From Chloroflexota bacterium (lineage in GTDB: Bacteria; Chloroflexota; Dehalococcoidia; Lucifugimonadales; Lucifugimonadaceae), in contig JAJCYY010000001.1 in the NCBI GenBank assembly GCA_029262735.1, positions 62,001-126,000 on the forward strand: DNA of 64,000 bases, given 5' to 3'. Under the pieces are notes generated by a model. The model was not told where the DNA came from. It did not search any database and saw only the letters and a list, made by a program, of their open reading frames with translations. The translations under genes were made by a program, and so were the position numbers. Shown here piece after piece: positions 1 to 64,000 of this stretch; position 1 is the first letter of the stretch; every line of letters starts with the position of its first letter.

Positions 1-657
1 CAGCTCAGCATTCTCCCTGAACAATCCCTTTGCCAGGTCGACCAGGTACTCGCCGGGATATGCCGGGTCAGGCAGCGGCACGTCCTTGCCCGCTGCCTGC
101 ATGAACCGGGCGTAGAGCGTGTCGTAGAAAACGCGCATCTGCGCACCTGCGTCGTTAACATAGTACTCACGCTGGACCTCATAGCCCGCCGCCTGGAGCA
201 CACTTGCTATCCCGGAGCCAAGGACAGCACCTCGTGCGTGCCCCACATGCAAAGGACCGGTCGGGTTAACAGAAACGAACTCAACCTGGACCTTTATCCC
301 CTCACCATCCACGGTGTTTCCGAAGGTCTGGCCGGCATCGACAATCTTGTCTATCTGTCCGACAAGCCACGTTTTTGAAAGCGTGAAGTTCACGAACCCC
401 GGCGGCGCGGCTGAGACGTCACCGACAAGCGGACTCTCAGGCACATGAGCGACGATCTGTTCGGCGATTGCGAGCGGCGCCATCCTCATGACGCGCGACA
501 GCGACAGCGCAACGGATGAGCTGAAATCGCCGTGCTCAGCCTGTTTCGGCTTTTCAACGACAATCTCAACATCACCGGCCTGAGGCAGCGTGCCTGATCG
601 CTGGGCGGCAGCAAGACCCTGCTCTACAAGTTGCGATATTGATTCAGATGTTCTCAT
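1..657 (-). CDS. argS: Arginyl-tRNA synthetase, N-terminal 219 residues (cut by window edge)
   Basis: Class I aminoacyl-tRNA synthetase that charges tRNA-Arg in the cytoplasm. Translating the minus strand from ATG at 657 gives an open frame running off the left edge. Residues 1-80 match the ArgS-specific N-terminal domain, which binds the tRNA D-loop. The segment SVNPTGPLHVGHARG is the ArgS form of the HIGH ATP-binding signature and is followed by the expected Rossmann-fold sequence with AGYEVQREYYVNDAGAQ. The KMSK region and anticodon-binding domain lie outside the window. The gene is divergent from the amidase genes starting at 809. Identification is secure from the signature; only completeness cannot be judged. 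Confidence 0.93.
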   Translation of the reverse strand, partial: MRTSESISQLVEQGLAAAQRSGTLPQAGDVEIVVEKPKQAEHGDFSSSVALSLSRVMRMAPLAIAEQIVAHVPESPLVGDVSAAPPGFVNFTLSKTWLVGQIDKIVDAGQTFGNTVDGEGIKVQVEFVSVNPTGPLHVGHARGAVLGSGIASVLQAAGYEVQREYYVNDAGAQMRVFYDTLYARFMQAAGKDVPLPDPAYPGEYLVDLAKGLFRENAEL

Positions 658-808
658 GGAGCCATTCAGGTTAGCACCGGCGAACCTTTCTATGGCTATA
701 CTCGCCGTGGTCTGTATTTGCGGCTGATGCAGTGCGACCGAAAGACAAATCGGCCTCGCCGGAAGCTTTTATTTGACAACACATATTCAGTCGGTTTGGA
801 GTTGACGC

Positions 809-994
809 ATGACCGACAAGCATGAGGACCCGGAAATGTCCGAAACTGTCGCACCCGGATATCCGGTGATTGCGACGTTGAAAAATATCGATGTATCGGA
901 GTGGGAGCCGGCAGCGATATTCAGACCCGTCAGTTTGCAGGACCCAGTACAGGTCCCAGTAGAGGAGAAAGACGTAGCGGGAGACGATTCGTGA
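809..994 (+). CDS. 61-aa GatC-like small partner of the downstream amidase
   Basis: A short acidic protein whose stop codon overlaps the GTG start of the amidase by four bases (GTGA at 991-994), the classic layout for translational coupling. GGAG sits about 7 nt before the ATG. The segment around IDVSEWEPAAIFRP resembles the C-terminal part of GatC and of GatC/AtzG-like small subunits, in which an acidic residue and EP precede a loop that contacts the amidase. It lacks the long N-terminal helices of true GatC (about 95 aa), so it is a reduced or divergent version. Role inferred: stabilises or chaperones the amidase. The family call is inference from pattern and context. Confidence 0.6.
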   Translation: MTDKHEDPEMSETVAPGYPVIATLKNIDVSEWEPAAIFRPVSLQDPVQVPVEEKDVAGDDS

Positions 995-2409
995 GCGACA
1001 CAGAACTCTTGCTGAAACCTGTTACTGAGCTTTCTGTGATGCTCTCGTCCAGGGAGCTTTCCCCGGTGGATCTCGCAAGCTCCACTCTCCGCCAGATTGC
1101 GAAACTTCAACCGGTTCTGAACGCCTATCTTGATCCGTTCACTGATGAACTGATGTCGGCTGCGAAGACCGCGGAGACTGAAATCAGCGGCAACGGATAC
1201 CGCGGCCCACTGCACGGGATACCGATCGGGCTGAAAGACCTGGTCGATGTAGCAGGCCGGCCGACAACAGGCGGCTCTGCTGCGACAGAACCCAACGTTG
1301 CGCCTCGCGACTCAACCGTCACTTCAAAGCTGCGCGAAGCCGGGGCTCTGATCGCTGGAAAACTGAACCTGGTCGAATTTGCCTTCGGTTTTTCGAGCGT
1401 CAACCCACACACCGGAGACGTGAAAAATCCCTGGAATACCGAGCGAATCGCGGCTGGGTCGAGCAGCGGGTCGGCTGCGGCGGTGTCGACGGGCGCGGCG
1501 GCCATGGCACTGGGGACTGACACGGGTGGCTCAGTCAGAATGCCAGCCGCCGCATGTGGCATTACCGGCCTGAAACCGACTTACGGCCTCGTGTCGAGAA
1601 ATGGCGTCATGGACCTGAGTTGGAGTTCCGATCACGTCGGTCCAATGTGCCGTACTGCGGCCGACTGCGCGCTCATGATGAATGTGATTTCCGGCCACGA
1701 CGCGTCAGATCCTGCGAGTTCCAACCGTATGATCCCAGATTTCACATCTGAGCTTGATCGTGGAGTCACCGACATCAGGATTGGCATTCCAGCAGACTAC
1801 TTCTTCGATGGCGTGGATCCTGAGATTGAGTCAGCTGTTCGGGCGGCAATCGATATGCTCAAGGCCGAGGGCGCCTCGATCGAGGAGATCCCGATGCCCT
1901 GGGTGAGTATCGGCAGGGCTGTCAACGTTGGCGTGTTAATGCCTGAGGCCGCCGCCGTTCACCGCTCGCGTCTCGCTGCGCGCGCTGACAGGTACTCACC
2001 GGCAGTCAGGCACCGCTTGCAGGCTGGACTCGACATATCGGCTGTCGATTACATTGATGCTCAGAGAGCCCGGTCGATGTTCGGACATCAGATGGCGGAA
2101 GCTATGCGAGATATCGATGTTTTGATCACACCGACGGTTCCGATCCAGACGCCGACTATTGCCGAAACTACTCCTCCACAGGGCTCCTCTTTCGCACCTG
2201 CCGGAGGTGATTTCCCAAACTTTACCGGGGTGTTCAACGCAACCGGCCAGCCATCTCTTTCGCTCAACTGTGGGTTCACGAAAGACGGCATGCCTATCGG
2301 GATGATGATTTCAGGAAAGGCGTATCGCGATGCTGAGGTGATAGGCGTCGGGCACGCCTATCAGCGCGTCTCGGACTGGACCGGCAAGACTCCGCCAGTT
2401 TGCGATTAG
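991..2409 (+). CDS. Amidase signature (AS) family amidohydrolase
   Basis: A 472-aa AS-family enzyme hydrolysing a C-N amide bond through a Ser-cisSer-Lys triad. Visible residues: Lys82 in GIPIGLKDLVDV, the Gly/Ser loop IAAGSSSGSAAAV (cis-Ser at 157 or 158) and the nucleophile Ser181 in GTDTGGSVRMPA. Length is normal for the family (450-500). An in-frame upstream start at 901 would add 30 residues rich in R/G/S that match nothing in the family and overlap the small gene; GTG at 991 overlapping the preceding stop is preferred. True GatA is possible, but there is no gatB here and the partner is shortened, so a catabolic amidase is more likely. Substrate unknown. Confidence 0.88.
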   Translation: MSDTELLLKPVTELSVMLSSRELSPVDLASSTLRQIAKLQPVLNAYLDPFTDELMSAAKTAETEISGNGYRGPLHGIPIGLKDLVDVAGRPTTGGSAATEPNVAPRDSTVTSKLREAGALIAGKLNLVEFAFGFSSVNPHTGDVKNPWNTERIAAGSSSGSAAAVSTGAAAMALGTDTGGSVRMPAAACGITGLKPTYGLVSRNGVMDLSWSSDHVGPMCRTAADCALMMNVISGHDASDPASSNRMIPDFTSELDRGVTDIRIGIPADYFFDGVDPEIESAVRAAIDMLKAEGASIEEIPMPWVSIGRAVNVGVLMPEAAAVHRSRLAARADRYSPAVRHRLQAGLDISAVDYIDAQRARSMFGHQMAEAMRDIDVLITPTVPIQTPTIAETTPPQGSSFAPAGGDFPNFTGVFNATGQPSLSLNCGFTKDGMPIGMMISGKAYRDAEVIGVGHAYQRVSDWTGKTPPVCD

Positions 2410-2494
2410 GCTACAAACTGAAGTTGCGCCGAGTGTGAATAGTTTTCACGCCTCGCGATCCGCCCCCGGTTCAGGCGTGTTGTAAGGTCGAATC

Positions 2495-3052
2495 ATGGAC
2501 AAACACGCCGGATCAAGCAGCCAATCGGAACAGAAGCCGACGCGACGCAGATATGACCGCTACGTCACCCGTACCGCAACTCTTTCTGAACGAGGCTATG
2601 CGTGTGTGGCACTCGACCGGCCGAACGATGAGGTAAACGTAGGGCACACCTTACGAGCAGCACTGTGCTTCCAGGCTCGAATGGTGATCCTCGGAGGGGC
2701 ACCTTTAGACCTGAATGTAAAGAGGCTGAAAACCGATCCCGGCCGCGCTTATCGTCACGTTCCGATTATCCAGGTCGACGATGTTTTCGAGGCCCTGCCT
2801 GAGGACTGCACACCGGTGGCGGTGGAGCTGACAGATGACGCAGTTGATCTGCCTACATTCGTACACCCTGAGCGGGCCTGCTACATATTCGGACCGGAGA
2901 ACGGCTCGGTATCCGATGATGTGCTGAATCGCTGCGCGATCAAGGTCAAGATCCCAACCACCATGTCACTCAATCTCGGGATGACGGTAAACATCGTCCT
3001 GTATGACCGTGCTGCAAAGGCGAGCCGCAGTACTAACGGTCGCTCAGAGTAG
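2495..3052 (+). CDS. SpoU/TrmH-type RNA 2'-O-methyltransferase
   Basis: A 185-aa SPOUT methyltransferase, expected to use SAM to methylate a ribose 2'-OH in tRNA or rRNA. All three SpoU motifs are present: motif 1 around NVGHTLRAALCF, motif 2 ACYIFGPENGSV, and motif 3 KIPTTMSLNLGMTVNIVLYD, which forms the trefoil-knot SAM site. There is no N-terminal L30e-like substrate-binding domain, so it is the short TrmH/TrmL-like form. A -10-like TAAGGT (2483-2488) ends 6 nt before the ATG and there is no Shine-Dalgarno, so a leaderless mRNA is possible. tRNA-Pro lies 56 bp downstream on the other strand. The exact target position cannot be read from sequence. Confidence 0.85.
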   Translation: MDKHAGSSSQSEQKPTRRRYDRYVTRTATLSERGYACVALDRPNDEVNVGHTLRAALCFQARMVILGGAPLDLNVKRLKTDPGRAYRHVPIIQVDDVFEALPEDCTPVAVELTDDAVDLPTFVHPERACYIFGPENGSVSDDVLNRCAIKVKIPTTMSLNLGMTVNIVLYDRAAKASRSTNGRSE

Positions 3053-3107
3053 TTAAGGCGCCTTTGAAGCTGGCGCTCGGACGATCTAAGCCATCAGTGA
3101 AGTGAAA

Positions 3108-3184
3108 TGGTCGGGGCAGCAGGATTCGAACCTGCGACCTCCCGGCCCCCAGCCGGATGCGCTACCAGGCTGCGCCATGCCCCG
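3108..3184 (-). tRNA. tRNA-Pro (anticodon GGG), CCA encoded
   Basis: Reading the minus strand, acceptor CGGGGCA pairs with TGCCCCG over 7 bp. The D-arm (GCGC...GCGC type), an anticodon stem of five pairs with loop CTGGGGG (anticodon GGG), and the T-arm with GGTTCGAATCC are all in place. The discriminator is A and the 3' CCA is encoded. It is a single gene between the methyltransferase and the prepilin gene. No convincing terminator with a T-run follows it. Confidence 0.93.
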
Positions 3185-3377
3185 AACTTGGATACACAGA
3201 GTATCACCGGACTCTCGTGTGATGGTCAATTTGTTCATCTGGCAGCAGTTCGTTCGCACGGATGATCGATGGCCGCGATCCAACCCTTTAGGCAAACTCG
3301 AAGCAATCTTTCGCGGGCCTCGTCTGTTCTTATTCTGAACCGACGCAGATAACCGGTATCGCTACCAGGTTGAAATT

Positions 3378-3722
3378 ATGAGATCAAACAGGCAAAAAGG
3401 CTTCACGCTCATCGAGCTGCTGGTGGTCATCGGGATCATGGCCACGATGGCTGCGATCGCCGTTCCTGCTGTCTCGAGATTTATTGCGCCAGCTGAAGTT
3501 GCCGCTGATGATGAGGAGTTTGGCCGGGTTCAAGCCGCGATGGACACCTACATTGCGGAGAACAATCTTCCACCACCGTTCGTGGCAGCGAACAGTGTGG
3601 CAGCAAACGACTTTTCTGCATCGAATCCCATACTCTTTCCAGGCTACATTCGCGAGTCAAACACGCACTGCCGGTACACATGGGACGCGAACGGCCGAAT
3701 GACGCAGGACACCTGCCCGTAA
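3378..3722 (+). CDS. Type IV prepilin / type II pseudopilin-like protein
   Basis: A 114-aa protein beginning with a short basic leader and the class III signal KGFTLIELLVVIGIMATM, the prepilin peptidase site: cleavage after Gly8, Phe N-methylated, Glu at +5. The hydrophobic alpha1 helix spans roughly residues 9-32 and is followed by a small soluble domain (residues 40-114) with two Cys (one in the CRYTWD segment, one near the end in TCP) that could form a disulfide loop. Size and the CRYTWDANGRMTQD end resemble GspG-type major pseudopilins. No assembly ATPase, platform protein or prepilin peptidase gene is nearby, so it depends on machinery elsewhere. Confidence 0.82.
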   Translation: MRSNRQKGFTLIELLVVIGIMATMAAIAVPAVSRFIAPAEVAADDEEFGRVQAAMDTYIAENNLPPPFVAANSVAANDFSASNPILFPGYIRESNTHCRYTWDANGRMTQDTCP

Positions 3723-3830
3723 GCATCGCCCTCCGAGGTTCTGCGCCCGTCATTTCTCATCGGACCTCTGGCTCAATACCTTTTCGCCTCAATCGCGAGC
3801 CAACACGTACTCGGACGCACGACTGCCTGT

Positions 3831-3839
3831 TGCTATACT
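3831..3839 (+). promoter_or_regulatory. Extended -10 promoter candidate for prfB
   Basis: TGC immediately followed by TATACT gives an extended -10 (TGnTATACT-like) element about 104 nt ahead of the proposed prfB start. The -35 region 17 nt upstream (TCGGAC) is a weak match, as expected for extended -10 promoters. Sequence match only. Confidence 0.45.
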
Positions 3840-3942
3840 CACGGCTTGCGCCTGATTAACGGCGCAGACCGGTACGAACTCTTTTCCGCGGCAGACGGCG
3901 TTGCATGGGCCAGCCGCGTCTCTATTCAAAACGGAACTCATT

Positions 3943-5059
3943 TTGCGTGACCTCTACGGCGATGTATCCGCGCTCAGGCAGCGCATAGACGAGATCGTGG
4001 GGCGTCTTTGACCTGCCTGCACTCGAAAAGCGTATAGCTGAAGCTGAAAAAGCGGCTTCAGAGCCGGGATTCTGGAGCGACTCAGTAAACGCGCAAAGGC
4101 GCATGCAGGGTCTAGCCTCGATGAAAGCCGAGTATGAGGCCTGGACTGAGGCGGCAAGTTCCTCTGCCAATATCGAGGAGTTGGCTGCGCTCGGCGTCGA
4201 AGAGTCTGACGACTCGATGACTGAGCAAATCCAGGGCGAGTATGCACGGATCCTGAAAAAGGTCGAGGATCTCGAATTCACACTTCACCTGTCTGGTGAA
4301 TACGATGAACGCCCGGCCATCGTTGCTGTGAAATCCGGCGCCGGTGGCGTCGATGCCCAGGACTGGGCTGAGATGCTGTTCAGAATGTATTGCCGCTGGG
4401 CGGAAAAGCAAGGATTCGGCGTCGAAATCCTCGACGAAACGCCTGGCGATGAAGCCGGATTTAAGAGCGCTGCTGCAAGAATTGAAGGGCGCTATGTGTA
4501 CGGCTACCTTCGATCTGAGCGCGGTGTTCACAGGCTCGTCCGGCTCTCGCCCTTTGACTCCGATCATCGGCGCCACACGAGTTTCGCGCTGGTCGAGGTG
4601 CTGCCGGAGCCGGACGAACAGGAAGAGGTCACGATCCACCCTGACGATATCCGGCTCGACGTGTTCCGAGCCGGTGGTCATGGCGGTCAAAACGTTCAAA
4701 AGAACTCCACGGCTGTGCGCATCACGCACCTGCCCACGAACCTTGTTGTAGCGGTTCAGAACGAGCGTTCACAGCTGCAGAACCGGGAAGTGGCCATGCG
4801 CATACTGCTCGCCAGGCTTATCGATCTTGACATACGCCGCCGATCAGAGGAGCGAGAGAAACTTAAGGGCGCCCATATTTCAGCCGAGTTTGGACGACAG
4901 GTCCGGAGTTATGTTCTCCACCCGTATCAGATGGTAAAAGACCACCGCAGCGACTTTCAGACGGGCGATGCACAGGGGGTTCTTGAGGGCGAAATTGAGG
5001 ACCTGCTGAAGGCAAACCTCACCTCTCAAGTACACGAACCTGCCTCCATGAACGAGTGA
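3943..5059 (+). CDS. prfB: Peptide chain release factor 2 (programmed +1 frameshift)
   Basis: RF2 recognises UGA and UAA and triggers peptide release. The reading frame is split: TTG 3943 to CTT 4006-4008 (22 codons, LRDLYGDVSALRQRIDEIVGRL), then an in-frame TGA (4009-4011), and after a +1 shift GAC (4010-4012) continues to 5059, giving 371 aa in total. The 3' part carries the RF2 stop-codon tripeptide SPF (LSPFDSDHRRHTSF) and the GGQ hydrolysis loop (GGHGGQNVQKN). CTTTGAC is the conserved RF2 shift cassette, with a purine-rich GTGGGGCG before it acting as the internal Shine-Dalgarno-like stimulator. TTG at 3943 is chosen because it is the only plausible initiator in that frame that gives the normal N-terminal helix. 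Confidence 0.93.
4001..4012 (+). promoter_or_regulatory. RF2 autoregulatory frameshift site (CTT TGA C)
   Basis: Slippery codon CTT, stop TGA and a following C are preceded by a G-rich stretch (GTGGGGCG, 3997-4004). In the known mechanism a low RF2 level makes termination at this UGA slow, so ribosomes shift +1 and make more RF2. The two flanking frames encode contiguous RF2 sequence, which supports a working site and argues against a sequencing error. Confidence 0.9.
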
Positions 5060-5209
5060 TCCGGTCAATCCGGTTAATGTAATCTGGCGTAACAGCTTCC
5101 GATGGCGAATTGAAACCGTTGGCCTCATGGTCCGCATCCAAGAATCACGAAGTTTGATCCGGCGCATGTACGAACCTCGCCGATTGCTTAAGTCAGGAAC
5201 ATAAGATAG

Positions 5210-6910
5210 ATGCGAAAGAGTTTCTTTCTCTGGGCTACAGCCCTGGTTGCCACCGTTGCAGTGGCGTGCGGTGGATCTGAATCAATTACCGATCCCACAG
5301 CGCAACCGTCAGCAACGGCGGTACCGACACGTGCGTCGGCTCCTGACATTGCGCCCGACCTGCAAGAGACCCCTCTGAGCGGCTCGGAAGACGGACCTCG
5401 TGCAGGCGGACGGTTCACACTCGTCTATTCCGACCCGCCGACTCTCGATCCGCATCTCGTGGTCGATGGGACGTCGTTCGGTGTCGTGGTTGAGCTGTTT
5501 TCTGGGCTGGTGAGCCTGAACGAGAACCTTCAGATTGTGCCCGAGCTTGCGGAGTCGTGGGACGTACTGGAAGGCGGCACCGTTTACGAGTTCAAACTGC
5601 GACCTGACATCACATTTAGCAATGGCGATCCCGTAACGGCGCAGGACTTCAAGTGGTCAATGGAGCGGGCGGCAAGACCTGAAACAGCTTCCGCCGTTGC
5701 CGAGACCTACCTTGGCGATGTCGTTGGGATGATCGATTTAATCAACGGCGATGCTGGCGAAGCAAGCGGGATCCAGGTGATCGACGAGCGGACACTGCGC
5801 ATCACGATTGACGCACCTAAAGCCTATTTTCTGGCCAAGCTGACCTACCCAACGGCCTACGTCCTGAACAGCGATAACGTTGAGAGCGGTGGGAGGAGCT
5901 GGACGGATAATCCGGTTGGTACCGGCGCATTCACGCTTGCCGAATATCGCATCGGGCAACGCATCAGGTTGACTCGAAACGATAACTACTGGAGCCGTCC
6001 AGCATTCCTCGACGAGGTCTTCTACAACCTTTCAGGCGGCGTATCGATGGCCATGTACGAGAACGACGAGATCGACATCACGGGCGTCGGGCTTGCCGAT
6101 CTCGACCGGGTGAACGATCCGACAGAGGAACTGAACAAAGACCTTGTCGATACACCTGCTCAGTTCGGTGTTCAGTACATAGGTTTCAATGTCGAGAAGC
6201 CTCCGTTTGACGATCCGAAGTTCCGGCAGGCACTCAACCTGGCTGTCGACAAAGAGCTGATATCGAGCCAGGTTTTTGCCGACCTGCTTGAGCCGGCGTA
6301 TGGGATCATCCCTCCCGACTTCCCTGGATTCAACCCGGACCTTGAAGGCCTCAGGTTCGACCTCGACCGCGCAAAGCAGCTGCTGGCCGAGTCCAAGTAC
6401 GCTGACGAAGCGACAAGGCCGCGCATCATCGTCACTGTTCCCGGCTCGGGCGGATCGCCCGGCCTCGATGTCGAAGTGATCGCAGACATGTGGCGCCGCG
6501 ACCTCGGTGTAAACGTTGAGATTCAACAGGTCGAATGGGCCACGTATCTACAGGACCTCAACCGAAAGAGACTCCAGGCGTGGGGCGGTGTTGCCTGGCA
6601 GGCGGACTACCCGGACCCACAGGACTTCATCGATATCCTGTTCTACTCAGACACACAGGGAAACAGAGGCAACTACTCGAGCACCACGGTTGACGACCTG
6701 GTTGTGCAGGCTCGCACCGAACAGGACATCTCGAAGCGCATCCAGCTTTACCAGGACGCCGAGCGGATCATTGTCGAGGAGGCAGCCTGGCTGCCGCTAT
6801 GGTTCGACACAGAACGGAAAGCTCTCCTGAAACAGCGGGTGCAGGACTATCGGTTCACTCAGATCGCCATCCCCAAGTTTAAAGACGTTTGGGTGACTGA
6901 CGCGAGATAG
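5210..6910 (+). CDS. ABC transporter substrate-binding lipoprotein, family 5 (peptide/nickel type)
   Basis: A 566-aa extracellular solute-binding protein. Residues 1-20 form a lipoprotein signal with lipobox VAVAC (Cys20), then a 40-residue Ser/Thr/Pro/Ala-rich linker typical of Chloroflexota and Gram-positive lipoproteins. The mature part shows the SBP_bac_5 signature region (ELAESWDVLEGGTVYEFKLR, FSNGDPVTAQDFKWSMER) and the later PKFRQALNLAVDKELI segment. Two permease genes follow in the same direction after a 133-bp gap. Ligand (oligopeptide, opine, glycoside or other) cannot be deduced. Confidence 0.9.
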   Translation: MRKSFFLWATALVATVAVACGGSESITDPTAQPSATAVPTRASAPDIAPDLQETPLSGSEDGPRAGGRFTLVYSDPPTLDPHLVVDGTSFGVVVELFSGLVSLNENLQIVPELAESWDVLEGGTVYEFKLRPDITFSNGDPVTAQDFKWSMERAARPETASAVAETYLGDVVGMIDLINGDAGEASGIQVIDERTLRITIDAPKAYFLAKLTYPTAYVLNSDNVESGGRSWTDNPVGTGAFTLAEYRIGQRIRLTRNDNYWSRPAFLDEVFYNLSGGVSMAMYENDEIDITGVGLADLDRVNDPTEELNKDLVDTPAQFGVQYIGFNVEKPPFDDPKFRQALNLAVDKELISSQVFADLLEPAYGIIPPDFPGFNPDLEGLRFDLDRAKQLLAESKYADEATRPRIIVTVPGSGGSPGLDVEVIADMWRRDLGVNVEIQQVEWATYLQDLNRKRLQAWGGVAWQADYPDPQDFIDILFYSDTQGNRGNYSSTTVDDLVVQARTEQDISKRIQLYQDAERIIVEEAAWLPLWFDTERKALLKQRVQDYRFTQIAIPKFKDVWVTDAR

Positions 6911-7043
6911 GCACTCGAAATCTTGTGGACCGGGATTGCGAAAGTTCGCCGACTCATTCGGGATTCTGGCGGGATTCGGTGAAACTTGCAGGTCCGGCCG
7001 ATGCTGCTTGACATGACGGGACAGGAGAGTACAGAGTCTCTCG

Positions 7044-7973
7044 ATGCTTGCTTACATGGTCCGGAGACTACTTTGGACGCCTGTCCTCCTACTCGTCGTC
7101 TCCATCATCGTCTTCGTCCTCGGAACATACGGACCCGGCGACCCGGTTGAAGTCCGGCTTGGTCAAAACTACACGCCGCAGGCGGCCGAACGCCTGCGCG
7201 AGCAGCTTGGTCTGAACGACTCGCCTGCCGTTCAGTGGGGACGGTATGTTTGGGGTGCCCTCCGCGGTGACTTCGGCGAAAGCTTCGTATTCCAGGGGAG
7301 AACTGTCGGAGAGATTCTCGGTCCGCGGCTCTGGGTTTCTGCACAGCTCAACATCGCCGCATTTCTCATCACACTAGTCTTCGGACTACCGCTGGGCTTC
7401 TATGCCGCAAAACGGCAGGGAACATGGAGTGATCCCGCTGTTGTTCTGACTACCCTGGCCATGTTCGCGCTCCCGGTCTTCATCATTGCACCGTTTTTAA
7501 TATGGCTTTTTGCTCTTCAGCTGGACTGGGTGCCGGTGTCCGGCTGGGGCGGGTTTTTCGACAAGCGGATGGTTTTGCCCGCGGTGACGATTGGCGTACC
7601 GGGGATAGCCGTGTTCACCCGCTTGATGCGAGCCTCAACACTGGATGTGCTCGGACAGGAATACATCAGAACGGCTCGCTCCAAAGGCCTGCATGAGATG
7701 GTGGTCAACTACCGCCACATAGCCCGCAATGCACTTATTCCGATCATGACGATCATGGGCTTCACATTTGCAGGTCTGTTTGCAGGATCGCTCATCACGG
7801 AACTTATCTACGGTATTCCAGGAGTCGGCAGAATCTCACTCGACTCGATATTCGCCAGGGACTTCCCGGTTATTACGGCCCTGGTGCTCATCGGGGCAAC
7901 GATGCTTGTTCTAGCAAATCTCCTGATCGACTTCGCTTACACCGTTGTCGATCCACGGATAAGGCTCCAGTAG
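7044..7973 (+). CDS. ABC transporter permease, DppB/OppB type
   Basis: A 309-aa inner-membrane permease. It starts with the DppB-type first helix (YMVRRLLWTPVLLLVVSIIV) and the short periplasmic region with the GLN/FGES block (GDFGESF). Five further hydrophobic segments follow, and the EAA loop EYIRTARSKGL is the coupling helix to the ATPase. The C-terminus VDPRIRLQ is typical. It is followed after 3 bp by the second permease. It imports the substrate captured by the upstream lipoprotein. Confidence 0.9.
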   Translation: MLAYMVRRLLWTPVLLLVVSIIVFVLGTYGPGDPVEVRLGQNYTPQAAERLREQLGLNDSPAVQWGRYVWGALRGDFGESFVFQGRTVGEILGPRLWVSAQLNIAAFLITLVFGLPLGFYAAKRQGTWSDPAVVLTTLAMFALPVFIIAPFLIWLFALQLDWVPVSGWGGFFDKRMVLPAVTIGVPGIAVFTRLMRASTLDVLGQEYIRTARSKGLHEMVVNYRHIARNALIPIMTIMGFTFAGLFAGSLITELIYGIPGVGRISLDSIFARDFPVITALVLIGATMLVLANLLIDFAYTVVDPRIRLQ

Positions 7974-7976
7974 CAG

Positions 7977-8969
7977 ATGACTGCAGAAACCCTGAACAAA
8001 AGTCCGATTGACCCGCCATCCAGATCGGTTAGAGGACGCAATCAATTCTCGCTTGCCCTTTCGCGTCTGATGCGAAAGAAGCTGGGGATGATCGCACTTA
8101 CGGCCATTGCGATCATCTACCTGGCAGGCATCTTTGCTCCGGCGCTGGACACACACGGATACACGGACACGAACCTGCTCAAAACGCAGGAAGGTCCCGA
8201 TACGAAAAACTTCCTTGGCACAGACCGCCTGGGCAGGGACACTTACACGCGGTTGCTCTGGGGAATCCAGACGACCGTGATCGTCACCATTACGACACTG
8301 TTGACCGGGGCGCTGTTGCTCGGGCTGACTCTCGGATTGATCGCCGGTTACTTCCGAGGAGTGGTTGATTCGGTGATCGCCAGAGTCGGGGAAGTGGTTT
8401 CGGCGTTCCCAGATATTCTCCTCATAATCCTGCTTGCGGCCACCGTCCGCCCAAGAGTGTTGGACTGGGTGAGGTCAATCGAGGACAGCACGGGCTATAC
8501 GGGCCTGGTCTCGTCAGGATTCGTCGATTTCCTGGTGATCGGTATCGCTTTGCTGCCCTTGAGCTGGTTCGGAACAATGAGGCTGGTAAGAGGCCAGGTG
8601 CTGCAGTTGCGTGACGCCGACTACGTCGAAGCCGCAAGGGCTATGGGCACGTCAACACCACGAATACTGTTCCGCCACATCCTTCCGAACATCGTTTCGC
8701 CATTGATAGTCACCGTGTCATTTGGAATGGGGGCTGTGGCTGGCACTGAGATCGCTCTCAGCTTCTTTGGTCTTGGCGTCCAGCCTCCACGACCAAGCCT
8801 GGGCATCATGATCGCCGAAGCAACCGGTCGCGGGAGCACTGCTACTTCTGTTCTCACTCAACACCCTGAACAGCTACTGGCGCCGATCGCCGTTGTCTGG
8901 CTGCTCATCTTTTCGTGGAACATCCTCGGTGATGCGTTGACAGATGTGTTCAACCCACGCAGCAGATGA
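7977..8969 (+). CDS. ABC transporter permease, DppC/OppC type
   Basis: A 330-aa permease with an N-terminal OppC_N helix (about residues 36-56), the conserved HFLGTDRLGRD-like segment (NFLGTDRLGRDTYTRLLWG) and an EAA loop (DYVEAARAMGTS). It contains a longer than usual insertion between TM segments (about residues 155-190, PRVLDWVRSIEDSTGYTG). It lies 3 bp after the DppB-type gene, so the two are co-translated. No ATPase gene follows; the next gene is a Nudix hydrolase after a 101-bp gap. Confidence 0.9.
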   Translation: MTAETLNKSPIDPPSRSVRGRNQFSLALSRLMRKKLGMIALTAIAIIYLAGIFAPALDTHGYTDTNLLKTQEGPDTKNFLGTDRLGRDTYTRLLWGIQTTVIVTITTLLTGALLLGLTLGLIAGYFRGVVDSVIARVGEVVSAFPDILLIILLAATVRPRVLDWVRSIEDSTGYTGLVSSGFVDFLVIGIALLPLSWFGTMRLVRGQVLQLRDADYVEAARAMGTSTPRILFRHILPNIVSPLIVTVSFGMGAVAGTEIALSFFGLGVQPPRPSLGIMIAEATGRGSTATSVLTQHPEQLLAPIAVVWLLIFSWNILGDALTDVFNPRSR

Positions 8970-9070
8970 CGCAGTGCTCCAGGACAGCGGGGATGACATC
9001 ACAGAGCGAGTTGGATACTTGAACTCGGCTCAACGCTGAAGTCGATGGTCAAGCGGTAGAATCTTGATCC

Positions 9071-9562
9071 ATGTCGTCCACACCCTCAGACCACTCACAC
9101 GCTGGCCTCCCCGAGCTGATTCCGACTGAAGATGGTCACCACCGCTGCGCTGACTGTGAGCGGATGCTTTACAGCGACCCCAAGCTGGCCGTCGCAGCGA
9201 TAATCCCACACAATGGCGGCATCGTTCTGATCAAACGAGGTATAGAGCCGGCCTATGGCAAGTGGAGCTTCCCTTCGGGCTACGTAAATCGCGGCGAGGT
9301 AGTCGAGAAGGCCCTTGAGCGCGAAGTACGTGAGGAGACTGAGCTGGTGGTTCGCGCAATCCAGCTGGTCGGACTGTACTCAAAACCGGGACAGGCCGTC
9401 GTGCTCGCCGTGTACGAAGCCGAGGTACTGGACGGCAAACTGTCTGCCGCAGATGAGGTGTTGGAGGCTCGGATATTCAGCCCTCTTGAACTACCGGACC
9501 TGGCATTCGAACATGACGACCGGATCATCGACGATTGGCGACGAGGGCGCACAGAACAGTAG
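9071..9562 (+). CDS. Nudix hydrolase
   Basis: A 163-aa Nudix-fold pyrophosphohydrolase. The Nudix box G-x5-E-x7-REVREETEL is complete (residues about 73-95), with the catalytic Glu residues that bind Mg2+. A short CADC pair near the N-terminus resembles the half zinc-ribbon that precedes Nudix domains in NADH-pyrophosphatase-like proteins. A -10-like TAGAAT (9057-9062) ends 8 nt before the ATG and no Shine-Dalgarno is present, suggesting a leaderless transcript. Substrate (NADH, ADP-ribose, damaged nucleotide) not predictable. Confidence 0.88.
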   Translation: MSSTPSDHSHAGLPELIPTEDGHHRCADCERMLYSDPKLAVAAIIPHNGGIVLIKRGIEPAYGKWSFPSGYVNRGEVVEKALEREVREETELVVRAIQLVGLYSKPGQAVVLAVYEAEVLDGKLSAADEVLEARIFSPLELPDLAFEHDDRIIDDWRRGRTEQ

Positions 9563-9605
9563 TTTGAGCAGGTTCTCAAGGCGTTTTCAGTCGCACCGAA
9601 TCGAA

Positions 9606-10502
9606 CTACGCCCTCGCCTCCGTCTCCGCCATCTGCTCGATCACCTTGATGATCGCGTGATGCCCTTCGTCGCCCAGCCCGGCGGCCATCAGAGCGCCGT
9701 AGAACTGACCAATGATCGCCGTAACGGGGGCGGGTGATTCGAGCGCGATTGCGGTCTGTGAGGCTAGCCGCATGTCTTTTCGCATGTGCTTCGCCACAAA
9801 TCCCGGATCAAAGTCGCCTGCAATGATCTTCGGGCCGAGTGTACGCAGGTGCCACGAGTCTCCCGCACCTTGAGTTGCCGCTTCACAGAATGCAGCGAGA
9901 TCAAGCCCGGCCTTCTTCGCGAACACAAAGGCTTCCGCAACTCCCATCATTGCAGTGACGCCAAGAATCTGGTTTGCCAGCTTCGCCGTGTGCCCCATGC
10001 CGCCGCCACCCATGTACATAACAGAACCGCCCATTACGTCGAGAATCGGGCCGCACCTGCGGAATATCGCCTCGTTTCCGCCAACGAAGATGGACAGCGA
10101 AGCGTTCTGTGCACCGACCGATCCCCCCGTCACCGGGGCATCCAGCATCTCCGCACCGCGCTCTTGCAGCAACGAGGCCATCTTCTGCCCTGTCTTCGGC
10201 TCGATCGTGCTCATATCGATCACAACCGAGCCATGCTGCACCCCGCTTAAAACGCCGCCCTCGCCGGAAATCACAGCCTCGACATCGGACGAATCGGGGA
10301 CCATCGTGATGATTACGTCTGAGAAGCTCGCGACCTCAGCCGGACTGCTGCATGGAGTTGCCCCGTGCTCAGCGGCAATTTCCATGCTCTCGCGGCGAAT
10401 GTCGTAGACCGCCACCTCGTAACCTGCAGCAAGCAGGTGTTCGGCCATCGGTTGACCCATAATGCCGAGTCCGACGAATCCGATCTTTTCGGTCTGTTCC
10501 AT
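9606..10502 (-). CDS. 3-hydroxyisobutyrate dehydrogenase / tartronate semialdehyde reductase family protein
   Basis: A 298-aa beta-hydroxyacid dehydrogenase. The N-terminal Rossmann motif is GFVGLGIMGQPMAEHLL, the substrate-binding motif is DAPVTGGSVGAQN, and the catalytic Lys lies in GMGHTAKLANQILG; the C-terminal helical domain is complete. It follows an HpcH/HpaI aldolase gene in the same direction after 36 bp. That pairing resembles garL-garR, where the aldolase releases tartronate semialdehyde and this reductase makes glycerate. The precise substrate is inference. Confidence 0.86.
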   Translation of the reverse strand: MEQTEKIGFVGLGIMGQPMAEHLLAAGYEVAVYDIRRESMEIAAEHGATPCSSPAEVASFSDVIITMVPDSSDVEAVISGEGGVLSGVQHGSVVIDMSTIEPKTGQKMASLLQERGAEMLDAPVTGGSVGAQNASLSIFVGGNEAIFRRCGPILDVMGGSVMYMGGGGMGHTAKLANQILGVTAMMGVAEAFVFAKKAGLDLAAFCEAATQGAGDSWHLRTLGPKIIAGDFDPGFVAKHMRKDMRLASQTAIALESPAPVTAIIGQFYGALMAAGLGDEGHHAIIKVIEQMAETEARA

Positions 10503-10538
10503 GGATTACTCAGATCTCCCTGTGTTCCGATCGCCGGT

Positions 10539-11318
10539 TCATTTGAGCCCGAGTGCTTCGCGGGTTCCATTCAGATAGTCGGAACCACCGGCCACCAGGT
10601 ACCTGGTTGCAGCGCTAACCAGCCAGTTGACCCCACGATCGTGCCAGAACTTCGCATGCGCAGGGTAATTACCGAGGGTTCCAGGATGTTTTCCGGCTGC
10701 CTTGATCTTTTCGACCAGGGTCTCAATAGTGCTTACGACCTTCTCATGCTCCATCTGACCCGGGACGCCGAAGTTCAACGATAGATCACCGGGACCCAGG
10801 AAAACCGCATCGACGTGTGGTGTCGCAATTATCTCGTCGGCATTCTCGATGGCCTCTGGCGTTTCGATCTGTATTGCTACAAATGTCTCTTCATTCGCCT
10901 TCTGGAAGTAGTCTGGCCCTGCGCCGACGCCGAATTGCGCTGCCCGACCGGAGAAGGAACCGCGCTTCCCAATCGGAGGATACTTAACCGAGTTAACTAC
11001 CTTGAGGGCATCGGAGGCTGTGTTGACGAGCGGAATCAGTACGCCCTGGGCTCCCGCTTCCAGGTATCGCTGGATATGCTGCTGTTCGTTGAGACCGATG
11101 CGTACGATGGCCGTTGTTCCAGATAGTTCGGCGGCACGGATCATGTTCTCGGCGGTCTCGAAGTCGATTGGTCCGTGTTCACAGTCTATGATCACGAAAT
11201 CGAATCCGAGCCAGCCCATCGTCTCGACGATCGCCGGACTGGGGAATCCGACAAACGGGCCGAGCGTGGCCTTTCCTGCGTCTAGCTTTTCCTTGAGCGT
11301 GTTTTTCTTCATTTGCAT
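10539..11318 (-). CDS. HpcH/HpaI aldolase family protein (GarL-like)
   Basis: A 259-aa class II metal-dependent pyruvate aldolase with a TIM-barrel. Diagnostic segments are FVIIDCEHGPIDFET, IVRIGLNE with the catalytic Arg, AGAQGVLIPLVNTASDA, and the metal-binding pair in IQIETPEAIEN and FLGPGDLSLNFG. It is first in an apparent two-gene unit with the reductase above. Known family reactions cleave 2-keto-3-deoxy sugar acids or 4-hydroxy-2-oxo acids; which one applies here is not visible. Confidence 0.87.
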   Translation of the reverse strand: MQMKKNTLKEKLDAGKATLGPFVGFPSPAIVETMGWLGFDFVIIDCEHGPIDFETAENMIRAAELSGTTAIVRIGLNEQQHIQRYLEAGAQGVLIPLVNTASDALKVVNSVKYPPIGKRGSFSGRAAQFGVGAGPDYFQKANEETFVAIQIETPEAIENADEIIATPHVDAVFLGPGDLSLNFGVPGQMEHEKVVSTIETLVEKIKAAGKHPGTLGNYPAHAKFWHDRGVNWLVSAATRYLVAGGSDYLNGTREALGLK

Positions 11319-11501
11319 GACTTACTTGCGACACTGGTGATGGTGAGTTCGATTAAACCAACGGTGCGAAAGCCTAGTCGTATCGAGTCTCTCCGTCAAA
11401 ACAGAAACCGGTCGGTCGTGCGCCGCATCGCGCTCGAAACGTTTGAACCGTAAAATTCCTGGGTTGCAGTCGAATACGAAGGACCCATTTCACTTGAGCC
11501 T

Positions 11502-12629
11502 GTGGAGGACATCGACCTGACTGAACAATTAGCGGATCGGATGCCTTTGACTGCCAACGCCATAGGCAACGGCATCGATCTCGGGTGGCATCCTGGCGCA
11601 CAGGCATGCGTCTGGCACGATGGCGGCATCGTGGCAAACGCAGGTGCCGGAACGACAGATGGCTCGAATCCGATGGAATCCGACTCCGTGAATCTCTGGC
11701 TTTCCGCTGGAAAACCCATCGGTGCAGTGGCCGCCATGTTGCTGGTAGAAGATGGGCTGATCGAGCTCGATCAGCCCGTTGCGGCATACTGGCCCGAGTT
11801 TGGCGCCAACGGTAAAGACACGATCACCACTCGGCATCTGCTGACTCACACAGCCGGAATCCGAACTGCGGAGATTGCAGCGTCGATGACCGACTTGCAG
11901 GAAGTGATCGCGGTCCTGGAGAACACACGAATCGAGCGTGACTGGCAACCGGGCAAACGAGCCGCATACCACGCAACCAGTGGATGGCAGGCGCTCGGGG
12001 AGCTTGTTCGGCGCGTGAGCGGCTCCGACTACGATGAGTTTGTCGCTAAGCGAGTGTTCTTGCCGCTTGAGATGAGCTCATCGCTGTTTAGACTGACGGC
12101 TGAAGAGGCAGAGAGTCTCGGCGCCCGCTTCTCGCCGATGCACATGATCAAGAACGGTGTGTATGAAGAGGAGGTTCTATATACCCGCGAATTCACCTCC
12201 AGTTTCGCGAGACCGGGAAGTGGACTCCGTAGCACAGCCTCAGACATGGTTCGTTTCTACAGAATGCTGATGGGAATCGGAGAACTGGACGGTACGAGAC
12301 TCCTGGAACCCGAAGATGCGGCGGAGATTACGTCGCCACAACGCATCGGCATGAAGGACGAAACCTTTGGACAGGTGATGGACTGGGGTCTTGGCGTCAT
12401 GTTCGACAATAAGGTCCACGGTCCAGCGGCACCTTACAGCTATGGCCCGTACGCCTCAGCCAGGACTTTCGGCCACGGCGGACGAGAGTCTTCCACGGCG
12501 TTCGCCGACCCGGAGCATGAGCTGGCCGTCGCTCTCGTGTTCAATGCGATGCCCGGTGAAGTTGCCCACGACCGGCGGTTGCGGATGGTCACGGCGGCAA
12601 TCTACGAAGACCTGGAGCTCGCCCGATAA
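11502..12629 (+). CDS. Serine beta-lactamase/esterase-like hydrolase (class C fold)
   Basis: A 375-aa protein of the beta-lactamase-related/penicillin-binding superfamily. The nucleophile motif SxxK is SAGK (Ser68-Lys71), the Tyr motif is YHAT (Tyr156) in place of YxN, and the third motif is replaced by HGG in TFGHGGRESSTAF, a pattern common in EstB-like esterases and D-aminopeptidase-like members. No signal peptide is seen, so it should be cytoplasmic, which argues against antibiotic resistance. GTG start. It is divergent from the aldolase gene. Substrate unknown. Confidence 0.84.
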   Translation: MEDIDLTEQLADRMPLTANAIGNGIDLGWHPGAQACVWHDGGIVANAGAGTTDGSNPMESDSVNLWLSAGKPIGAVAAMLLVEDGLIELDQPVAAYWPEFGANGKDTITTRHLLTHTAGIRTAEIAASMTDLQEVIAVLENTRIERDWQPGKRAAYHATSGWQALGELVRRVSGSDYDEFVAKRVFLPLEMSSSLFRLTAEEAESLGARFSPMHMIKNGVYEEEVLYTREFTSSFARPGSGLRSTASDMVRFYRMLMGIGELDGTRLLEPEDAAEITSPQRIGMKDETFGQVMDWGLGVMFDNKVHGPAAPYSYGPYASARTFGHGGRESSTAFADPEHELAVALVFNAMPGEVAHDRRLRMVTAAIYEDLELAR

Positions 12630-12705
12630 CGTTCCGATAGTTGACCGTCGGTGGGCGTCACGATCTCCTGAGGACCAGTCGATCCAACTTCGTTCATTGA
12701 GATTT

Positions 12706-13611
12706 CTACGACCCTGTCCCGCTCTGCACGCCCTGTTTCCGGGTCAGTAGTTCGGCATCCACACCTCGCTCAACAAGGAGCGGCCTGACCCGCTTCCAAA
12801 TCGCATCGGCGACGCGATGCGGGGCTTGATCTGCCCTTATCACAGACCAGCGCTGACCTTCTCGACTGAGTTGTCTGTAGCCTTCACGAACCTTCTTGTG
12901 AAACGAGATTGGCTCCCGTTCAAACCGGCGTCCATCCTCACTATCGCCTTTCCGCAATCTCGGCGTATCGGCCGATCCGTTGAACAGCGAACCGGTGATC
13001 TGAATCCTGTCCAGTATGGCCTCAGGTTCGGCGTTAAGAAATACGGTTAGATCCGGGACGATGCCGCCGGTTGCGATCTGGTTTATCGTCTCAATCTGCC
13101 CAATGTTCATACCTCGCCCGTAACCCTGATAGGCGACCGTCGAATCGATGAATCTATCCACAATCACAACGGAGCCACGACTCAATTTCGGCTTCAAGAC
13201 CGTGCTCACAAGCTGAGCGCGAGCCGCAGCGAATAGCAGTGTCTCGGCGACGGTGGAGATGTCCGATTCGCGTTTGACCCACGTTCGAATTTGCTCACCA
13301 AGCTGAGTGCCACCGGGCTCGCGTGTGTTGTGAACCTCTATCCCGAGATCAGCCAGCCGGTCCGCCAACCGGGACGCCTGCGTGGTCTTTCCTGCCCCTT
13401 CGCCCCCTTCAAACGTAATGAAAAGTCCGTTCTCAAGTCTGGTAATCCCGCCTTTTGCAGACGCGGCCGCGTCATGATCTACCGGGATCAAGTCTGGCTG
13501 AGCTGAAGCCTTTCGAGGCCGATTGTTCCTGGATTTCAACTCGATCACCTGCATTGGAGAGGCAAATTGGCGAGAGCGCAGGCTCCGCTTTCGATCATTA
13601 GTGCGACGCAC
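12706..13611 (-). CDS. tmk: Thymidylate kinase with N-terminal extension
   Basis: dTMP kinase, which makes dTDP for DNA synthesis. P-loop FITFEGGEGAGKTTQ, the NTREPGGTQLGEQIR segment, the catalytic DR motif (VVIVDRFIDSTVAYQGYGRG) and the helical region NQIATGGIVPDLTVFL are clear. About 57 residues precede the P-loop domain, rich in R/K/A/S, unlike normal Tmk, which starts just before the P-loop. An internal ATG at 13554 would still leave about 38 extra residues. Neither start has a good Shine-Dalgarno. There is also an insertion near the LID region (GSADTPRLRKGDSEDGRRFE). Last gene of a minus-strand trio after the R3H ATPase. Confidence 0.9.
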   Translation of the reverse strand: MRRTNDRKRSLRSRQFASPMQVIELKSRNNRPRKASAQPDLIPVDHDAAASAKGGITRLENGLFITFEGGEGAGKTTQASRLADRLADLGIEVHNTREPGGTQLGEQIRTWVKRESDISTVAETLLFAAARAQLVSTVLKPKLSRGSVVIVDRFIDSTVAYQGYGRGMNIGQIETINQIATGGIVPDLTVFLNAEPEAILDRIQITGSLFNGSADTPRLRKGDSEDGRRFEREPISFHKKVREGYRQLSREGQRWSVIRADQAPHRVADAIWKRVRPLLVERGVDAELLTRKQGVQSGTGS

Positions 13612-13688
13612 AGGCTAACGCGGTACCGAGCGAATCGCCAGTCCGCGAAACCTCGCAACCCTGTAGCAAACGTTCTCGGCGTCCGGTC

Positions 13689-15380
13689 CTACCGCGATCT
13701 TCGGCGTATGACCACTCTGCGTGTAGGCTCACGCCCCATGCTCGACGATCCGAGATTGTTTCGTGCGGCAAGTCCGTGCTGCAGGCGCCTGATGTATGAC
13801 GACTGCGGAGCAAGCTCAATCTTGCGGGTTCCTGAGATCACTTTTTCAACGGCCTGTTCCGCCTCATCCATTGCCACCTGAACCGCCCCGGTATTATCCG
13901 TGGAGCCGTTGAGACGACCTGTCTCGGCCGATCCGTTTGAAGGATAGGTGTCTGCTGCACTACGGCTCGAGCCAAAACGCTTCAGAAATTGCGTCACCTG
14001 CTCTCCTGTCGCCCTGCGCAGCACATAGACGGGCAGCCCGTCGCGCTCTGCTCGACGGATAACCGTCGGTCTCCGGCTGTAGTGCGATTTCGTCGTCACG
14101 AATATATCGGCGTCAGACGCATTGTCCACCACCGTCACGGGCACGCCCGCCTCTTCAATGAGGGCGGCGATCATTGTCCGCGGAACACCGAAAGGATGAA
14201 TTCGCACGGGAGCCGACTGTTGTGGTGCAACGTCTCGTTCTTCGGTCCCCGCGGCGTCTCTCAATCGCATTCGCGGACCGGCGGTATTTCGCCTGGACTG
14301 CCCCCGTCCTCTACGGACATCCTCCACATCGAACCCGGCGGTCTGGAACTCATCTTCCATCTCCAGGTTTTCTTCCACCCTGGAGTCAACAGCGCCATCG
14401 GGCCTTAGCGTCCGAACCTCGATTGGCAGAGCGATCCCCCGTAGCATCCTGTCCACCGCGGCGCCAACATCGTGAATAACAGAAACCTCGTTCCGCTCTC
14501 GAATTTCGACTATCACGCCGAACGTTGGATCGTGGCTTCTCTCTAGAACCGTTTTCTGAGTGCGTCTCCTTCGAGCCTCAATGTCACCCAGTGTGACGGT
14601 CTGCGTTCCGCCCGCGAGGTCGGAGAGCGTCGGGTTGCTGACCAGGTTGGCAAGTGTGTTCCCGTGTGCCGTAGCTACCAGCTGAACGCCTCGCTCGGCG
14701 ATGGTACGCGCCGCGAGGGCTTCAAGCTCGGTTCCCATCTCATCGATAACGATGACCTCGGGAGTATGGTTTTCGACAGCTTCAATCATCACACGGTGCT
14801 GCAACGATGTGTTGGAGACCTGCATACGCCGTGCATGGCCGATCGCAGGATGCGGGACATCGCCGTCTCCCGCGATCTCATTCGACGTGTCTACTATCAC
14901 GACTCGTTTGCCGTAGTCATCGGCAAGTACCCGCGCGACTTCCCGCAACATGGTCGTTTTGCCAACGCCCGGTCGCCCGAGTAGCAGCACACTCTGCCCA
15001 GTTTCGACAAGATCGTGGATCAGGCGGACGCTGCCGAAGACGGCGCGGCCAACCCTGCTGGTCATACCAACTGGTTCACCTGCACGGTTGCGGATGACCG
15101 AAATTCGATGAAGAGTGCGTTCGATACCTGCGCGGTTGTCGTCACCGAAGTGACCAACATTTTCAACTACATGGGCAATTTCAGCCTGGGTGACTTCGTC
15201 CTCGGCAAGCCGGATATAGCCATCTGGGAACCGCGCTTCAGGCGCTCGACCAAGATCAAGGACGACTTCAATCAGCGATGAAACACCGGGAATAGCACGT
15301 AGCTGTTCGGCAACGCGTGCAGGCAGTGCCGCGATGAACCCGTCCAGGTTGTCGACAATCTGTTCGTTTGGCTCAACCAG
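13689..15380 (-). CDS. AAA/RecA-type ATPase with C-terminal R3H domain (Ycf45/SpoIIIAA-like)
   Basis: ATPase with Walker A LLGRPGVGKTTMLRE, Walker B EVIVIDEMGT and a sensor-like VATAHGNTL, followed by a linker, a second small alpha/beta domain (FGVPRTMIAALIEEAGVPVTVVD) and a C-terminal R3H single-strand nucleic-acid domain (RRLQHGLAARN, R-x3-H). The first ATG is at 15065, but the frame stays open to a TAA at 15396-15398 and the 110 extra codons encode the family's conserved N-terminal region (FIAALPARVAEQLRAIPGVS onward). No ATG, GTG or TTG occurs in that stretch. CTG at 15380, 12 nt after AAGGA, is my best start. The role (RNA or DNA transaction) is unknown in this family. Confidence 0.82.
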   Translation of the reverse strand: MVEPNEQIVDNLDGFIAALPARVAEQLRAIPGVSSLIEVVLDLGRAPEARFPDGYIRLAEDEVTQAEIAHVVENVGHFGDDNRAGIERTLHRISVIRNRAGEPVGMTSRVGRAVFGSVRLIHDLVETGQSVLLLGRPGVGKTTMLREVARVLADDYGKRVVIVDTSNEIAGDGDVPHPAIGHARRMQVSNTSLQHRVMIEAVENHTPEVIVIDEMGTELEALAARTIAERGVQLVATAHGNTLANLVSNPTLSDLAGGTQTVTLGDIEARRRRTQKTVLERSHDPTFGVIVEIRERNEVSVIHDVGAAVDRMLRGIALPIEVRTLRPDGAVDSRVEENLEMEDEFQTAGFDVEDVRRGRGQSRRNTAGPRMRLRDAAGTEERDVAPQQSAPVRIHPFGVPRTMIAALIEEAGVPVTVVDNASDADIFVTTKSHYSRRPTVIRRAERDGLPVYVLRRATGEQVTQFLKRFGSSRSAADTYPSNGSAETGRLNGSTDNTGAVQVAMDEAEQAVEKVISGTRKIELAPQSSYIRRLQHGLAARNNLGSSSMGREPTRRVVIRRRSR

Positions 15381-15447
15381 TTCTGTAACAGATCCTTATC
15401 TAGTCCAGAGCGTTTCAAGCGACGCCAATCTTACCTGATCCGCATCA

Positions 15448-16389
15448 TCACTCGACCGCCACCAGTCCTGGAACTCTTGCCGCAGCAGTAACTGCAAGCG
15501 TTTTCACCATTACATCGTAAGATTCGCGACTAGTAAACCCGAACTCCGTGAGAGATTCCGACATGTTTTGATCGTAGTTCGGGACCATCGTGACGACAGC
15601 ACCATCACCAGCCTGACCGAGTCCGGCCGCAATAAGACTTTCGGTGCTGCATGTTGCATCGTTTCTGCGGTGCACCGAAAAGTAGTGGCCCGCCGAGACA
15701 CGGCACGTTGCAACATATGCTTGAAGTCCCCCGGAGGTGACATCATCGACGCCCCAGTTCCTGGTCTTCCGTCCGGGAGATTCTTTCGAGGAACTCCACT
15801 CCTCAAGGGTCTGTCCGGTTTTGGTGCGGGCGTCGATGGGCACGGTCGCACAGTAAAGTCTAAACAACGCGTGTTGGTCTTTGTCGTCCAGTGGTCGGAG
15901 TTGAATGCCATCGGAACTCTCATCGGTTCGCGTTTGCACGGTTCGAGCGGACTCAGCGGCGTACAGCACCTCACTGAACGCGGGCTGATACCCGGCAGAT
16001 CGAGCCGCATCGAAAAGCTCACTATTGGATGGAATGCGGATGATTATCCGTCTTGCACCGGATGCTCCAGCCTGGAAGGCAAGCTGCTCAAGCACCTCTC
16101 CCGCAACGTCTCGGCTCTTCTTTGGGAGAAACATCTCGCTCAGTTCCCACGCGAGCGGTCCTGACCTGGGGCCCGCTCGGAGCACTGCCTGAACGCTCGC
16201 ACGCCTGGTCTTCACCCAGCAGCTCTGCCAGGCTCGTGGTGAGAGCGCGAAAGTGGTGTACTTCATCAGCGGGAACACGTTGTTGCCGCCCTTCAGCGCC
16301 CTCGGGAGCGTGAAGACCTCATCGGGCCCTGATCGTTGCTTGAATTGCAGCAGCGCCGGGGCGTCGGTCGGATGAAGGTGTCTGATCAT
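15448..16389 (-). CDS. GNAT-like acetyltransferase-family protein
   Basis: A 313-aa protein from ATG 16389; a further upstream start at 16446 adds a basic tail with no support. The first half (MIRHLHPTDAPALLQF, then WELSEMFLP, GEVLEQLAFQAGASGARRIIIRI, FDAARSAGYQPAFSEVLYA) has the order of a GNAT fold. The second half (IQLRPLDDKDQHALFRLYCATVP) looks like a second, weaker GNAT unit, so it may be a tandem GNAT. The acetyl-CoA pyrophosphate loop (Q/RxxGxG/A) is not clear in either half, so catalysis is uncertain. It is the first gene before the R3H ATPase and tmk. Confidence 0.6.
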   Translation of the reverse strand: MIRHLHPTDAPALLQFKQRSGPDEVFTLPRALKGGNNVFPLMKYTTFALSPRAWQSCWVKTRRASVQAVLRAGPRSGPLAWELSEMFLPKKSRDVAGEVLEQLAFQAGASGARRIIIRIPSNSELFDAARSAGYQPAFSEVLYAAESARTVQTRTDESSDGIQLRPLDDKDQHALFRLYCATVPIDARTKTGQTLEEWSSSKESPGRKTRNWGVDDVTSGGLQAYVATCRVSAGHYFSVHRRNDATCSTESLIAAGLGQAGDGAVVTMVPNYDQNMSESLTEFGFTSRESYDVMVKTLAVTAAARVPGLVAVE

Positions 16390-16542
16390 CTCTGGGTACG
16401 GTCGATCATACGGGCTGAGTGGCAATCTCCTGCTGCCGAACCGCAACTACGTGTCAGAATCGTGACAGATAGTTCTACGATTTTTGTGGCTCTGCGTATT
16501 CTTTGCCAATTTGATCATCGATCTGAATTCCAGAATACCGGG

Positions 16543-17205
16543 TTAGGCGATATCAGCGTTCCGGGTTGCGGATGCCTTTCTGGCCATCGCGACGAAGTAC
16601 TCATGCACCCGAGTGTCCTTCGTAAGCTCCGGGTGGAACGCTGTTGCGAGGACGTTGCCTGACCTTACTGCGACCGCTTTTCCGTCCGTGAGCTGTGCGA
16701 TCACCTCCACGCCTTCGCCAACAGTTTCGACCACTGGGGCTCGAATGAACACTGCCAGGAACGGTCCGCCTTCGATTCCACGGAACTCAAACTCATCCTC
16801 GAAACTATCCACCTGCCGCCCGAACCAGTTCCTGGAGACGCAGATGTCCACCAGGCCAAGCGGTTCTGGATAAGGGTCAGTTAGCTCTCGTGCAATCACG
16901 ATCATTCCTGCACAGGTGCCCCAGAGCGCTCCACCGCGTTCAACAAACACTTGCAGCACGGGGACAAACCCGAACAGGTCTATCAGCTTGCGAATCGTGG
17001 TGCTTTCACCACCGGGGATGATCAGGCCGTCCAGATCATCAATCTGCGACGGCTTACGCACCTCGACAGCACCGATGCCAAGCTGTCTGAACATCTGGAT
17101 ATGCTCGCTAAAGTCTCCCTGGAGAGCGAGCACCCCGATCTTTATCTGGCTGTGTTCATCGATGCCGTCGAGAATCTCGCGATCGCGTGACGGCTTCTCT
17201 ACCAA
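16543..17205 (-). CDS. pdxT: Pyridoxal 5'-phosphate synthase glutaminase subunit PdxT
   Basis: Class I glutaminase that feeds ammonia to PdxS. Core motifs: [30 protein letters not shown], the nucleophile Cys in [12 protein letters not shown], and the His-Glu of the triad in AFHPELT. The TTG start overlaps the end of pdxS by 7 bases, so the subunits are translationally coupled. About 20 residues precede the usual PdxT N-terminus; no better start exists in frame. Product with PdxS is PLP made from ribose 5-phosphate, glyceraldehyde 3-phosphate and glutamine. Confidence 0.95.
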
Positions 17206-18155
17206 CCGCGCTTTTCCAGCCGATCTTCGTCCGCCATCTTACTCACTTCGAGACTGGCCATAGCTCCACCGAGACCACGAGAGATTTCGGCGAGCATGTC
17301 CGGGTCGTTGTAGTGAGTTGTTGCCTTAACGATGGCCGATGCCATCATTGACGGATTCTCGGACTTGAATATGCCGGAACCGACGAATACGCCCTCTACA
17401 CCAATCTGCATGAGCAGGGCCGCGTCTGCCGGGGTGGCGATTCCGCCGGCGGCAAAGTTGACAACCGGCAGCTTGCCGGTGCGATGGACTTCCAGAATGA
17501 GCTCGAACGGAGCGCCAAGGTTCTTGGCCTCGGTCATTAGCTCTTCCTCTTCCATGTGCTGGATCTTCTTGATGTGGCCGAGGACTGTACGCGCATGGGT
17601 CACAGCCTGGACAACATCGCCTGTTCCAGCCTCACCCTTCGTGCGAATCATGGCAGCACCTTCGCCGATGCGCCGGAGCGCTTCACCGAGGTTCGTACAG
17701 CCGCAAACGAACGGCATCTTGAATTCCCACTTGTTCACGTGGAAAGAGGTGTCTGCCGGTGTCAAAACTTCAGACTCGTCGCAGTAGTCGACTCCCAGTG
17801 CTTCGAGCACCTGTGCTTCTACGAAGTGACCGATGCGAGCCTTCGCCATGACAGGGATGCTAACCGCACTAATGATCCCGTCGATGAGGTCCGGGTCTGA
17901 CATGCGGGCGACACCACCATCTCGGCGAATGTCCGATGGAACGCGCTCCAGCGCCATCACGGAAACCGCACCTGCGTCTTCAGCTATCTTCGCCTGGTCC
18001 GGCGTCACGACGTCCATGATCACGCCGCCCTTGAGCATCTGAGCCAACCCGGCCTTCTCACGCCAGTTGCCAACCTCGGGCTTCGAGCCTTCCCGCCAGG
18101 CCTTTGCATGAGTACCGTTGGCTGTGGCTGTACCGGGTGTACTTGTCGTATCCAT
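17199..18155 (-). CDS. pdxS: Pyridoxal 5'-phosphate synthase lyase subunit PdxS
   Basis: A 318-aa TIM-barrel PLP synthase. Conserved segments are [40 protein letters not shown], the Lys-containing [28 protein letters not shown], and the C-terminal [17 protein letters not shown]-terminal extension of about 25 residues ([17 protein letters not shown]). The leader carries AAGGAA 8 nt before ATG. Upstream, a TATAAT (18336-18341 on the minus strand) may be the promoter, leaving a 5' leader of about 170 nt. Confidence 0.96.
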
Positions 18156-18335
18156 TAGAGCGATTCCTTCCGGCTTTTTGCGATAATCACCACCCCACTC
18201 CCGTTAGAGCGGGCAAGGAAAAATGCGCCCGACGTGTTTCGACAGGCTCACAGATTCCAGAGTGACCGTGGCGGCGACACCGAACCCGCCCCACGGCTCT
18301 GCCTCAAGCCAATTCGCCTGCGGCATTCGCTTGGA

Positions 18336-18341
18336 TTATAC
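18336..18341 (-). promoter_or_regulatory. -10 element candidate for pdxS-pdxT
   Basis: A perfect TATAAT on the minus strand about 180 nt ahead of pdxS. The -35 position (CAAAAA-like) is poor. The remaining 18156-18446 interval holds only a short hairpin (CCCG-TTAGAG-CGGG near 18200) in the would-be leader. Confidence 0.35.
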
Positions 18342-18446
18342 GCTGTCCTGATCACTATTTTTGTAGTTAATCCCACCTACGCCGTGAGCCATCCGTCTCG
18401 GTTTAGCTTTCCTGCGAGACGATTGCCGGGTTGGTATGGTCTGTAG

Positions 18447-19289
18447 ATGCCAATAGCCGAACTTGAACTGGCCAGTGTCTACTACGAATCATCGGGAAAC
18501 GGTCCGCCGCTTGTATTTGCACATGGTGCAGGTGGTAACGCGCTTTCCTGGTGGCAGCAGACAGCATTTTTTGGCGCTCGGTACCGGTGCATCACGTTCG
18601 ATCATCCCGGCTTTCGTCACTCCCAATGGCTGAGACCTGAGAGTGATCCCGAAGCGATCTATGGCAACGTGCTCGGTGAACTGCTCGACCACCTGGAACT
18701 AGACGCAGTGGCGTTGGTAGCACAGTCTATGGGCGGATGGACCTGCCTCAGGTTCGCGCTCGACCGCCCTGAATGTGTTGCCTCACTGGTCCTGGCGGCC
18801 ACCGACGGCGGACTTTACCTGCCAAATCGCGCCGCATACTCAGAACAGGATGCAAGGCAGGCGAACATACGGGCTGCGTGGACGGAACGAAAACCCGGTA
18901 GCTACCATCCGGGAGCAGGCTCAAGAATGTTACGGGAGCAGCCGGAGTTGCACGATATGTACGAAGAGATCAATGCCCAGAACGGCGGCGTCTCAAGGCG
19001 GGGTTGGGGAAACATAATTGCATCGGAGCTGAACGGTTTTAATAGTCCGTTGCTTCTCATCGCAGGGGAGGAAGACATCGTGTGCTCTCCCGCGAGGTTG
19101 GAAGCCCTGAATGCTGAAATAGCCCAGTCTGAACTGGCTATGATCCCGGAATCGGGGCATTCGGTCTACTTCGAGCGCGCAGACCAGTTCAATCGCACTG
19201 TGGATGGATTCCTGAGTAGGACTTACCCCGCAGGTTCGGACGGCCGCACAATAGTTCAAAGCTTTTCCAATCCGGCCAATCCGGAATAA
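18447..19289 (+). CDS. Alpha/beta-fold hydrolase
   Basis: A 280-aa alpha/beta hydrolase. Oxyanion-hole motif FAHGAGGNALSWW, nucleophile elbow VAQSMGGW (Ser), acid in LIAGEEDIVCSPARL, and the catalytic His in PESGHSVYFERADQFN. No signal peptide, so cytoplasmic. A -10-like TATGGT (18435-18440) ends 6 nt before the ATG with no Shine-Dalgarno: leaderless candidate. PFK follows 35 bp later in the same direction. Could be an esterase, C-C hydrolase or haloalkane dehalogenase-like enzyme. Confidence 0.86.
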   Translation: MPIAELELASVYYESSGNGPPLVFAHGAGGNALSWWQQTAFFGARYRCITFDHPGFRHSQWLRPESDPEAIYGNVLGELLDHLELDAVALVAQSMGGWTCLRFALDRPECVASLVLAATDGGLYLPNRAAYSEQDARQANIRAAWTERKPGSYHPGAGSRMLREQPELHDMYEEINAQNGGVSRRGWGNIIASELNGFNSPLLLIAGEEDIVCSPARLEALNAEIAQSELAMIPESGHSVYFERADQFNRTVDGFLSRTYPAGSDGRTIVQSFSNPANPE

Positions 19290-19324
19290 GCCCGTCGGGA
19301 ACAAGTAGGAAACTGGAGACACAG

Positions 19325-20365
19325 ATGGCTGCGATTGGGATCATGACCTGTGGCGGTGACTGCCCCGGATTGAATGCCGCCATTCGGGGAGCTGTGTTCA
19401 GGGCGTCTGAACTCGACACGTCTGTTCTCGGGATTAAGGATGGGTTCGAGGGCCTGGCCGAGGACAGGACCGTTCCGCTGACCAAGGCGAACACACGGGA
19501 CATTCTCAGCCGCGGCGGATCGATTCTGGGATGTTCCGGAGAAAACCCATTCCGGGACGACCCTGCTGCTGCCGATGCAGTGGTCGCTACGTTCCACAAG
19601 CACAAACTTGACGGGCTGATAGTGATCGGCGGGAACAGTTCGATGGCTACGGCGCTCAGGGCAGAGGAGCGCGGCATTTCGGTCGTTGGCATTCCCAAAA
19701 CGATCGACAACGATGTCGAAGGCACCGACATCACAATTGGCTTCGATACTGCTGTCGCCACCGCTGCCGAAGCGATAGATCGACTGCGAACTACTGCAGA
19801 GTCCCATGACCGTGTGATGATTATCGAGACGATGGGCCGAGACTTCGGATGGATTGCTGTGGCCGCGGGTATCGCCGGTGGCGCCAACATCATCCTGACG
19901 CCTGAGGAACCGATCGATGTCCCTGCTGTTGTGCGCACGGTGAAATCGAGGCAGGAACAGGGCCTTGATTTTACGATCATCGTGATCGGTGAAGGGGCGA
20001 GGTTCAAGGGCGAGGACAGGCAGTACGGGAGTCATCTTCCGGGCGAACGGTATATGCACCTGAGTGGTGTGGGAGCGGCTCTTGCCGATCGGCTCGAAGA
20101 GCAGGAGCCGCTGCGGTGGAAGCTGACGGTTAGCGTGATCGGTCACCTGCAGCGCGGTGGCAGTCCTTCAGCAGCAGACCGAATTCTCGCCAGCCGGTTT
20201 GGTGTCAGAGCGGTAGACGCAGTGCTGAATGGCGCTCACGGAAACATCGTCGCTGTGCGTAACGGCCAGATCACGCTGACACCACTCACCGAGGTCGCCG
20301 GAAAGCTGAAGGCTGTGGAGCCGGGGCTGCTCTCGGATGCCCACACCTTCGCAGCGACGACATAG
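19325..20365 (+). CDS. 6-phosphofructokinase family protein with atypical GGNSS active-site motif
   Basis: A 346-aa group A phosphofructokinase. Phosphate-binding N-terminus TCGGDCPGLNAAIRG, then VIGGNSSMATA (102-110), IPKTIDNDVEGTDITIGFDTA, VMIIETMGRDFGWIA and LQRGGSPSAADR. In the E. coli ATP enzyme the second motif is GGDGS and the third PGTIDND; in PPi-dependent enzymes Lys replaces Gly in the third (PKTIDND), as here at Lys125. The position of the Asp in GGD is Asn104 and the next Gly is Ser105. The family is certain; the phosphoryl donor (PPi, ATP or other) is not. Confidence 0.87.
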   Translation: MAAIGIMTCGGDCPGLNAAIRGAVFRASELDTSVLGIKDGFEGLAEDRTVPLTKANTRDILSRGGSILGCSGENPFRDDPAAADAVVATFHKHKLDGLIVIGGNSSMATALRAEERGISVVGIPKTIDNDVEGTDITIGFDTAVATAAEAIDRLRTTAESHDRVMIIETMGRDFGWIAVAAGIAGGANIILTPEEPIDVPAVVRTVKSRQEQGLDFTIIVIGEGARFKGEDRQYGSHLPGERYMHLSGVGAALADRLEEQEPLRWKLTVSVIGHLQRGGSPSAADRILASRFGVRAVDAVLNGAHGNIVAVRNGQITLTPLTEVAGKLKAVEPGLLSDAHTFAATT

Positions 20366-20623
20366 CCGAGATTGACCTGACATTGAGGACTGGCGCTACG
20401 TGCCTAAACCTTGCCGCTTGCATGCTCCGGCAGCGTCCGAGTCTGAGTCCATTGCGATAAAAGATTCCTGAGTCGTCCGGTGGCCTAATGACGCTTGACG
20501 CCCACCCCGACAGACTGGTATCAATTCGCCAGTTGCTGCCGACGCGGCGATTTCGATCACGTTCGCTCACTCTGGCAGCCCCACCGACCAATCTCACCAA
20601 TCTCGTTTCACGGAGTCCAAAGT

Positions 20624-20992
20624 ATGCAGGGATGGAACTGGGCGTCACTTCGATCCACGGTTCAAAGTGTGATCGACAAAGGTGGTATCGGACGCCCCGC
20701 AGCGCTGCGACTCACATACCACGGTCGCGGTAACGAGTCCGATGCTACGAGCTATCGACAGAATGCTGAAAGCATCGCAGCCACGTGGTTCGGCAGCAAG
20801 CCGGCGTCCACATATTCAATCGGCGGCTCCGACAAGCCCACCGTAACGGCGTTGAAGTGGGAGTCCGGGCAGAGCGCCATACTGAGTGTAAGCAGCGGCA
20901 CGCACGGACCAACTGGCGGGAACTTGATGTTGATGGGCTCGCACGGCACTGTTTACCACGAGATCGGCGACACAGAAAGTTGGTCAGAGTAG
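20624..20992 (+). CDS. Small protein resembling the C-terminal half of a Gfo/Idh/MocA oxidoreductase
   Basis: A 122-aa protein from ATG 20624, with GGAG 8 nt upstream; a longer TTG-started frame from 20495 has no ribosome site. The segment TALKWESGQSAILSVSSGT followed by NLMLMGSHGTVYHE has the beta-sheet pattern of the Gfo/Idh/MocA substrate domain (FENGA...GSKGTV), but there is no NAD-binding Rossmann half. The TAG stop directly abuts the TTG start of a full-length family member. It may be a degenerate fragment or a real partner or oligomerisation subunit. Function not assigned. Confidence 0.55.
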   Translation: MQGWNWASLRSTVQSVIDKGGIGRPAALRLTYHGRGNESDATSYRQNAESIAATWFGSKPASTYSIGGSDKPTVTALKWESGQSAILSVSSGTHGPTGGNLMLMGSHGTVYHEIGDTESWSE

Positions 20993-22123
20993 TTGGCCAA
21001 ATACGGAGTAGTTGCAGTCGGCGGCAATCGAACACACCTCGAGGGCTATGCGCGATCTTTCGCGGCCGATCCACGCTGCGAGTTGATCGCAATAACCGAT
21101 GAACCAGACCTGCCTGAGTATCGTGAGGGGCTGAATCGGCTGTTGGCGAGTGAGTTAGGCGTGCCGTACCTGCCGCTTGATGAGGTTCTGAAGCGGGATG
21201 ACGTTCACATCGTCTGCAGCTGCACAGATATCGAAAGACGCGGCAGCGTGGCGCGCAAGAGCGCTGAAGCAGGTAAGCACATCTACCTGGACAAGCCACT
21301 TGCAGGCACGGTTGAAGATGCCCGCATGATCGCGGACGCTGCTGAAGCCGCAGGCGTAGTGAACCAGATGTTCTCGCAGGTCTTAACGACGTGGGCGAGC
21401 GCGGCCAAGCAGGCACTAGCCGGCGGAGAGATCGGTGATCTGAGTGCGATTCATTGCGATATGCTGATGGCAAAGGGGAGACCCGGCACCGTTCCCGAAG
21501 GCACTGTAAGACGGGAGCGACCTTCAAACGGCCAGTTCACGCATGTCGCGGCCAAGCGGGAACTGTTCGACATGGGTGTGTACCCGATCACCCTGGTCAC
21601 CTGGCTGACCGGACAGCGGGTTAAGACGGTTTACGGCATCACGGCCAACTACTTCTTCAAGGAGCACGCTTCTCTCGACATCGAAGACTTCGGCGCACTG
21701 GTTCTGACGCTGGAAGATGGGACGGTGGCGAGCATTACGAGCGGTCGCATCGGAGCGACGAGCCACCCGCGTAGTGGCCAGCAACGGATCACAATGATCG
21801 CCTCTGATGGCATTGCTACGTTCAGCGAGGGCGAGCCGCACATCGAGGTTTTCAACGATCAACCACCCTTCACGACACCCACCGTGCATCCTTTCGACCC
21901 CATGTCGATGTGGTCGTCAACATCTCGCGATGTTCAGCCGCTGCCTAAGAACCGCTGGTTGCCATTCGATGTGACCCCAGAGAACGCGGATATCAAGGCT
22001 TTCATTGACTGTGTCGAGACGGGCGCCACTCCGCAGGTAACCGCCCGCGATGCTGTGCATCACATTGAGGTGATCCTTGCCGGGTATGAGTCGGCCGCTC
22101 GCGGAGAGCCGGTCGACCTGTAG
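20993..22123 (+). CDS. Gfo/Idh/MocA family oxidoreductase
   Basis: A 376-aa NAD(P)-dependent dehydrogenase of the glucose-fructose oxidoreductase/inositol dehydrogenase family. N-terminal Rossmann domain with GVVAVGGNRTHLEGYARSF, where the usual GxGxxG is altered to GGNRTH, then the catalytic-region motif KHIYLDKPLAGTVEDA (family EKP-type Lys). The C-terminal sheet domain shows IEDFGALVLTLEDGTVASIT. TTG start immediately after the stop of the small gene. An SDR follows after 51 bp. Likely sugar or polyol catabolism; substrate unknown. Confidence 0.86.
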   Translation: MAKYGVVAVGGNRTHLEGYARSFAADPRCELIAITDEPDLPEYREGLNRLLASELGVPYLPLDEVLKRDDVHIVCSCTDIERRGSVARKSAEAGKHIYLDKPLAGTVEDARMIADAAEAAGVVNQMFSQVLTTWASAAKQALAGGEIGDLSAIHCDMLMAKGRPGTVPEGTVRRERPSNGQFTHVAAKRELFDMGVYPITLVTWLTGQRVKTVYGITANYFFKEHASLDIEDFGALVLTLEDGTVASITSGRIGATSHPRSGQQRITMIASDGIATFSEGEPHIEVFNDQPPFTTPTVHPFDPMSMWSSTSRDVQPLPKNRWLPFDVTPENADIKAFIDCVETGATPQVTARDAVHHIEVILAGYESAARGEPVDL

Positions 22124-22174
22124 CGAACCTGTCTTGCTCCTGACCCTGGTGAGCTCACAGAAAGAGATACTACC

Positions 22175-22957
22175 CTGTCAAATCCCTCGTTCGATCTTTC
22201 AGGCAAAACCGCTGTGGTCACGGGCGGGTCTCGCAACATGGGCCGCGCCTATGTGTTAGCACTGGCGAGCGCTGGTGCAGACGTCGCGATACTGGACCTG
22301 CCTGCGCAGGAAGATGCCGCCCTGTCCGTTGCCGCGGAGGCTGAATCGCTGGGACGCGTCTGCCGCTATGTACCGGTCGACATCCGTGACGTTGAAGCTC
22401 TGCCGAATGCCATCGAGCGATCGGCGCGTGAGGTTGGCGACCTGCATATATTGATCAACAATGCAGGCAAAACCGATGACGTTCCGTGTGCTGTGCTCGA
22501 CTACCAGGCAGCCCCTTTTGACGATCACTACGAGGTGATGGTGCGAGGGACCTTTTTCGTCTCACAGGCCATTGCCAGACACATGATCGACCGCGGAATC
22601 CGAGGAGCGATTGTCAACATCGCGTCACGTGTTGGCGAGCAGGCACAGCCAAATAATCCCGGGTATGGCATCTGCAAAGCCGCCGTCATACACATGACGC
22701 GGGTGATGGCCCTTGAGTTGGGTAGTCATGGGATACGCGTTAACGCAATTGGCCCTGGTCCCATCCCACGCCCGGAATTGCTAGCGCAGAGCGGTCAGCC
22801 GTCGGGCCCAGCCGATGGTAGATTCCTGCTGGGCCGCCGACTGCAGTTCGGCGACCTCACCGGATCAGCGGTCTACCTGGCCTCAGACGCTTCCGAGATG
22901 GTAACCGGCCAGTTCATTGTGGCGGATGGCGGTCTTGGACTCCGGGCGGCGTACTAG
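22175..22957 (+). CDS. Short-chain dehydrogenase/reductase (possible CTG start)
   Basis: SDR with TGGSRNMGRAY cofactor loop, NNAGK, and the catalytic Tyr-x3-Lys GYGICKAAV; the C-terminal GQFIVADGGLGLRA is typical. The first GTG in frame (22214) would remove the start of the beta1 strand. The frame upstream encodes LSNPSFDLSGKTAVVTGG, the normal SDR N-terminus, but contains no ATG, GTG or TTG back to the TAG at 22121. CTG 22175, about 9 nt after GAAAGAG, is the best candidate. Follows the oxidoreductase in the same direction and probably acts in the same pathway. Confidence 0.85.
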   Translation: MSNPSFDLSGKTAVVTGGSRNMGRAYVLALASAGADVAILDLPAQEDAALSVAAEAESLGRVCRYVPVDIRDVEALPNAIERSAREVGDLHILINNAGKTDDVPCAVLDYQAAPFDDHYEVMVRGTFFVSQAIARHMIDRGIRGAIVNIASRVGEQAQPNNPGYGICKAAVIHMTRVMALELGSHGIRVNAIGPGPIPRPELLAQSGQPSGPADGRFLLGRRLQFGDLTGSAVYLASDASEMVTGQFIVADGGLGLRAAY

Positions 22958-23000
22958 CCGTCTGACCGTTAATTGCCGCGGTCGGTGTGTTCACGATGAT

Positions 23001-24005
23001 TCACTCAATCCCGCTTGCCCAGACCCGCTTGAGACGATCCATGTCGCGCTCGGTCGGCGCGCCCAGCGTTAGCGCCTTGACCGCGGACTCAACCTGTTCA
23101 ACGGTCGAAAATCCGATCAGCGCCGATGCTATGTCTGCATTGGCAACTGCAAACCGCACAGCGAGATCGCGAAGATCTATGTCCTCACCACCAGTTATCG
23201 AACTGAGTACCTCGGCCTGCCTGGTTTCGTCTGCGCGAGAAAGGCCGTGCATCGCCTGGGAATTCGTTGTGCCAGACGCTCCTTGTCTGGCCGCGACACC
23301 GCCGAGAACACCGCCACCCAGGACTCTTATGGCTACAACTCCAATATCCAGTTCTGCAGCCCGGCTGATCAACAGACCGAAGTTGTGCAACGGGGACGAA
23401 GGCGGCAGGCCGATACTGCCGCTCGGATTCAGGATGTTGTAGTAGGCCTGGACAACATCGAAGCGTCCGCTCTCCAGCACCTCAAGCACCGCATCGGCGT
23501 CGCCGGTCCCGGTGAATCCGATAAAACGAGTCAGCCCCTCGGCTCGAACAGCGTCCAGTGCATCGGCAATGCCACCGGATCTGAGCACCTGGTCGGGACT
23601 GATAGCTTCATATCCGTCATGAGGACCTGCGCCACCGCGGCGGATGTTGTTGTGGAGGTACAGCACATCGACCGAATCTCTACGCAGCCCCTGGAGACTC
23701 GAATCCACACTTCGGCGGGTCCATCCGTAGAAATCTTCAAAGTGCTCCGTCAGGTACTCGACCTTCGTGCCCACGACGAAGTCCCCACTGATGTCTTCCA
23801 GCAAGCGCCCCAGGTTTTTCTCCGAGGAACCGGCACCATAGATGGGCGCGGTATCGAAGTGATTGAAACCAAGATCAATAGCTCGACTCGCAGCGTGATA
23901 CTGATCTTCAGTCGATCCCCGCACGAATAGGCCGGCGACTATTCCGGCCCCAAAGCCAAGTTCTGACACCTGCAGGTCGGTACGGCCGAGGCGACGGTAG
24001 TTCAT
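23001..24005 (-). CDS. Aldo/keto reductase
   Basis: A 334-aa AKR-fold NAD(P)H-dependent oxidoreductase. Catalytic tetrad residues are visible in FNHFDTAPIYGAGSSE (Asp, Tyr), VVGTKVEY (Lys) and VDVLYLHNN (His). The C-terminal cofactor region ADIASALIGFSTVEQVE is present. Resembles the L-galactose dehydrogenase/L-fucose dehydrogenase branch of AKRs, but this is only a general impression. It is the last gene of a minus-strand catabolic and transport run beginning near 31.1 kb. Confidence 0.86.
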   Translation of the reverse strand: MNYRRLGRTDLQVSELGFGAGIVAGLFVRGSTEDQYHAASRAIDLGFNHFDTAPIYGAGSSEKNLGRLLEDISGDFVVGTKVEYLTEHFEDFYGWTRRSVDSSLQGLRRDSVDVLYLHNNIRRGGAGPHDGYEAISPDQVLRSGGIADALDAVRAEGLTRFIGFTGTGDADAVLEVLESGRFDVVQAYYNILNPSGSIGLPPSSPLHNFGLLISRAAELDIGVVAIRVLGGGVLGGVAARQGASGTTNSQAMHGLSRADETRQAEVLSSITGGEDIDLRDLAVRFAVANADIASALIGFSTVEQVESAVKALTLGAPTERDMDRLKRVWASGIE

Positions 24006-24072
24006 CGGAATGTTCCGTACGTTGCAGGACGGTTAGACAACCGCCCGCGCTGGGACATCGCGGCAACAGGCA

Positions 24073-24981
24073 TCATTCAAGCTGCCTCAGCCGCGGGTCA
24101 AAGTGGTCTCGTAGCCAGTCGCCCATGAAGTTAAAGGCTGTGACTGTGAGAACGATTGCAAGTCCAGGAAAAAATGAAACCCACCACGCGTTGGTCAGGT
24201 AGTCCTGGCCATCCGCGATCATCACTCCCCAGGCCGGTGTTGGCGGAGGAATACCTGCTCCCAGGAAGCTCAGAATAGCCTCCGTGAGGATCAGGGTTCC
24301 CACCTGTAGAGTCGCCAGTACGACGACTGTGTTGATCAAACCCGGCAGTATGTGACGACGCATGATTCGCATCGACGGCGCACCAAGGACTCGTGCTACA
24401 GAGACATAGTCCATGCCTCTCAATACCAGGACTTCAGCCCTCACCTGACGGGCGAATACGGGCCAGGTGGCGAAGGCCAGGATAGCCAGGATCACTGTGA
24501 GTTTTTGCCCGAAGACGATCGCGGCGACAAGCGCTATCAAAATAAACGGCACAGCACGAGACGTATCTGCGAGCCGCATTATGATTTCGTCCCACCAGCC
24601 TCCGTAGTAGCCAGCCATCAGCCCGAGACTCACGCCGACCGCAAGACCTGCGCCAATCGAGACTCCGACGACCAGCAGAGAGACGCGCGCGCCGTGAATG
24701 ATTCTGCTCAGCAGGTCCCGGCCAAGTGGGTCCGCGCCCAGTAGATGCTTGGTCGTGCCGCCATCCATCCAGACAGGTGGAGCATTGCGTTCTCTCAGGT
24801 TTGTGAACGTAGGCTCGGCAGGTGAAACAAACGGAGCGAACACACCGCTCAAAACCAGTAAGAAAAGAATCACGACCGGTATTACCGGCCACCGTCTCAG
24901 GATGTACCAGAGACGAGTCCGCCGGCGGTGGGAACTTACAGATTCGGTAGCGGGCTGTATGGCGCGGGTTTCTATCTGCAA
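24073..24981 (-). CDS. ABC transporter permease, DppC/OppC type
   Basis: A DppC-type permease with an OppC_N helix (WPVIPVVILFLLVLSGVFAP), HLLGADPLGRDLLSRIIHG, further membrane segments, and the EAA loop DYVSVARVLGAPS. TTG 24981, one base after the stop of the upstream DppB gene, is chosen as start (protein LQIETRAIQPATE...); a longer frame from 25050 would overlap the DppB gene by 68 bases with no family similarity. Works with the lipoprotein at 26074-27972. Confidence 0.89.
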   Translation of the reverse strand: MQIETRAIQPATESVSSHRRRTRLWYILRRWPVIPVVILFLLVLSGVFAPFVSPAEPTFTNLRERNAPPVWMDGGTTKHLLGADPLGRDLLSRIIHGARVSLLVVGVSIGAGLAVGVSLGLMAGYYGGWWDEIIMRLADTSRAVPFILIALVAAIVFGQKLTVILAILAFATWPVFARQVRAEVLVLRGMDYVSVARVLGAPSMRIMRRHILPGLINTVVVLATLQVGTLILTEAILSFLGAGIPPPTPAWGVMIADGQDYLTNAWWVSFFPGLAIVLTVTAFNFMGDWLRDHFDPRLRQLE

Positions 24982-24982
24982 C

Positions 24983-25900
24983 CTATGAGATCCTGATTCT
25001 TGGATCCACGAACCCGTATGCGATGTCGACCAGGAGATTTGCCCCGACATATATCACGGTAAACACGAGAGTCAGACCCGAAACGACCGGGAAGTCATTG
25101 GTTCTCACCGCGTCGACAACGAGCCTGCCCAATCCGGGCCACGCAAATACGGTCTCCGTCACCACTGTCCCAGCCAGGAACCCGGCAAGTAGCAGTCCGG
25201 CGTTGGTCAACGGCGCGATTGCTGCGTTTCTGAACGCATGCTTCCAAACGACGCCTTTGGAAGAGACTCCTTTGGCACGGGCCAACTTTATGTATTCGGA
25301 GTCGAGCACATCAAGCATGGCAGATCGGGTTATCCGCAGATTGCTGGAGGCGTTGATCAAAGCCAATGTCAGAGCGGGCATGATGAGGTTACGCGGCCCA
25401 TCTCTTGTGCCCGCTGGAAGCCAGTCCAGGCCTATAGAAAATACCAGGATCAGGACCATCCCGAGCCAAAACGGTGGCAAAGCCTGCCCTAACAGTGCAA
25501 ACCACCGGCCAAGATAGTCGACAGGTGTGCCTCGCTTTACTGCTGACAACACACCCAGCGGCAGACCGATTGCAATAGAGAGAAACCAACCTGTGAGAGC
25601 GAGTTCAGCACTGGGCCAGAGACGTTCGGTGATCATGTCCCAGACTGGACGGGCTTGATTGAGCGAGGTCCCCATGTCCAGTGTTGCTGATTTTCCCAGC
25701 CAGATGAAGTACTGAACTATCAGAGGCTTATCGAGGCCGAATTTCTTGCCCCATGCCTCCCAGATTTCCTCGGTGGTTTCAACTGTGAGGAACTGCTCGC
25801 GGGGGTCACCTGTAAGCCGAGACATGACGAAAACGATGATCGTCGCCACGAAGACGGAAAACAACGCGGCGAGTAGCCGCCGAGTTAGAAATCCAGCCAT
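24983..25900 (-). CDS. ABC transporter permease, DppB/OppB type
   Basis: A 305-aa permease: N-terminal FLTRRLLAALFSVFVATIIVF, the conserved GLDKPLIVQYFIWLGK and MGTSLNQARPVWDMI periplasmic region, EAA loop EYIKLARAKGVSS, and the C-terminal DIAYGFVDPRIRIS. Sits 173 bp downstream of the binding-protein gene, separated from it by a strong hairpin (26033-26066). Immediately precedes the DppC gene. Confidence 0.9.
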   Translation of the reverse strand: MAGFLTRRLLAALFSVFVATIIVFVMSRLTGDPREQFLTVETTEEIWEAWGKKFGLDKPLIVQYFIWLGKSATLDMGTSLNQARPVWDMITERLWPSAELALTGWFLSIAIGLPLGVLSAVKRGTPVDYLGRWFALLGQALPPFWLGMVLILVFSIGLDWLPAGTRDGPRNLIMPALTLALINASSNLRITRSAMLDVLDSEYIKLARAKGVSSKGVVWKHAFRNAAIAPLTNAGLLLAGFLAGTVVTETVFAWPGLGRLVVDAVRTNDFPVVSGLTLVFTVIYVGANLLVDIAYGFVDPRIRIS

Positions 25901-26032
25901 GTCATGTGTACTTTCGGCCTAATACAAGCGGGTCGCAGGACCGTCGGCGGCGGCCAGGATATGCAGGAGCCGCTGCAACAGGACTCTCACGAAAGGTCGC
26001 GGTCCTAACATTTAGCGCAAAAATCGACCGGC

Positions 26033-26066
26033 CACGCAGCCAGGGGCTAACACCCCTGGCTGCGTG
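26033..26066 (-). terminator. Strong hairpin between binding-protein gene and permease genes
   Basis: A perfect 14-bp stem (CACGCAGCCAGGGG / CCCCTGGCTGCGTG) with a 6-nt loop lies 7 nt after the binding-protein stop. On the minus-strand transcript a TTTTT follows about 9 nt beyond the stem, so it may act as a partial intrinsic terminator or as an mRNA 3'-end stabiliser that keeps binding-protein levels above permease levels. Confidence 0.65.
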
Positions 26067-26073
26067 AGGTCGA

Positions 26074-27972
26074 TCATTTCACCGGTTGAGCGGTTTCGAG
26101 GTTGTTGACGGTCCCCGGTTCAACGTGCGGGAACATCTTCCAACCTGTGACGGTATTGGGGTTGGTGACCCACAGCTTTGGAATGTCTGCGACCGTGATG
26201 AACGGCATCCATTCCCGTAGCCAGTCGGCTCGCTCTTCCCAGACAGCGATCTGCCCAGCACGATCCCCGGACAGGGACTCCCATCTATTCTGGAAGCTCT
26301 GAAGCTCTGGAATCTCCACAGCACCATTCCAACCAACTCCGTGTGAGTTGTAGGTCGCGGTGCGCAGGTGGGCGCTGGCGTAGTTGATGCCGTCACCAAC
26401 CAGGAACCACATCCAGGGCGAGTCCTGCTCTTTGGTCATCAGGTTCGGACGGCCTGCGGTGTAAGAGATCGCATTCTGATTGGCCCTGATACCGATGTTC
26501 TCCCACATTGCAGCGATCGCCTGTGCAACCTCAACGTCAACGTTAGGAAAGTCGTTCGGAATCCAGAAGTCGAACTCGAAGCCGCCAGCGTAGCCGGCTT
26601 CTGCCAGCAGGGCTTTCGCACCCTCAGGGTCGAATGGAACCGTCCACTTGTCATCCCACTCCGGAACCGTGATCGGAATGCCCGGGATGTAGGAGACAGG
26701 AGCCAGACCACCGAGAATTGTTTCTGTGATGGCTTCCCTGTCGAGTGCCATCGACATCGCCACTCGCACCTTCCTTGCGCGTTCGTGGCGCGCCGGGTCG
26801 GAAGGGTCACCGATCCAGGGGTGGTCGTCGTCAGGCTTGAATCCGGGCCTGGTGTTAACCGACTCGCCCTGGAATTCGTGTACGCCAGGCTGATACCAGA
26901 AGTTCCCACCTACAAACACTCCTGCGTGGAAAAAGTTTCGCAGTGTGTCGTTGGCCACAAATCCGTCATCAACAAGCGCTTTCACGTTCTTCAACGAGGC
27001 TTCAACAATATCGGCCGCGTTTGTTTGTATCAGCGCGATCCGGGTCTGCTCCGTCGGTACCTCAAGCATGTGCAGCTCGGAAAAGCCCGGCGTTACGCGC
27101 CAGTGATCCACAACGGCGTTCGCCTTAATCTCAACACCGGCGGTCCAGTTCTGCGGGTCCCATGGTCCGGTTGCGACCAGGGTGGTGACGGCGTCTTCTT
27201 CGCCAACGCGGTCGTACACAGCCTTACTTAGGATGCACTGGCCGGAGCTTTCTCCACCGTGAATGAATCCCCATCGACTGGCCAGCGGCTCCGGAGTGTC
27301 GAACTCCGCCAGCACCGTGTACTTGTCGACAGCAACCCACGGCTCCCATGTCGTCAGCAAGCTGGCTCCACCACCAGCTGTGCTCTCAGGATTGTCCGCA
27401 CCGGCATTGTTGTAGCTGAACACCACATCGTCGGCGGTCATCTCGCCGTTGCCTTTGTGGAACTGAATCCCTTCCCTGAGATTGAATACCATCGATTTTC
27501 CGTCAGGTGTAAGCGCCCAGGATTTGGCGAGTTGTGACACGACTTTATTCGCGTCGTCTACGTCAACTGTTGCCAGGCTTTCACACATCCCCCAGTCAGC
27601 CCTGAAAATACCACGGGGGTAAGGGGCGAGTGCATTGACGAAAATTGGTGATCCTACTGATGGCAGGGCCACTGTTAGCTTGCCGCTGGGACCGGCCGCA
27701 GGGGCCGCAACAGTCGCCTGCACCGCGGTTGGCGCGGTGGCAACGGTCGGGCTCGGCACGATCGTCGGAGCCGGTCCGGTGGTTGCCGGAGGTCGCTGCG
27801 TCGGCTGTGCCGGTTGCGTCGCTTGCGGTGCCTGTTGAGTTGGCTGTTGGGCTTGAGATGTTGATGTGGGCGCGGGATCGCTACTTCCGCACGCAACAGC
27901 AACCGCCATGGCGCCAATCACGCCTAGCAGCAAAAATTTCTGCAGCCGTCCATTTAATGTGATTCGATACAT
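26074..27972 (-). CDS. ABC transporter substrate-binding lipoprotein, family 5
   Basis: A 632-aa SBP_bac_5 lipoprotein. Signal peptide ends in lipobox AVAVAC (Cys28), followed by an unusually long Thr/Pro/Gln/Ala-rich linker of about 70 residues, then the ligand-binding fold (SWALTPDGKSMVFNLREGIQ, FHKGNGEMTADDVVFSYNN, KVRVAMSMALDREAITETIL). Larger than the 5210-6910 paralogue. AT-rich sequence with TTATTATAAG lies 15-25 nt upstream of the start and could be part of its promoter. Ligand unknown; neighbours suggest a carboxylated or sugar-derived compound. Confidence 0.9.
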   Translation of the reverse strand: MYRITLNGRLQKFLLLGVIGAMAVAVACGSSDPAPTSTSQAQQPTQQAPQATQPAQPTQRPPATTGPAPTIVPSPTVATAPTAVQATVAAPAAGPSGKLTVALPSVGSPIFVNALAPYPRGIFRADWGMCESLATVDVDDANKVVSQLAKSWALTPDGKSMVFNLREGIQFHKGNGEMTADDVVFSYNNAGADNPESTAGGGASLLTTWEPWVAVDKYTVLAEFDTPEPLASRWGFIHGGESSGQCILSKAVYDRVGEEDAVTTLVATGPWDPQNWTAGVEIKANAVVDHWRVTPGFSELHMLEVPTEQTRIALIQTNAADIVEASLKNVKALVDDGFVANDTLRNFFHAGVFVGGNFWYQPGVHEFQGESVNTRPGFKPDDDHPWIGDPSDPARHERARKVRVAMSMALDREAITETILGGLAPVSYIPGIPITVPEWDDKWTVPFDPEGAKALLAEAGYAGGFEFDFWIPNDFPNVDVEVAQAIAAMWENIGIRANQNAISYTAGRPNLMTKEQDSPWMWFLVGDGINYASAHLRTATYNSHGVGWNGAVEIPELQSFQNRWESLSGDRAGQIAVWEERADWLREWMPFITVADIPKLWVTNPNTVTGWKMFPHVEPGTVNNLETAQPVK

Positions 27973-28262
27973 ATTCCGTCTTTTCTTATAATAAGTGTGA
28001 TGAGTTACGGTTCAGTTTCGGAAGTGCTGCTTGCTCCTATCGGTAGCTAGTTGCGATTTCAGATCCTGTCTCAAGTGCCGGCTCACCAGAACAGAGTTGT
28101 CTTTCGCATGGCGATCGTCAACACCGGCGGGAGAATAGCACTCGTAAAATGTCGAGTCAACGAGATTGATCTACGGCTACTAGCCAATCGCCGAGCGACA
28201 TCGGCCAGCAAGCTCGCAGGAGGCTGATCTCGGCCGGATACGGGGATCCGGAGTCAGCCCAC
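27973..28262 (-). other. 290-bp intergenic region upstream of the binding-protein gene
   Basis: No credible gene on either strand. The only features noticed are an AT-rich stretch with overlapping -10-like hexamers (TTATTATAAG on the minus strand, near 27987-27997) and no matching -35 close to consensus. It probably holds the promoter of the transport genes. Confidence 0.4.
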
Positions 28263-29093
28263 CTACTCGAAATCGCCTACTGATCGGAGATACCCGGCAA
28301 ACTGCCTCGCTCCTTCTCCAATGTCCATCCCGTCCGCAACATTCTGGTGAACTGTCACATATCCGCCGTAGCCCATCTTGCCGAGCACCTCCATGATGGG
28401 GGCGAAGTCGATGCCGTCCGGTTCACCAAACGGCACAAGGTCAAATGGAACTGGTCCATTGATCCAGGTCTCGATCGTCTGTCCGCCGCGCTCCCACGGT
28501 TTCATGTTCTGGAGATACACGTTCATCAGCCACGGCTCGAACTCTCGGAGCACCGATTCTCCATATTCCTGTCCGCAAACCAGCAGATTAGCCGGCTCGT
28601 AGATGATGCCGAAGTTCTCTCTGTCGACCTGCCTCAGCACCTGGACCGACTTCTCAACCGTCTCGAACAGTGTGCAGGTGTGGCTCTGGTGGGCCAGTCG
28701 GATTCCGCGGTCGGCCGCCTCGTCCGCCGATCGCTGCGCCCATGCGATGTCGGTGTCTGCTTTCATGCCGATTCGGATCAGGTCAGAGCCCAGCGCCGCT
28801 GCAAGGTCCAGGAATGGAGTGATGTTGCGAAGGGCCATCTGGGCACGATCATTGTTGGCCGGTGTATCGATGTCACCTGTCACCATCGAGAAAGGGAGCC
28901 CGTGTTGCGAAGCAATCTCCCTTGCAGCTTTCGCGTCGGCCAGCGGATGCTGAACCCCAACCTGGGACGCCCTCATGCAGAGAGCGCTGTACCCGGCGTC
29001 CTTGGCCAGCGACGCCATGTCATCCAGGCCCATTAGGGCTTTTTCTTTTTGTCGCGGCACTTCGGCGACGCGGGTCGACAGCGATAGCTTCAT
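28263..29093 (-). CDS. Sugar phosphate isomerase/epimerase family TIM-barrel protein
   Basis: A 276-aa protein of the xylose-isomerase-like/AP-endonuclease-2 superfamily. Recognisable segments: LSLSTRVAEVPRQKE start, MVTGDIDTPAN, LGSDLIRIGMK, LAHQSHTCTLFETVE with metal-type His, FGIIYEPANLLVCGQEYG, and the C-terminal MGYGGYVTVHQN. These positions correspond to the Glu/His/Asp metal ligands of the fold. Part of the minus-strand run between the FAH-family gene and the transporter genes; probably isomerises or dehydrates the transported compound. Confidence 0.82.
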   Translation of the reverse strand: MKLSLSTRVAEVPRQKEKALMGLDDMASLAKDAGYSALCMRASQVGVQHPLADAKAAREIASQHGLPFSMVTGDIDTPANNDRAQMALRNITPFLDLAAALGSDLIRIGMKADTDIAWAQRSADEAADRGIRLAHQSHTCTLFETVEKSVQVLRQVDRENFGIIYEPANLLVCGQEYGESVLREFEPWLMNVYLQNMKPWERGGQTIETWINGPVPFDLVPFGEPDGIDFAPIMEVLGKMGYGGYVTVHQNVADGMDIGEGARQFAGYLRSVGDFE

Positions 29094-29161
29094 AGTCGCT
29101 CTTTCACGATCGAAAATGTGATTTGTTTAGACGCGGTCGGATTCGGAAGAAATTACTCAGA

Positions 29162-30061
29162 CTAGTGAGCTGCGCCTTCCCGTTCTTCTTGCTGAGCAAC
29201 GGTCTCACGAACCCATGTTCGCTTTTGATCATCGCGGACCTTGACGGACAGGCGTCCGAGACCGGTGACTTCCAGTTCGACCGTCTCGCCGTCCTGCATC
29301 GGTCCAAGCCCGCGATGATTGGTGCCGGTAGCAATAATGTCGCCGGGTTCCAGGGTCACCTCGTTTGAAACCCACTCGACTACTTCGGACACAGGTCGTG
29401 CCATATCCGACGTGTCGAAGTCGTGTCGAAGCTCGCCATCGCTCCAGAGCTTGATGTCGAGCTTCTGCGGATCAGGGACTTCGTCTGCAGTCAGGATCCA
29501 CGGCCCGATCGGTCCGAAGGTGTCCCACGACTTCTGCCACCAGAAACTGTTGTTACCGTTCGGGGTGATTCCGCGCGCTGATACATCCATGAAGTTCAGG
29601 TAGCCGAAAACGTGGTCCATAGCGTTGGCTGACGTTACTCTGCTTGCCGTCTTTCCAATCACCACGCCCAGTTCAGCTTCGTGGTGGAACACCCCCGCGG
29701 GTGCGTCCGGTAACACCACAATATCGCCACTGCCAATGACCGATGATGGCGCTTTCAGGAACGCGTCCACATCAAGGGCGACGGGTATCGTGCCGGACTC
29801 CATGTAGTTTCCCGCCATGCATACGATCTTGCCAGGCTGCGGCACTGGGGGCCGGATTCGCACCGAACTCAATGGGCGTCCATCACGATCGCGTGCCGCT
29901 GCTTCCAGTTGATCCCGGAACTCGTCAAAGCGTGTGATAAGTCCGTTCAGCCAGTCCTGTGGCCTGAGCCGCGGGATGGACTCAAGCAGGTCAGCGACCT
30001 CGATCACCTGGTCTCCACTGACCACAGCAGGAATAAAATCGTCGACGAAAGTGAAGCGCAT
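29162..30061 (-). CDS. Fumarylacetoacetate hydrolase (FAH) family protein
   Basis: A 299-aa FAH-fold enzyme. The metal-binding segment HHEAELGVVIGKTASRVTSANAMDHVFGYLNFMDVS contains the conserved Glu residues and GY motif, and the C-terminal LEPGDIIATGTNHRGLGPMQDGETVELEVTGLG is diagnostic. Known activities include acylpyruvate hydrolysis, 2-oxo-hept-3-ene-dioate hydration and 2-keto-3-deoxy-acid dehydration. It lies 68 bp upstream of the isomerase gene in the same direction. Confidence 0.88.
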   Translation of the reverse strand: MRFTFVDDFIPAVVSGDQVIEVADLLESIPRLRPQDWLNGLITRFDEFRDQLEAAARDRDGRPLSSVRIRPPVPQPGKIVCMAGNYMESGTIPVALDVDAFLKAPSSVIGSGDIVVLPDAPAGVFHHEAELGVVIGKTASRVTSANAMDHVFGYLNFMDVSARGITPNGNNSFWWQKSWDTFGPIGPWILTADEVPDPQKLDIKLWSDGELRHDFDTSDMARPVSEVVEWVSNEVTLEPGDIIATGTNHRGLGPMQDGETVELEVTGLGRLSVKVRDDQKRTWVRETVAQQEEREGAAH

Positions 30062-30182
30062 TTTTGGCCCCAGTCTGATGGCTAAGATGAATTGTGACGG
30101 TTTGACGTTCGGCGAGAGTCTACAGCATCAAGACTTGCCGTAAAGACGAACTGGATTCGCTGTTCTCGCGGACACACCTACA

Positions 30183-31106
30183 CTAGCGAAGTGTGCCTGT
30201 CTCCAGATCAACCAGCTCATGTGCGAGGGTAGTGAGCGCTCGCCATGCTTCTTCGAGGTGGCGTGCAGAACCTGCCGTCGGGCTGTTGCGCTTAGTGTCG
30301 AGCAGGACATGTTCTGCGCCCAGTTCCTGAAGCTGCTCGAGGTCATGCCTAACCTGATCCAGGGATCCTTCGCCTGCCACACGGGTATCTTCGGACAGCG
30401 GTTTTTCAGTGATTCGACACCAGATACGCGGGGCAAGCGCTGGGACAGGCCGGCCCTCTGCTTCAGCTATCCGCCTGATCTCCGGCATGCCTTTTTCGCG
30501 AAGCCAGTCGATGGTGGCGCCAATCGGATGCCAGGCATCACCATGCAAGACGGCCCGCCTGATCGCTCTCTTACTGCTGCCACCGACCCAGACAGGCGGG
30601 TGTGGAGACTGCAACGGCCGTGGCGAGACGGTTACGTCAGTGAACGACACGTAGTGGCCGTCGAAGCTGACGGTATCGTTCTCCCAGAGTAATTTGACCG
30701 CAGCCAAGAACTCGTCCGTCACTGCACCACGCTGGCGAAACGGCATGCCCAACACGTCGAACTCGGACTCGGCCCATCCGACTCCGACACCAACGATCAA
30801 CCGCCCTCCGCTGAGTTGATCCAGTGTCGATGTCAGATGAGCAAGGAGTGACGGGTGCTTGTGCGGGACAACGATCACTGTGAAGCCGAGCTTGATCCGC
30901 CTGGTTTTGCCAGCCAACCAGGCCATCGTTGTAAACGGCTCGTAGTAAGGAGCTGGATAGTCTTGCAAGACCTCAGGCGTCAGCGCGGTGTGGTCGCCCG
31001 TCAGTACGAAATCGAACCCAATCGCCTCTGCGAAGCGTGCCCACCGCAGCATCAGATCAGGATCTGTGCCAGGGCCGAACTGGGGAAGTTTGACGCCGAA
31101 TTTCAT
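30183..31106 (-). CDS. LLM-class (luciferase-like) F420-type oxidoreductase
   Basis: A 307-aa bacterial-luciferase-like TIM-barrel. Start ATG 31106 with AGGA upstream gives MKFGVKLPQFGPGTDPDLML, the usual beginning; the longer frame to 31136 has no support. Other segments: GFDFVLTGDHT, IKLGFTVIVVPHKHPSLLA, LDQLSGGRLIVGVGVGWAESEFDVLG, and SPHPPVWVGGSSKRAIRRA. These match coenzyme F420-dependent oxidoreductases (TIGR03619-like) better than FMN alkanal monooxygenases, but cofactor choice is inference. Confidence 0.87.
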   Translation of the reverse strand: MKFGVKLPQFGPGTDPDLMLRWARFAEAIGFDFVLTGDHTALTPEVLQDYPAPYYEPFTTMAWLAGKTRRIKLGFTVIVVPHKHPSLLAHLTSTLDQLSGGRLIVGVGVGWAESEFDVLGMPFRQRGAVTDEFLAAVKLLWENDTVSFDGHYVSFTDVTVSPRPLQSPHPPVWVGGSSKRAIRRAVLHGDAWHPIGATIDWLREKGMPEIRRIAEAEGRPVPALAPRIWCRITEKPLSEDTRVAGEGSLDQVRHDLEQLQELGAEHVLLDTKRNSPTAGSARHLEEAWRALTTLAHELVDLETGTLR

Positions 31107-31206
31107 CGAGGCTCGTCCTTGATACAAGAGATGCAAAACGAATGGCGTCTAATTATGCGCTCATACGGTGCGCCTGTTACGGAAGAGATCGCTCGAATGG
31201 TGCCGT

Positions 31207-31398
31207 AGGGACAATCGCGTCCCTGGTTCGACACTTCACTTCAATGAAGTTGAGTCGGGCTGCGGCTTTGGCGCTAGCACGTGAGTAATGTGGCACCTGG
31301 CAGTCTGGCTAGTAGACAGCGTCTCGACCTTCATAGCAGCAGCTAGCCAGCCAAAAACAAATAGTGGCACCTGGATCGGTGCCACATGTCGAGACGCT
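31207..31398. repeat. Palindrome-dense intergenic tract downstream of tRNA-Ile
   Basis: Several perfect inverted repeats are packed here: AGGGAC/GTCCCT (31207-31224), ACTTCA/TGAAGT (31233-31250), CTGGCTAG (31305-31312) with CTAGCCAG (31343-31350), an 11-bp pair AGCGTCTCGAC (31318-31328) with GTCGAGACGCT (31388-31398), and GTGGCACC/GGTGCCAC (31364-31385). GTGGCACCTGG also occurs as a direct copy at 31290-31300, so GGTGCCAC has two possible partners. The second and third long-range pairs interlock, so they are exclusive or form a pseudoknot. No gene is visible between the LLM gene and the tRNA. Confidence 0.75.
31350..31385 (-). terminator. Intrinsic terminator of tRNA-Ile
   Basis: On the minus strand the 8-bp perfect stem GTGGCACC-GATCCA-GGTGCCAC starts 15 nt after the tRNA CCA end and is followed by TATTTGTTTTT. 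This is a good Rho-independent terminator for the tRNA transcript. Confidence 0.75.
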
Positions 31399-31399
31399 T

Positions 31400-31476
31400 T
31401 GGTGGGCCCGGGAAGACTCGAACTTCCGACCTCTACTTTATCAGAGTAGCGCTCTAACCGGCTGAGCTACGGGCCC
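31400..31476 (-). tRNA. tRNA-Ile (anticodon GAT), CCA encoded
   Basis: The minus strand shows acceptor GGGCCCG pairing CGGGCCC, D-arm TAGCTCAG...GGTTAGAGC, anticodon stem CTACT/AGTAG with loop CTGATAA (anticodon GAT), variable loop and T-arm GGTTCGAGTC-like, then A and encoded CCA. In many bacteria tRNA-Ile(GAT) sits in the 16S-23S spacer; here it is a separate gene 3.5 kb downstream of the 16S gene with two genes in between. Confidence 0.95.
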
Positions 31477-31546
31477 GTGTGAATGCCTGGCCGCGTGGCC
31501 ATTTTGTCCGGTATGCAATGCAAGAAAACCGCCGCGAAAAGCCTTT

Positions 31547-31975
31547 TCAAAGACAGTCTTCTCGACCAAGGCCAGGTAATTCTACAACGAGTTCCACCGG
31601 TGTGTTCCTGGCAACGACCAGCACAAGATTCTCCGTCGGAGAGGTGTTGACCGGCTGATGTGTTGCGTTCGGTGGCACATATATGAAGTCACCGGCGCTG
31701 ATCTGGTCTTCTTGGTCAAGCTTCGAGCCTGAAAGAAAGATTCCTGCACCACTGGCTACATAGATAGCCGACTCGCAGTTGGTGTGGTAGTGAGTTGTTG
31801 AGCACCGTCCCGGCGGGACCGTTGCAATCGCGAGATGAAGCCCGGATGATCCGGTCAAGGACTCAGAAACACCGGCAAGCCTAGTCATGGCACCGGAGTT
31901 AACCTCAACTTCGAGTTGATCTGAGCGAACTACTGTACAAGTCCTGTCTCCACTTCCCCCTGAGTCACTACTCAT
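31547..31975 (-). CDS. Cupin-domain protein
   Basis: A 142-aa single-domain cupin. Motif 1 HYHTNCESAIYVASGAG carries the two His and the Glu metal ligands; motif 2 GDFIYVPPNATHQPVN carries the third His. The short acidic/Ser/Gly N-terminus is not conserved. A promoter candidate (TTGAAC-N18-TAATAT) lies at 32012-32041. tRNA-Ile follows downstream on the same strand. Cupins of this size are often small-molecule isomerases, dioxygenases or sensors; no specific role can be given. Confidence 0.85.
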   Translation of the reverse strand: MSSDSGGSGDRTCTVVRSDQLEVEVNSGAMTRLAGVSESLTGSSGLHLAIATVPPGRCSTTHYHTNCESAIYVASGAGIFLSGSKLDQEDQISAGDFIYVPPNATHQPVNTSPTENLVLVVARNTPVELVVELPGLGREDCL

Positions 31976-32011
31976 TATGAATCTTCACTCATCAATTCTT
32001 GGTGTCTACAT

Positions 32012-32041
32012 ATATTATTGTAGTGCTTGTTCATCGTTCAA
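32012..32041 (-). promoter_or_regulatory. Promoter candidate for the cupin gene
   Basis: TTGAAC (32036-32041, minus strand) and TAATAT (32012-32017) with an 18-bp spacer, ending about 37 nt before the cupin ATG. The -35 overlaps the last codons of the membrane-protein gene. Confidence 0.5.
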
Positions 32042-34416
32042 TTCGACTCTGCCGCGATCCGGTGTGTTTCTGCCAATTCTGTCTCACCTCGTTTCAAATA
32101 TATCGCAGCGAGATCTTTGTGCGAAAGAGATGCGAATTGGGAGAACTTATCTCGCTCGATGGACGTCTCAAATGCCTCGATAGCCTCATCTTCCCTGTCG
32201 AGTCGTACTAGTGCCAGTCCCCTTACCCACCAGGCCTGCGGGATTGAACGAGTTTGGGCCTCCAGTTCGATCGCGTAGTCAGCTGTCGCGAGGCTCTTTT
32301 CATACATTGCTAGTTTGTTGACCTCGTCCATATCTCCAGCCGCGGCTACGTAAGCATTAGCGACAACAGCAATTACATTGCCTTCATTCGGAAATTGTTG
32401 TGCAAGATTCTCATAACGGAGTATCAGCTCATCGTTGAAAGTCCTTAATTCCTCCTCGTTTCTAAAAAATCTGTTCTCAAGCAGAAGTGCGGCGGTTTCC
32501 GCCAACAGGATACGCGTCCTTATTGCCAGCGGGTTGCGCTCGTGATACTCCAACAACAGAGCATAAGCCTGCCTGGCGGATCTCGCCGCATCTTCTGGTT
32601 GTTCGATCGCCATGAAGGTTCTGGCGTCTTCTATCAGTAGTTCTACAGGAAATACTGTGTAGTACTCAATCTGTGGGGCTGCATTTCGTGAACGCAAGAA
32701 CGTCTGGTACACCTCTGTTTTATCGACCGCTGTGGTTTGGCCGAATGCCGTTCTACTGGCGACCAACATCTGGGCGTCGACGAGGATAAAAACCACAAGC
32801 GCAAGCACTGCAGCGATCAGTCCAGCAATGAATGGCGCGGCAGATGCCGTCGAGTTGTTGCTCCTGCCTGCGACGTTCTTCATTGAGCCGCGAACCTCAG
32901 CGACTACCTCAGATTCCAGATTTGCCACCGACGACATCCTGAACAGGACAACCACGACGCCTACAAGTGCCCACGAAGTGAATAGATCGGAGACTCGTCC
33001 AACTCCGGTCAATTGCTCGACCGCAACACCGGTCATCGCTCCAAATATGGCGATGAAGCCAACGTTGAGTGCAGAGTTTGATCGCCCGTTTCGAAACAGA
33101 GCCAGGCCGGTGAGAAAGATCAACCAGCCGATGAGGCCGATGACGCCAATAAAGACGATGAACCCTACCCAACCTTGCTCTGCCAGTACCTGGAGCGGAC
33201 GGTTGTGGGCGTGGTCAACAACCTGAAGGGATATTCGAGGCTGAGAAACCAGTGATGACGAAAAACGAAGCATGTCCGGGCCAAAGCCGAACAATGGTCG
33301 AAGTCCCCTGGCAAGCCCCTCGTCTTCAGGAAGCGTGTCCCACGAGACCGCCAGTTCAAGCACATCACCCCAGATCTCACCTCTACCTCCAAGACCCGCA
33401 TCAATTCTTCCACTTCCGTCCGTGTTAGTCAGGTCGGTGAGCTGACCACTGAACTGCAGTGATCGCGCTTCACTCACATCGCCGGTGATAACACCTGTCA
33501 CAACCAGTACCAGCATGGCTACTACGACAACACCCGCCGCCAGAGCCAGCTGACGTTTGGGAAGAAGAAACACCATGCCGACGACTACTGCAAGTCCAGC
33601 TCCAACCAGTCCGGCCAGCGGTCCTCTTGATCCCGTAAACCACATAGCTATGAGCTGGATCACAAAAGCGATCGCGAGGACGCCAAGCCATCTATATCGG
33701 CCTGACCTTGGGAGCCTCAGTGCAATCGCAGCAGTGATCGGGATGCTAATGACAAGGTATGCCCCGAAGTGGATCGGGTTGCCAAATGACGAGTAGACGC
33801 GATTTGCATCACTCAGTTCCCTCAACGGGTCCCAACCGAAGTGTTGGGAGATTCCGTAGATCGAAGTGACGGAACCGATCGCTGCAATCACATACATGAC
33901 TCGCCACACCTGAGCTATCGTCTTCATGCGCATCACGATTGAAAGCAAGATCACCATCATTGAAACGAAGGAATACAGGCTGTAACCGCCCGATGCAGGC
34001 GTAAGTCCCCACAGGCTGAAAAACGGCATCGGCGAAAGCGCCGTTGAAATCGCGTAGATGAATGTGAATACTGCGATCAGGCCAAGGAGCAGGTTTGCTC
34101 GATCTTTCTTGAGCCAGTCGCCGATGTCGATAGTCTCGATTTTTTCGCCGCGTTGCCTGGCGGAGACGAATCTTGACGTCAAATCCCAGGTCAACAACAC
34201 AAGGGTCGTCAGGGCGAAGAAATGTAGTGCGTAACTCTTGCTCTCGTCGAACGTAACCAGGGATCCGTTGTACGAAAACAGAATTGGAATCAGACCAAGA
34301 GCGCTTAGCCACATCGCCTCGAGCCAGAACTCGGCCTTACTGACATTGGTCCAGTCGAAGGTCGATAATCGGGCGCGTGTACCGGCAACAGATACCAACG
34401 CGACAGTGCTCCTCAT
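32038..34416 (-). CDS. O-antigen ligase-like multi-spanning membrane protein with TPR-like C-terminus
   Basis: A 792-aa protein. Residues about 30-480 contain at least ten hydrophobic segments, with the Wzy/WaaL-type large central region (GFGPDMLRFSS...VDHAHNRPLQVLAEQGWVGFIVF), where the DxAHN segment and Arg are characteristic of the O-antigen ligase/polymerase (PF04932) family. One more TM segment lies near 540, and residues about 590-792 form alpha-helical TPR-like repeats (EDAARSARQAYALLLEYHERN; DREDEAIEAFETSIERDKFS). Known relatives transfer or polymerise undecaprenyl-linked glycans. A TATAAT lies 68 nt upstream. No other surface-glycan genes are adjacent. Confidence 0.8.
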   Translation of the reverse strand: MRSTVALVSVAGTRARLSTFDWTNVSKAEFWLEAMWLSALGLIPILFSYNGSLVTFDESKSYALHFFALTTLVLLTWDLTSRFVSARQRGEKIETIDIGDWLKKDRANLLLGLIAVFTFIYAISTALSPMPFFSLWGLTPASGGYSLYSFVSMMVILLSIVMRMKTIAQVWRVMYVIAAIGSVTSIYGISQHFGWDPLRELSDANRVYSSFGNPIHFGAYLVISIPITAAIALRLPRSGRYRWLGVLAIAFVIQLIAMWFTGSRGPLAGLVGAGLAVVVGMVFLLPKRQLALAAGVVVVAMLVLVVTGVITGDVSEARSLQFSGQLTDLTNTDGSGRIDAGLGGRGEIWGDVLELAVSWDTLPEDEGLARGLRPLFGFGPDMLRFSSSLVSQPRISLQVVDHAHNRPLQVLAEQGWVGFIVFIGVIGLIGWLIFLTGLALFRNGRSNSALNVGFIAIFGAMTGVAVEQLTGVGRVSDLFTSWALVGVVVVLFRMSSVANLESEVVAEVRGSMKNVAGRSNNSTASAAPFIAGLIAAVLALVVFILVDAQMLVASRTAFGQTTAVDKTEVYQTFLRSRNAAPQIEYYTVFPVELLIEDARTFMAIEQPEDAARSARQAYALLLEYHERNPLAIRTRILLAETAALLLENRFFRNEEELRTFNDELILRYENLAQQFPNEGNVIAVVANAYVAAAGDMDEVNKLAMYEKSLATADYAIELEAQTRSIPQAWWVRGLALVRLDREDEAIEAFETSIERDKFSQFASLSHKDLAAIYLKRGETELAETHRIAAESN

Positions 34417-34483
34417 AAGAGATTGAGGTTGACCAGAACACCGTTAAGTGGAACGGCCCTGTGAAAAGTTATTCGCCAGAGCG

Positions 34484-34489
34484 ATTATA
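34484..34489 (-). promoter_or_regulatory. -10 element candidate for the ligase-like gene
   Basis: A perfect TATAAT on the minus strand 68-73 nt ahead of the start codon; the -35 region (CCGTAA) is weak. It lies downstream of the 16S terminator, as expected for an independent promoter. Confidence 0.4.
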
Positions 34490-34593
34490 AGTCCTTGTAC
34501 TAGAACTTACGGGGAATTCCCGGAACTGGACGCCCATTGAACCGGTAAGGGCTGTCAACAAACGGTCGAATCCGTGCGGTCATATTCTCGCAA

Positions 34594-34619
34594 CAAAAAG
34601 ACCCGGCAGATGCCGGGTC
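34594..34619 (-). terminator. Intrinsic terminator of the 16S rRNA unit
   Basis: The minus strand carries GACCCGGC-ATCT-GCCGGGTC (8-bp perfect stem, 4-nt loop) followed directly by TTTTTG. It starts 4 nt beyond the 3' arm of the 16S processing stem, so the primary transcript ends here with no 23S or 5S gene. Confidence 0.85.
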
Positions 34620-34623
34620 AGTT

Positions 34624-34649
34624 CTTAACGGCTGAATAGTGGATGGAAA
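34624..34649 (-). other. 3' arm of the 16S precursor processing stem
   Basis: Complementary to 36476-36501 over 26 positions (17 consecutive perfect pairs, then one G-U and one mismatch in the remaining nine). In the transcript the two arms enclose the whole 16S gene, as in RNase III processing stems of bacterial rRNA. This arm lies 317 nt after the mature 3' end. Confidence 0.8.
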
Positions 34650-36461
<1,812 letters not shown>

Positions 36462-36475
36462 GAATTTTGACGAAC

Positions 36476-36501
36476 TTTCCATCCACTATTCAACTGTTAA
36501 G
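36476..36501 (-). other. 5' arm of the 16S precursor processing stem
   Basis: Leader sequence pairing with 34624-34649. Only 14 nt separate it from the mature 5' end. Its 5' half contains CACCTTAACAG, which resembles a boxA antitermination element (TGCTCTTTAACA); that resemblance is tentative. Confidence 0.75.
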
Positions 36502-36543
36502 GTGCCGCCCGAAATCAATCGAGTTTTTCTCGAGCGAACAATC

Positions 36544-36573
36544 AGTATATGCGGCGGCTCAGATGAGTGTCAA
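36544..36573 (-). promoter_or_regulatory. Sigma70-type promoter of the 16S gene
   Basis: TTGACA (36568-36573, minus strand), an 18-bp spacer and TATACT (36544-36549). Expected start near 36537, giving a leader of about 75 nt that holds a small hairpin (CTCGAG-AAAAA-CTCGA) and the processing stem arm. Best promoter match in the window. No other strong -35/-10 pair was noticed between here and 36710. Confidence 0.85.
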
Positions 36574-36710
36574 CGGGAATTGCAACCGGCTGAACCATCT
36601 GGTCCAATCTGGCCCGATCCGGTCCAACCAGTCAAGATTTCGGTCAGGAACCCGGTTTCGGTCATGACGCAGGAATTAAAGCCAGCCAGCCTCCGGAAAG
36701 CGGCCCAGGT

Positions 36711-37145
36711 TTAAGAAGCGAGAGCCAGTTCTATCTGGTCAAGATGCTGCTGCCGATGCTTGCCGCGTTCAACAAGGTACTGATTCCCGATCATCACAAT
36801 CGCGTCTGCCTTGTCAGCGTCCAGCGCCTCAATCGCCGCATCAACCAGCACAGCAGCGGCCACAGCAAGCTCGGCGGCTCGTTTTGGGTCGAGCGCCAAC
36901 CATTCGGGCAGCAAAGTTGCGTTCATCAGATCGTCGTCGACCGGATCGGGAAGAGATCCCTCTACGGCCCAGCGATGCAGCAATCCAGCGGCACGGCGGT
37001 CCCAGAAGGCCATATGGGCCAGTGCCACTGCCACTGTCCAGCCGTTGCCAAGTTCCTGCCCGAAGTGAATCCCGCTGCTCACAAGTGTTTCAAGGCGCGC
37101 ACGCTGAGCATCATTCTCGCGGATCACGATGTCCTCTACTGTCAC
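36711..37145 (-). CDS. DinB/maleylpyruvate-isomerase-like helical protein
   Basis: A 144-aa all-alpha protein. NGWTVAVALAHMAFWDRRAAGLLHRW resembles the DinB_2/mycothiol-dependent maleylpyruvate isomerase N-terminal domain, where a conserved W and H...H residues bind a metal. HQ-rich C-terminal GKHRQQHLDQIELAL supplies the third His of the usual DinB triad. It ends 138 bp upstream of the 16S promoter, same strand. Role (bacillithiol or mycothiol-type thiol transfer) not established. Confidence 0.72.
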   Translation of the reverse strand: MTVEDIVIRENDAQRARLETLVSSGIHFGQELGNGWTVAVALAHMAFWDRRAAGLLHRWAVEGSLPDPVDDDLMNATLLPEWLALDPKRAAELAVAAAVLVDAAIEALDADKADAIVMIGNQYLVERGKHRQQHLDQIELALAS

Positions 37146-37519
37146 GGCATCTATCCCATCCTCTGCCCGCCCGAATGTAGAGAGCGGTATTCTGAAATCC
37201 TGCGTTGAACCATCTTAGATCGGCTACAACGGGTCCTCGCATTAGCCGATTCACCTAATTCGGATCCTGCGCCGAGACAGGAAATCGGCAAACGTAGTCA
37301 GGTGCATGGCGATCAAGTCCGCGTTGTGACGCCTTCGCCTGCACGAGTTACAATCGTTCTGCGCACCAGATCGGCTACCTGCCAGTGCCCGGTCGAAATG
37401 TGATTGTGGGGTATGCGGCGAGTCAGACCCGGATCGGCGACGCCTCATACGGAGCGAACATCAAAGACAGACCTCACGCCTTTCTGGCGGAACGCGTGAT
37501 ATTTATTGAGAGGGCTCAG
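37146..37519. other. 374-bp region between divergent genes
   Basis: Lies between the DinB-like gene (minus) and the rhodanese gene (plus). An open frame continues upstream of the rhodanese ATG to 37385, but it lacks a ribosome site and family similarity. No repeat or strong hairpin noticed. Confidence 0.4.
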
Positions 37520-37873
37520 ATGGCAAGACAGGTTCCAGGAGAGCCGTACACTCGCATCTCAGTAGGAGAGGCGAACGAGATGCTCGCAAATGGCGAGGCT
37601 GTCGCCGTCGATGTCCGAAGAGAGGATGAGTATGAGGCAGGTCACATTCAGGGTGCTCTTTGGATCCCGGTTGACGATGTGATCCCGAGGTTCGCTGAGT
37701 TGCCGGAAGACGGGATGCTTCTGTTCATATGTGCGGTCGGAGCTCGAAGCGGGTTGGCGGCCGAGTACGCAGCGGCAATGGGAGCATCGCCGGACCGGCT
37801 TTTCAACGTTGAAGATGGGACCCCGGCATGGATCGACAACGGGCTGCCAACCTCATACGGCAAAGAGTCTTAG
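37520..37873 (+). CDS. Rhodanese-like domain protein
   Basis: A 117-aa single rhodanese domain. Start ATG 37520 preceded by GAGAGGG. Motifs: VAVDVRREDEYEAGHIQGALWIP (CH2A region), the active-site loop CAVGARS (Cys of CxxGxR) and NVEDGTPAWIDNGLPT. Likely a sulfurtransferase or sulfide/persulfide carrier in the cytoplasm. A small GCCGG-CCAAA-CCGGC hairpin directly follows the stop. Confidence 0.88.
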   Translation: MARQVPGEPYTRISVGEANEMLANGEAVAVDVRREDEYEAGHIQGALWIPVDDVIPRFAELPEDGMLLFICAVGARSGLAAEYAAAMGASPDRLFNVEDGTPAWIDNGLPTSYGKES

Positions 37874-38036
37874 CCGGCCAAACCGGCAAGCGGAGTGTTC
37901 AGCGGTCTGGAATCGCCCGTCCTGATGCGTAAAATTTGGTTGTTTTCATACTTGATGAACTGACCATTCCCCGTCCAGCATCAGAGTCACACATCGCTCA
38001 CCCCGTCCGCTGCTACTGCTAACGAATGGAACTCAA

Positions 38037-38975
38037 TTGAAAATCCTGGTCGTCGGTTCGGTCGCGTATGACACTGTCGAGACGCCTGAAGGCAGACATG
38101 AGTCTCAACTTGGAGGCTCCGCATCATACTTCTCAATCGCCGCCAGCCATTTCACAGAGGTTGGCATGGTCGGAGTTGTTGGCAGGGACTTTCAGGACCA
38201 GGACCTGCGGATGTATGAAGGTCACGGCATCGATATTTCAGGATTGAAGATTGTCGATGGCAAGACATTCAGATGGTCAGGCGACTATTTACAGGACATC
38301 AACACTGCGGTCACTCACGAAACGCAACTGAACGTGTTCGCCGACTTCGAACCGTCTCTGACTGAGCACCATGCCGCGGCCCCCTTCCTTTTCCTGGCAA
38401 ACATCGAACCCTCGCTACAGCTCCGCGTGTTGGATGCCATGAGCGAGCGACCGCAGCTCGTAGCGTGCGACACAATGAACCTTTGGATCGATATTGCTAG
38501 ACCACAGCTCTCTGAATTGATTTCTAAAGTAGATATCCTCACGATCAACGAAGGGGAGGCGCGCCAGTTCACAGACGAGCAACACCTACCAACTGCGGCA
38601 TCTGCGCTACTGTTGAGTGGGCCGTCTACCGTCGTGATTAAACGGGGCGAGTACGGTGCAGCCCTTTTTAGCGAGAATTTCAACTTTGCGGCTCCGGCGT
38701 ATCCGCTTGCCAAAGTCGTGGACCCGACCGGCGCAGGAGACTCTTTCGCCGGTGGGTTCATGGGCTACATAGCGGCGACCGGGGACACGACGGAAGAAGG
38801 GCTGAGACGGGGAGCGATCGTGGGATCGACGATGGCGTCGTTCGCAGTGGAGGCGTTCGGGCTTGATCGAATCCGAAACTTGACTCCTGCAGACATTGAA
38901 GAGCGATTTAAGGCATTTGTAGAACTAACTCGGTTTGAACCGATATCCGGTAATAATGGACTGCCGCTGCGATAA
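38037..38975 (+). CDS. PfkB-family carbohydrate/nucleoside kinase
   Basis: A 312-aa ribokinase-fold kinase. N-terminal motif LGGSASYFSIAASHF and the C-terminal anion-hole motif DPTGAGDSFAGGFMG with catalytic Asp are intact. TTG start with GGA 6 nt upstream; no ATG is available near. It stands 90 bp before ahcY and ahead of metK in the same direction. That suggests, as inference, that it phosphorylates adenosine (or a ribose-type product) released by SAH hydrolysis. A sugar kinase role is equally compatible with the motifs. Confidence 0.85.
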   Translation: MKILVVGSVAYDTVETPEGRHESQLGGSASYFSIAASHFTEVGMVGVVGRDFQDQDLRMYEGHGIDISGLKIVDGKTFRWSGDYLQDINTAVTHETQLNVFADFEPSLTEHHAAAPFLFLANIEPSLQLRVLDAMSERPQLVACDTMNLWIDIARPQLSELISKVDILTINEGEARQFTDEQHLPTAASALLLSGPSTVVIKRGEYGAALFSENFNFAAPAYPLAKVVDPTGAGDSFAGGFMGYIAATGDTTEEGLRRGAIVGSTMASFAVEAFGLDRIRNLTPADIEERFKAFVELTRFEPISGNNGLPLR

Positions 38976-39005
38976 CAGTAGGCAACCGATCTAAGTAATT
39001 CGTAA

Positions 39006-40319
<1,314 letters not shown>

Positions 40320-40474
40320 CCTGCAGACGGCCTGATCTCACACGCGGCGGGCTGAACCGCCTCGTTGTATTCGAACGCTGCTCAGACATCAGGTTGCCAG
40401 CCAATGCCGGCCCGAACGGGTATGTTGACAGGATCGACGAATAAAAAAGCACGAAATGTAGAGAAACGCTAGTT

Positions 40475-41656
40475 ATGGGCAACTACCTGCTTACTTCCGA
40501 ATCGGTGTCTGAGGGTCATCCGGACAAGATCTGTGACCAGATCTCGGACGGTGTTCTTGACGCTGCATTGGCTCAAGACCCGATGTCTCGTGTTGCATGT
40601 GAGACATCGGTTGCCACCGGATTCGTCATCGTTTTCGGTGAAATCACGACGACGGCAACACTCGATATCAAGTCGATCGTACGAGATACGATCAGGCGAA
40701 TCGGCTACAACAAGGACGAGTACGGCTTTTCGTGCAACACATGCGCAGTTCTCGTGGCGCTCAATGAGCAATCGCCCGACATCAAGGCCGGAGTAGATAC
40801 GGCGATCGAGGTCCGTGGCGAGGCGGGCGCGCAGGAGGTTGGCGCGGGTGACCAGGGCATGATGATCGGGTACGCGTCGAACGAAACTCCCGAGTACATG
40901 CCGCTGCCAATTAGCCTTGCACACCAGCTAACGCGGCGCATGGCTGTTGTACGCCGCAGCGGCGAGATCCCATATCTCCGGCCGGACAGCAAGAGCCAGG
41001 TAACGGTTGAGTATTCCGAAGACCACGAGCCTTTGAGAGTAGACACGGTCGTCATCAGTACCCAGCATGACGACAATGTGTCGAACTCGCAGATCGAGGC
41101 TGATCTCCAGAAGTTTGTGATTCGGGAAGTAGTTCCAGCTGAGCTCCTAAACTCCAACACGAAATACCACATCAATCCATCCGGCCGATTCGTTGTCGGA
41201 GGTCCCGTTGGCGACGCAGGTCTGACAGGTAGAAAGATCATCGTCGATACCTACGGCGGATCAGCCCGCCACGGCGGCGGTGCCTTCTCCGGTAAGGACC
41301 CGACAAAGGTCGACCGCTCAGGAGCGTACGCAGCACGGCATGTTGCGAAGAACCTGGTTGCGGCAGGTCTGGCCGATCGAGCAGAGGTGCAGGTCTCATA
41401 TGCCATTGGTGTTGCTACTCCGATCTCGATCATGGTCGACAGCCACGGCACTGGCAAGAAATCTGATGCAGAACTGTCCGAGCTTGTAGACAAGGTTTTT
41501 GATCTGAGGCCGGGCGCGATCATCGACAATTTCGACTTGAGGCGTCCGATCTACCAGTCAACTGCTGCGTATGGCCACTTCGGGCGATCAGACATCGATC
41601 TGCCCTGGGAACATCTCGATAAAGTCGACGCACTCAAGTCTTCAGCCGGTATCTAA
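40475..41656 (+). CDS. metK: S-adenosylmethionine synthetase
   Basis: Makes SAM from methionine and ATP. A 393-aa protein with [20 protein letters not shown], the [12 protein letters not shown] signature and the phosphate-loop signature [22 protein letters not shown] (two PROSITE-type motifs). C-terminal [13 protein letters not shown] is typical. Completes a PfkB-AhcY-MetK methyl-cycle group. I checked the 155-bp gap upstream for SAM-riboswitch features and saw none. Confidence 0.97.
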
Positions 41657-41940
41657 TGTTTCCGAGTCAGTGAACTCTGGTTTAGGCCAGATCTGGGATC
41701 GACCGGCATTTTCTGCCGAGTAGTTCTGGACACCTCAAGCACTCTGAATGCGAACCACTCCGTGTGCCGCTCGACTCGGAGCTGTTCCTGGCCCGTAGGT
41801 GAGTAAATTCCAAAGTTCTGGACCGTTCCGGCGGCTCCACACTCGCTGGAGTAAGAGCCGGACGGAATCGATCTGACACCTTTTGGTTCGGGACTTTTAC
41901 AGGTTGATCGGCGACAATCGGTTGACGACCAACCAAGCAA
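41653..41940 (-). CDS. Possible small Cys-containing protein (uncertain)
   Basis: A minus-strand frame filling the 303-bp gap between metK and the phosphohexomutase. From TTG 41940 it would give 95 aa with three Cys (TDCRRSTC... SSECGAAG) and a protein-like tail ([20 protein letters not shown]). It has no Shine-Dalgarno and overlaps the metK stop by 4 bases. The composition looks more protein-like than other shadow frames here, but I cannot place it in a family. Confidence 0.28.
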
Positions 41941-41959
41941 GTCTGCTAGAAGAGAGACT

Positions 41960-43381
41960 ATGACCCAGCAGAAACCCGTTTCAATTCGCTTTGGCACTGA
42001 CGGCTGGCGAGCGGTGATTGCCGATGAGTACACATATGACAACGTGAGAGCCTGTGCGCAGGGCGTAGCGTCATATCTGAAATCGACCGGTCAAGCCGAG
42101 CTAGGTGTAGTTGTTGGATTCGATACCCGGTTTTCCTCTGATCGGTTCGGCGCCGCGGTCGCAGAGGTGATTGCGGCCAATGGAATCAGGGTGAAGCTGT
42201 TCTCCCAGGCAGCGCCAACACCGGCGTGCAGCTTCGGAGTCGTGAGTGAGAACGCGGCGGCGGGCGTGATGATCACAGCCAGTCACAATCCGGGCGAATG
42301 GAACGGATTCAAGGTCAAGTCGGCGGCCGGAGGCAGCGCCCCGCCGGAGATGGTTGAAAAGATCGAGGGAAGAGTCAGTGCGGTGCTGACTGGTGAGGAA
42401 GCGGTGAAGGCGGGGGCCGGGAGTTACGAAAAGCTCGAGATAATGCCAGTGTTCGTCGATCAGCTCAGGCGGGTTGTCGACGTATCGCCGATCAAGAGTT
42501 CCGGGCTAAAGGTCGTGGTTGATTCGATGCATGGCTCGGGGTCCGGCATCATCAGGAACGTTCTCGAAGACGGCAATATTGAGGTCATCGAGATACGAGG
42601 CGAAGCCAATCCTGCGTTCCCCGGGATGACTCAGCCTGAGCCGGTTGAACACAATCTGCAGCCACTAATCCAGGCAGTGCGGGATTCGGGCGCTGACATC
42701 GGCATCGCAACAGACGGCGACGCTGACCGTGTTGGGATTGTGGATGAGACCGGACGCTATCAATCGACACTCGAAGTGTTCTCACTTCTCGGTCACCATC
42801 TGCTTGGAAGGCGCGGTGAATCTGGCGGGATCGCCTGCACGATCACCATGAGCAACATGGTCGATGCGGTCTGCCGTGAGTTTGGACAACCGGTATTCAG
42901 GACCTCCGTGGGATTCAAGTACGTCGGTCCGGCGATGACGGACAATGACTGCGTGATGGGCGGTGAGGAGAGCGGCGGCTACGCATTCCGTGGACACATT
43001 CCAGAACGTGATGGCGCGCTCAGCGGACTGCTCTACCTGCAAGCAATGGTGATGTCGGGCAAGACACCTTCACAGCTCCTCTCTGAGCTTCATGAGCTGA
43101 CCGGCCCGCACACGTTTAAGCGAATCGATGCTCACTTCGATGATGCAAAAAGAGCGGCAATTGGCGAGGTGATCCAGAGCGCCGAGCCTGAGAGTCTTGG
43201 TGGCCTGGCTGTGGAATCTGCGGACCGCCGCGATGGTGTGAGGTTTGAACTCAAGGGCGGCTCATGGGCCGTGGCAAGGCTATCCGGCACAGAACCGTTG
43301 GCTCGCATATACGCAGAGGCGCACACCGAATCAGACCGAGACGCCGTCCTGAGCGATCTGCAAAAACTGCTGGACATATAG
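41960..43381 (+). CDS. Phosphoglucomutase/phosphomannomutase (alpha-D-phosphohexomutase)
   Basis: A 473-aa four-domain phosphohexomutase. RFGTDGWRAVIADEYT start, the phosphoserine loop GVMITASHNPGEWNG (Ser), metal loop ATDGDADRVGIVDE, sugar-binding GGEESGGYAFRGHIPERDG, and phosphate-binding RLSGTEPLARIYAEA in domain 4. AGAGAGAC precedes ATG. Interconverts hexose 1- and 6-phosphates; whether glucose, mannose or glucosamine is not decided by sequence alone. Confidence 0.92.
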   Translation: MTQQKPVSIRFGTDGWRAVIADEYTYDNVRACAQGVASYLKSTGQAELGVVVGFDTRFSSDRFGAAVAEVIAANGIRVKLFSQAAPTPACSFGVVSENAAAGVMITASHNPGEWNGFKVKSAAGGSAPPEMVEKIEGRVSAVLTGEEAVKAGAGSYEKLEIMPVFVDQLRRVVDVSPIKSSGLKVVVDSMHGSGSGIIRNVLEDGNIEVIEIRGEANPAFPGMTQPEPVEHNLQPLIQAVRDSGADIGIATDGDADRVGIVDETGRYQSTLEVFSLLGHHLLGRRGESGGIACTITMSNMVDAVCREFGQPVFRTSVGFKYVGPAMTDNDCVMGGEESGGYAFRGHIPERDGALSGLLYLQAMVMSGKTPSQLLSELHELTGPHTFKRIDAHFDDAKRAAIGEVIQSAEPESLGGLAVESADRRDGVRFELKGGSWAVARLSGTEPLARIYAEAHTESDRDAVLSDLQKLLDI

Positions 43382-43421
43382 CCGGAACGGGAATTCCATT
43401 CTTGGGTTATTCGGCTCCGGC

Positions 43422-44264
43422 CTAAACCGGCTCCCACCCCGGTTTGCCTTCACCCTGCACGATTCGGCCGATACTGCTGCCCGTCGGCAGGTGCCCGCTG
43501 AAAACTGTCCAGCCCTCTGATTGCGCACGCCACATGAGCCATCGCCGCGACGCCGTAGACAGGTCGGTGCGCCAGTCGAAACTCGGACACCAGTGCTGCT
43601 CGCTGACCTGTGCCACGTTGTGGAACAGATCGCCGGTAATCACACCGATCTCGCCCCCTGATTCAATTTTTACGCACTGATGGCCGGGCGTATGCCCGTT
43701 AGTCGGCAGAGTAGTAACTCCCGGCGCGATTTCGACCTCTCCGACGGCAAGCTGGAGTACACCAAGGTCCTCAAGCGGCGCAACGCTACGATCGAATGCC
43801 TCATTACCGTTCTCAGGATTCGAGTAGTAACGCCAGTCGTTGGCGGCAACGTAATAGGTGGCATTTGGGAACGTCGCCGTCGGAGTCTGACCATCCCACG
43901 TGACGTTCCAGCCGATGTGATCACCGTGGCAGTGCGTTGTGACCACCACATCAATGTCGTCTGCGGTCACGTTGAGCTCGGAAAGATTCTCCAGGAGCTC
44001 CCCGTGTCTTCCCGTGTGTTCATGAGGTCCCGGTCCCATCCCCGTATCAACAAGGATTTTAGGGCCCGACCCGTCTGACCGGCTGATCAGGTGGCCTCTC
44101 CACTGCGACTGAAATTTTCCACTGCTGCTGAGTGCGATGCTGCGGTAGCTGTCCCATTCATTGGCCCTGACGTCCGGGTAGACGACCTCGATGTCGCGAG
44201 ATGCGCCCGGGTGGTCGTCGACAATGGAGATCAGGTACTCGCCAATCTTCTGTTCGGTACTCAC
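43422..44264 (-). CDS. MBL-fold metallo-hydrolase
   Basis: A metallo-beta-lactamase-fold hydrolase. Metal motif THCHGDHIGW (HxHxDH with C at x), a later His in PTNGHTPGHQCV, Asp in GVITGDLFHN, and the terminal VFSGHLPTG His. GTG 44264 is chosen: GGAGG lies 6 nt before it and the protein then starts VSTEQKIGEYLISIVDD; the longer frame to 44303 lacks a site. Resembles quorum-quenching lactonase-like/AidC-type members, but substrate is unknown. Confidence 0.87.
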   Translation of the reverse strand: MSTEQKIGEYLISIVDDHPGASRDIEVVYPDVRANEWDSYRSIALSSSGKFQSQWRGHLISRSDGSGPKILVDTGMGPGPHEHTGRHGELLENLSELNVTADDIDVVVTTHCHGDHIGWNVTWDGQTPTATFPNATYYVAANDWRYYSNPENGNEAFDRSVAPLEDLGVLQLAVGEVEIAPGVTTLPTNGHTPGHQCVKIESGGEIGVITGDLFHNVAQVSEQHWCPSFDWRTDLSTASRRWLMWRAQSEGWTVFSGHLPTGSSIGRIVQGEGKPGWEPV

Positions 44265-44439
44265 AAGTTGCCTCCGCGCCGTGTTGATGCGACCACGCTT
44301 CAATGTCTACCCGGACCACTTTTCTTTTGTAACGGGGGTAAGAGTAATCCACCGGCGGCCGTGGGCAAATCCACATGCGGTCCCGTCAGTTCTGAATCGA
44401 GGTTCATTTTGGCTTCAGTTCGTTTCACCTAAGTCTCAC

Positions 44440-44481
44440 GTCGCACACCTAACACACACTCCGCACATGGGTCGCACACCT
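44440..44481. repeat. Direct repeat GTCGCACACCT, 31-bp period
   Basis: Eleven-base direct repeat at 44440-44450 and 44471-44481, starting 109 bp before the degenerate response-regulator gene. A 31-bp step is close to three helical turns, as in cooperative protein-binding sites. The rest of 44304-44548 shows no gene. Confidence 0.4.
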
Positions 44482-44548
44482 TTAAGCGTTAAAAATTCGA
44501 CCCCCTCACGAACTCAATTGCAATCGCGCAAGAAGGTGGATCGGAACG

Positions 44549-45100
44549 ATGACCAGCAACCCTGATGCGAGACAACTCTCGGGACCAGCGATTCGACTGT
44601 TGATCGGGACCAACAACGCTCTACTCAAGGACCTTTTTGAGTTTCAGTTAAGACAGACGGTGGACATTGAGTTGACGGCATCAACCGAACTCGGGGCATC
44701 ACTACTGGACCTCATCCCAGAGCTGCAACCGGACGTGCTGCTCGTGACTCCGAAACTTGGTGCATCGGGATCAGGAGAAATGAACCTGGTCATGACCATA
44801 CTTTCAAACGATCCTCAGCCCAGAGTGATCACACTGTCGGCCGGTTATTTACCGGGCCAGGTGACGCTCTTGAGCCAGCAAGGTGTGGCCGGATTGCTGT
44901 TGGAATCGCAGCCCTGGCACACGCTTGTCCAGGCGATCAGGTCAGTGCACAACGGAGCGTTTTTCGCCACACCATCAGTTGTCAGGAGCCGACTGGACGG
45001 CATACTGTCGAAACTCAATGCAACTAACCGCACCCACGCAGTAGCGATCGCTATCCAAGACGGCTATCTACCGATGCATGGGGCAACAGCTCCAGGGTGA
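44549..45100 (+). CDS. Degenerate NarL/LuxR-type response regulator lacking phospho-Asp and most of the HTH
   Basis: A 183-aa protein. Residues 14-135 follow the receiver-domain pattern (IRLLIGTNNALLKDLFEFQL ... PDVLLVTPKL ... GVAGLLLESQPWHTLVQAIR), but the acidic pair after beta1 is replaced by TNN and the phospho-acceptor Asp after beta3 by Val/Thr (residues 66-67). The tail RSRLDGILSKLNATNRTHAV aligns with the last two helices of a LuxR-type HTH, while the preceding roughly 50 residues of that domain are absent. AAGGTGG precedes ATG. It probably cannot be phosphorylated or bind DNA in the normal way. Confidence 0.65.
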   Translation: MTSNPDARQLSGPAIRLLIGTNNALLKDLFEFQLRQTVDIELTASTELGASLLDLIPELQPDVLLVTPKLGASGSGEMNLVMTILSNDPQPRVITLSAGYLPGQVTLLSQQGVAGLLLESQPWHTLVQAIRSVHNGAFFATPSVVRSRLDGILSKLNATNRTHAVAIAIQDGYLPMHGATAPG

Positions 45101-45262
45101 TTAGTCGGCATAGTCTGGCAACGGCCTCATCGAATGTTGGCACCCGTAGAACCCAAGCGAAGTCCGGTATCCTACCCGAGCGCAAATACGGGTTTCAGGA
45201 CAGCAGAGAGGCAGCGCTGCCGGTCATCGGAGCGCTCAAACGGGGTTGTCGAGAGCAAACAG

Positions 45263-45709
45263 ATGAAGAAATTCACAGCCGAAGTTGAGATACAGGGTTC
45301 CGCCGAAGACGTCTGGAATGTAATCACAGACGCACCGGGTTATGAGAAATGGGATCCGAACATGAACAGCATTGAAGGCTCCATTGGCCTGAACGAAAAG
45401 CTTGTGCTCCACACAACTCTTTCAAAGCGAGCGTTCAAGGTCTCGGTGAGTGAGCTCGTTGCGAACAGTCGCATGGTTTGGACCAGTGGGATGCCGATGG
45501 GCTTGTTCAGAGGTGTTCGCACCTTCGAGATAACCCCGCAGGAAAGTTCCGTACGGTTTCATTTACAGGAAGTATTCAGCGGGCCGCTTTCGCCTCTGTT
45601 CGGGCGGATGATTCCAGACCTGCACCCGTCGTTCTTGAAGTTCGTACAGGGGCTAAAAGCAGAGGTTGAACAGGGCTCATCAGAGACCGCAGAACATCCT
45701 GCCAGGTGA
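45263..45709 (+). CDS. SRPBCC (START/polyketide cyclase-like) protein
   Basis: A 148-aa helix-grip protein: KKFTAEVEIQGSAEDVWNVI, PGYEKWDPNM, and a C-terminal helix FLKFVQGLKAEVEQ. Start ATG 45263 is taken because homologues begin with this beta strand; the frame extends upstream to 45134 without family features. Binds a hydrophobic ligand in related proteins; function here unknown. Confidence 0.78.
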   Translation: MKKFTAEVEIQGSAEDVWNVITDAPGYEKWDPNMNSIEGSIGLNEKLVLHTTLSKRAFKVSVSELVANSRMVWTSGMPMGLFRGVRTFEITPQESSVRFHLQEVFSGPLSPLFGRMIPDLHPSFLKFVQGLKAEVEQGSSETAEHPAR

Positions 45710-45787
45710 CGCGCCCACCACAATTCGCCGCCGGCCTGATTACATAAGCGGTTCGTCCCGGGCCTCGAGCAACATGCTGAGACGTTC

Positions 45788-46234
45788 TCAGATGTTGACT
45801 GTGTAGATACTACGGACCGGTCTCGACGGAAGATCCGAACGCAGGCTGGGCCATGGCGCCCTCGACCGAATTCCCATCGCTTCAAGAGAAATCTGCTGGC
45901 CGTTCTCACGAGCGCCGGCAGCGATCTCTGCCTCAGTGTCGAACTCCTTGACGATGTGAACATCGGAGCCGCTGGGGCCCTGACGACTCAGTATCCGAGC
46001 AACGGTGCGACCTGAGATCCCACAGACACTGGCGATCTGCTCGACCTGCATCCCGCTGACTCGCATCGCAGTTATCTGTTTGTCCCGCTCCACCCTGCTG
46101 ATCGCCTTCGACACCCTGTTTCCGGCAAATCCCCGATCGTAGCGGCATACGTCAAACGGACAGTTCAAGCATGAAGGTGCGTAACTGCACCCGTGATCTG
46201 CGTAGATATCGACGAACATTTCACCCGCTGGCAT
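45788..46234 (-). CDS. Cys-cluster plus helix-turn-helix DNA-binding protein
   Basis: A 148-aa protein. ATG 46234 is preceded by GGAGG at 8 nt. N-terminal cluster CSYAPSCLNCPFDVC (C-x5-C-x2-C-x4-C) could hold Zn or an Fe-S centre. It is followed by a basic stretch and a resolvase/Hin-like HTH (RVSGMQVEQIASVCGISGRT). The C-terminal third is Arg/Ser-rich and not recognised. It is preceded by a zinc-ribbon gene on the same strand (35 bp to its upstream in-frame Met, 71 bp to this start) and the pair is divergent from an S24-type repressor gene. Likely a transcriptional regulator of phage or mobile origin. Confidence 0.62.
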   Translation of the reverse strand: MPAGEMFVDIYADHGCSYAPSCLNCPFDVCRYDRGFAGNRVSKAISRVERDKQITAMRVSGMQVEQIASVCGISGRTVARILSRQGPSGSDVHIVKEFDTEAEIAAGARENGQQISLEAMGIRSRAPWPSLRSDLPSRPVRSIYTVNI

Positions 46235-46305
46235 GGGCCACACCTCCACCACCACACAACGTTCGAACACATCACTGCCGGCGAACTCTGGACCTCAACA
46301 GTTGC

Positions 46306-46713
46306 TCATAGGCGCTCCTTGACCGGGTCCTTTCGCAGAATTCGCCTGCCAGGCCGTTCTGCGCGATCCAGTGGAAATGCCGCGTACTCGCATGTGCAGC
46401 CCGAATACCGAGCGGAGAGGCCGCCACAAACGGGACAGGAGTTTGCAACTGAGTCAGATCTGCCGCTGCCTGCACGGAAGATGAGTCCCTGGGTGTGACG
46501 TCGGCACAGGTACCATCGAGTGGCCGCTCCGCCTTTAGGACATAGATCGACATGGCGGCTTTCGGTAGCAGCCGCTCCAGCTTCCTCGCTCACCTGCTCT
46601 GCCGCCGAGTATCTAGATTCGCTGGACGGCTCGTCAGCGCCGGATTCTCTCAGTGATTCCGAAGCCTCATCCGGCGACTTCCACTCTGGCGGAATCCCAG
46701 GTACTACACACAT
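46306..46713 (-). CDS. Small zinc-ribbon protein of unknown function
   Basis: A 135-aa protein with GGAGGG 4 nt before ATG. The first 45 residues are acidic/Ser-rich and low complexity. The second half has LCPKGGAATRWYLCRRHTQG, then SCPVCGG and CTCEYA, so two Cys pairs that could form a zinc ribbon. First of two tandem minus-strand genes. No family is recognised. Confidence 0.5.
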   Translation of the reverse strand: MCVVPGIPPEWKSPDEASESLRESGADEPSSESRYSAAEQVSEEAGAAATESRHVDLCPKGGAATRWYLCRRHTQGLIFRAGSGRSDSVANSCPVCGGLSARYSGCTCEYAAFPLDRAERPGRRILRKDPVKERL

Positions 46714-47069
46714 TCAACCCTCCACCACAACCACCACTGAAAAGAGGCACGGCGGGTGACCCGAATCAAGCGGAAGAACACACTTCACACCGCACCACAC
46801 AACAGTTCTCATCCCACCTGATCGGGCCACCCGCCCCGAAGGAAAAGTCCCTTCTGGCGCATCACTCTGCACCCAAACACTGTCTACGCCCTACAACTAG
46901 CTGGGATCGTTCGTACAGTAACCAGACCGATAGCGGTCATTAGCCGATCAATCATCGCTTGCCGACTTCAACTATCCCCAGCCTGTATCAAGCAAGCTAA
47001 CGCCAATGCCCGTGAAGTACACCACCCGTGTCTGGTCACAGTCCAACAACCATTAATTAATAACTCTTT
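46714..47069. other. Intergenic control region between divergent regulator genes
   Basis: About 360 bp without a gene; C/A-rich on the plus strand near 46715-46810, becoming AT-rich at 47050. The right end merges with the operator cluster at 47070-47115. No promoter close to consensus for the minus-strand pair was found. Confidence 0.4.
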
Positions 47070-47115
47070 ACTATAGTAGAATATGTTACACTCTTAGTCA
47101 AGTTGTACTATTAGT
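47070..47115. promoter_or_regulatory. Three operator-like palindromes ACTA-N(0-1)-TAGT
   Basis: Copies: ACTATAGT at 47070-47077 (inside the perfect palindrome TACTATAGTA), ACTCTTAGT at 47090-47098 (one mismatch) and ACTATTAGT at 47107-47115 (perfect arms, 1-nt centre). Centres are about 20 and 17 bp apart. The tract is much more AT-rich than its surroundings and ends 17 bp before the repressor-like start codon, so autoregulation is likely. Confidence 0.6.
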
Positions 47116-47132
47116 GATACCATCGAACTGAA

Positions 47133-47816
47133 ATGCCGGAAAGTTATCCAGTAAACGGCCAACGCGTCGCCGAAATCAGGGATCGCATCTACCCGCGGCT
47201 CTCGCAGGGTCGGCTTGGTGCGTCGCTTGACCCTCGCAGAACCACACCGTGGGTCCACAAGCTAGAGCATGACGATCTAAAAACGGTGTGGAAGGATGTC
47301 GCTGAGCAGATAGCGGCAATCCTTGGCGTGCCACTCGGAGAAATCTCACGAAAAGTTGGCCAGCCGATACGGTGGCTTGATGACGATGGAGAGACCGTGC
47401 ACGATGCTGCCACGTCCACCTATTCACTGCCCGAGTCACTCGGTCTCAGGAAGGTCTCCCGATACCGGGGTCACGCAGGTCCTCATGGCACCTACCTGGG
47501 TGAAGACCTGTGGGACGCGGAGTCCTTTGCCGATGGTGAGCATGCGGCTGTAGTTGTTGAGGGTGATTGCATGGAGCCGGAGCTTCACCCTGGTGACGTG
47601 GTTCTGGTGGCGCGCCAGATAACGCCGGAGTCAGGTGACATCGTGGCATTCTCGTTAGACGACTCGCTGTTTTTCGCATATTTCAGGAACAGGCGGGAGT
47701 CCACTCGCCTGGAAAACAACGACGGAGACCGCTCAATTGCGGACGTTGTGATGGAGGGCGTTGTCCTGGAGCGCAGAACAAGCTATCGGTCTCGAAGAGT
47801 GTCCGCTTCCCGCTAA
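47133..47816 (+). CDS. XRE-type HTH / S24 peptidase-like repressor with altered catalytic residues
   Basis: A 227-aa cI/LexA-like protein. N-terminal helices (NGQRVAEIRDRIYPRLSQG ... AEQIAAILGVPLGEI) have the spacing of an XRE HTH followed by the LGV-type linker. C-terminal region VVVEGDCMEPELHPGDVVLV is the S24 nucleophile motif, with Cys146 where Ser is expected. The dyad Lys that follows the DDxxTVKR-type strand is missing (DDSLFFAYFRN). Self-cleavage is therefore doubtful. No Shine-Dalgarno. Divergent from two small regulatory-type genes. Confidence 0.72.
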   Translation: MPESYPVNGQRVAEIRDRIYPRLSQGRLGASLDPRRTTPWVHKLEHDDLKTVWKDVAEQIAAILGVPLGEISRKVGQPIRWLDDDGETVHDAATSTYSLPESLGLRKVSRYRGHAGPHGTYLGEDLWDAESFADGEHAAVVVEGDCMEPELHPGDVVLVARQITPESGDIVAFSLDDSLFFAYFRNRRESTRLENNDGDRSIADVVMEGVVLERRTSYRSRRVSASR

Positions 47817-47945
47817 CTCGGTCGTGCGCGGGGCGCAGGTGTTGGTGCGGATTAAGGCCTCTCGCGACCGTATTTGGAGAGCCACGATTCTGAATCGCGA
47901 CTGCTATGATTTCGGCTCCACCACATGATTTAGACGGAGTCAGAG

Positions 47946-48266
47946 ATGTACGTTGTCAGACGCTGGTACAAGACAAAGCCGGGCGAGGCTCGGAGAGTTG
48001 CAACACTGGTTCACAAACAGGCAGCGGCCTATCACGACGCGGGCCAGCGTAGTGAGTTCAGGGTTTCCTATAACGGTGCCACACTGCCCGGCGAGCAGGA
48101 TACTGTTTGCCTTGAGTGGACCGATGAACGGCTCGAGACCCCATCCCGCGAAGGTCACACCTTGCCGAAGGCTGCCCTTGAGCTGGGAGCCGAAGTGCGA
48201 AAATTGATAGAGAGCCAGCGGATTGAGTTTTTGGAGCTGCTGACACCGGTAAAGTTCATGGAGTAG
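47946..48266 (+). CDS. Small dimeric alpha/beta-barrel-like protein
   Basis: A 106-aa protein (MYVVRRWYKTKPGEARRVATL ... EFRVSYNGATLPGEQDTVCLEW ... ELLTPVKF) whose strand-helix-strand order and length resemble antibiotic-biosynthesis-monooxygenase/NIPSNAP-like ferredoxin folds. Good GGAG ahead of ATG. Function not assigned. Confidence 0.6.
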   Translation: MYVVRRWYKTKPGEARRVATLVHKQAAAYHDAGQRSEFRVSYNGATLPGEQDTVCLEWTDERLETPSREGHTLPKAALELGAEVRKLIESQRIEFLELLTPVKFME

Positions 48267-48511
48267 CGTTCTGTTAGCAGTTATTCCCACCTCTGCGAGC
48301 CGAGGACGATGAGCAGATCAGCGGTATGCCCGTGGAAGTTCTGGCGGTTCGTTCCTTTTACCAATCGAACTCACTGGAGACACATCTCTGTACCCATCTT
48401 CGCTAAGACCTGAATCGGCGATGAGTCCGACGTTGCACCAGCGGTTCCGTGCAGGAGTAATATCCTGCCGATGCCCTCTCTAACCGCACGCCAAGTTGCA
48501 TTCGCCAGCCC

Positions 48512-49990
48512 GTGAGCACAGTCGACGCTCAAGGCGATCAATCTCCGGTAATTCCCGATCCTCGCTACGCCGCCAAATGGAAAGCATTTGGTGCGATAGG
48601 CATTTCTTTCTTCACCATGGTCATGAGCATGTCCATGGTATTCCTGGCTCTATCGGCCATATCGGACGACTTCGGCGTGACCCTGAGATCGGCGTCGTGG
48701 GTGGTCATCGCCCAGGCTCTTACCATCAGCGCGTTCATGATGCCGATGGGCCGGTTGGCAGACATCATTGGACGCAAGAGGGTTCATCTCATCGGCCTCG
48801 CGTTGTTCGCAGGAGGCGCGATATTCACGGCCCTGGCCCCGACATTTGGCATCCTGATCTTTGCTCGGATTGTGATGGCCATCGGAAACTCAATGGGTCA
48901 GTCGGTCGGCACGGCCATGGTGATTTCGGTCTTTCCACCAGAAGAACGCGGCAAGGCCATTGGCAGCCAGACGACAGCAGTGGCCATAGGCGGAGCTGTC
49001 GGCCCGGCCCTCGCGGGACCGTTGATTCAGTGGTTTGGCTGGGAATCGCTTTTCTGGATTCTGATCCCACCGATAGCGATTGCGTTTGTCGCCGGATACT
49101 TCATTCTCGATGAGAAAATTGTCAGCCAGCAGGGTCGAGGACGCGGCTCGAAGTTTGACTGGCCGGGTGCGTTTCTATCCGGCGCCCTGATCATCCTTGT
49201 GATCGTTCTTATCAGTAATCCGTTCGCTATCAGCTGGACCTCGCCTCTAATGCTTGGGCTTGGAGCGCTGGTTGTTGCAATCTTCGCAAGTTTCGTCAGC
49301 TGGGAACTGAGAATTCCTGACCCGATGCTGCAACTGCGGATGTTTCGCAATTCGGTTTTCAGCATGGCAATCACGACGCGGCTTATGGGTTTCATGGGAA
49401 CCACAGCGGTGCGAATTCTGATGCCGATCTACCTGATCAGCCTGAGAGGTCTCAGCGAAGGCTCTGCAGGAGCGATTCTTTTTCTTGCCTCCTTCGGTAT
49501 GGCGTCCGGAGCGCAGGCGTCAGGCAGACTGGGAGATCGCTTTGCAGAGCGACCGTTCACAATATTCGGATTCGTCCTGCTGATCGGTAGCTCAATCACC
49601 TTCGCCATGACGACCGACGAAACACCCCTTGGGCTTGTGATCGCGGCTCTGGCTGTAAATGGCCTGGCTATGGGTATCTGGAACGTGCCGAACAACAGCA
49701 CGATCATGGGATCTGTCTCAAGGTCACAGTTCGGTGTGGTGGGTGCCTTCACCAACCTGACACGCAACCTTGGAAACGTCTTTGGACAGACCGTTGCAGC
49801 CGCCGTCGTGGTTGGCGTGATGACCTCTCGCGGATTCGATATCCCGTTGAGCGAAATAGAGAGCACTGAAGGCGCCGGGAGCGCGTTCCTGGACGGTTGG
49901 CGCATCGCCTACCTGCTGGTAACCGGATTTACCGCGTTTGGATTGCTCCTGGCGATCTTCACGCGTCCAAAAAAAACACAAGCAGAGTGA
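48512..49990 (+). CDS. MFS transporter, DHA2 (14-TM) drug-exporter type
   Basis: A 492-aa major facilitator with about 14 hydrophobic segments. Motif A in the first loop (GRLADIIGRKRVHLIG), motif B/C-type RIVMAIGNSMGQSVGTAMV and VGPALAGPLIQWFGWESLFW, then a long cytoplasmic loop after TM6 (DEKIVSQQGRGRGSKFDW). Matches EmrB/QacA-type proton-coupled exporters. GTG start; monocistronic. Substrate unknown. Confidence 0.88.
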   Translation: MSTVDAQGDQSPVIPDPRYAAKWKAFGAIGISFFTMVMSMSMVFLALSAISDDFGVTLRSASWVVIAQALTISAFMMPMGRLADIIGRKRVHLIGLALFAGGAIFTALAPTFGILIFARIVMAIGNSMGQSVGTAMVISVFPPEERGKAIGSQTTAVAIGGAVGPALAGPLIQWFGWESLFWILIPPIAIAFVAGYFILDEKIVSQQGRGRGSKFDWPGAFLSGALIILVIVLISNPFAISWTSPLMLGLGALVVAIFASFVSWELRIPDPMLQLRMFRNSVFSMAITTRLMGFMGTTAVRILMPIYLISLRGLSEGSAGAILFLASFGMASGAQASGRLGDRFAERPFTIFGFVLLIGSSITFAMTTDETPLGLVIAALAVNGLAMGIWNVPNNSTIMGSVSRSQFGVVGAFTNLTRNLGNVFGQTVAAAVVVGVMTSRGFDIPLSEIESTEGAGSAFLDGWRIAYLLVTGFTAFGLLLAIFTRPKKTQAE

Positions 49991-50001
49991 CTGGTTACCG
50001 G

Positions 50002-50751
50002 CTACGGTTTTTCGAAGAAGGTCTCTGCGTCGTCTTCAGGATAGAAACCGAGAGTCTCGTTCGTTTCGCGCATATCGAAGATCCGCCGCCCGTTGTTGCT
50101 GATCACGTATGCCAGAGTGAAATCCCTATCGACCTCAAGCGCTTTCTTGAACGCAGTCACAAGGTCGCGTCGGCTCAAAAACATCGCTCGATTGTAGTCC
50201 TCTGACGGCTTACCAACCGAGCGCAACGGCGAGTCTTCATCCCCGATCGCGCCGATCCGCATCGCAACAAACTGGACTCCGTGGTGCCGAGCAAAGAGGC
50301 GGCCATATATCTCGCCTGTCGCCTTTGAAGCTCCGTATATCGAACTCGGATTGAAGTAGTCGTTGAGGCGCAGCATCACCCGCTTTGACATGTCGAGAAT
50401 CTCAGGTGATGCACCCATCGTCTCCCCATGCTGGGTGTGATTTGTACTCGCGAATACAACTTTCCTGACTCCGGCGCGCCTCGATTCTTCGAGGACGTTA
50501 AAGGTTCCGATAATGTTGTTTTTCAGCATGCTCTCCCAGCTGCCTGCAGGACTCGGATCACCAGCGAGATGGATCACCGCATCAAGACCGGAGAAAGCGC
50601 CGTTCATGGCATCAGCGTCTGAGATGTCCACAACCGTCGAATCGAACTGCTGACCGGTTAGCGTGAAGGAGTTGATCTGGTGCGCAACGCTTAGTCCCGC
50701 TCGGAGATATCCACCAATCCGTCCCTCTGCGCCTGTTATTCCGATCTTCAT
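50002..50751 (-). CDS. NAD-dependent epimerase/dehydratase, uronate-dehydrogenase-like
   Basis: An extended SDR. ATG 50751 has TAGGAGA 8 nt upstream; the frame upstream to 50808 is not conserved. Motifs: GITGAEGRIGGYL, the VIHLAGDPSPAGSWE segment, NNIIGTFNVLEESRRAGVRKVVFASTNHT, and the catalytic Tyr-x3-Lys (YGASK). The ASTNHT stretch is close to that of uronate dehydrogenase. Divergent from a paralogue at 50831, sharing a 79-bp spacer. Confidence 0.85.
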   Translation of the reverse strand: MKIGITGAEGRIGGYLRAGLSVAHQINSFTLTGQQFDSTVVDISDADAMNGAFSGLDAVIHLAGDPSPAGSWESMLKNNIIGTFNVLEESRRAGVRKVVFASTNHTQHGETMGASPEILDMSKRVMLRLNDYFNPSSIYGASKATGEIYGRLFARHHGVQFVAMRIGAIGDEDSPLRSVGKPSEDYNRAMFLSRRDLVTAFKKALEVDRDFTLAYVISNNGRRIFDMRETNETLGFYPEDDAETFFEKP

Positions 50752-50830
50752 GCGATGTCTCCTATCATGTTCCGAGCCAATCGATTGCGGACTGAGCTCA
50801 CATTGCAATCGAGATGTGAAAGGTTAGCGG

Positions 50831-51643
50831 ATGGCACGGCGTAAAGTGCTCGTCACGGGCGCAAGCGGCCAGGTCGGTTATCTGGTCTTCTCAAGGCTGA
50901 TGTCACAGCCTGATCTCTATGACGTGTACGGAGTCGATAAAGAGCTGCGCCCTTCCGATCGGGTACCCGGGTCCTGGGAGCTCGAACTGCCGGACGATCG
51001 TTTCAAAGTGTGCAATCTCGCCGACTACGACGAAGTTGCCAGCGCCGTGTCGGGAATGGACGTCGTAGCTCACATGGGTGCCGACCCGGAGGGCCAGGAA
51101 TGGGACTCTGTTCTCAACAACAACATCATCGGAACTTACAACGTCTATGAGGCCAGCTGGCAGGCAGGCGTGAAACGCATAGTCGGGGCGAGCAGCATCA
51201 TGGTTTCGGAAGGACATCGGGAGCAAGAGCCATATAAAGCGATGATGGAGAGAAGGCCCGAAGAGATCGCTAGCGAGTTCGAAACGATCTCTCCGGCCGT
51301 TCCCGCCGAGCCCCGGGGAATCTACGCGGCTTCCAAAGTTTGGCTCGAATCGCTCGCCAGGATTTACTCGAACCGGCATGGCATGTCCTGTCTGTGCATT
51401 CGGATCGGCCAGGTTGAGAGGGATCGGCCAAGACCACCCCTGGGCGCTGACATATTTGTGAGCCAACGGGACATTACGCAGATATGGGAAAAGGCGATCA
51501 GTGCGCCGGAACATGTGCGCTTCGGCATCTTCTACGGCATGTCTGACAACCGGTACAGGTGGACAGATATTGATAGCGCTCGAGAGGTACTCGGGTTCGT
51601 TCCAAAAGATCGTGCCGAAGACCGGCACAACTACGACTGCTAG
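50831..51643 (+). CDS. NAD-dependent epimerase/dehydratase (paralogue of the divergent gene)
   Basis: A 270-aa extended SDR: VLVTGASGQVGYLVFSRL, VVAHMGADPEGQEWDSVL, NNNIIGTYNVYEASWQAGVKR, catalytic YAASK. Similar throughout to its divergent neighbour (notably NNIIGT-NV-EAS and AGVK/R), so the two arose by duplication. A HAD gene follows 26 bp later and a kinase-like gene after that. Probable sugar-acid or nucleotide-sugar oxidoreductase. Confidence 0.85.
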   Translation: MARRKVLVTGASGQVGYLVFSRLMSQPDLYDVYGVDKELRPSDRVPGSWELELPDDRFKVCNLADYDEVASAVSGMDVVAHMGADPEGQEWDSVLNNNIIGTYNVYEASWQAGVKRIVGASSIMVSEGHREQEPYKAMMERRPEEIASEFETISPAVPAEPRGIYAASKVWLESLARIYSNRHGMSCLCIRIGQVERDRPRPPLGADIFVSQRDITQIWEKAISAPEHVRFGIFYGMSDNRYRWTDIDSAREVLGFVPKDRAEDRHNYDC

Positions 51644-51669
51644 CCGCGGTAAGTCAGGAAGGCGTCTCC

Positions 51670-52341
51670 ATGCCCCGCACAATCGTCTTTGATGTAAACG
51701 AAACCTTGCTCGACCTGCGGGCTCTTGATCCGTTGTTCGAAAAGCACTTCGGTGATGCGTCAATACGGTCGGAGTGGTTCACACAGGTGTTACTGACCTC
51801 GATGACTGCCACGCTTACTGATGGCTATGCTGATTTCGCCAGCGTGGCGACGGCGGCCTTAGGCATGGTCGCGGAACGGCGCGGGCTGACAGTTTCCGAT
51901 GGGCAGAGAACTGAAATCTTGCAGGGGCTGAGGTCGCTTCCGGCCCATCCCGAGGCACCAGTCGCACTGAACACTTTGAAATCGAACGGCTATCGAGTGG
52001 TGACGCTGACCAACTCACCTCCTGCCGTTGTCGAGGCTCAGATCGCGAACTCTGGACTTGCCGAGTATTTCGACGAAGTTCTATCCGTCGATTCAGTTCG
52101 CAAGTTCAAGCCAGCCCTCGCCGTTTATGAGATGGCAGCCCGTGTACTTGATGAGCAACCGAAGGACCTGTGGCTGATCGCAGCACACAACTGGGACACA
52201 ACCGGAGCGCTGGCTGCCGGCTGGAAGGCCGCTTTCGTCGCTCGGCCCGGCATGGTCACCGGAACCCTGGACAGGGAGCCAACGGTGAGGGCCGTTGATC
52301 TCGAGGATGCCGCCAACAAGATCATCGAACTTGAACGCTGA
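51670..52341 (+). CDS. HAD hydrolase, haloacid dehalogenase type II-like
   Basis: A 223-aa HAD protein. Motif I FDVNETLLDL (nucleophile Asp), motif II TLTNSPPAV, Lys in RKFKPALAVYEMAA and motif IV region AAHNWDTTGALAAGWKAAFV. Overall order equals L-2-haloacid dehalogenases, but the SSNxWD signature is AAHNWD, so the usual Ser and Asn active-site residues are replaced. True dehalogenation is uncertain; a phosphatase or other HAD activity is possible. Confidence 0.82.
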   Translation: MPRTIVFDVNETLLDLRALDPLFEKHFGDASIRSEWFTQVLLTSMTATLTDGYADFASVATAALGMVAERRGLTVSDGQRTEILQGLRSLPAHPEAPVALNTLKSNGYRVVTLTNSPPAVVEAQIANSGLAEYFDEVLSVDSVRKFKPALAVYEMAARVLDEQPKDLWLIAAHNWDTTGALAAGWKAAFVARPGMVTGTLDREPTVRAVDLEDAANKIIELER

Positions 52342-52353
52342 GAGTTATCCGCC

Positions 52354-53268
52354 GTGAGCAACCGATCCCCGCAAGACGTACACGAACAACTTCGATCATT
52401 TGCCACGGAGACTCTTGGGTCTGACCTCAAAATCACTGACAGATCGCGGAAGTTTGGACGCCGGTCGATCACGTGGAGGCTAACTGCAAAAGGCAGAGCC
52501 GCTTACTACCTGAAGAAGCACGAAGTCCGTCGCCACTATGAAGCAGAGGAAATTGCCTACAGGACGTGGGTTCCGGAGCTGGAAAGATCAGGAAAATGGC
52601 ACTCTCCCGAGCTTGTTGCAAGCTCATCTGAACTGGGTGCCTTGATATTGACCGAAGCTCCGGGTGAGGTCCTTGATGATTCTGAGATCGGTCTTGACGA
52701 TCGGTTGGAGATGCATCGAATCGCCGGTTGGCTCGCTGCCCAGATTCACAGCCTTGACGTTGATGCCAGCGAAGCCGGTCCGCCAAGGCTGTATGCACAG
52801 AAGATGCTTGGAGACCACATCGAACTCGCGTCTTCGTATTTCGAGTTGGAGACCTTACAGTGGCTTGAGAAAGTAGCGGCGATCGATAACCTGTTCGACA
52901 GTCTCGAAGTCGTCCCAACCCATTCAGACTACTCGCCGCGGAACTGGCTCATTCACCGACGCGATGGCGTTATTTCACTCGGAATTATCGATTGGGAGCG
53001 GGCGAGACCCGGCTACTGGCTGGAAGATGCGCAGCGCATGGCATTCGATCATTGGTCGGAGAACCCTCAGCTAAGAACGGCGTACTTTGATGGGTACGGT
53101 CGTGTACCGAATCCTGTTGAAGAACGCCAGCTGAAGCTGATCTGCCTGGCCAACGCAATCGGAACCGTTTCATGGGCAACCGAGCATGGCGACACAGCAT
53201 TTGCGCAGTTCGGCCGCCGCACTCTGATGCTACTGAAACATAGCCTATCGAATCTCGTTGACATTTAG
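52354..53268 (+). CDS. APH/choline-kinase-fold phosphotransferase
   Basis: A 304-aa protein kinase-like small-molecule kinase. Lys region YYLKKHEVRRHYEAEEIAY, Brenner motif HSDYSPRNWLIH (catalytic Asp and metal Asn) and the metal-binding GIIDWERARPGYWLEDAQ (DFG-equivalent Asp). GTG start 12 bp after the HAD stop. Could phosphorylate an amino alcohol, sugar or aminoglycoside; nothing points to resistance. Confidence 0.85.
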   Translation: MSNRSPQDVHEQLRSFATETLGSDLKITDRSRKFGRRSITWRLTAKGRAAYYLKKHEVRRHYEAEEIAYRTWVPELERSGKWHSPELVASSSELGALILTEAPGEVLDDSEIGLDDRLEMHRIAGWLAAQIHSLDVDASEAGPPRLYAQKMLGDHIELASSYFELETLQWLEKVAAIDNLFDSLEVVPTHSDYSPRNWLIHRRDGVISLGIIDWERARPGYWLEDAQRMAFDHWSENPQLRTAYFDGYGRVPNPVEERQLKLICLANAIGTVSWATEHGDTAFAQFGRRTLMLLKHSLSNLVDI

Positions 53269-53306
53269 CGATTTTATCGCATCCAAACCTGAGACACCTG
53301 CGATAG

Positions 53307-53651
53307 TCACTCCTTCTTACTTGAATCGAGTCCCCTCGCAATAGCATCGAGCAACGCGGACATTCCTTCGGGGAACTCTGATGAAGTTGGGCGCATCAGG
53401 CCCATGATGTCGGCAATCACGCGCAGAGCCGACACCCTGGAGGACTCAGAACCCTCTCCCGTAGCAATCCGCCAGAGCTCGCTCTTCACATCAACGCTAG
53501 ACGGAACGAAATCGTCGGGGTAGGTTCGGGCCGGTGCTGGCTCGTCATGAACTTCGATGTCGATTTCGGTCGATCCACTGTTCGTACCGTTCGCCACCAA
53601 AGTGGACCTATCGTCGGCTACCGAAGCGTTGTTGTTCAGGTCTTTGGTCAA
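53307..53651 (-). CDS. Hypothetical 114-aa protein
   Basis: TTG-started frame between the convergent APH gene and the SDR. Polar, low-complexity first half (STLVANGTNSGSTEIDIEV), then a helical segment SSRVSALRVIADIMGLMRP that resembles the RV-AL-L helix of some phage terminase small subunits. Ribosome site is weak. Possibly real; not assigned. Confidence 0.42.
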   Translation of the reverse strand: MTKDLNNNASVADDRSTLVANGTNSGSTEIDIEVHDEPAPARTYPDDFVPSSVDVKSELWRIATGEGSESSRVSALRVIADIMGLMRPTSSEFPEGMSALLDAIARGLDSSKKE

Positions 53652-53919
53652 TAAACTGGCTCGCTGGCGAACATGGGATGAGCCGCTCTAAGCACTAAGG
53701 GCATCCGCGTTTTTAGAGCAAATCTGATTACTCGTCGACCTGATTGTTGGTGCGAACGGAACTGAACCGCCAGTGAAATTCACCGGACCTCTGATAGCTC
53801 GAAACGCCAGTATCAGGAGAGTCGGTATTGATGCTCGTCTTGAACGGCCGTATGTTCAACCCTGAACTGTCATCCGTAACCTCGATTCGTTAGATGATCC
53901 GCAGAACAGGGAGTTCGAT

Positions 53920-54669
53920 ATGAGCCAGAGCAATCTTCCGCTGTCAGGGCTATCCGCCCTCGTGACCGGAGGCGGCCGAGGCATCGGTAAGGCAATCGCC
54001 CTGGCGTTTGCCGAGGCCGGTGCTGACGTCTGTATAGTTGCCAGAACCTCCGCTGAGATTGATTCTGTAGCCGCAGAGATAGCCGGGCTGAACCGGCGAT
54101 CCGTGGCGATATCCGCAGACGTGACCGATCGTTCATCTGTCGAACGAGCAGTCGAGGCTTACACCGGTGTCTTCTCACGCCTCGACATCCTGGTCAACAA
54201 CGCCGGTGGCGCCACATCTCGTTCCGGGATCATGGAATCAAGCGTCGATGATTGGACACAGGCAGTCAGGCTGAACGTCGATGGGGTTTACCTGGTGACG
54301 CGTCACTTCGTGCCGATCATGATCGATAGCGGAGGCGGGAAGATCATCAATGTTGGCTCGGGAATGGGTCACCGTGCGGGTGACTCCAACTCTTCTTACC
54401 GCGTTGGGAAGGCTGGTGCGTGGATGCTTACGCAATGTATGGCTGAGGAACTCTGGGTTCACGGAATCGAGGTGAACGAACTTGTACCGGGACCGGTGGC
54501 GACAGATGCCACGAAGAGCTTTATGGAAGTGGGTGGACCTCCTCCATTCGCCGCAAGTGAGCGGGTCAAGGCACCGGAGGAGGTGGCCCCTCTGGCGCTC
54601 TGGCTGGCGACGCAACAAAGCGGCGGCCCCACAGGACAGTCGTTCAGTCTCGCCAGACGCCCCCTGTAA
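53920..54669 (+). CDS. Short-chain dehydrogenase/reductase
   Basis: A 249-aa classical SDR. Cofactor loop TGGGRGIGKAIA, NNAGG, Ser in NVGSGMG, and catalytic Tyr-x3-Lys (SYRVGKAGA). GGGAG 8 nt before the ATG. C-terminus is atypical (PTGQSFSLARRPL replaces the usual GQ-x-VDGG), common in a subset of SDRs. Monocistronic; followed by an operator-bearing promoter for the next gene. Confidence 0.88.
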   Translation: MSQSNLPLSGLSALVTGGGRGIGKAIALAFAEAGADVCIVARTSAEIDSVAAEIAGLNRRSVAISADVTDRSSVERAVEAYTGVFSRLDILVNNAGGATSRSGIMESSVDDWTQAVRLNVDGVYLVTRHFVPIMIDSGGGKIINVGSGMGHRAGDSNSSYRVGKAGAWMLTQCMAEELWVHGIEVNELVPGPVATDATKSFMEVGGPPPFAASERVKAPEEVAPLALWLATQQSGGPTGQSFSLARRPL

Positions 54670-54711
54670 TTGAACCGAACCGTGAGAGCGGTATACCAGT
54701 AAAGCAATAGT

Positions 54712-54733
54712 TAACCGAACGGTTATGTATAAT
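54712..54733 (+). promoter_or_regulatory. TetR-type operator overlapping a -10 element
   Basis: Perfect inverted repeat TAACCG-AA-CGGTTA (54712-54725) ends 2 nt before a perfect TATAAT (54728-54733), so a bound repressor would cover the -35/-10 spacer. The -35 itself is weak. Drives the DUF899-type gene starting at 54781, which also has AAGGAGG. Confidence 0.6.
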
Positions 54734-54780
54734 GCCCCTGCTACTGCTAGACATACTGGCAAAAATAAGGAGGCGCCATC

Positions 54781-55485
54781 ATGGTTGATATCGGGTATCC
54801 GAACGAAAGTGACAGCTATCGTGCAGCGAGAGACGAGTTGCTAAAAAGCGAGATCGCGCTTCGAGCTCAGGTCGAGGAAGTGGCAATGCGACGACGCAGC
54901 CTTCCTCCGGGTGGAGAGCTTAAAGAAGACTACATTTTCGACCGACTGGTCAACGGTTCAGTACAGCAGATTCGCTTCTCTGAGTTGCTGCCACCGGGCA
55001 AGAGCACTCTGTTTATCTACAGCTTCATGTACGCGCCGGAAATGGACGCTGCGTGCCCCATGTGCACCTCGTTCCTGGATGGCTTGAACGGTCAAATCGT
55101 GCACCTTGACCAGCGCATTGGAGTTGCGGTCGTTGCCAGGAATCCGATCGAAAAGATCCAGGCACACGCAGAATCAAGAGGCTGGGACCGCCTCCAGCTG
55201 CTCTCATCTGCAAACAACAGTTACAACACCGACTACTACGGCGAGGTCGATGGCAATCAACAGACGATGATCAACGTATTCAAGCGTGACGAGTCGGCCG
55301 CATCCGGCTTCAGCCACTTCTGGGGAAGCGAGATGGCATTCGCACCTGCCGAAGAGGGACAGAATATGCGGCACGTGGACATGATGTGGCCGCTGTGGAA
55401 CGTTCTCGATGTGACTCCCGAGGGGCGGGGCGACTGGTATCCGGCACTGTCATATACACAGCCGATCATGTTCAACGGGCATTAG
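54781..55485 (+). CDS. DUF899 thioredoxin-fold protein
   Basis: A 234-aa DUF899 family member: N-terminal helix (ELLKSEIALRAQVEEVAMRR, RSLPPGG), LFIYSFMYAPEMDAACPMCTSFLDG with a CPMC redox-type pair, and the WGSEM/DMMWPLWNVLDVTPEGRG end. The fold is AhpC/thioredoxin-like; members are often thought to act in oxidative or electrophile defence, though no activity is established. Strong ribosome site and a repressible promoter suggest stress induction. Confidence 0.82.
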   Translation: MVDIGYPNESDSYRAARDELLKSEIALRAQVEEVAMRRRSLPPGGELKEDYIFDRLVNGSVQQIRFSELLPPGKSTLFIYSFMYAPEMDAACPMCTSFLDGLNGQIVHLDQRIGVAVVARNPIEKIQAHAESRGWDRLQLLSSANNSYNTDYYGEVDGNQQTMINVFKRDESAASGFSHFWGSEMAFAPAEEGQNMRHVDMMWPLWNVLDVTPEGRGDWYPALSYTQPIMFNGH

Positions 55486-55586
55486 ATCTCGGCGGGTTTC
55501 TGACTCGTGTGGTGGCTGGATCTTCTCAATCGGAGCAGCGGTACAATCGTTCCTTCGCTAAAAAATGCTGTCATTGAGGAGCCTGC

Positions 55587-57077
55587 ATGCCACGAATACT
55601 GTTGACCGGTTGTGAGCAGGAAATTTCCACCTTCAATCCGGTAGAGTGCGACTACGATCGCTTCACGATCCTGCGAGGCGATGAAGTCGTCGAAGAGAAC
55701 CGCGGCAAGAACAGCACTATCGGCGGCGCTGTAGCCGCGCTCGAGTCATCCGGTTGCGAACTCGTTCCAACCTGGCACGCCCAGGGCGATGCAGCCGGCC
55801 CACTGGCACACAGTGACTTCATGCGCATGGCGTCTGAGTTCCTGGAAGCGTTGAAGCCGCACGCGGGAAAGGTCGACGGCGCCTACTTCTCTTTACACGG
55901 CTCAATGGGCACACCGGATGAGTTGGATCCCGAGGGCTATCTGTTGCAGGAAGCCAGGAAGATCCTTGGCGAGTCTGTGCCGATAGTCATATCTCTCGAC
56001 CTTCACGGCGTGCTGACGGCTCGAATGATGACCCACTCCGATGCCGTCGTTTCCTATCACACATACCCGCACGTCGATTTCGTTGATACCGGCAGGCGCG
56101 CCGCAGCACTGCTCCTTCGGATTGTCAACGACGGCGCGAAACCGGTCGGCGTGCGCGTGCGCATTCCGACGCTCGTCAGGGGCAATGAGTTGATCACCGA
56201 GAAGGGTCTTTTTGGGGCGCAGATTCGCTACGCAAAGCGGCTACAGGTAGATGCGAGCGTACTTTCGGCCGGTTTTTTGATCTGCAATCCGTTCACAGAT
56301 GTACCGGAACTGTGTTCGCAGGCTTTCGTTTACACCGACGCAGACGAAACGCTGGCGGTAAGTGGCGCGACTACGATGGCGAACGAGTTCTGGCCGAACC
56401 GGGCCAGTATGCAGTCCAGTTTTATCGGTCTGAAGGAAGCGGTTTCGCGAGCAGCGTCGATGGATGGTCCAGTCGCGCTGACCGATGCTGCCGACGCAAC
56501 CAGCTCTGGTGCGTCGGGCAACTCGAACGCAATCGTTGCGGAGATGATCAGGCAAGCTTACCCACACAGCGTGCTTGCGCCGATAACCGACCCGCAGCTG
56601 GCCCAGTTAGCACACAGCGGTGGAGTCGGCTCCACGATTCAGGCAAGCGTCGGCGGATCTCTGGATCCGCGTTACACGCCAATCGAAATGGACATGGAGG
56701 TGCTCTCTCTGTCCGACTCACCGTTTGACCTGGAAACCTGGGTGTTCAGGCAGTTCCCTGGCAAGTCAGCAGTTTTACGGGCCGGGATCTACACCATCGT
56801 GGTTACCGAGAATCCTGTGATGTACGTCGACCGTGCAGTGTTCCTTACGAACGGACTTGATCCGAAAGAGTTCCACTCGACTGTCGTCAAGTCGCCGCAC
56901 TGTGAGCCGCAATTTTACGACGACTGGGTCGAGGCGAATCTTAATGTCGACGCACCCGGTGCCACGTCAGCGAATTTGCCCTCGCTCGGCCACACGATCT
57001 GCGCTCGCCCGATGTTCCCAATGGAACAGGACACCGATTTCACACCGAGACCTGAGCGCTTTTCACGCCACGATTAG
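55587..57077 (+). CDS. M81 family metallopeptidase (MlrC/microcystinase C-like)
   Basis: A 496-aa protein matching the two-domain MlrC family. N-terminal metallopeptidase half: GCEQEISTFNPV, AYFSLHGSMGTPDELDPEG, VISLDLHGVLTARM, and the metal His in SYHTYPHVDFVDTGRRAA. C-terminal half: LTDAADATSSGASGNSN and KSPHCEPQFYDDW. Zn-dependent hydrolysis of small or cyclic-derived peptides is known for MlrC. It overlaps by 4 bases the end of the opposing phage-like module. Confidence 0.88.
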   Translation: MPRILLTGCEQEISTFNPVECDYDRFTILRGDEVVEENRGKNSTIGGAVAALESSGCELVPTWHAQGDAAGPLAHSDFMRMASEFLEALKPHAGKVDGAYFSLHGSMGTPDELDPEGYLLQEARKILGESVPIVISLDLHGVLTARMMTHSDAVVSYHTYPHVDFVDTGRRAAALLLRIVNDGAKPVGVRVRIPTLVRGNELITEKGLFGAQIRYAKRLQVDASVLSAGFLICNPFTDVPELCSQAFVYTDADETLAVSGATTMANEFWPNRASMQSSFIGLKEAVSRAASMDGPVALTDAADATSSGASGNSNAIVAEMIRQAYPHSVLAPITDPQLAQLAHSGGVGSTIQASVGGSLDPRYTPIEMDMEVLSLSDSPFDLETWVFRQFPGKSAVLRAGIYTIVVTENPVMYVDRAVFLTNGLDPKEFHSTVVKSPHCEPQFYDDWVEANLNVDAPGATSANLPSLGHTICARPMFPMEQDTDFTPRPERFSRHD

Positions 57078-57433
57078 AAGTTAAAGATCGTACCGCCCGC
57101 GGCAACGTCCGATCTCCTGCCGGGCAACTGGAGAAGGGCGCGTCTCGGGTCAAACTGTTCAGTCAGGAACTGGTTGAACGTCAGGGTCGGCTCATCGCCA
57201 GAACGGATCTGGCTGCCAAGCACTCCAAGGAACCTGTTGAAAGTCGGTGTGAACAGACTTTGAAACTGAAGCTGCTGACCAGGTGATGCATCGAACGGAG
57301 ATATCGACTGAAACAGCGTTCGTTCGCCGATGTCAGTCCCTTCAAGCAACCTGAGAAACGCCTCTTGCACCTCCGAGTCGATCAACGACTGATCGAAGTC
57401 GTCTTGCTGATCTGTAATCTGCTGGTTAACCAT
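57074..57433 (-). CDS. Phage-module hypothetical protein (119 aa)
   Basis: An acidic, Gln/Phe/Leu-rich protein with no recognised domain. The C-terminal PTLTFNQFLTEQFDP...LLQLP is faintly similar to the end of the upstream 283-aa protein (NPDINFLEFARQQNLLP), suggesting related structural proteins. AGGA lies near the ATG. Last gene of the minus-strand module, convergent with the M81 gene. Confidence 0.55.
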   Translation of the reverse strand: MVNQQITDQQDDFDQSLIDSEVQEAFLRLLEGTDIGERTLFQSISPFDASPGQQLQFQSLFTPTFNRFLGVLGSQIRSGDEPTLTFNQFLTEQFDPRRALLQLPGRRSDVAAGGTIFNF

Positions 57434-57481
57434 TCAAAATCCTGTTCGTCACTCGTGTTGCCGATCTACAGCCCGGGAGAT

Positions 57482-58330
57482 TCAAACTGGCAAGAGGTTT
57501 TGCTGCCGTGCGAACTCCAGGAAATTAATATCAGGATTGCTTTCCGCAAGTTGACGTTCCAGCTCTCGAAAAAGACGGGCGTTTGAAGGCAGGAGGCGAG
57601 ATCCAACGAACGATCCGAAGCGGTCGGCCGCCGCCGCCTTGGCAAGCCTGAAGACGTCCGCAGCATTCCCCCGTCCCCGGCTCGTTGCCACATCCGGATT
57701 CTGCAGACTCTGAAACGTCAGCAGTTGCTCCGCGTCCAGATCTCCGCCCACACTGCGGGCCAGCAAATCTTGAAATGTTTCTGCCGCGATGTCGAGGTCA
57801 CCGAATCGGTCCCTGAAAAACAGCTGCAACGCGCCCGGGTCCTGGCCGATCGGGTCAATTGAGCCGGTCAGTGAGCCGATCCGCGCAACCGGTGCCAGCG
57901 TATCGAAGCGCTCACCGACGGTGCTTCCAAGCACGCCTTCGGGGTCCAATCCCAGCTCTGCTACTGCGTTCTGGAAGCTTGCGAACGGGAACGACTGGAC
58001 ATCGATCGGCAGGTCCGTGATCCCGTTGGACGGCTCCGTTTCCTCCGGGTCCGATCCAGGTTCCTCTTTGTCATCGGGCTCATCCCGTGCAACCACAATA
58101 GCGAGCGTCTTTACGAACGCGTTTAGATCGCCTAACTGGCTCCGTTGAAGCAGTTCCAGGAAGTCTGGATCTGTTTCGAGCAAGAATTCCGGAGTGCTTA
58201 CGATTTCAACACTTGCCGTCGACCCAAACCTCGAGTTCAAAATGGCCCGCGCCGCAGATGTACTGGCCGATTCGACCCGAAAGAATCTCGGTACACCGCT
58301 TGCGCCCAACACTTTGCCCACAAAAATCAT
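57482..58330 (-). CDS. Phage-module hypothetical protein (about 282 aa)
   Basis: ATG 58330 with GGAGG 6 nt upstream. N-terminal 60 residues form a beta-rich part (MIFVGKVLGASGVPRFFRVE), followed by an acidic Glu/Asp/Pro linker (residues 109-127) and an alpha-helical C-terminus rich in Ala/Leu/Phe/Gln. No family is recognised. Position directly after the portal-like gene would fit a scaffold, connector or minor structural protein, but this is inference. Confidence 0.55.
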   Translation of the reverse strand: MIFVGKVLGASGVPRFFRVESASTSAARAILNSRFGSTASVEIVSTPEFLLETDPDFLELLQRSQLGDLNAFVKTLAIVVARDEPDDKEEPGSDPEETEPSNGITDLPIDVQSFPFASFQNAVAELGLDPEGVLGSTVGERFDTLAPVARIGSLTGSIDPIGQDPGALQLFFRDRFGDLDIAAETFQDLLARSVGGDLDAEQLLTFQSLQNPDVATSRGRGNAADVFRLAKAAAADRFGSFVGSRLLPSNARLFRELERQLAESNPDINFLEFARQQNLLPV

Positions 58331-58397
58331 CACTCACCTCCAGGTCTCACGGTGATCCACTTAACAGTTCGCAACCATTTGCGGACTCAATGCCTAT

Positions 58398-60569
58398 TCA
58401 AGAGACAGTGCTGGTCAACGGTTCGCCGTCGGCACCCACAAGACCCGACTGCATACGTCCAGCGGATGCAGCCGTGTGCACCTTCTCGGGACCGGGCTCA
58501 TTGCCAACGCCAGCAGCCTGGGCAAATGGAATTGCGCCATTAGCCGGGTTGCGAGCGTGGTTGAACCTCGGAACCTCGTCAAGCGGATTGGGACTGAAAA
58601 GCGTGCCGCCCTCCGGCGCTGCGAGATCGCGACTCGCCAGATCGCTGAGAAGTGAATTCAGAGAAGGTAGGCCGCCTTCCGGTGAATCCGACAGCCCGTT
58701 TTCAGCCTGCTCTGAGAGAAGCCGACGAACAGCCGTCTGCCCTTCCACCTGCCTTTGCAGATGCAGGACCTGTAGCCTGTCAAACCAGATCGCTCCCAAC
58801 GCATGGTCACCGTCTTTGATTGCCGCCAGGAACATACCCATCGCCTGTGCAAGCGGATCTTGAGAGAACGCCTGCGCCTCCCGGTTCTGAGTCCGGATCT
58901 GGCGATGTGACTGCATCTTCAGGACACGTTCTCGCACCCACTCAAGTGATGCCAGGGGTTCTCCATTGAGAGTTGGCTGCATCGCCATCTGGGCGACGGT
59001 CCAGCGAGTCACTTCATCTTCCGGCAGAGCCAGTGACATTGAGACTTCGATCGGGTCGTGCCCGGCGATGATTTCCGGTGAAATCACCCGGTTGGCAAAG
59101 CGATGGTTGTCGAACCGTCTGCCGGAGACGCTAATCGGATTGAATGCGCCGGTCTCGTACTGGGCAACGAGGTTCTCCAGGCAGCCTTCGATGCAGCGTG
59201 CAACCGCTCTCATCCGCGGCAGTACACGGTGCTCGAGATTGTTGCCCAGCTGCCTGAGAGCTACGGACGATAACGGCTTATCCAACAGGCCGAACGCCTG
59301 TGGAGGAAGTCCACCCGCCACGGAATCTTTCTGCAATTGCTGGATCAGTAGAGCGGCCGCGCCGTTGATGTCGGACTCAGGAAAACTCTGAACATCCTCC
59401 TGGTTTGCCGTCGAAAGGTTTATCTCTGCGCCCTTGTCGTTGGCGCCGTCATCGAGGGATTTCGTGCCATCGAGAGAGAAGACCTTCTTGCGAGGATCGG
59501 ACGCCTTGCCCGTGAGATCGAGCACGTATGATGCCGCACGGTTCAGCCTGTCCCAGACCCCGCGGTTTTCAGCAAAGATGCTTTCACCGAAGTGCATGTC
59601 GGGAGCAGCTTCAGTCTCGGTTGGCGCGAGCATCGGTTGTGGACCTACTGGCGCAACGACGATTGGGAACGAGAGCATGTGCAGGTTGTGCGGCGGGCGG
59701 GCCCACTGGCCGTCGATGATCGTGCCCGCGATGTATATGAACGGGTGACGACGGAATGGATCCGTCGAGGTGATCTCGAAATCGGGATTCTCCTCTCGCG
59801 AGAAGTACTCGAACACATCGACGCCTTCATCATCGCCGGCCGAAGGCGCGCGCTCGAACTCGAACTGCGGGAACTCCTCTCGCACCTCGGCCACTGTACG
59901 TCGCAAGCGATGCGCCGCCCAGAGAGGCTCTTCGACGCCGGGCTGAACAAACAGGTGGCGCGGGTCCAGTGGAAGGATGTCCTCAAAGGTTTCACCGTTC
60001 GGTCTTTTTCGCAGAACAGCGCGTGCAGCGGCAAACCGACCTCGGACAACTGTAAAGAAGGAGAGAGCGTCTACGATTGGCGGATGACCGAGCCGACGAT
60101 GACGTCTCTCGACGTTGTTGAGCATGCCAATTGCAAGTTGCTCTGCCTGGTCATTCGCCGACTCTTGGGGCTCTCCTGCTTCATCATTCGGGGCGCGGAC
60201 CACGAGCTCCGTCGCCGTGATGAAGGAGATCACTTTTTCGGCCAGCACCCGCGGCTCGTTCGTCGTGTAAATGTCCTCGGGAGACAGAGCGTCGGTCAGG
60301 TCTGGCTGCCAGCGGTCGAGCGTGTACAGGGAGTAGTCGGTGTCCATTCGATCGTGGACGGTTGAAAGGCTCTGAAATTTTTGCTGGATGCGTCCGCTGA
60401 TCTCGTCGCCGCGGCCTGCGAGCACCTTCATGTGGATATCGACGAGAGATACGGAGTCAGCGTGAACACTGCCACGCGTTTGACGGGTTGAGTCGCCGCC
60501 GGCTGCTGGACGGCCTCCACCGGAAGTCGTGGTCGAGCTTTCTCGGGCGTGTTGGATCTCAGTAGCCAA
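58398..60569 (-). CDS. Phage portal (head-tail connector)-like protein
   Basis: TTG 60569 with AGGAG 8 nt upstream gives 723 aa; a longer frame to 60629 lacks a site. Features matching large portal proteins: N-terminal helix region with NEPRVLAEKVISFIT, a central stretch FVQPGVEEPLWAAHRLRRTVAEVREEFP, EYFSREENPDFEI, IAGTIIDGQWARPPH, and a long helical stem region (GGLPPQAFGLLDKPLSSVALRQLGNNLEHRVLP, RMRAVARCIEGCLENLV) typical of the portal clip/stem. C-terminal 150 residues are low-complexity Ser/Gly/Pro-rich. No terminase or capsid gene is adjacent in the window. Call is from pattern and should be verified by profile search. Confidence 0.62.
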   Translation of the reverse strand: MATEIQHARESSTTTSGGGRPAAGGDSTRQTRGSVHADSVSLVDIHMKVLAGRGDEISGRIQQKFQSLSTVHDRMDTDYSLYTLDRWQPDLTDALSPEDIYTTNEPRVLAEKVISFITATELVVRAPNDEAGEPQESANDQAEQLAIGMLNNVERRHRRLGHPPIVDALSFFTVVRGRFAAARAVLRKRPNGETFEDILPLDPRHLFVQPGVEEPLWAAHRLRRTVAEVREEFPQFEFERAPSAGDDEGVDVFEYFSREENPDFEITSTDPFRRHPFIYIAGTIIDGQWARPPHNLHMLSFPIVVAPVGPQPMLAPTETEAAPDMHFGESIFAENRGVWDRLNRAASYVLDLTGKASDPRKKVFSLDGTKSLDDGANDKGAEINLSTANQEDVQSFPESDINGAAALLIQQLQKDSVAGGLPPQAFGLLDKPLSSVALRQLGNNLEHRVLPRMRAVARCIEGCLENLVAQYETGAFNPISVSGRRFDNHRFANRVISPEIIAGHDPIEVSMSLALPEDEVTRWTVAQMAMQPTLNGEPLASLEWVRERVLKMQSHRQIRTQNREAQAFSQDPLAQAMGMFLAAIKDGDHALGAIWFDRLQVLHLQRQVEGQTAVRRLLSEQAENGLSDSPEGGLPSLNSLLSDLASRDLAAPEGGTLFSPNPLDEVPRFNHARNPANGAIPFAQAAGVGNEPGPEKVHTAASAGRMQSGLVGADGEPLTSTVS

Positions 60570-60749
60570 ACCTGACGCTCCTATACGCAATGTTTTGCGT
60601 TCTACTCTGCAACGACGCGTGGCCCGCAATTAGTGGGCGATGTTGCTGTGCCTGTGACTTCAGGCTAGTTCAGTGGAATACGCGAACAAAGCGCGCTGTC
60701 ATGCTGTCGAAAAGCTGGCTGAATCCGGATTCAAGCATTCCGGAACCGG

Positions 60750-61835
60750 CTAAATCGCCTTCGGCTCCGGAACATCCCAATCCCGACTCAGGTAGTCAGC
60801 GGGGAGCCTCAGGTCCGGAAGTTGCGGAGCCCGGTGATCGATGCCGCCGGTGATCGCAAGCCAGTGCTGATTGTCTTTGACCATGCCGAGAGCGCCGTTC
60901 AACTCGGCGCCCGATCGTTCCTGGAGAGCGTTCAGGTTCGCCGACCTGCGGTCAAACACAGACTGGATCTTCGCTCTGATCTCTTCGTTTACCTGAGTCG
61001 GATGTTCTTCTGCGATTGCTGACAGTTGAGAAGCCCAGAACTTGAGCTCCGCCTTCATGCTGTTGCACGTGTTGATGTTTGCCCACGCCTCGGTGTACTT
61101 GGCCTTCCAGAACTGAAGCCGCTCAAAGGCGTGGTCTGACAGGTCCGTCTCGGCTACGGCATAAAGTCTGCCCTTGAGCAGCGCAGAGCCATCGGGGATA
61201 TCAACTGAGATCCCCGCCTCTTCCAGCCGTCCGAGCCAGTATTCGACGCACGCCTTCTGGTGGATGTACTCATCCATACTTGTCAGGTTCACGCCGTAGA
61301 CGTGCAACTTGCCAATCGTTCTGCCAAGCACACTGTGCTCGTACCACGCTAGAGCAAGCTGATAGGCAAACGTCGACGTGAGGTAGCTTCGATCAGCCGC
61401 CGTCGAAATTTCCTCTATCGGATAGCGTTTCGAGTTGGGCACATCGGGATCCGTCGACTGCATCCATATAGTGCCGTCGAACGACGCAAGGAAGTCCAGG
61501 TGTTCCCTGGGACGACCAAAGTAGCCTGTCGGCGGCTTCCCGGCAGATGACCAGTTGCGTGGATGCATCTGGAACCAGTATGTCGCTCGTGCGCGCGTTT
61601 TCGGACCTTTCGGGCCAAAAATGAAGACGTGAGCCATGTTGATTGCCCAGATCTCAGTAGATTCGGGCAGATCGAAAACCATGTCACGTGTCTCTTCAGC
61701 GTAGCCAAGCAAGCAGACCTCACGAGGCGCGGAAGCGTCGGAGTCAGATTGGACCTTGGTCGAATTTGTGACACTGACCTTTTTTGGCGTCTTAAGTGAC
61801 ACACCGGACTGCTCAGACGTCTTCGCTTCGATCAC
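60750..61835 (-). CDS. Phage-associated Rossmann-like protein of unknown function
   Basis: GTG 61835 with GGAGG 6 nt upstream gives 361 aa; the longer frame to 61952 is not preferred. After a polar tail of about 50 residues comes REVCLLGYAEETRDMVFDL, EIWAINMAHVF, YWFQMHPRNW, PNSKRYPIEEIS, YLTSTFAYQLALAWYE, KLHVYGVNLTSMDEYIHQKAC and GISVDIPDGSALLKGRLYA. This order is one I have seen in many uncharacterised phage proteins, probably a Rossmann-like sugar or nucleotide-binding fold. The C-terminal 120 residues are helical. Function not known. Confidence 0.6.
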   Translation of the reverse strand: MIEAKTSEQSGVSLKTPKKVSVTNSTKVQSDSDASAPREVCLLGYAEETRDMVFDLPESTEIWAINMAHVFIFGPKGPKTRARATYWFQMHPRNWSSAGKPPTGYFGRPREHLDFLASFDGTIWMQSTDPDVPNSKRYPIEEISTAADRSYLTSTFAYQLALAWYEHSVLGRTIGKLHVYGVNLTSMDEYIHQKACVEYWLGRLEEAGISVDIPDGSALLKGRLYAVAETDLSDHAFERLQFWKAKYTEAWANINTCNSMKAELKFWASQLSAIAEEHPTQVNEEIRAKIQSVFDRRSANLNALQERSGAELNGALGMVKDNQHWLAITGGIDHRAPQLPDLRLPADYLSRDWDVPEPKAI

Positions 61836-62438
61836 CGTTCGCCTCCTGTTTGGCCAATGCAACAAATGCTGTTTCGCATTTTGCCTTGCAATTGCGCCTA
61901 CGCAGACACCGCCATGTCTCTCGCGAGCGGTTCGACCAGGGACAGGTAGCAACCCGAATTATCCGGGGTACTTTGGATCACAGAGTCGAAGACGCGACTC
62001 GGACCGCCGGTCAGCCACACCATGAGTCCGTGAACGACTCATGCCTGATCTTCAGCAACAAATGGCAACTCGTCGCAGTGCCGACGCTCACTCACTCCGT
62101 GGCGTAAGAACCGACCATATGAACGTGGCCGGATCCAACACATCTCGTCAATTCACTACAAGGCCAGCCGCCGAATAGGAACGTTGTTTGAAGAATCGAA
62201 TACTCTCAGTGACCCAGGCCAGATCGCTGTATCTCAAACGCATTGCGGAAGCCAAGTGCTCCAATTCAATGGATGCCCGCCAGCAGGCCAATCGCGAGGT
62301 CAAACGTGCCGTGCGTGCGTTGCAACAGGCACAGATGAGTAGCCGCTTGAACAAACATCGTCAGTCAAGTATCTCGAGGCCATCTGACTGGAATGTCGAG
62401 TCGGTATAACCGCGGAGTTTGGCGAAAAATCTGCGAAA
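61836..62438. other. 603-bp interval within the phage-like module
   Basis: Contains only one doubtful plus-strand frame (62188-62409). Nothing else recognisable on either strand; no strong hairpin, tRNA or repeat was seen. Confidence 0.4.
62188..62409 (+). CDS. Doubtful 73-aa basic helical protein
   Basis: TTG-started plus-strand frame, opposite in direction to the rest of the module. The product is Arg/Lys/Ala/Gln-rich and would be alpha-helical (ARQQANREVKRAVRALQQAQ). No clear ribosome site. An overlapping minus-strand frame (62148-62354) is no better. Listed only as a possibility. Confidence 0.25.
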   Translation: MKNRILSVTQARSLYLKRIAEAKCSNSMDARQQANREVKRAVRALQQAQMSSRLNKHRQSSISRPSDWNVESV

Positions 62439-62879
62439 CTAGCCTGTGGGTGAGAACCCTGGCACGTAGATTTTGGGTGACTCACCTGAGCGCATACGCT
62501 TCGACCACTTTCGGTAGTCACGCCAGATGGCTGCGAGTTCGCGTCGAGCATCCCAGTTTTCGGGGTCAGCCATTTGCTCCGGTGTCAACCTGTTGCCACG
62601 AAGCTGAAGTCGTTCGGCAATCTTAGCCGCAGTCCGCTCGCTGACCCACGCAGCCAGGTCTTCGATCTGAGCCTCAGAAGCGCTTTCTTCGGCCAGGACG
62701 CCGAACATCTCGGACTCGCCCTTGAAGATCAGTCGGAACTCGTGCTTAAAGACCCGCTCAGCGTTCTCTGGCGCATAGCCAACAAGCCAGGACTGCACAT
62801 ATGTGACGCCGTCAGCTTCGACATATCCGGCTCGGTCATCAATTACCGCGCCGTCCGGTACGAAGATCTCAGGTTGCAA
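62439..62879 (-). CDS. Phage-module hypothetical protein (146 aa)
   Basis: TTG start with AGAGG just upstream. N-terminal half is beta-rich (EIFVPDGAVIDDRAGYVEAD, VTYVQSWLVGYAPENAERV), C-terminal half helical and charged (WVSERTAAKIAERLQLRGNR, AAIWRDYRKWSKRM). No family is recognised. First gene of the minus-strand module. Confidence 0.55.
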   Translation of the reverse strand: MQPEIFVPDGAVIDDRAGYVEADGVTYVQSWLVGYAPENAERVFKHEFRLIFKGESEMFGVLAEESASEAQIEDLAAWVSERTAAKIAERLQLRGNRLTPEQMADPENWDARRELAAIWRDYRKWSKRMRSGESPKIYVPGFSPTG

Positions 62880-62989
62880 AACCTCTCGCCTCCCGCATGT
62901 CCACCCGTAATAAACCTGTCTTTCAGGATCGAGCGTACTTTGCGGCAGCGGTCATTTCATCCCCGGTGACTGTGGCACAGCAGGCGGCG

Positions 62990-63706
62990 CTAGTAGCTCT
63001 GCTCAGAGCCGATCTTCGAAGCCTCGTCCCATGCTGCGCCAAGTGTTTCAGGTGACGCATTCGCAGCCTGGGCGGCCTTGATTACGATAGATTCCCGCTT
63101 TACCAACAATCGAGCGGCGTCAGGCAGTTTGGGCACCGCATCTATCGGAACCTCTATCGCGCCGTGTATGTCGGCGGCGATCAAGTCTCCGGGGCGGACC
63201 AGCACGCCACCGATGCCGATTGGCACGTTGAACTCAAGTGCGTGTACGTAACCGTGTGATACCAGCACTTCTTTGGCCCAGAACGGAAAGCCCATCTCCT
63301 CGGCTTCTCGCAAATCTCTCACACCACCGTCGGTGACCGCACCCACGCAACCAAGACCGAGCGCCGTGTTGCCCTGCACTTCGCCCCAGTAAGAGCCAAT
63401 TGTGTCCGGGTAATCAACATCGTGAAGCACCACCATTCGCGGTGCCGGAATCGAGGCGATTGCGTCCCAATAGTCGGATCGTCCCAACGCCTTCGGTGAG
63501 CGGTGTCTCGCCGAGATCAAGCCGGTCACGGCGTAGCCGACAACTGTCTTTGCCACCGGCGATATGCACCTGATCTCGGGTCGCAAAAATCCCTCGGTGC
63601 GGGGCCTGATATCCAGCTCCTCAAGGGCATTGGCAATTGTCGGGGTGTCCAGCTCAGCAAGAGCGGCAAGTTGTTCCGTTGTCAGAGGTGCTTTGGCGTC
63701 GGTCAT
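62990..63706 (-). CDS. RraA-like / 4-hydroxy-4-methyl-2-oxoglutarate aldolase-type protein
   Basis: A 238-aa RraA-fold protein: LAELDTPTIANALEEL, YWGEVQGNTALGLGCVGAVTDGGVRDLREAEEMGFPFWAK (substrate-binding G-x-V-T-D-G-G-x-R-D), and GVLVRPGDLIAADIHGAIEVP (metal Asp). Members either decarboxylate or cleave oxaloacetate/HMG-type acids or regulate RNase E; a catabolic aldolase fits this genome better. Nothing after it on the same strand within 110 bp. Confidence 0.86.
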   Translation of the reverse strand: MTDAKAPLTTEQLAALAELDTPTIANALEELDIRPRTEGFLRPEIRCISPVAKTVVGYAVTGLISARHRSPKALGRSDYWDAIASIPAPRMVVLHDVDYPDTIGSYWGEVQGNTALGLGCVGAVTDGGVRDLREAEEMGFPFWAKEVLVSHGYVHALEFNVPIGIGGVLVRPGDLIAADIHGAIEVPIDAVPKLPDAARLLVKRESIVIKAAQAANASPETLGAAWDEASKIGSEQSY

Positions 63707-64000
63707 CAGTGGGGTCCTCAGGAATTACTCGCTTATCGATCAGTACTAAGAAACAAAGTTCGGCTCAAGAGCGCGTAACGGTATCAGGAGGGCGGCTGTA
63801 CGCATAGCGTCTCGATGCTTCAGTCGGATAACAGAGCGATCATGTTGTGATATTCAGAAAAAGCCTTGCCAGCCCGGATCGCGGAGATACCAACAGGTAC
63901 TCCCGCAGTCATGATCGCCGCTTTGATCGCCGCTTTGATCGCCGTCGATTGTGGCAAGGACTTCGCGCCTGCATTAGATTTGTGCGCTCAGGGTCGAACC
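63707..64000. other. Right-edge region, no assignable gene
   Basis: No supported gene. A plus-strand frame (ATG 63911 to the edge) begins within a 12-bp tandem repeat and has no ribosome site. Confidence 0.35.
63913..63944. repeat. 12-bp tandem repeat (2.7 copies of GATCGCCGCTTT)
   Basis: Two full copies (63913-63924, 63925-63936) and the first eight bases of a third (63937-63944). Likely simple slippage; could be length-variable between strains. Confidence 0.8.

Follow-up and report, generated by a model that had tools for sequence, protein, structure and literature searches.

The window, that is, the whole 64-kb stretch of DNA analysed, belongs to a Chloroflexota (Dehalococcoidia-type) assembly (closest named relatives JANQEF010000073.1 and JAQBUH010000008.1) and contains a divergent three-gene locus. 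On the plus strand lies the gene for an XRE-S24-like repressor of 227 residues (47133–47816), annotated on the basis of matches to PF00717 and phrog_4 and of alignments. It faces an operon of two genes on the minus strand. The first encodes a zinc-ribbon protein (46306–46713), with orthologues in the related genomes G003 to G006, and the second a protein with a Cys-cluster and a helix-turn-helix (Cys-HTH; 45788–46234), annotated from alignment and a match to HTH_23. The genes lie where a preliminary description of the locus had placed them, and the gene order, whose synteny it had proposed to check, is kept in G004 and G006. The locus occupies a fixed chromosomal place near metK, and the metK neighbourhood is conserved together with the gene order.

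The zinc-ribbon protein has the conserved motifs CP..., WYxC, CPxCG and GCxC, with weak profile matches to zinc-ribbon families. The reading frame of the Cys-HTH gene spans 45788–46270, and the start common to the orthologues is the ATG at 46234 (MPAGEMFVDIY). Its Cys-cluster has the form C-x5-C-x2-C-x4-C. In the profile search HTH_23 was matched slightly below the cut-off (E 3e-5), and a fold search with this protein gave nothing better than E 0.09. The Cys-HTH family is present in 43 of 60 relatives. A role in defence was considered and rejected: PADLOC gave no convincing match, and its lone hit, to Cas11f (E 7e-4, 42 residues of the Cys-HTH protein), was taken as chance.

It is worth adding that the Cys-HTH family has a core copy, which sits after a protein of about 230 residues that aligns with a terminase-like ATPase. 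In G057 the partner is a 465-residue protein with weak matches to the terminase large subunit, and it adjoins a succinyl-CoA-synthetase-like gene. The core copy and its terminase-like partner (loci L038:9074-10807, minus strand, and L032:6712-7407, plus strand) are possibly a domesticated terminase pair.

The C-terminal half of the repressor is well defined. It scores 41.3 bits against PF00717 (Peptidase_S24), for which the curated cut-off is 23.3, and the protein also matches the phrog_4 transcriptional repressor (E 5e-13) and T. maritima LexA, 3k2z (E 3e-4). The XRE-S24 identity originally proposed thus holds for the S24 half, while profiles support the XRE half weakly (HTH_31, E 0.12; HTH_26, E 0.022 in the orthologues). 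AlphaFold predicts N-terminal helices, but the model is poor there (pLDDT < 50). The HTH region is almost invariant among the three S24 orthologues, and its assignment as an XRE-type domain is plausible.

The catalytic residues of LexA are a Ser and a Lys. In the alignment to Thermotoga LexA, Cys146 of the window protein falls at the position of the Ser and Tyr183 at that of the Lys, and the cleavage-site motif Ala115-Gly116 is kept and invariant. Cys is found at the Ser position in all five sequences compared, and Lys is replaced by Tyr or Phe in the four orthologues. This replacement was missed in the preliminary description. Because the residues of the Ser-Lys dyad are replaced, we infer that SOS-type self-cleavage of the protein is unlikely. 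The same genome encodes a separate, intact LexA (G000:C12:32656-33309), which has the S24 fold and the Ala-Gly motif in common with the window protein but keeps the Ser (KGDSM) and the Lys (TLKYF) where the latter has GDCM and FFAYF. With an ordinary LexA present, the window protein would therefore be an additional regulator.

The change from Ser to Cys is seen in nine of ten aligned S24-type regulators, five from this genus and four from other families of the class; in the tenth the motif is lost. Being so widespread, it may mark a lineage-wide family of non-peptidase S24 proteins. The class-wide regulators with Cys at this position include those at L061, L062, L063, L064 and L005, and the catalytic Lys is kept in L061 and L062.

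Upstream of the S24 gene are three operator-like sites, at −63, −43 and −26 relative to its start codon. Site 1 (ACTATAGT, 47070–47077) and site 3 (ACTATTAGT, 47107–47115) are exact copies of the ACTA-N(0-1)-TAGT palindrome. Site 2 (ACTCTTAGT, 47090–47098), which had been described as a third such palindrome, has one mismatch and is not a full ACTA-N-TAGT. The sites are not a product of chance, because they are scarce in the window, rarely reproduced by shuffling and few genome-wide. The 64-kb window has five sites within one mismatch in all, three of them being those described here. Three such sites within 60 bp arose in 4 of 5000 dinucleotide shuffles of AT-rich intergenic sequence, and two exact ones in none of 5000. 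The 4.29-Mb assembly contains 3 ACTATAGT sites and 7 ACTANTAGT sites in total. The genome search suggested earlier thus does find further exact copies, but inspection of six of them showed no clustering and placed five within predicted reading frames, some of them doubtful. A genome-wide regulon was also considered and was rejected on the basis of these six copies.

Sites 1 and 2 overlap a predicted minus-strand promoter, which is new here and was missed in the earlier reading of the sequence. Its −35 element, TTGACT (47096–47101), overlaps site 2, and its −10 element, TACTAT (47073–47078), overlaps site 1. The corresponding hexamers are TTGACT and TACTAT in G004 and TTGACA and TACGAT in G006, giving a sigma-70-like pattern TTGAC[TA]-N17-TAC[TG]AT that reads toward the zinc-ribbon and Cys-HTH genes in all three genomes. 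The leader between the predicted promoter and the zinc-ribbon start would be long, at about 350 bp in the window and about 220 bp in G004. Promoter matches as good as this one are expected by chance about once per 2.7 kb, and the match in the window is by itself not significant; the weight of the predicted promoter rests on its conservation. No clear rightward promoter was found in the window.

The intergenic comparison covers three S24-positive genomes, namely the window genome, G004 and G006. Conservation of the palindromes in close relatives had been named as the condition on which the proposed operator depended, and sites 1 and 2 are present in all three genomes, within 1 bp of the window distances: at −64 and −44 (ACTACCAGT) in G004 and at −62 and −42 (ACTATTTGT) in G006, site 1 having one mismatch in each. 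Site 3 recurs in G006 at −25 (ACTATAGC) but is missing in G004, and so is found in two of the three genomes. In an ungapped comparison, a block of 35 bp that is equally far from the start codon in all three genomes has 20 invariant columns, compared with a maximum of 12 in 300 sets of shuffled sequences.

Selection on the leftward promoter alone could produce part of this pattern. The palindromes would then stem from the −10 and −35 boxes and otherwise from chance, with the S24 protein acting elsewhere. The conserved hexamers do fall inside sites 1 and 2, and every palindrome in the relatives carries a mismatch. Against this, invariance extends beyond the promoter hexamers to the AC of site 1 and the ACT half of site 2, and site 3 is outside the promoter altogether and is still kept in G006. 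The invariance of the ACT half of site 2 therefore favours an operator overlapping a promoter over a promoter alone. What is conserved is a single orthologous segment, so that promoter and operator cannot be told fully apart. We regard selection on the promoter alone as unlikely.

The pattern of absence is also informative. G003 and G005 keep the zinc-ribbon gene, the Cys-HTH gene and a neighbouring gene of 106 codons, with no S24 gene between them, and upstream of their operon neither the sites nor the promoter were found. Promoter and sites are thus both missing where the S24 gene is missing and the downstream genes remain, which argues further against selection on the promoter alone. It also bears on which protein binds the palindromes. 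The Cys-HTH protein is of a DNA-binding type and is encoded in the operon, and could bind the sites and autoregulate its own genes in place of the S24 protein; as the operon of G003 and G005 includes the Cys-HTH gene but is not preceded by such sites, we consider this highly improbable.

The S24 gene is rare, being matched in 6 of 250 genomes of the order. Among these six, the match in G003 is a different, divergent copy and G127 is outside the genus. In G002 the S24 gene is present and the contig ends inside it. Two small gene trees place G002 beside G003, with 97 and 92% support; the trees are short, and the assemblies are drafts. This grouping makes loss of the repressor together with its control DNA in G003 the simpler reading, and suggests that G003 has lost both.

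The preliminary description regarded the locus as a phage-like control region which could control a phage-like module at 57–62.9 kb in the window. Neither part is borne out. No match to the S24 or Cys-HTH protein was found in phage records or IMG/VR, and together with the conserved chromosomal synteny near metK this speaks against a phage origin for the locus. No sites within one mismatch were found ahead of the 62.9-kb module, where a search for further ACTA-TAGT operators had been suggested, or at the module loci of G004, G005 and G006, and G005 has the module with neither the S24 gene nor the sites. The operon is thus a likelier target than the module. The module itself (57074–62879) matches no Pfam family above cut-off, and its PHROG matches reach E 0.07 at best, so its phage nature is unsupported by profiles; its 400-residue protein has one distant phage match, to a Microcystis phage (28.6% identity). 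That phages commonly carry S24 repressors, and that contig C15 of G003 has another S24/Cys-HTH pair beside a homologue of this 400-residue protein, would fit an origin of the locus as the immunity region of a phage or mobile element, now a remnant, under whose control the module once stood. In view of the fixed position of the locus, the missing phage relatives and the site-free module, we consider such a remnant very improbable.

The region on contig C15 (L031:6569-10038) carries homologues of the 146- and 400-residue module proteins, the latter 47% identical, adjoining this second, divergent pair. NeuB-like and CMP-sugar-synthetase-like genes, named by eye, are also present.

On the basis of the conserved sites, the conserved promoter that overlaps them, the joint absence of repressor and sites, and the replaced catalytic residues, we hypothesise that the XRE-S24-like protein is a chromosomal repressor of the adjacent divergent operon, and consider this fairly probable. 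DNA binding, promoter activity, the direction of regulation and the signal are predicted as follows. Between the divergent genes the repressor would occupy two or three ACTA-N(0-1)-TAGT operators arranged in tandem. Since sites 1 and 2 cover the −10 and −35 boxes, the bound protein would keep the zinc-ribbon and Cys-HTH genes from being transcribed, and rightward transcription of the S24 gene is likely to be autoregulated via the same sites. With the Ser-Lys dyad gone, derepression would not depend on RecA-stimulated self-cleavage but would follow when the repressor is lost, or when a partner protein, a ligand or the redox state acts on it. One speculative version, to which we give little credence, is a cleavage-independent switch in which the invariant Cys senses redox state or metal and the outputs are two Cys-cluster regulators that bind DNA or metal.

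The locus would represent a small control unit, marked by evolutionary footprinting, from a group of bacteria known mainly through metagenome assemblies. The predicted repressor has been retained with its operator-like sites after losing the residues for self-cleavage, which raises the question of what lifts the repression if not proteolysis. The order-wide Cys-HTH family is a likely output of the switch.

The arrangement can be compared with three known systems. Lambda CI and OR combine an HTH-S24 layout with tandem palindromes overlapping a divergent promoter, and the window locus has a comparable layout, with a putative HTH half ahead of the S24 domain and tandem palindromes of which sites 1 and 2 overlap a predicted leftward promoter. 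The likeness to a lambdoid three-site operator that was originally drawn holds as far as the tandem palindromes. The spacing is, however, shorter and uneven (20 and 17 bp), G004 is without the third site, and the locus is not located in a prophage, has no identified Cro-like gene and lacks the catalytic dyad. A closer parallel is FddR of Francisella, a self-contained divergent S24 unit which keeps the Ser-Lys dyad and is DNA-damage-responsive (PMC13148647). As in that unit, conserved palindromes lie in the intergenic region between a repressor gene and its predicted divergent target; the window locus differs in its lost dyad, tandem sites and Cys-rich outputs, and in that no phage relative was found. 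In Streptococcus mutans, the core-genome LexA-like repressor IrvR represses the adjacent gene for the Cro-like IrvA, and its self-cleavage needs Ser224 and Lys260 (PMC7101444). The likeness here is looser, being that of a chromosomal LexA-like predicted repressor beside its candidate target, with an S24 domain that lacks the dyad and partners that are not recognisably Cro-like. Because its architecture matches that of FddR, and loosely that of IrvR/IrvA, both of which have the dyad, the locus is best classed, by analogy, as a variant of the self-contained divergent S24 units.
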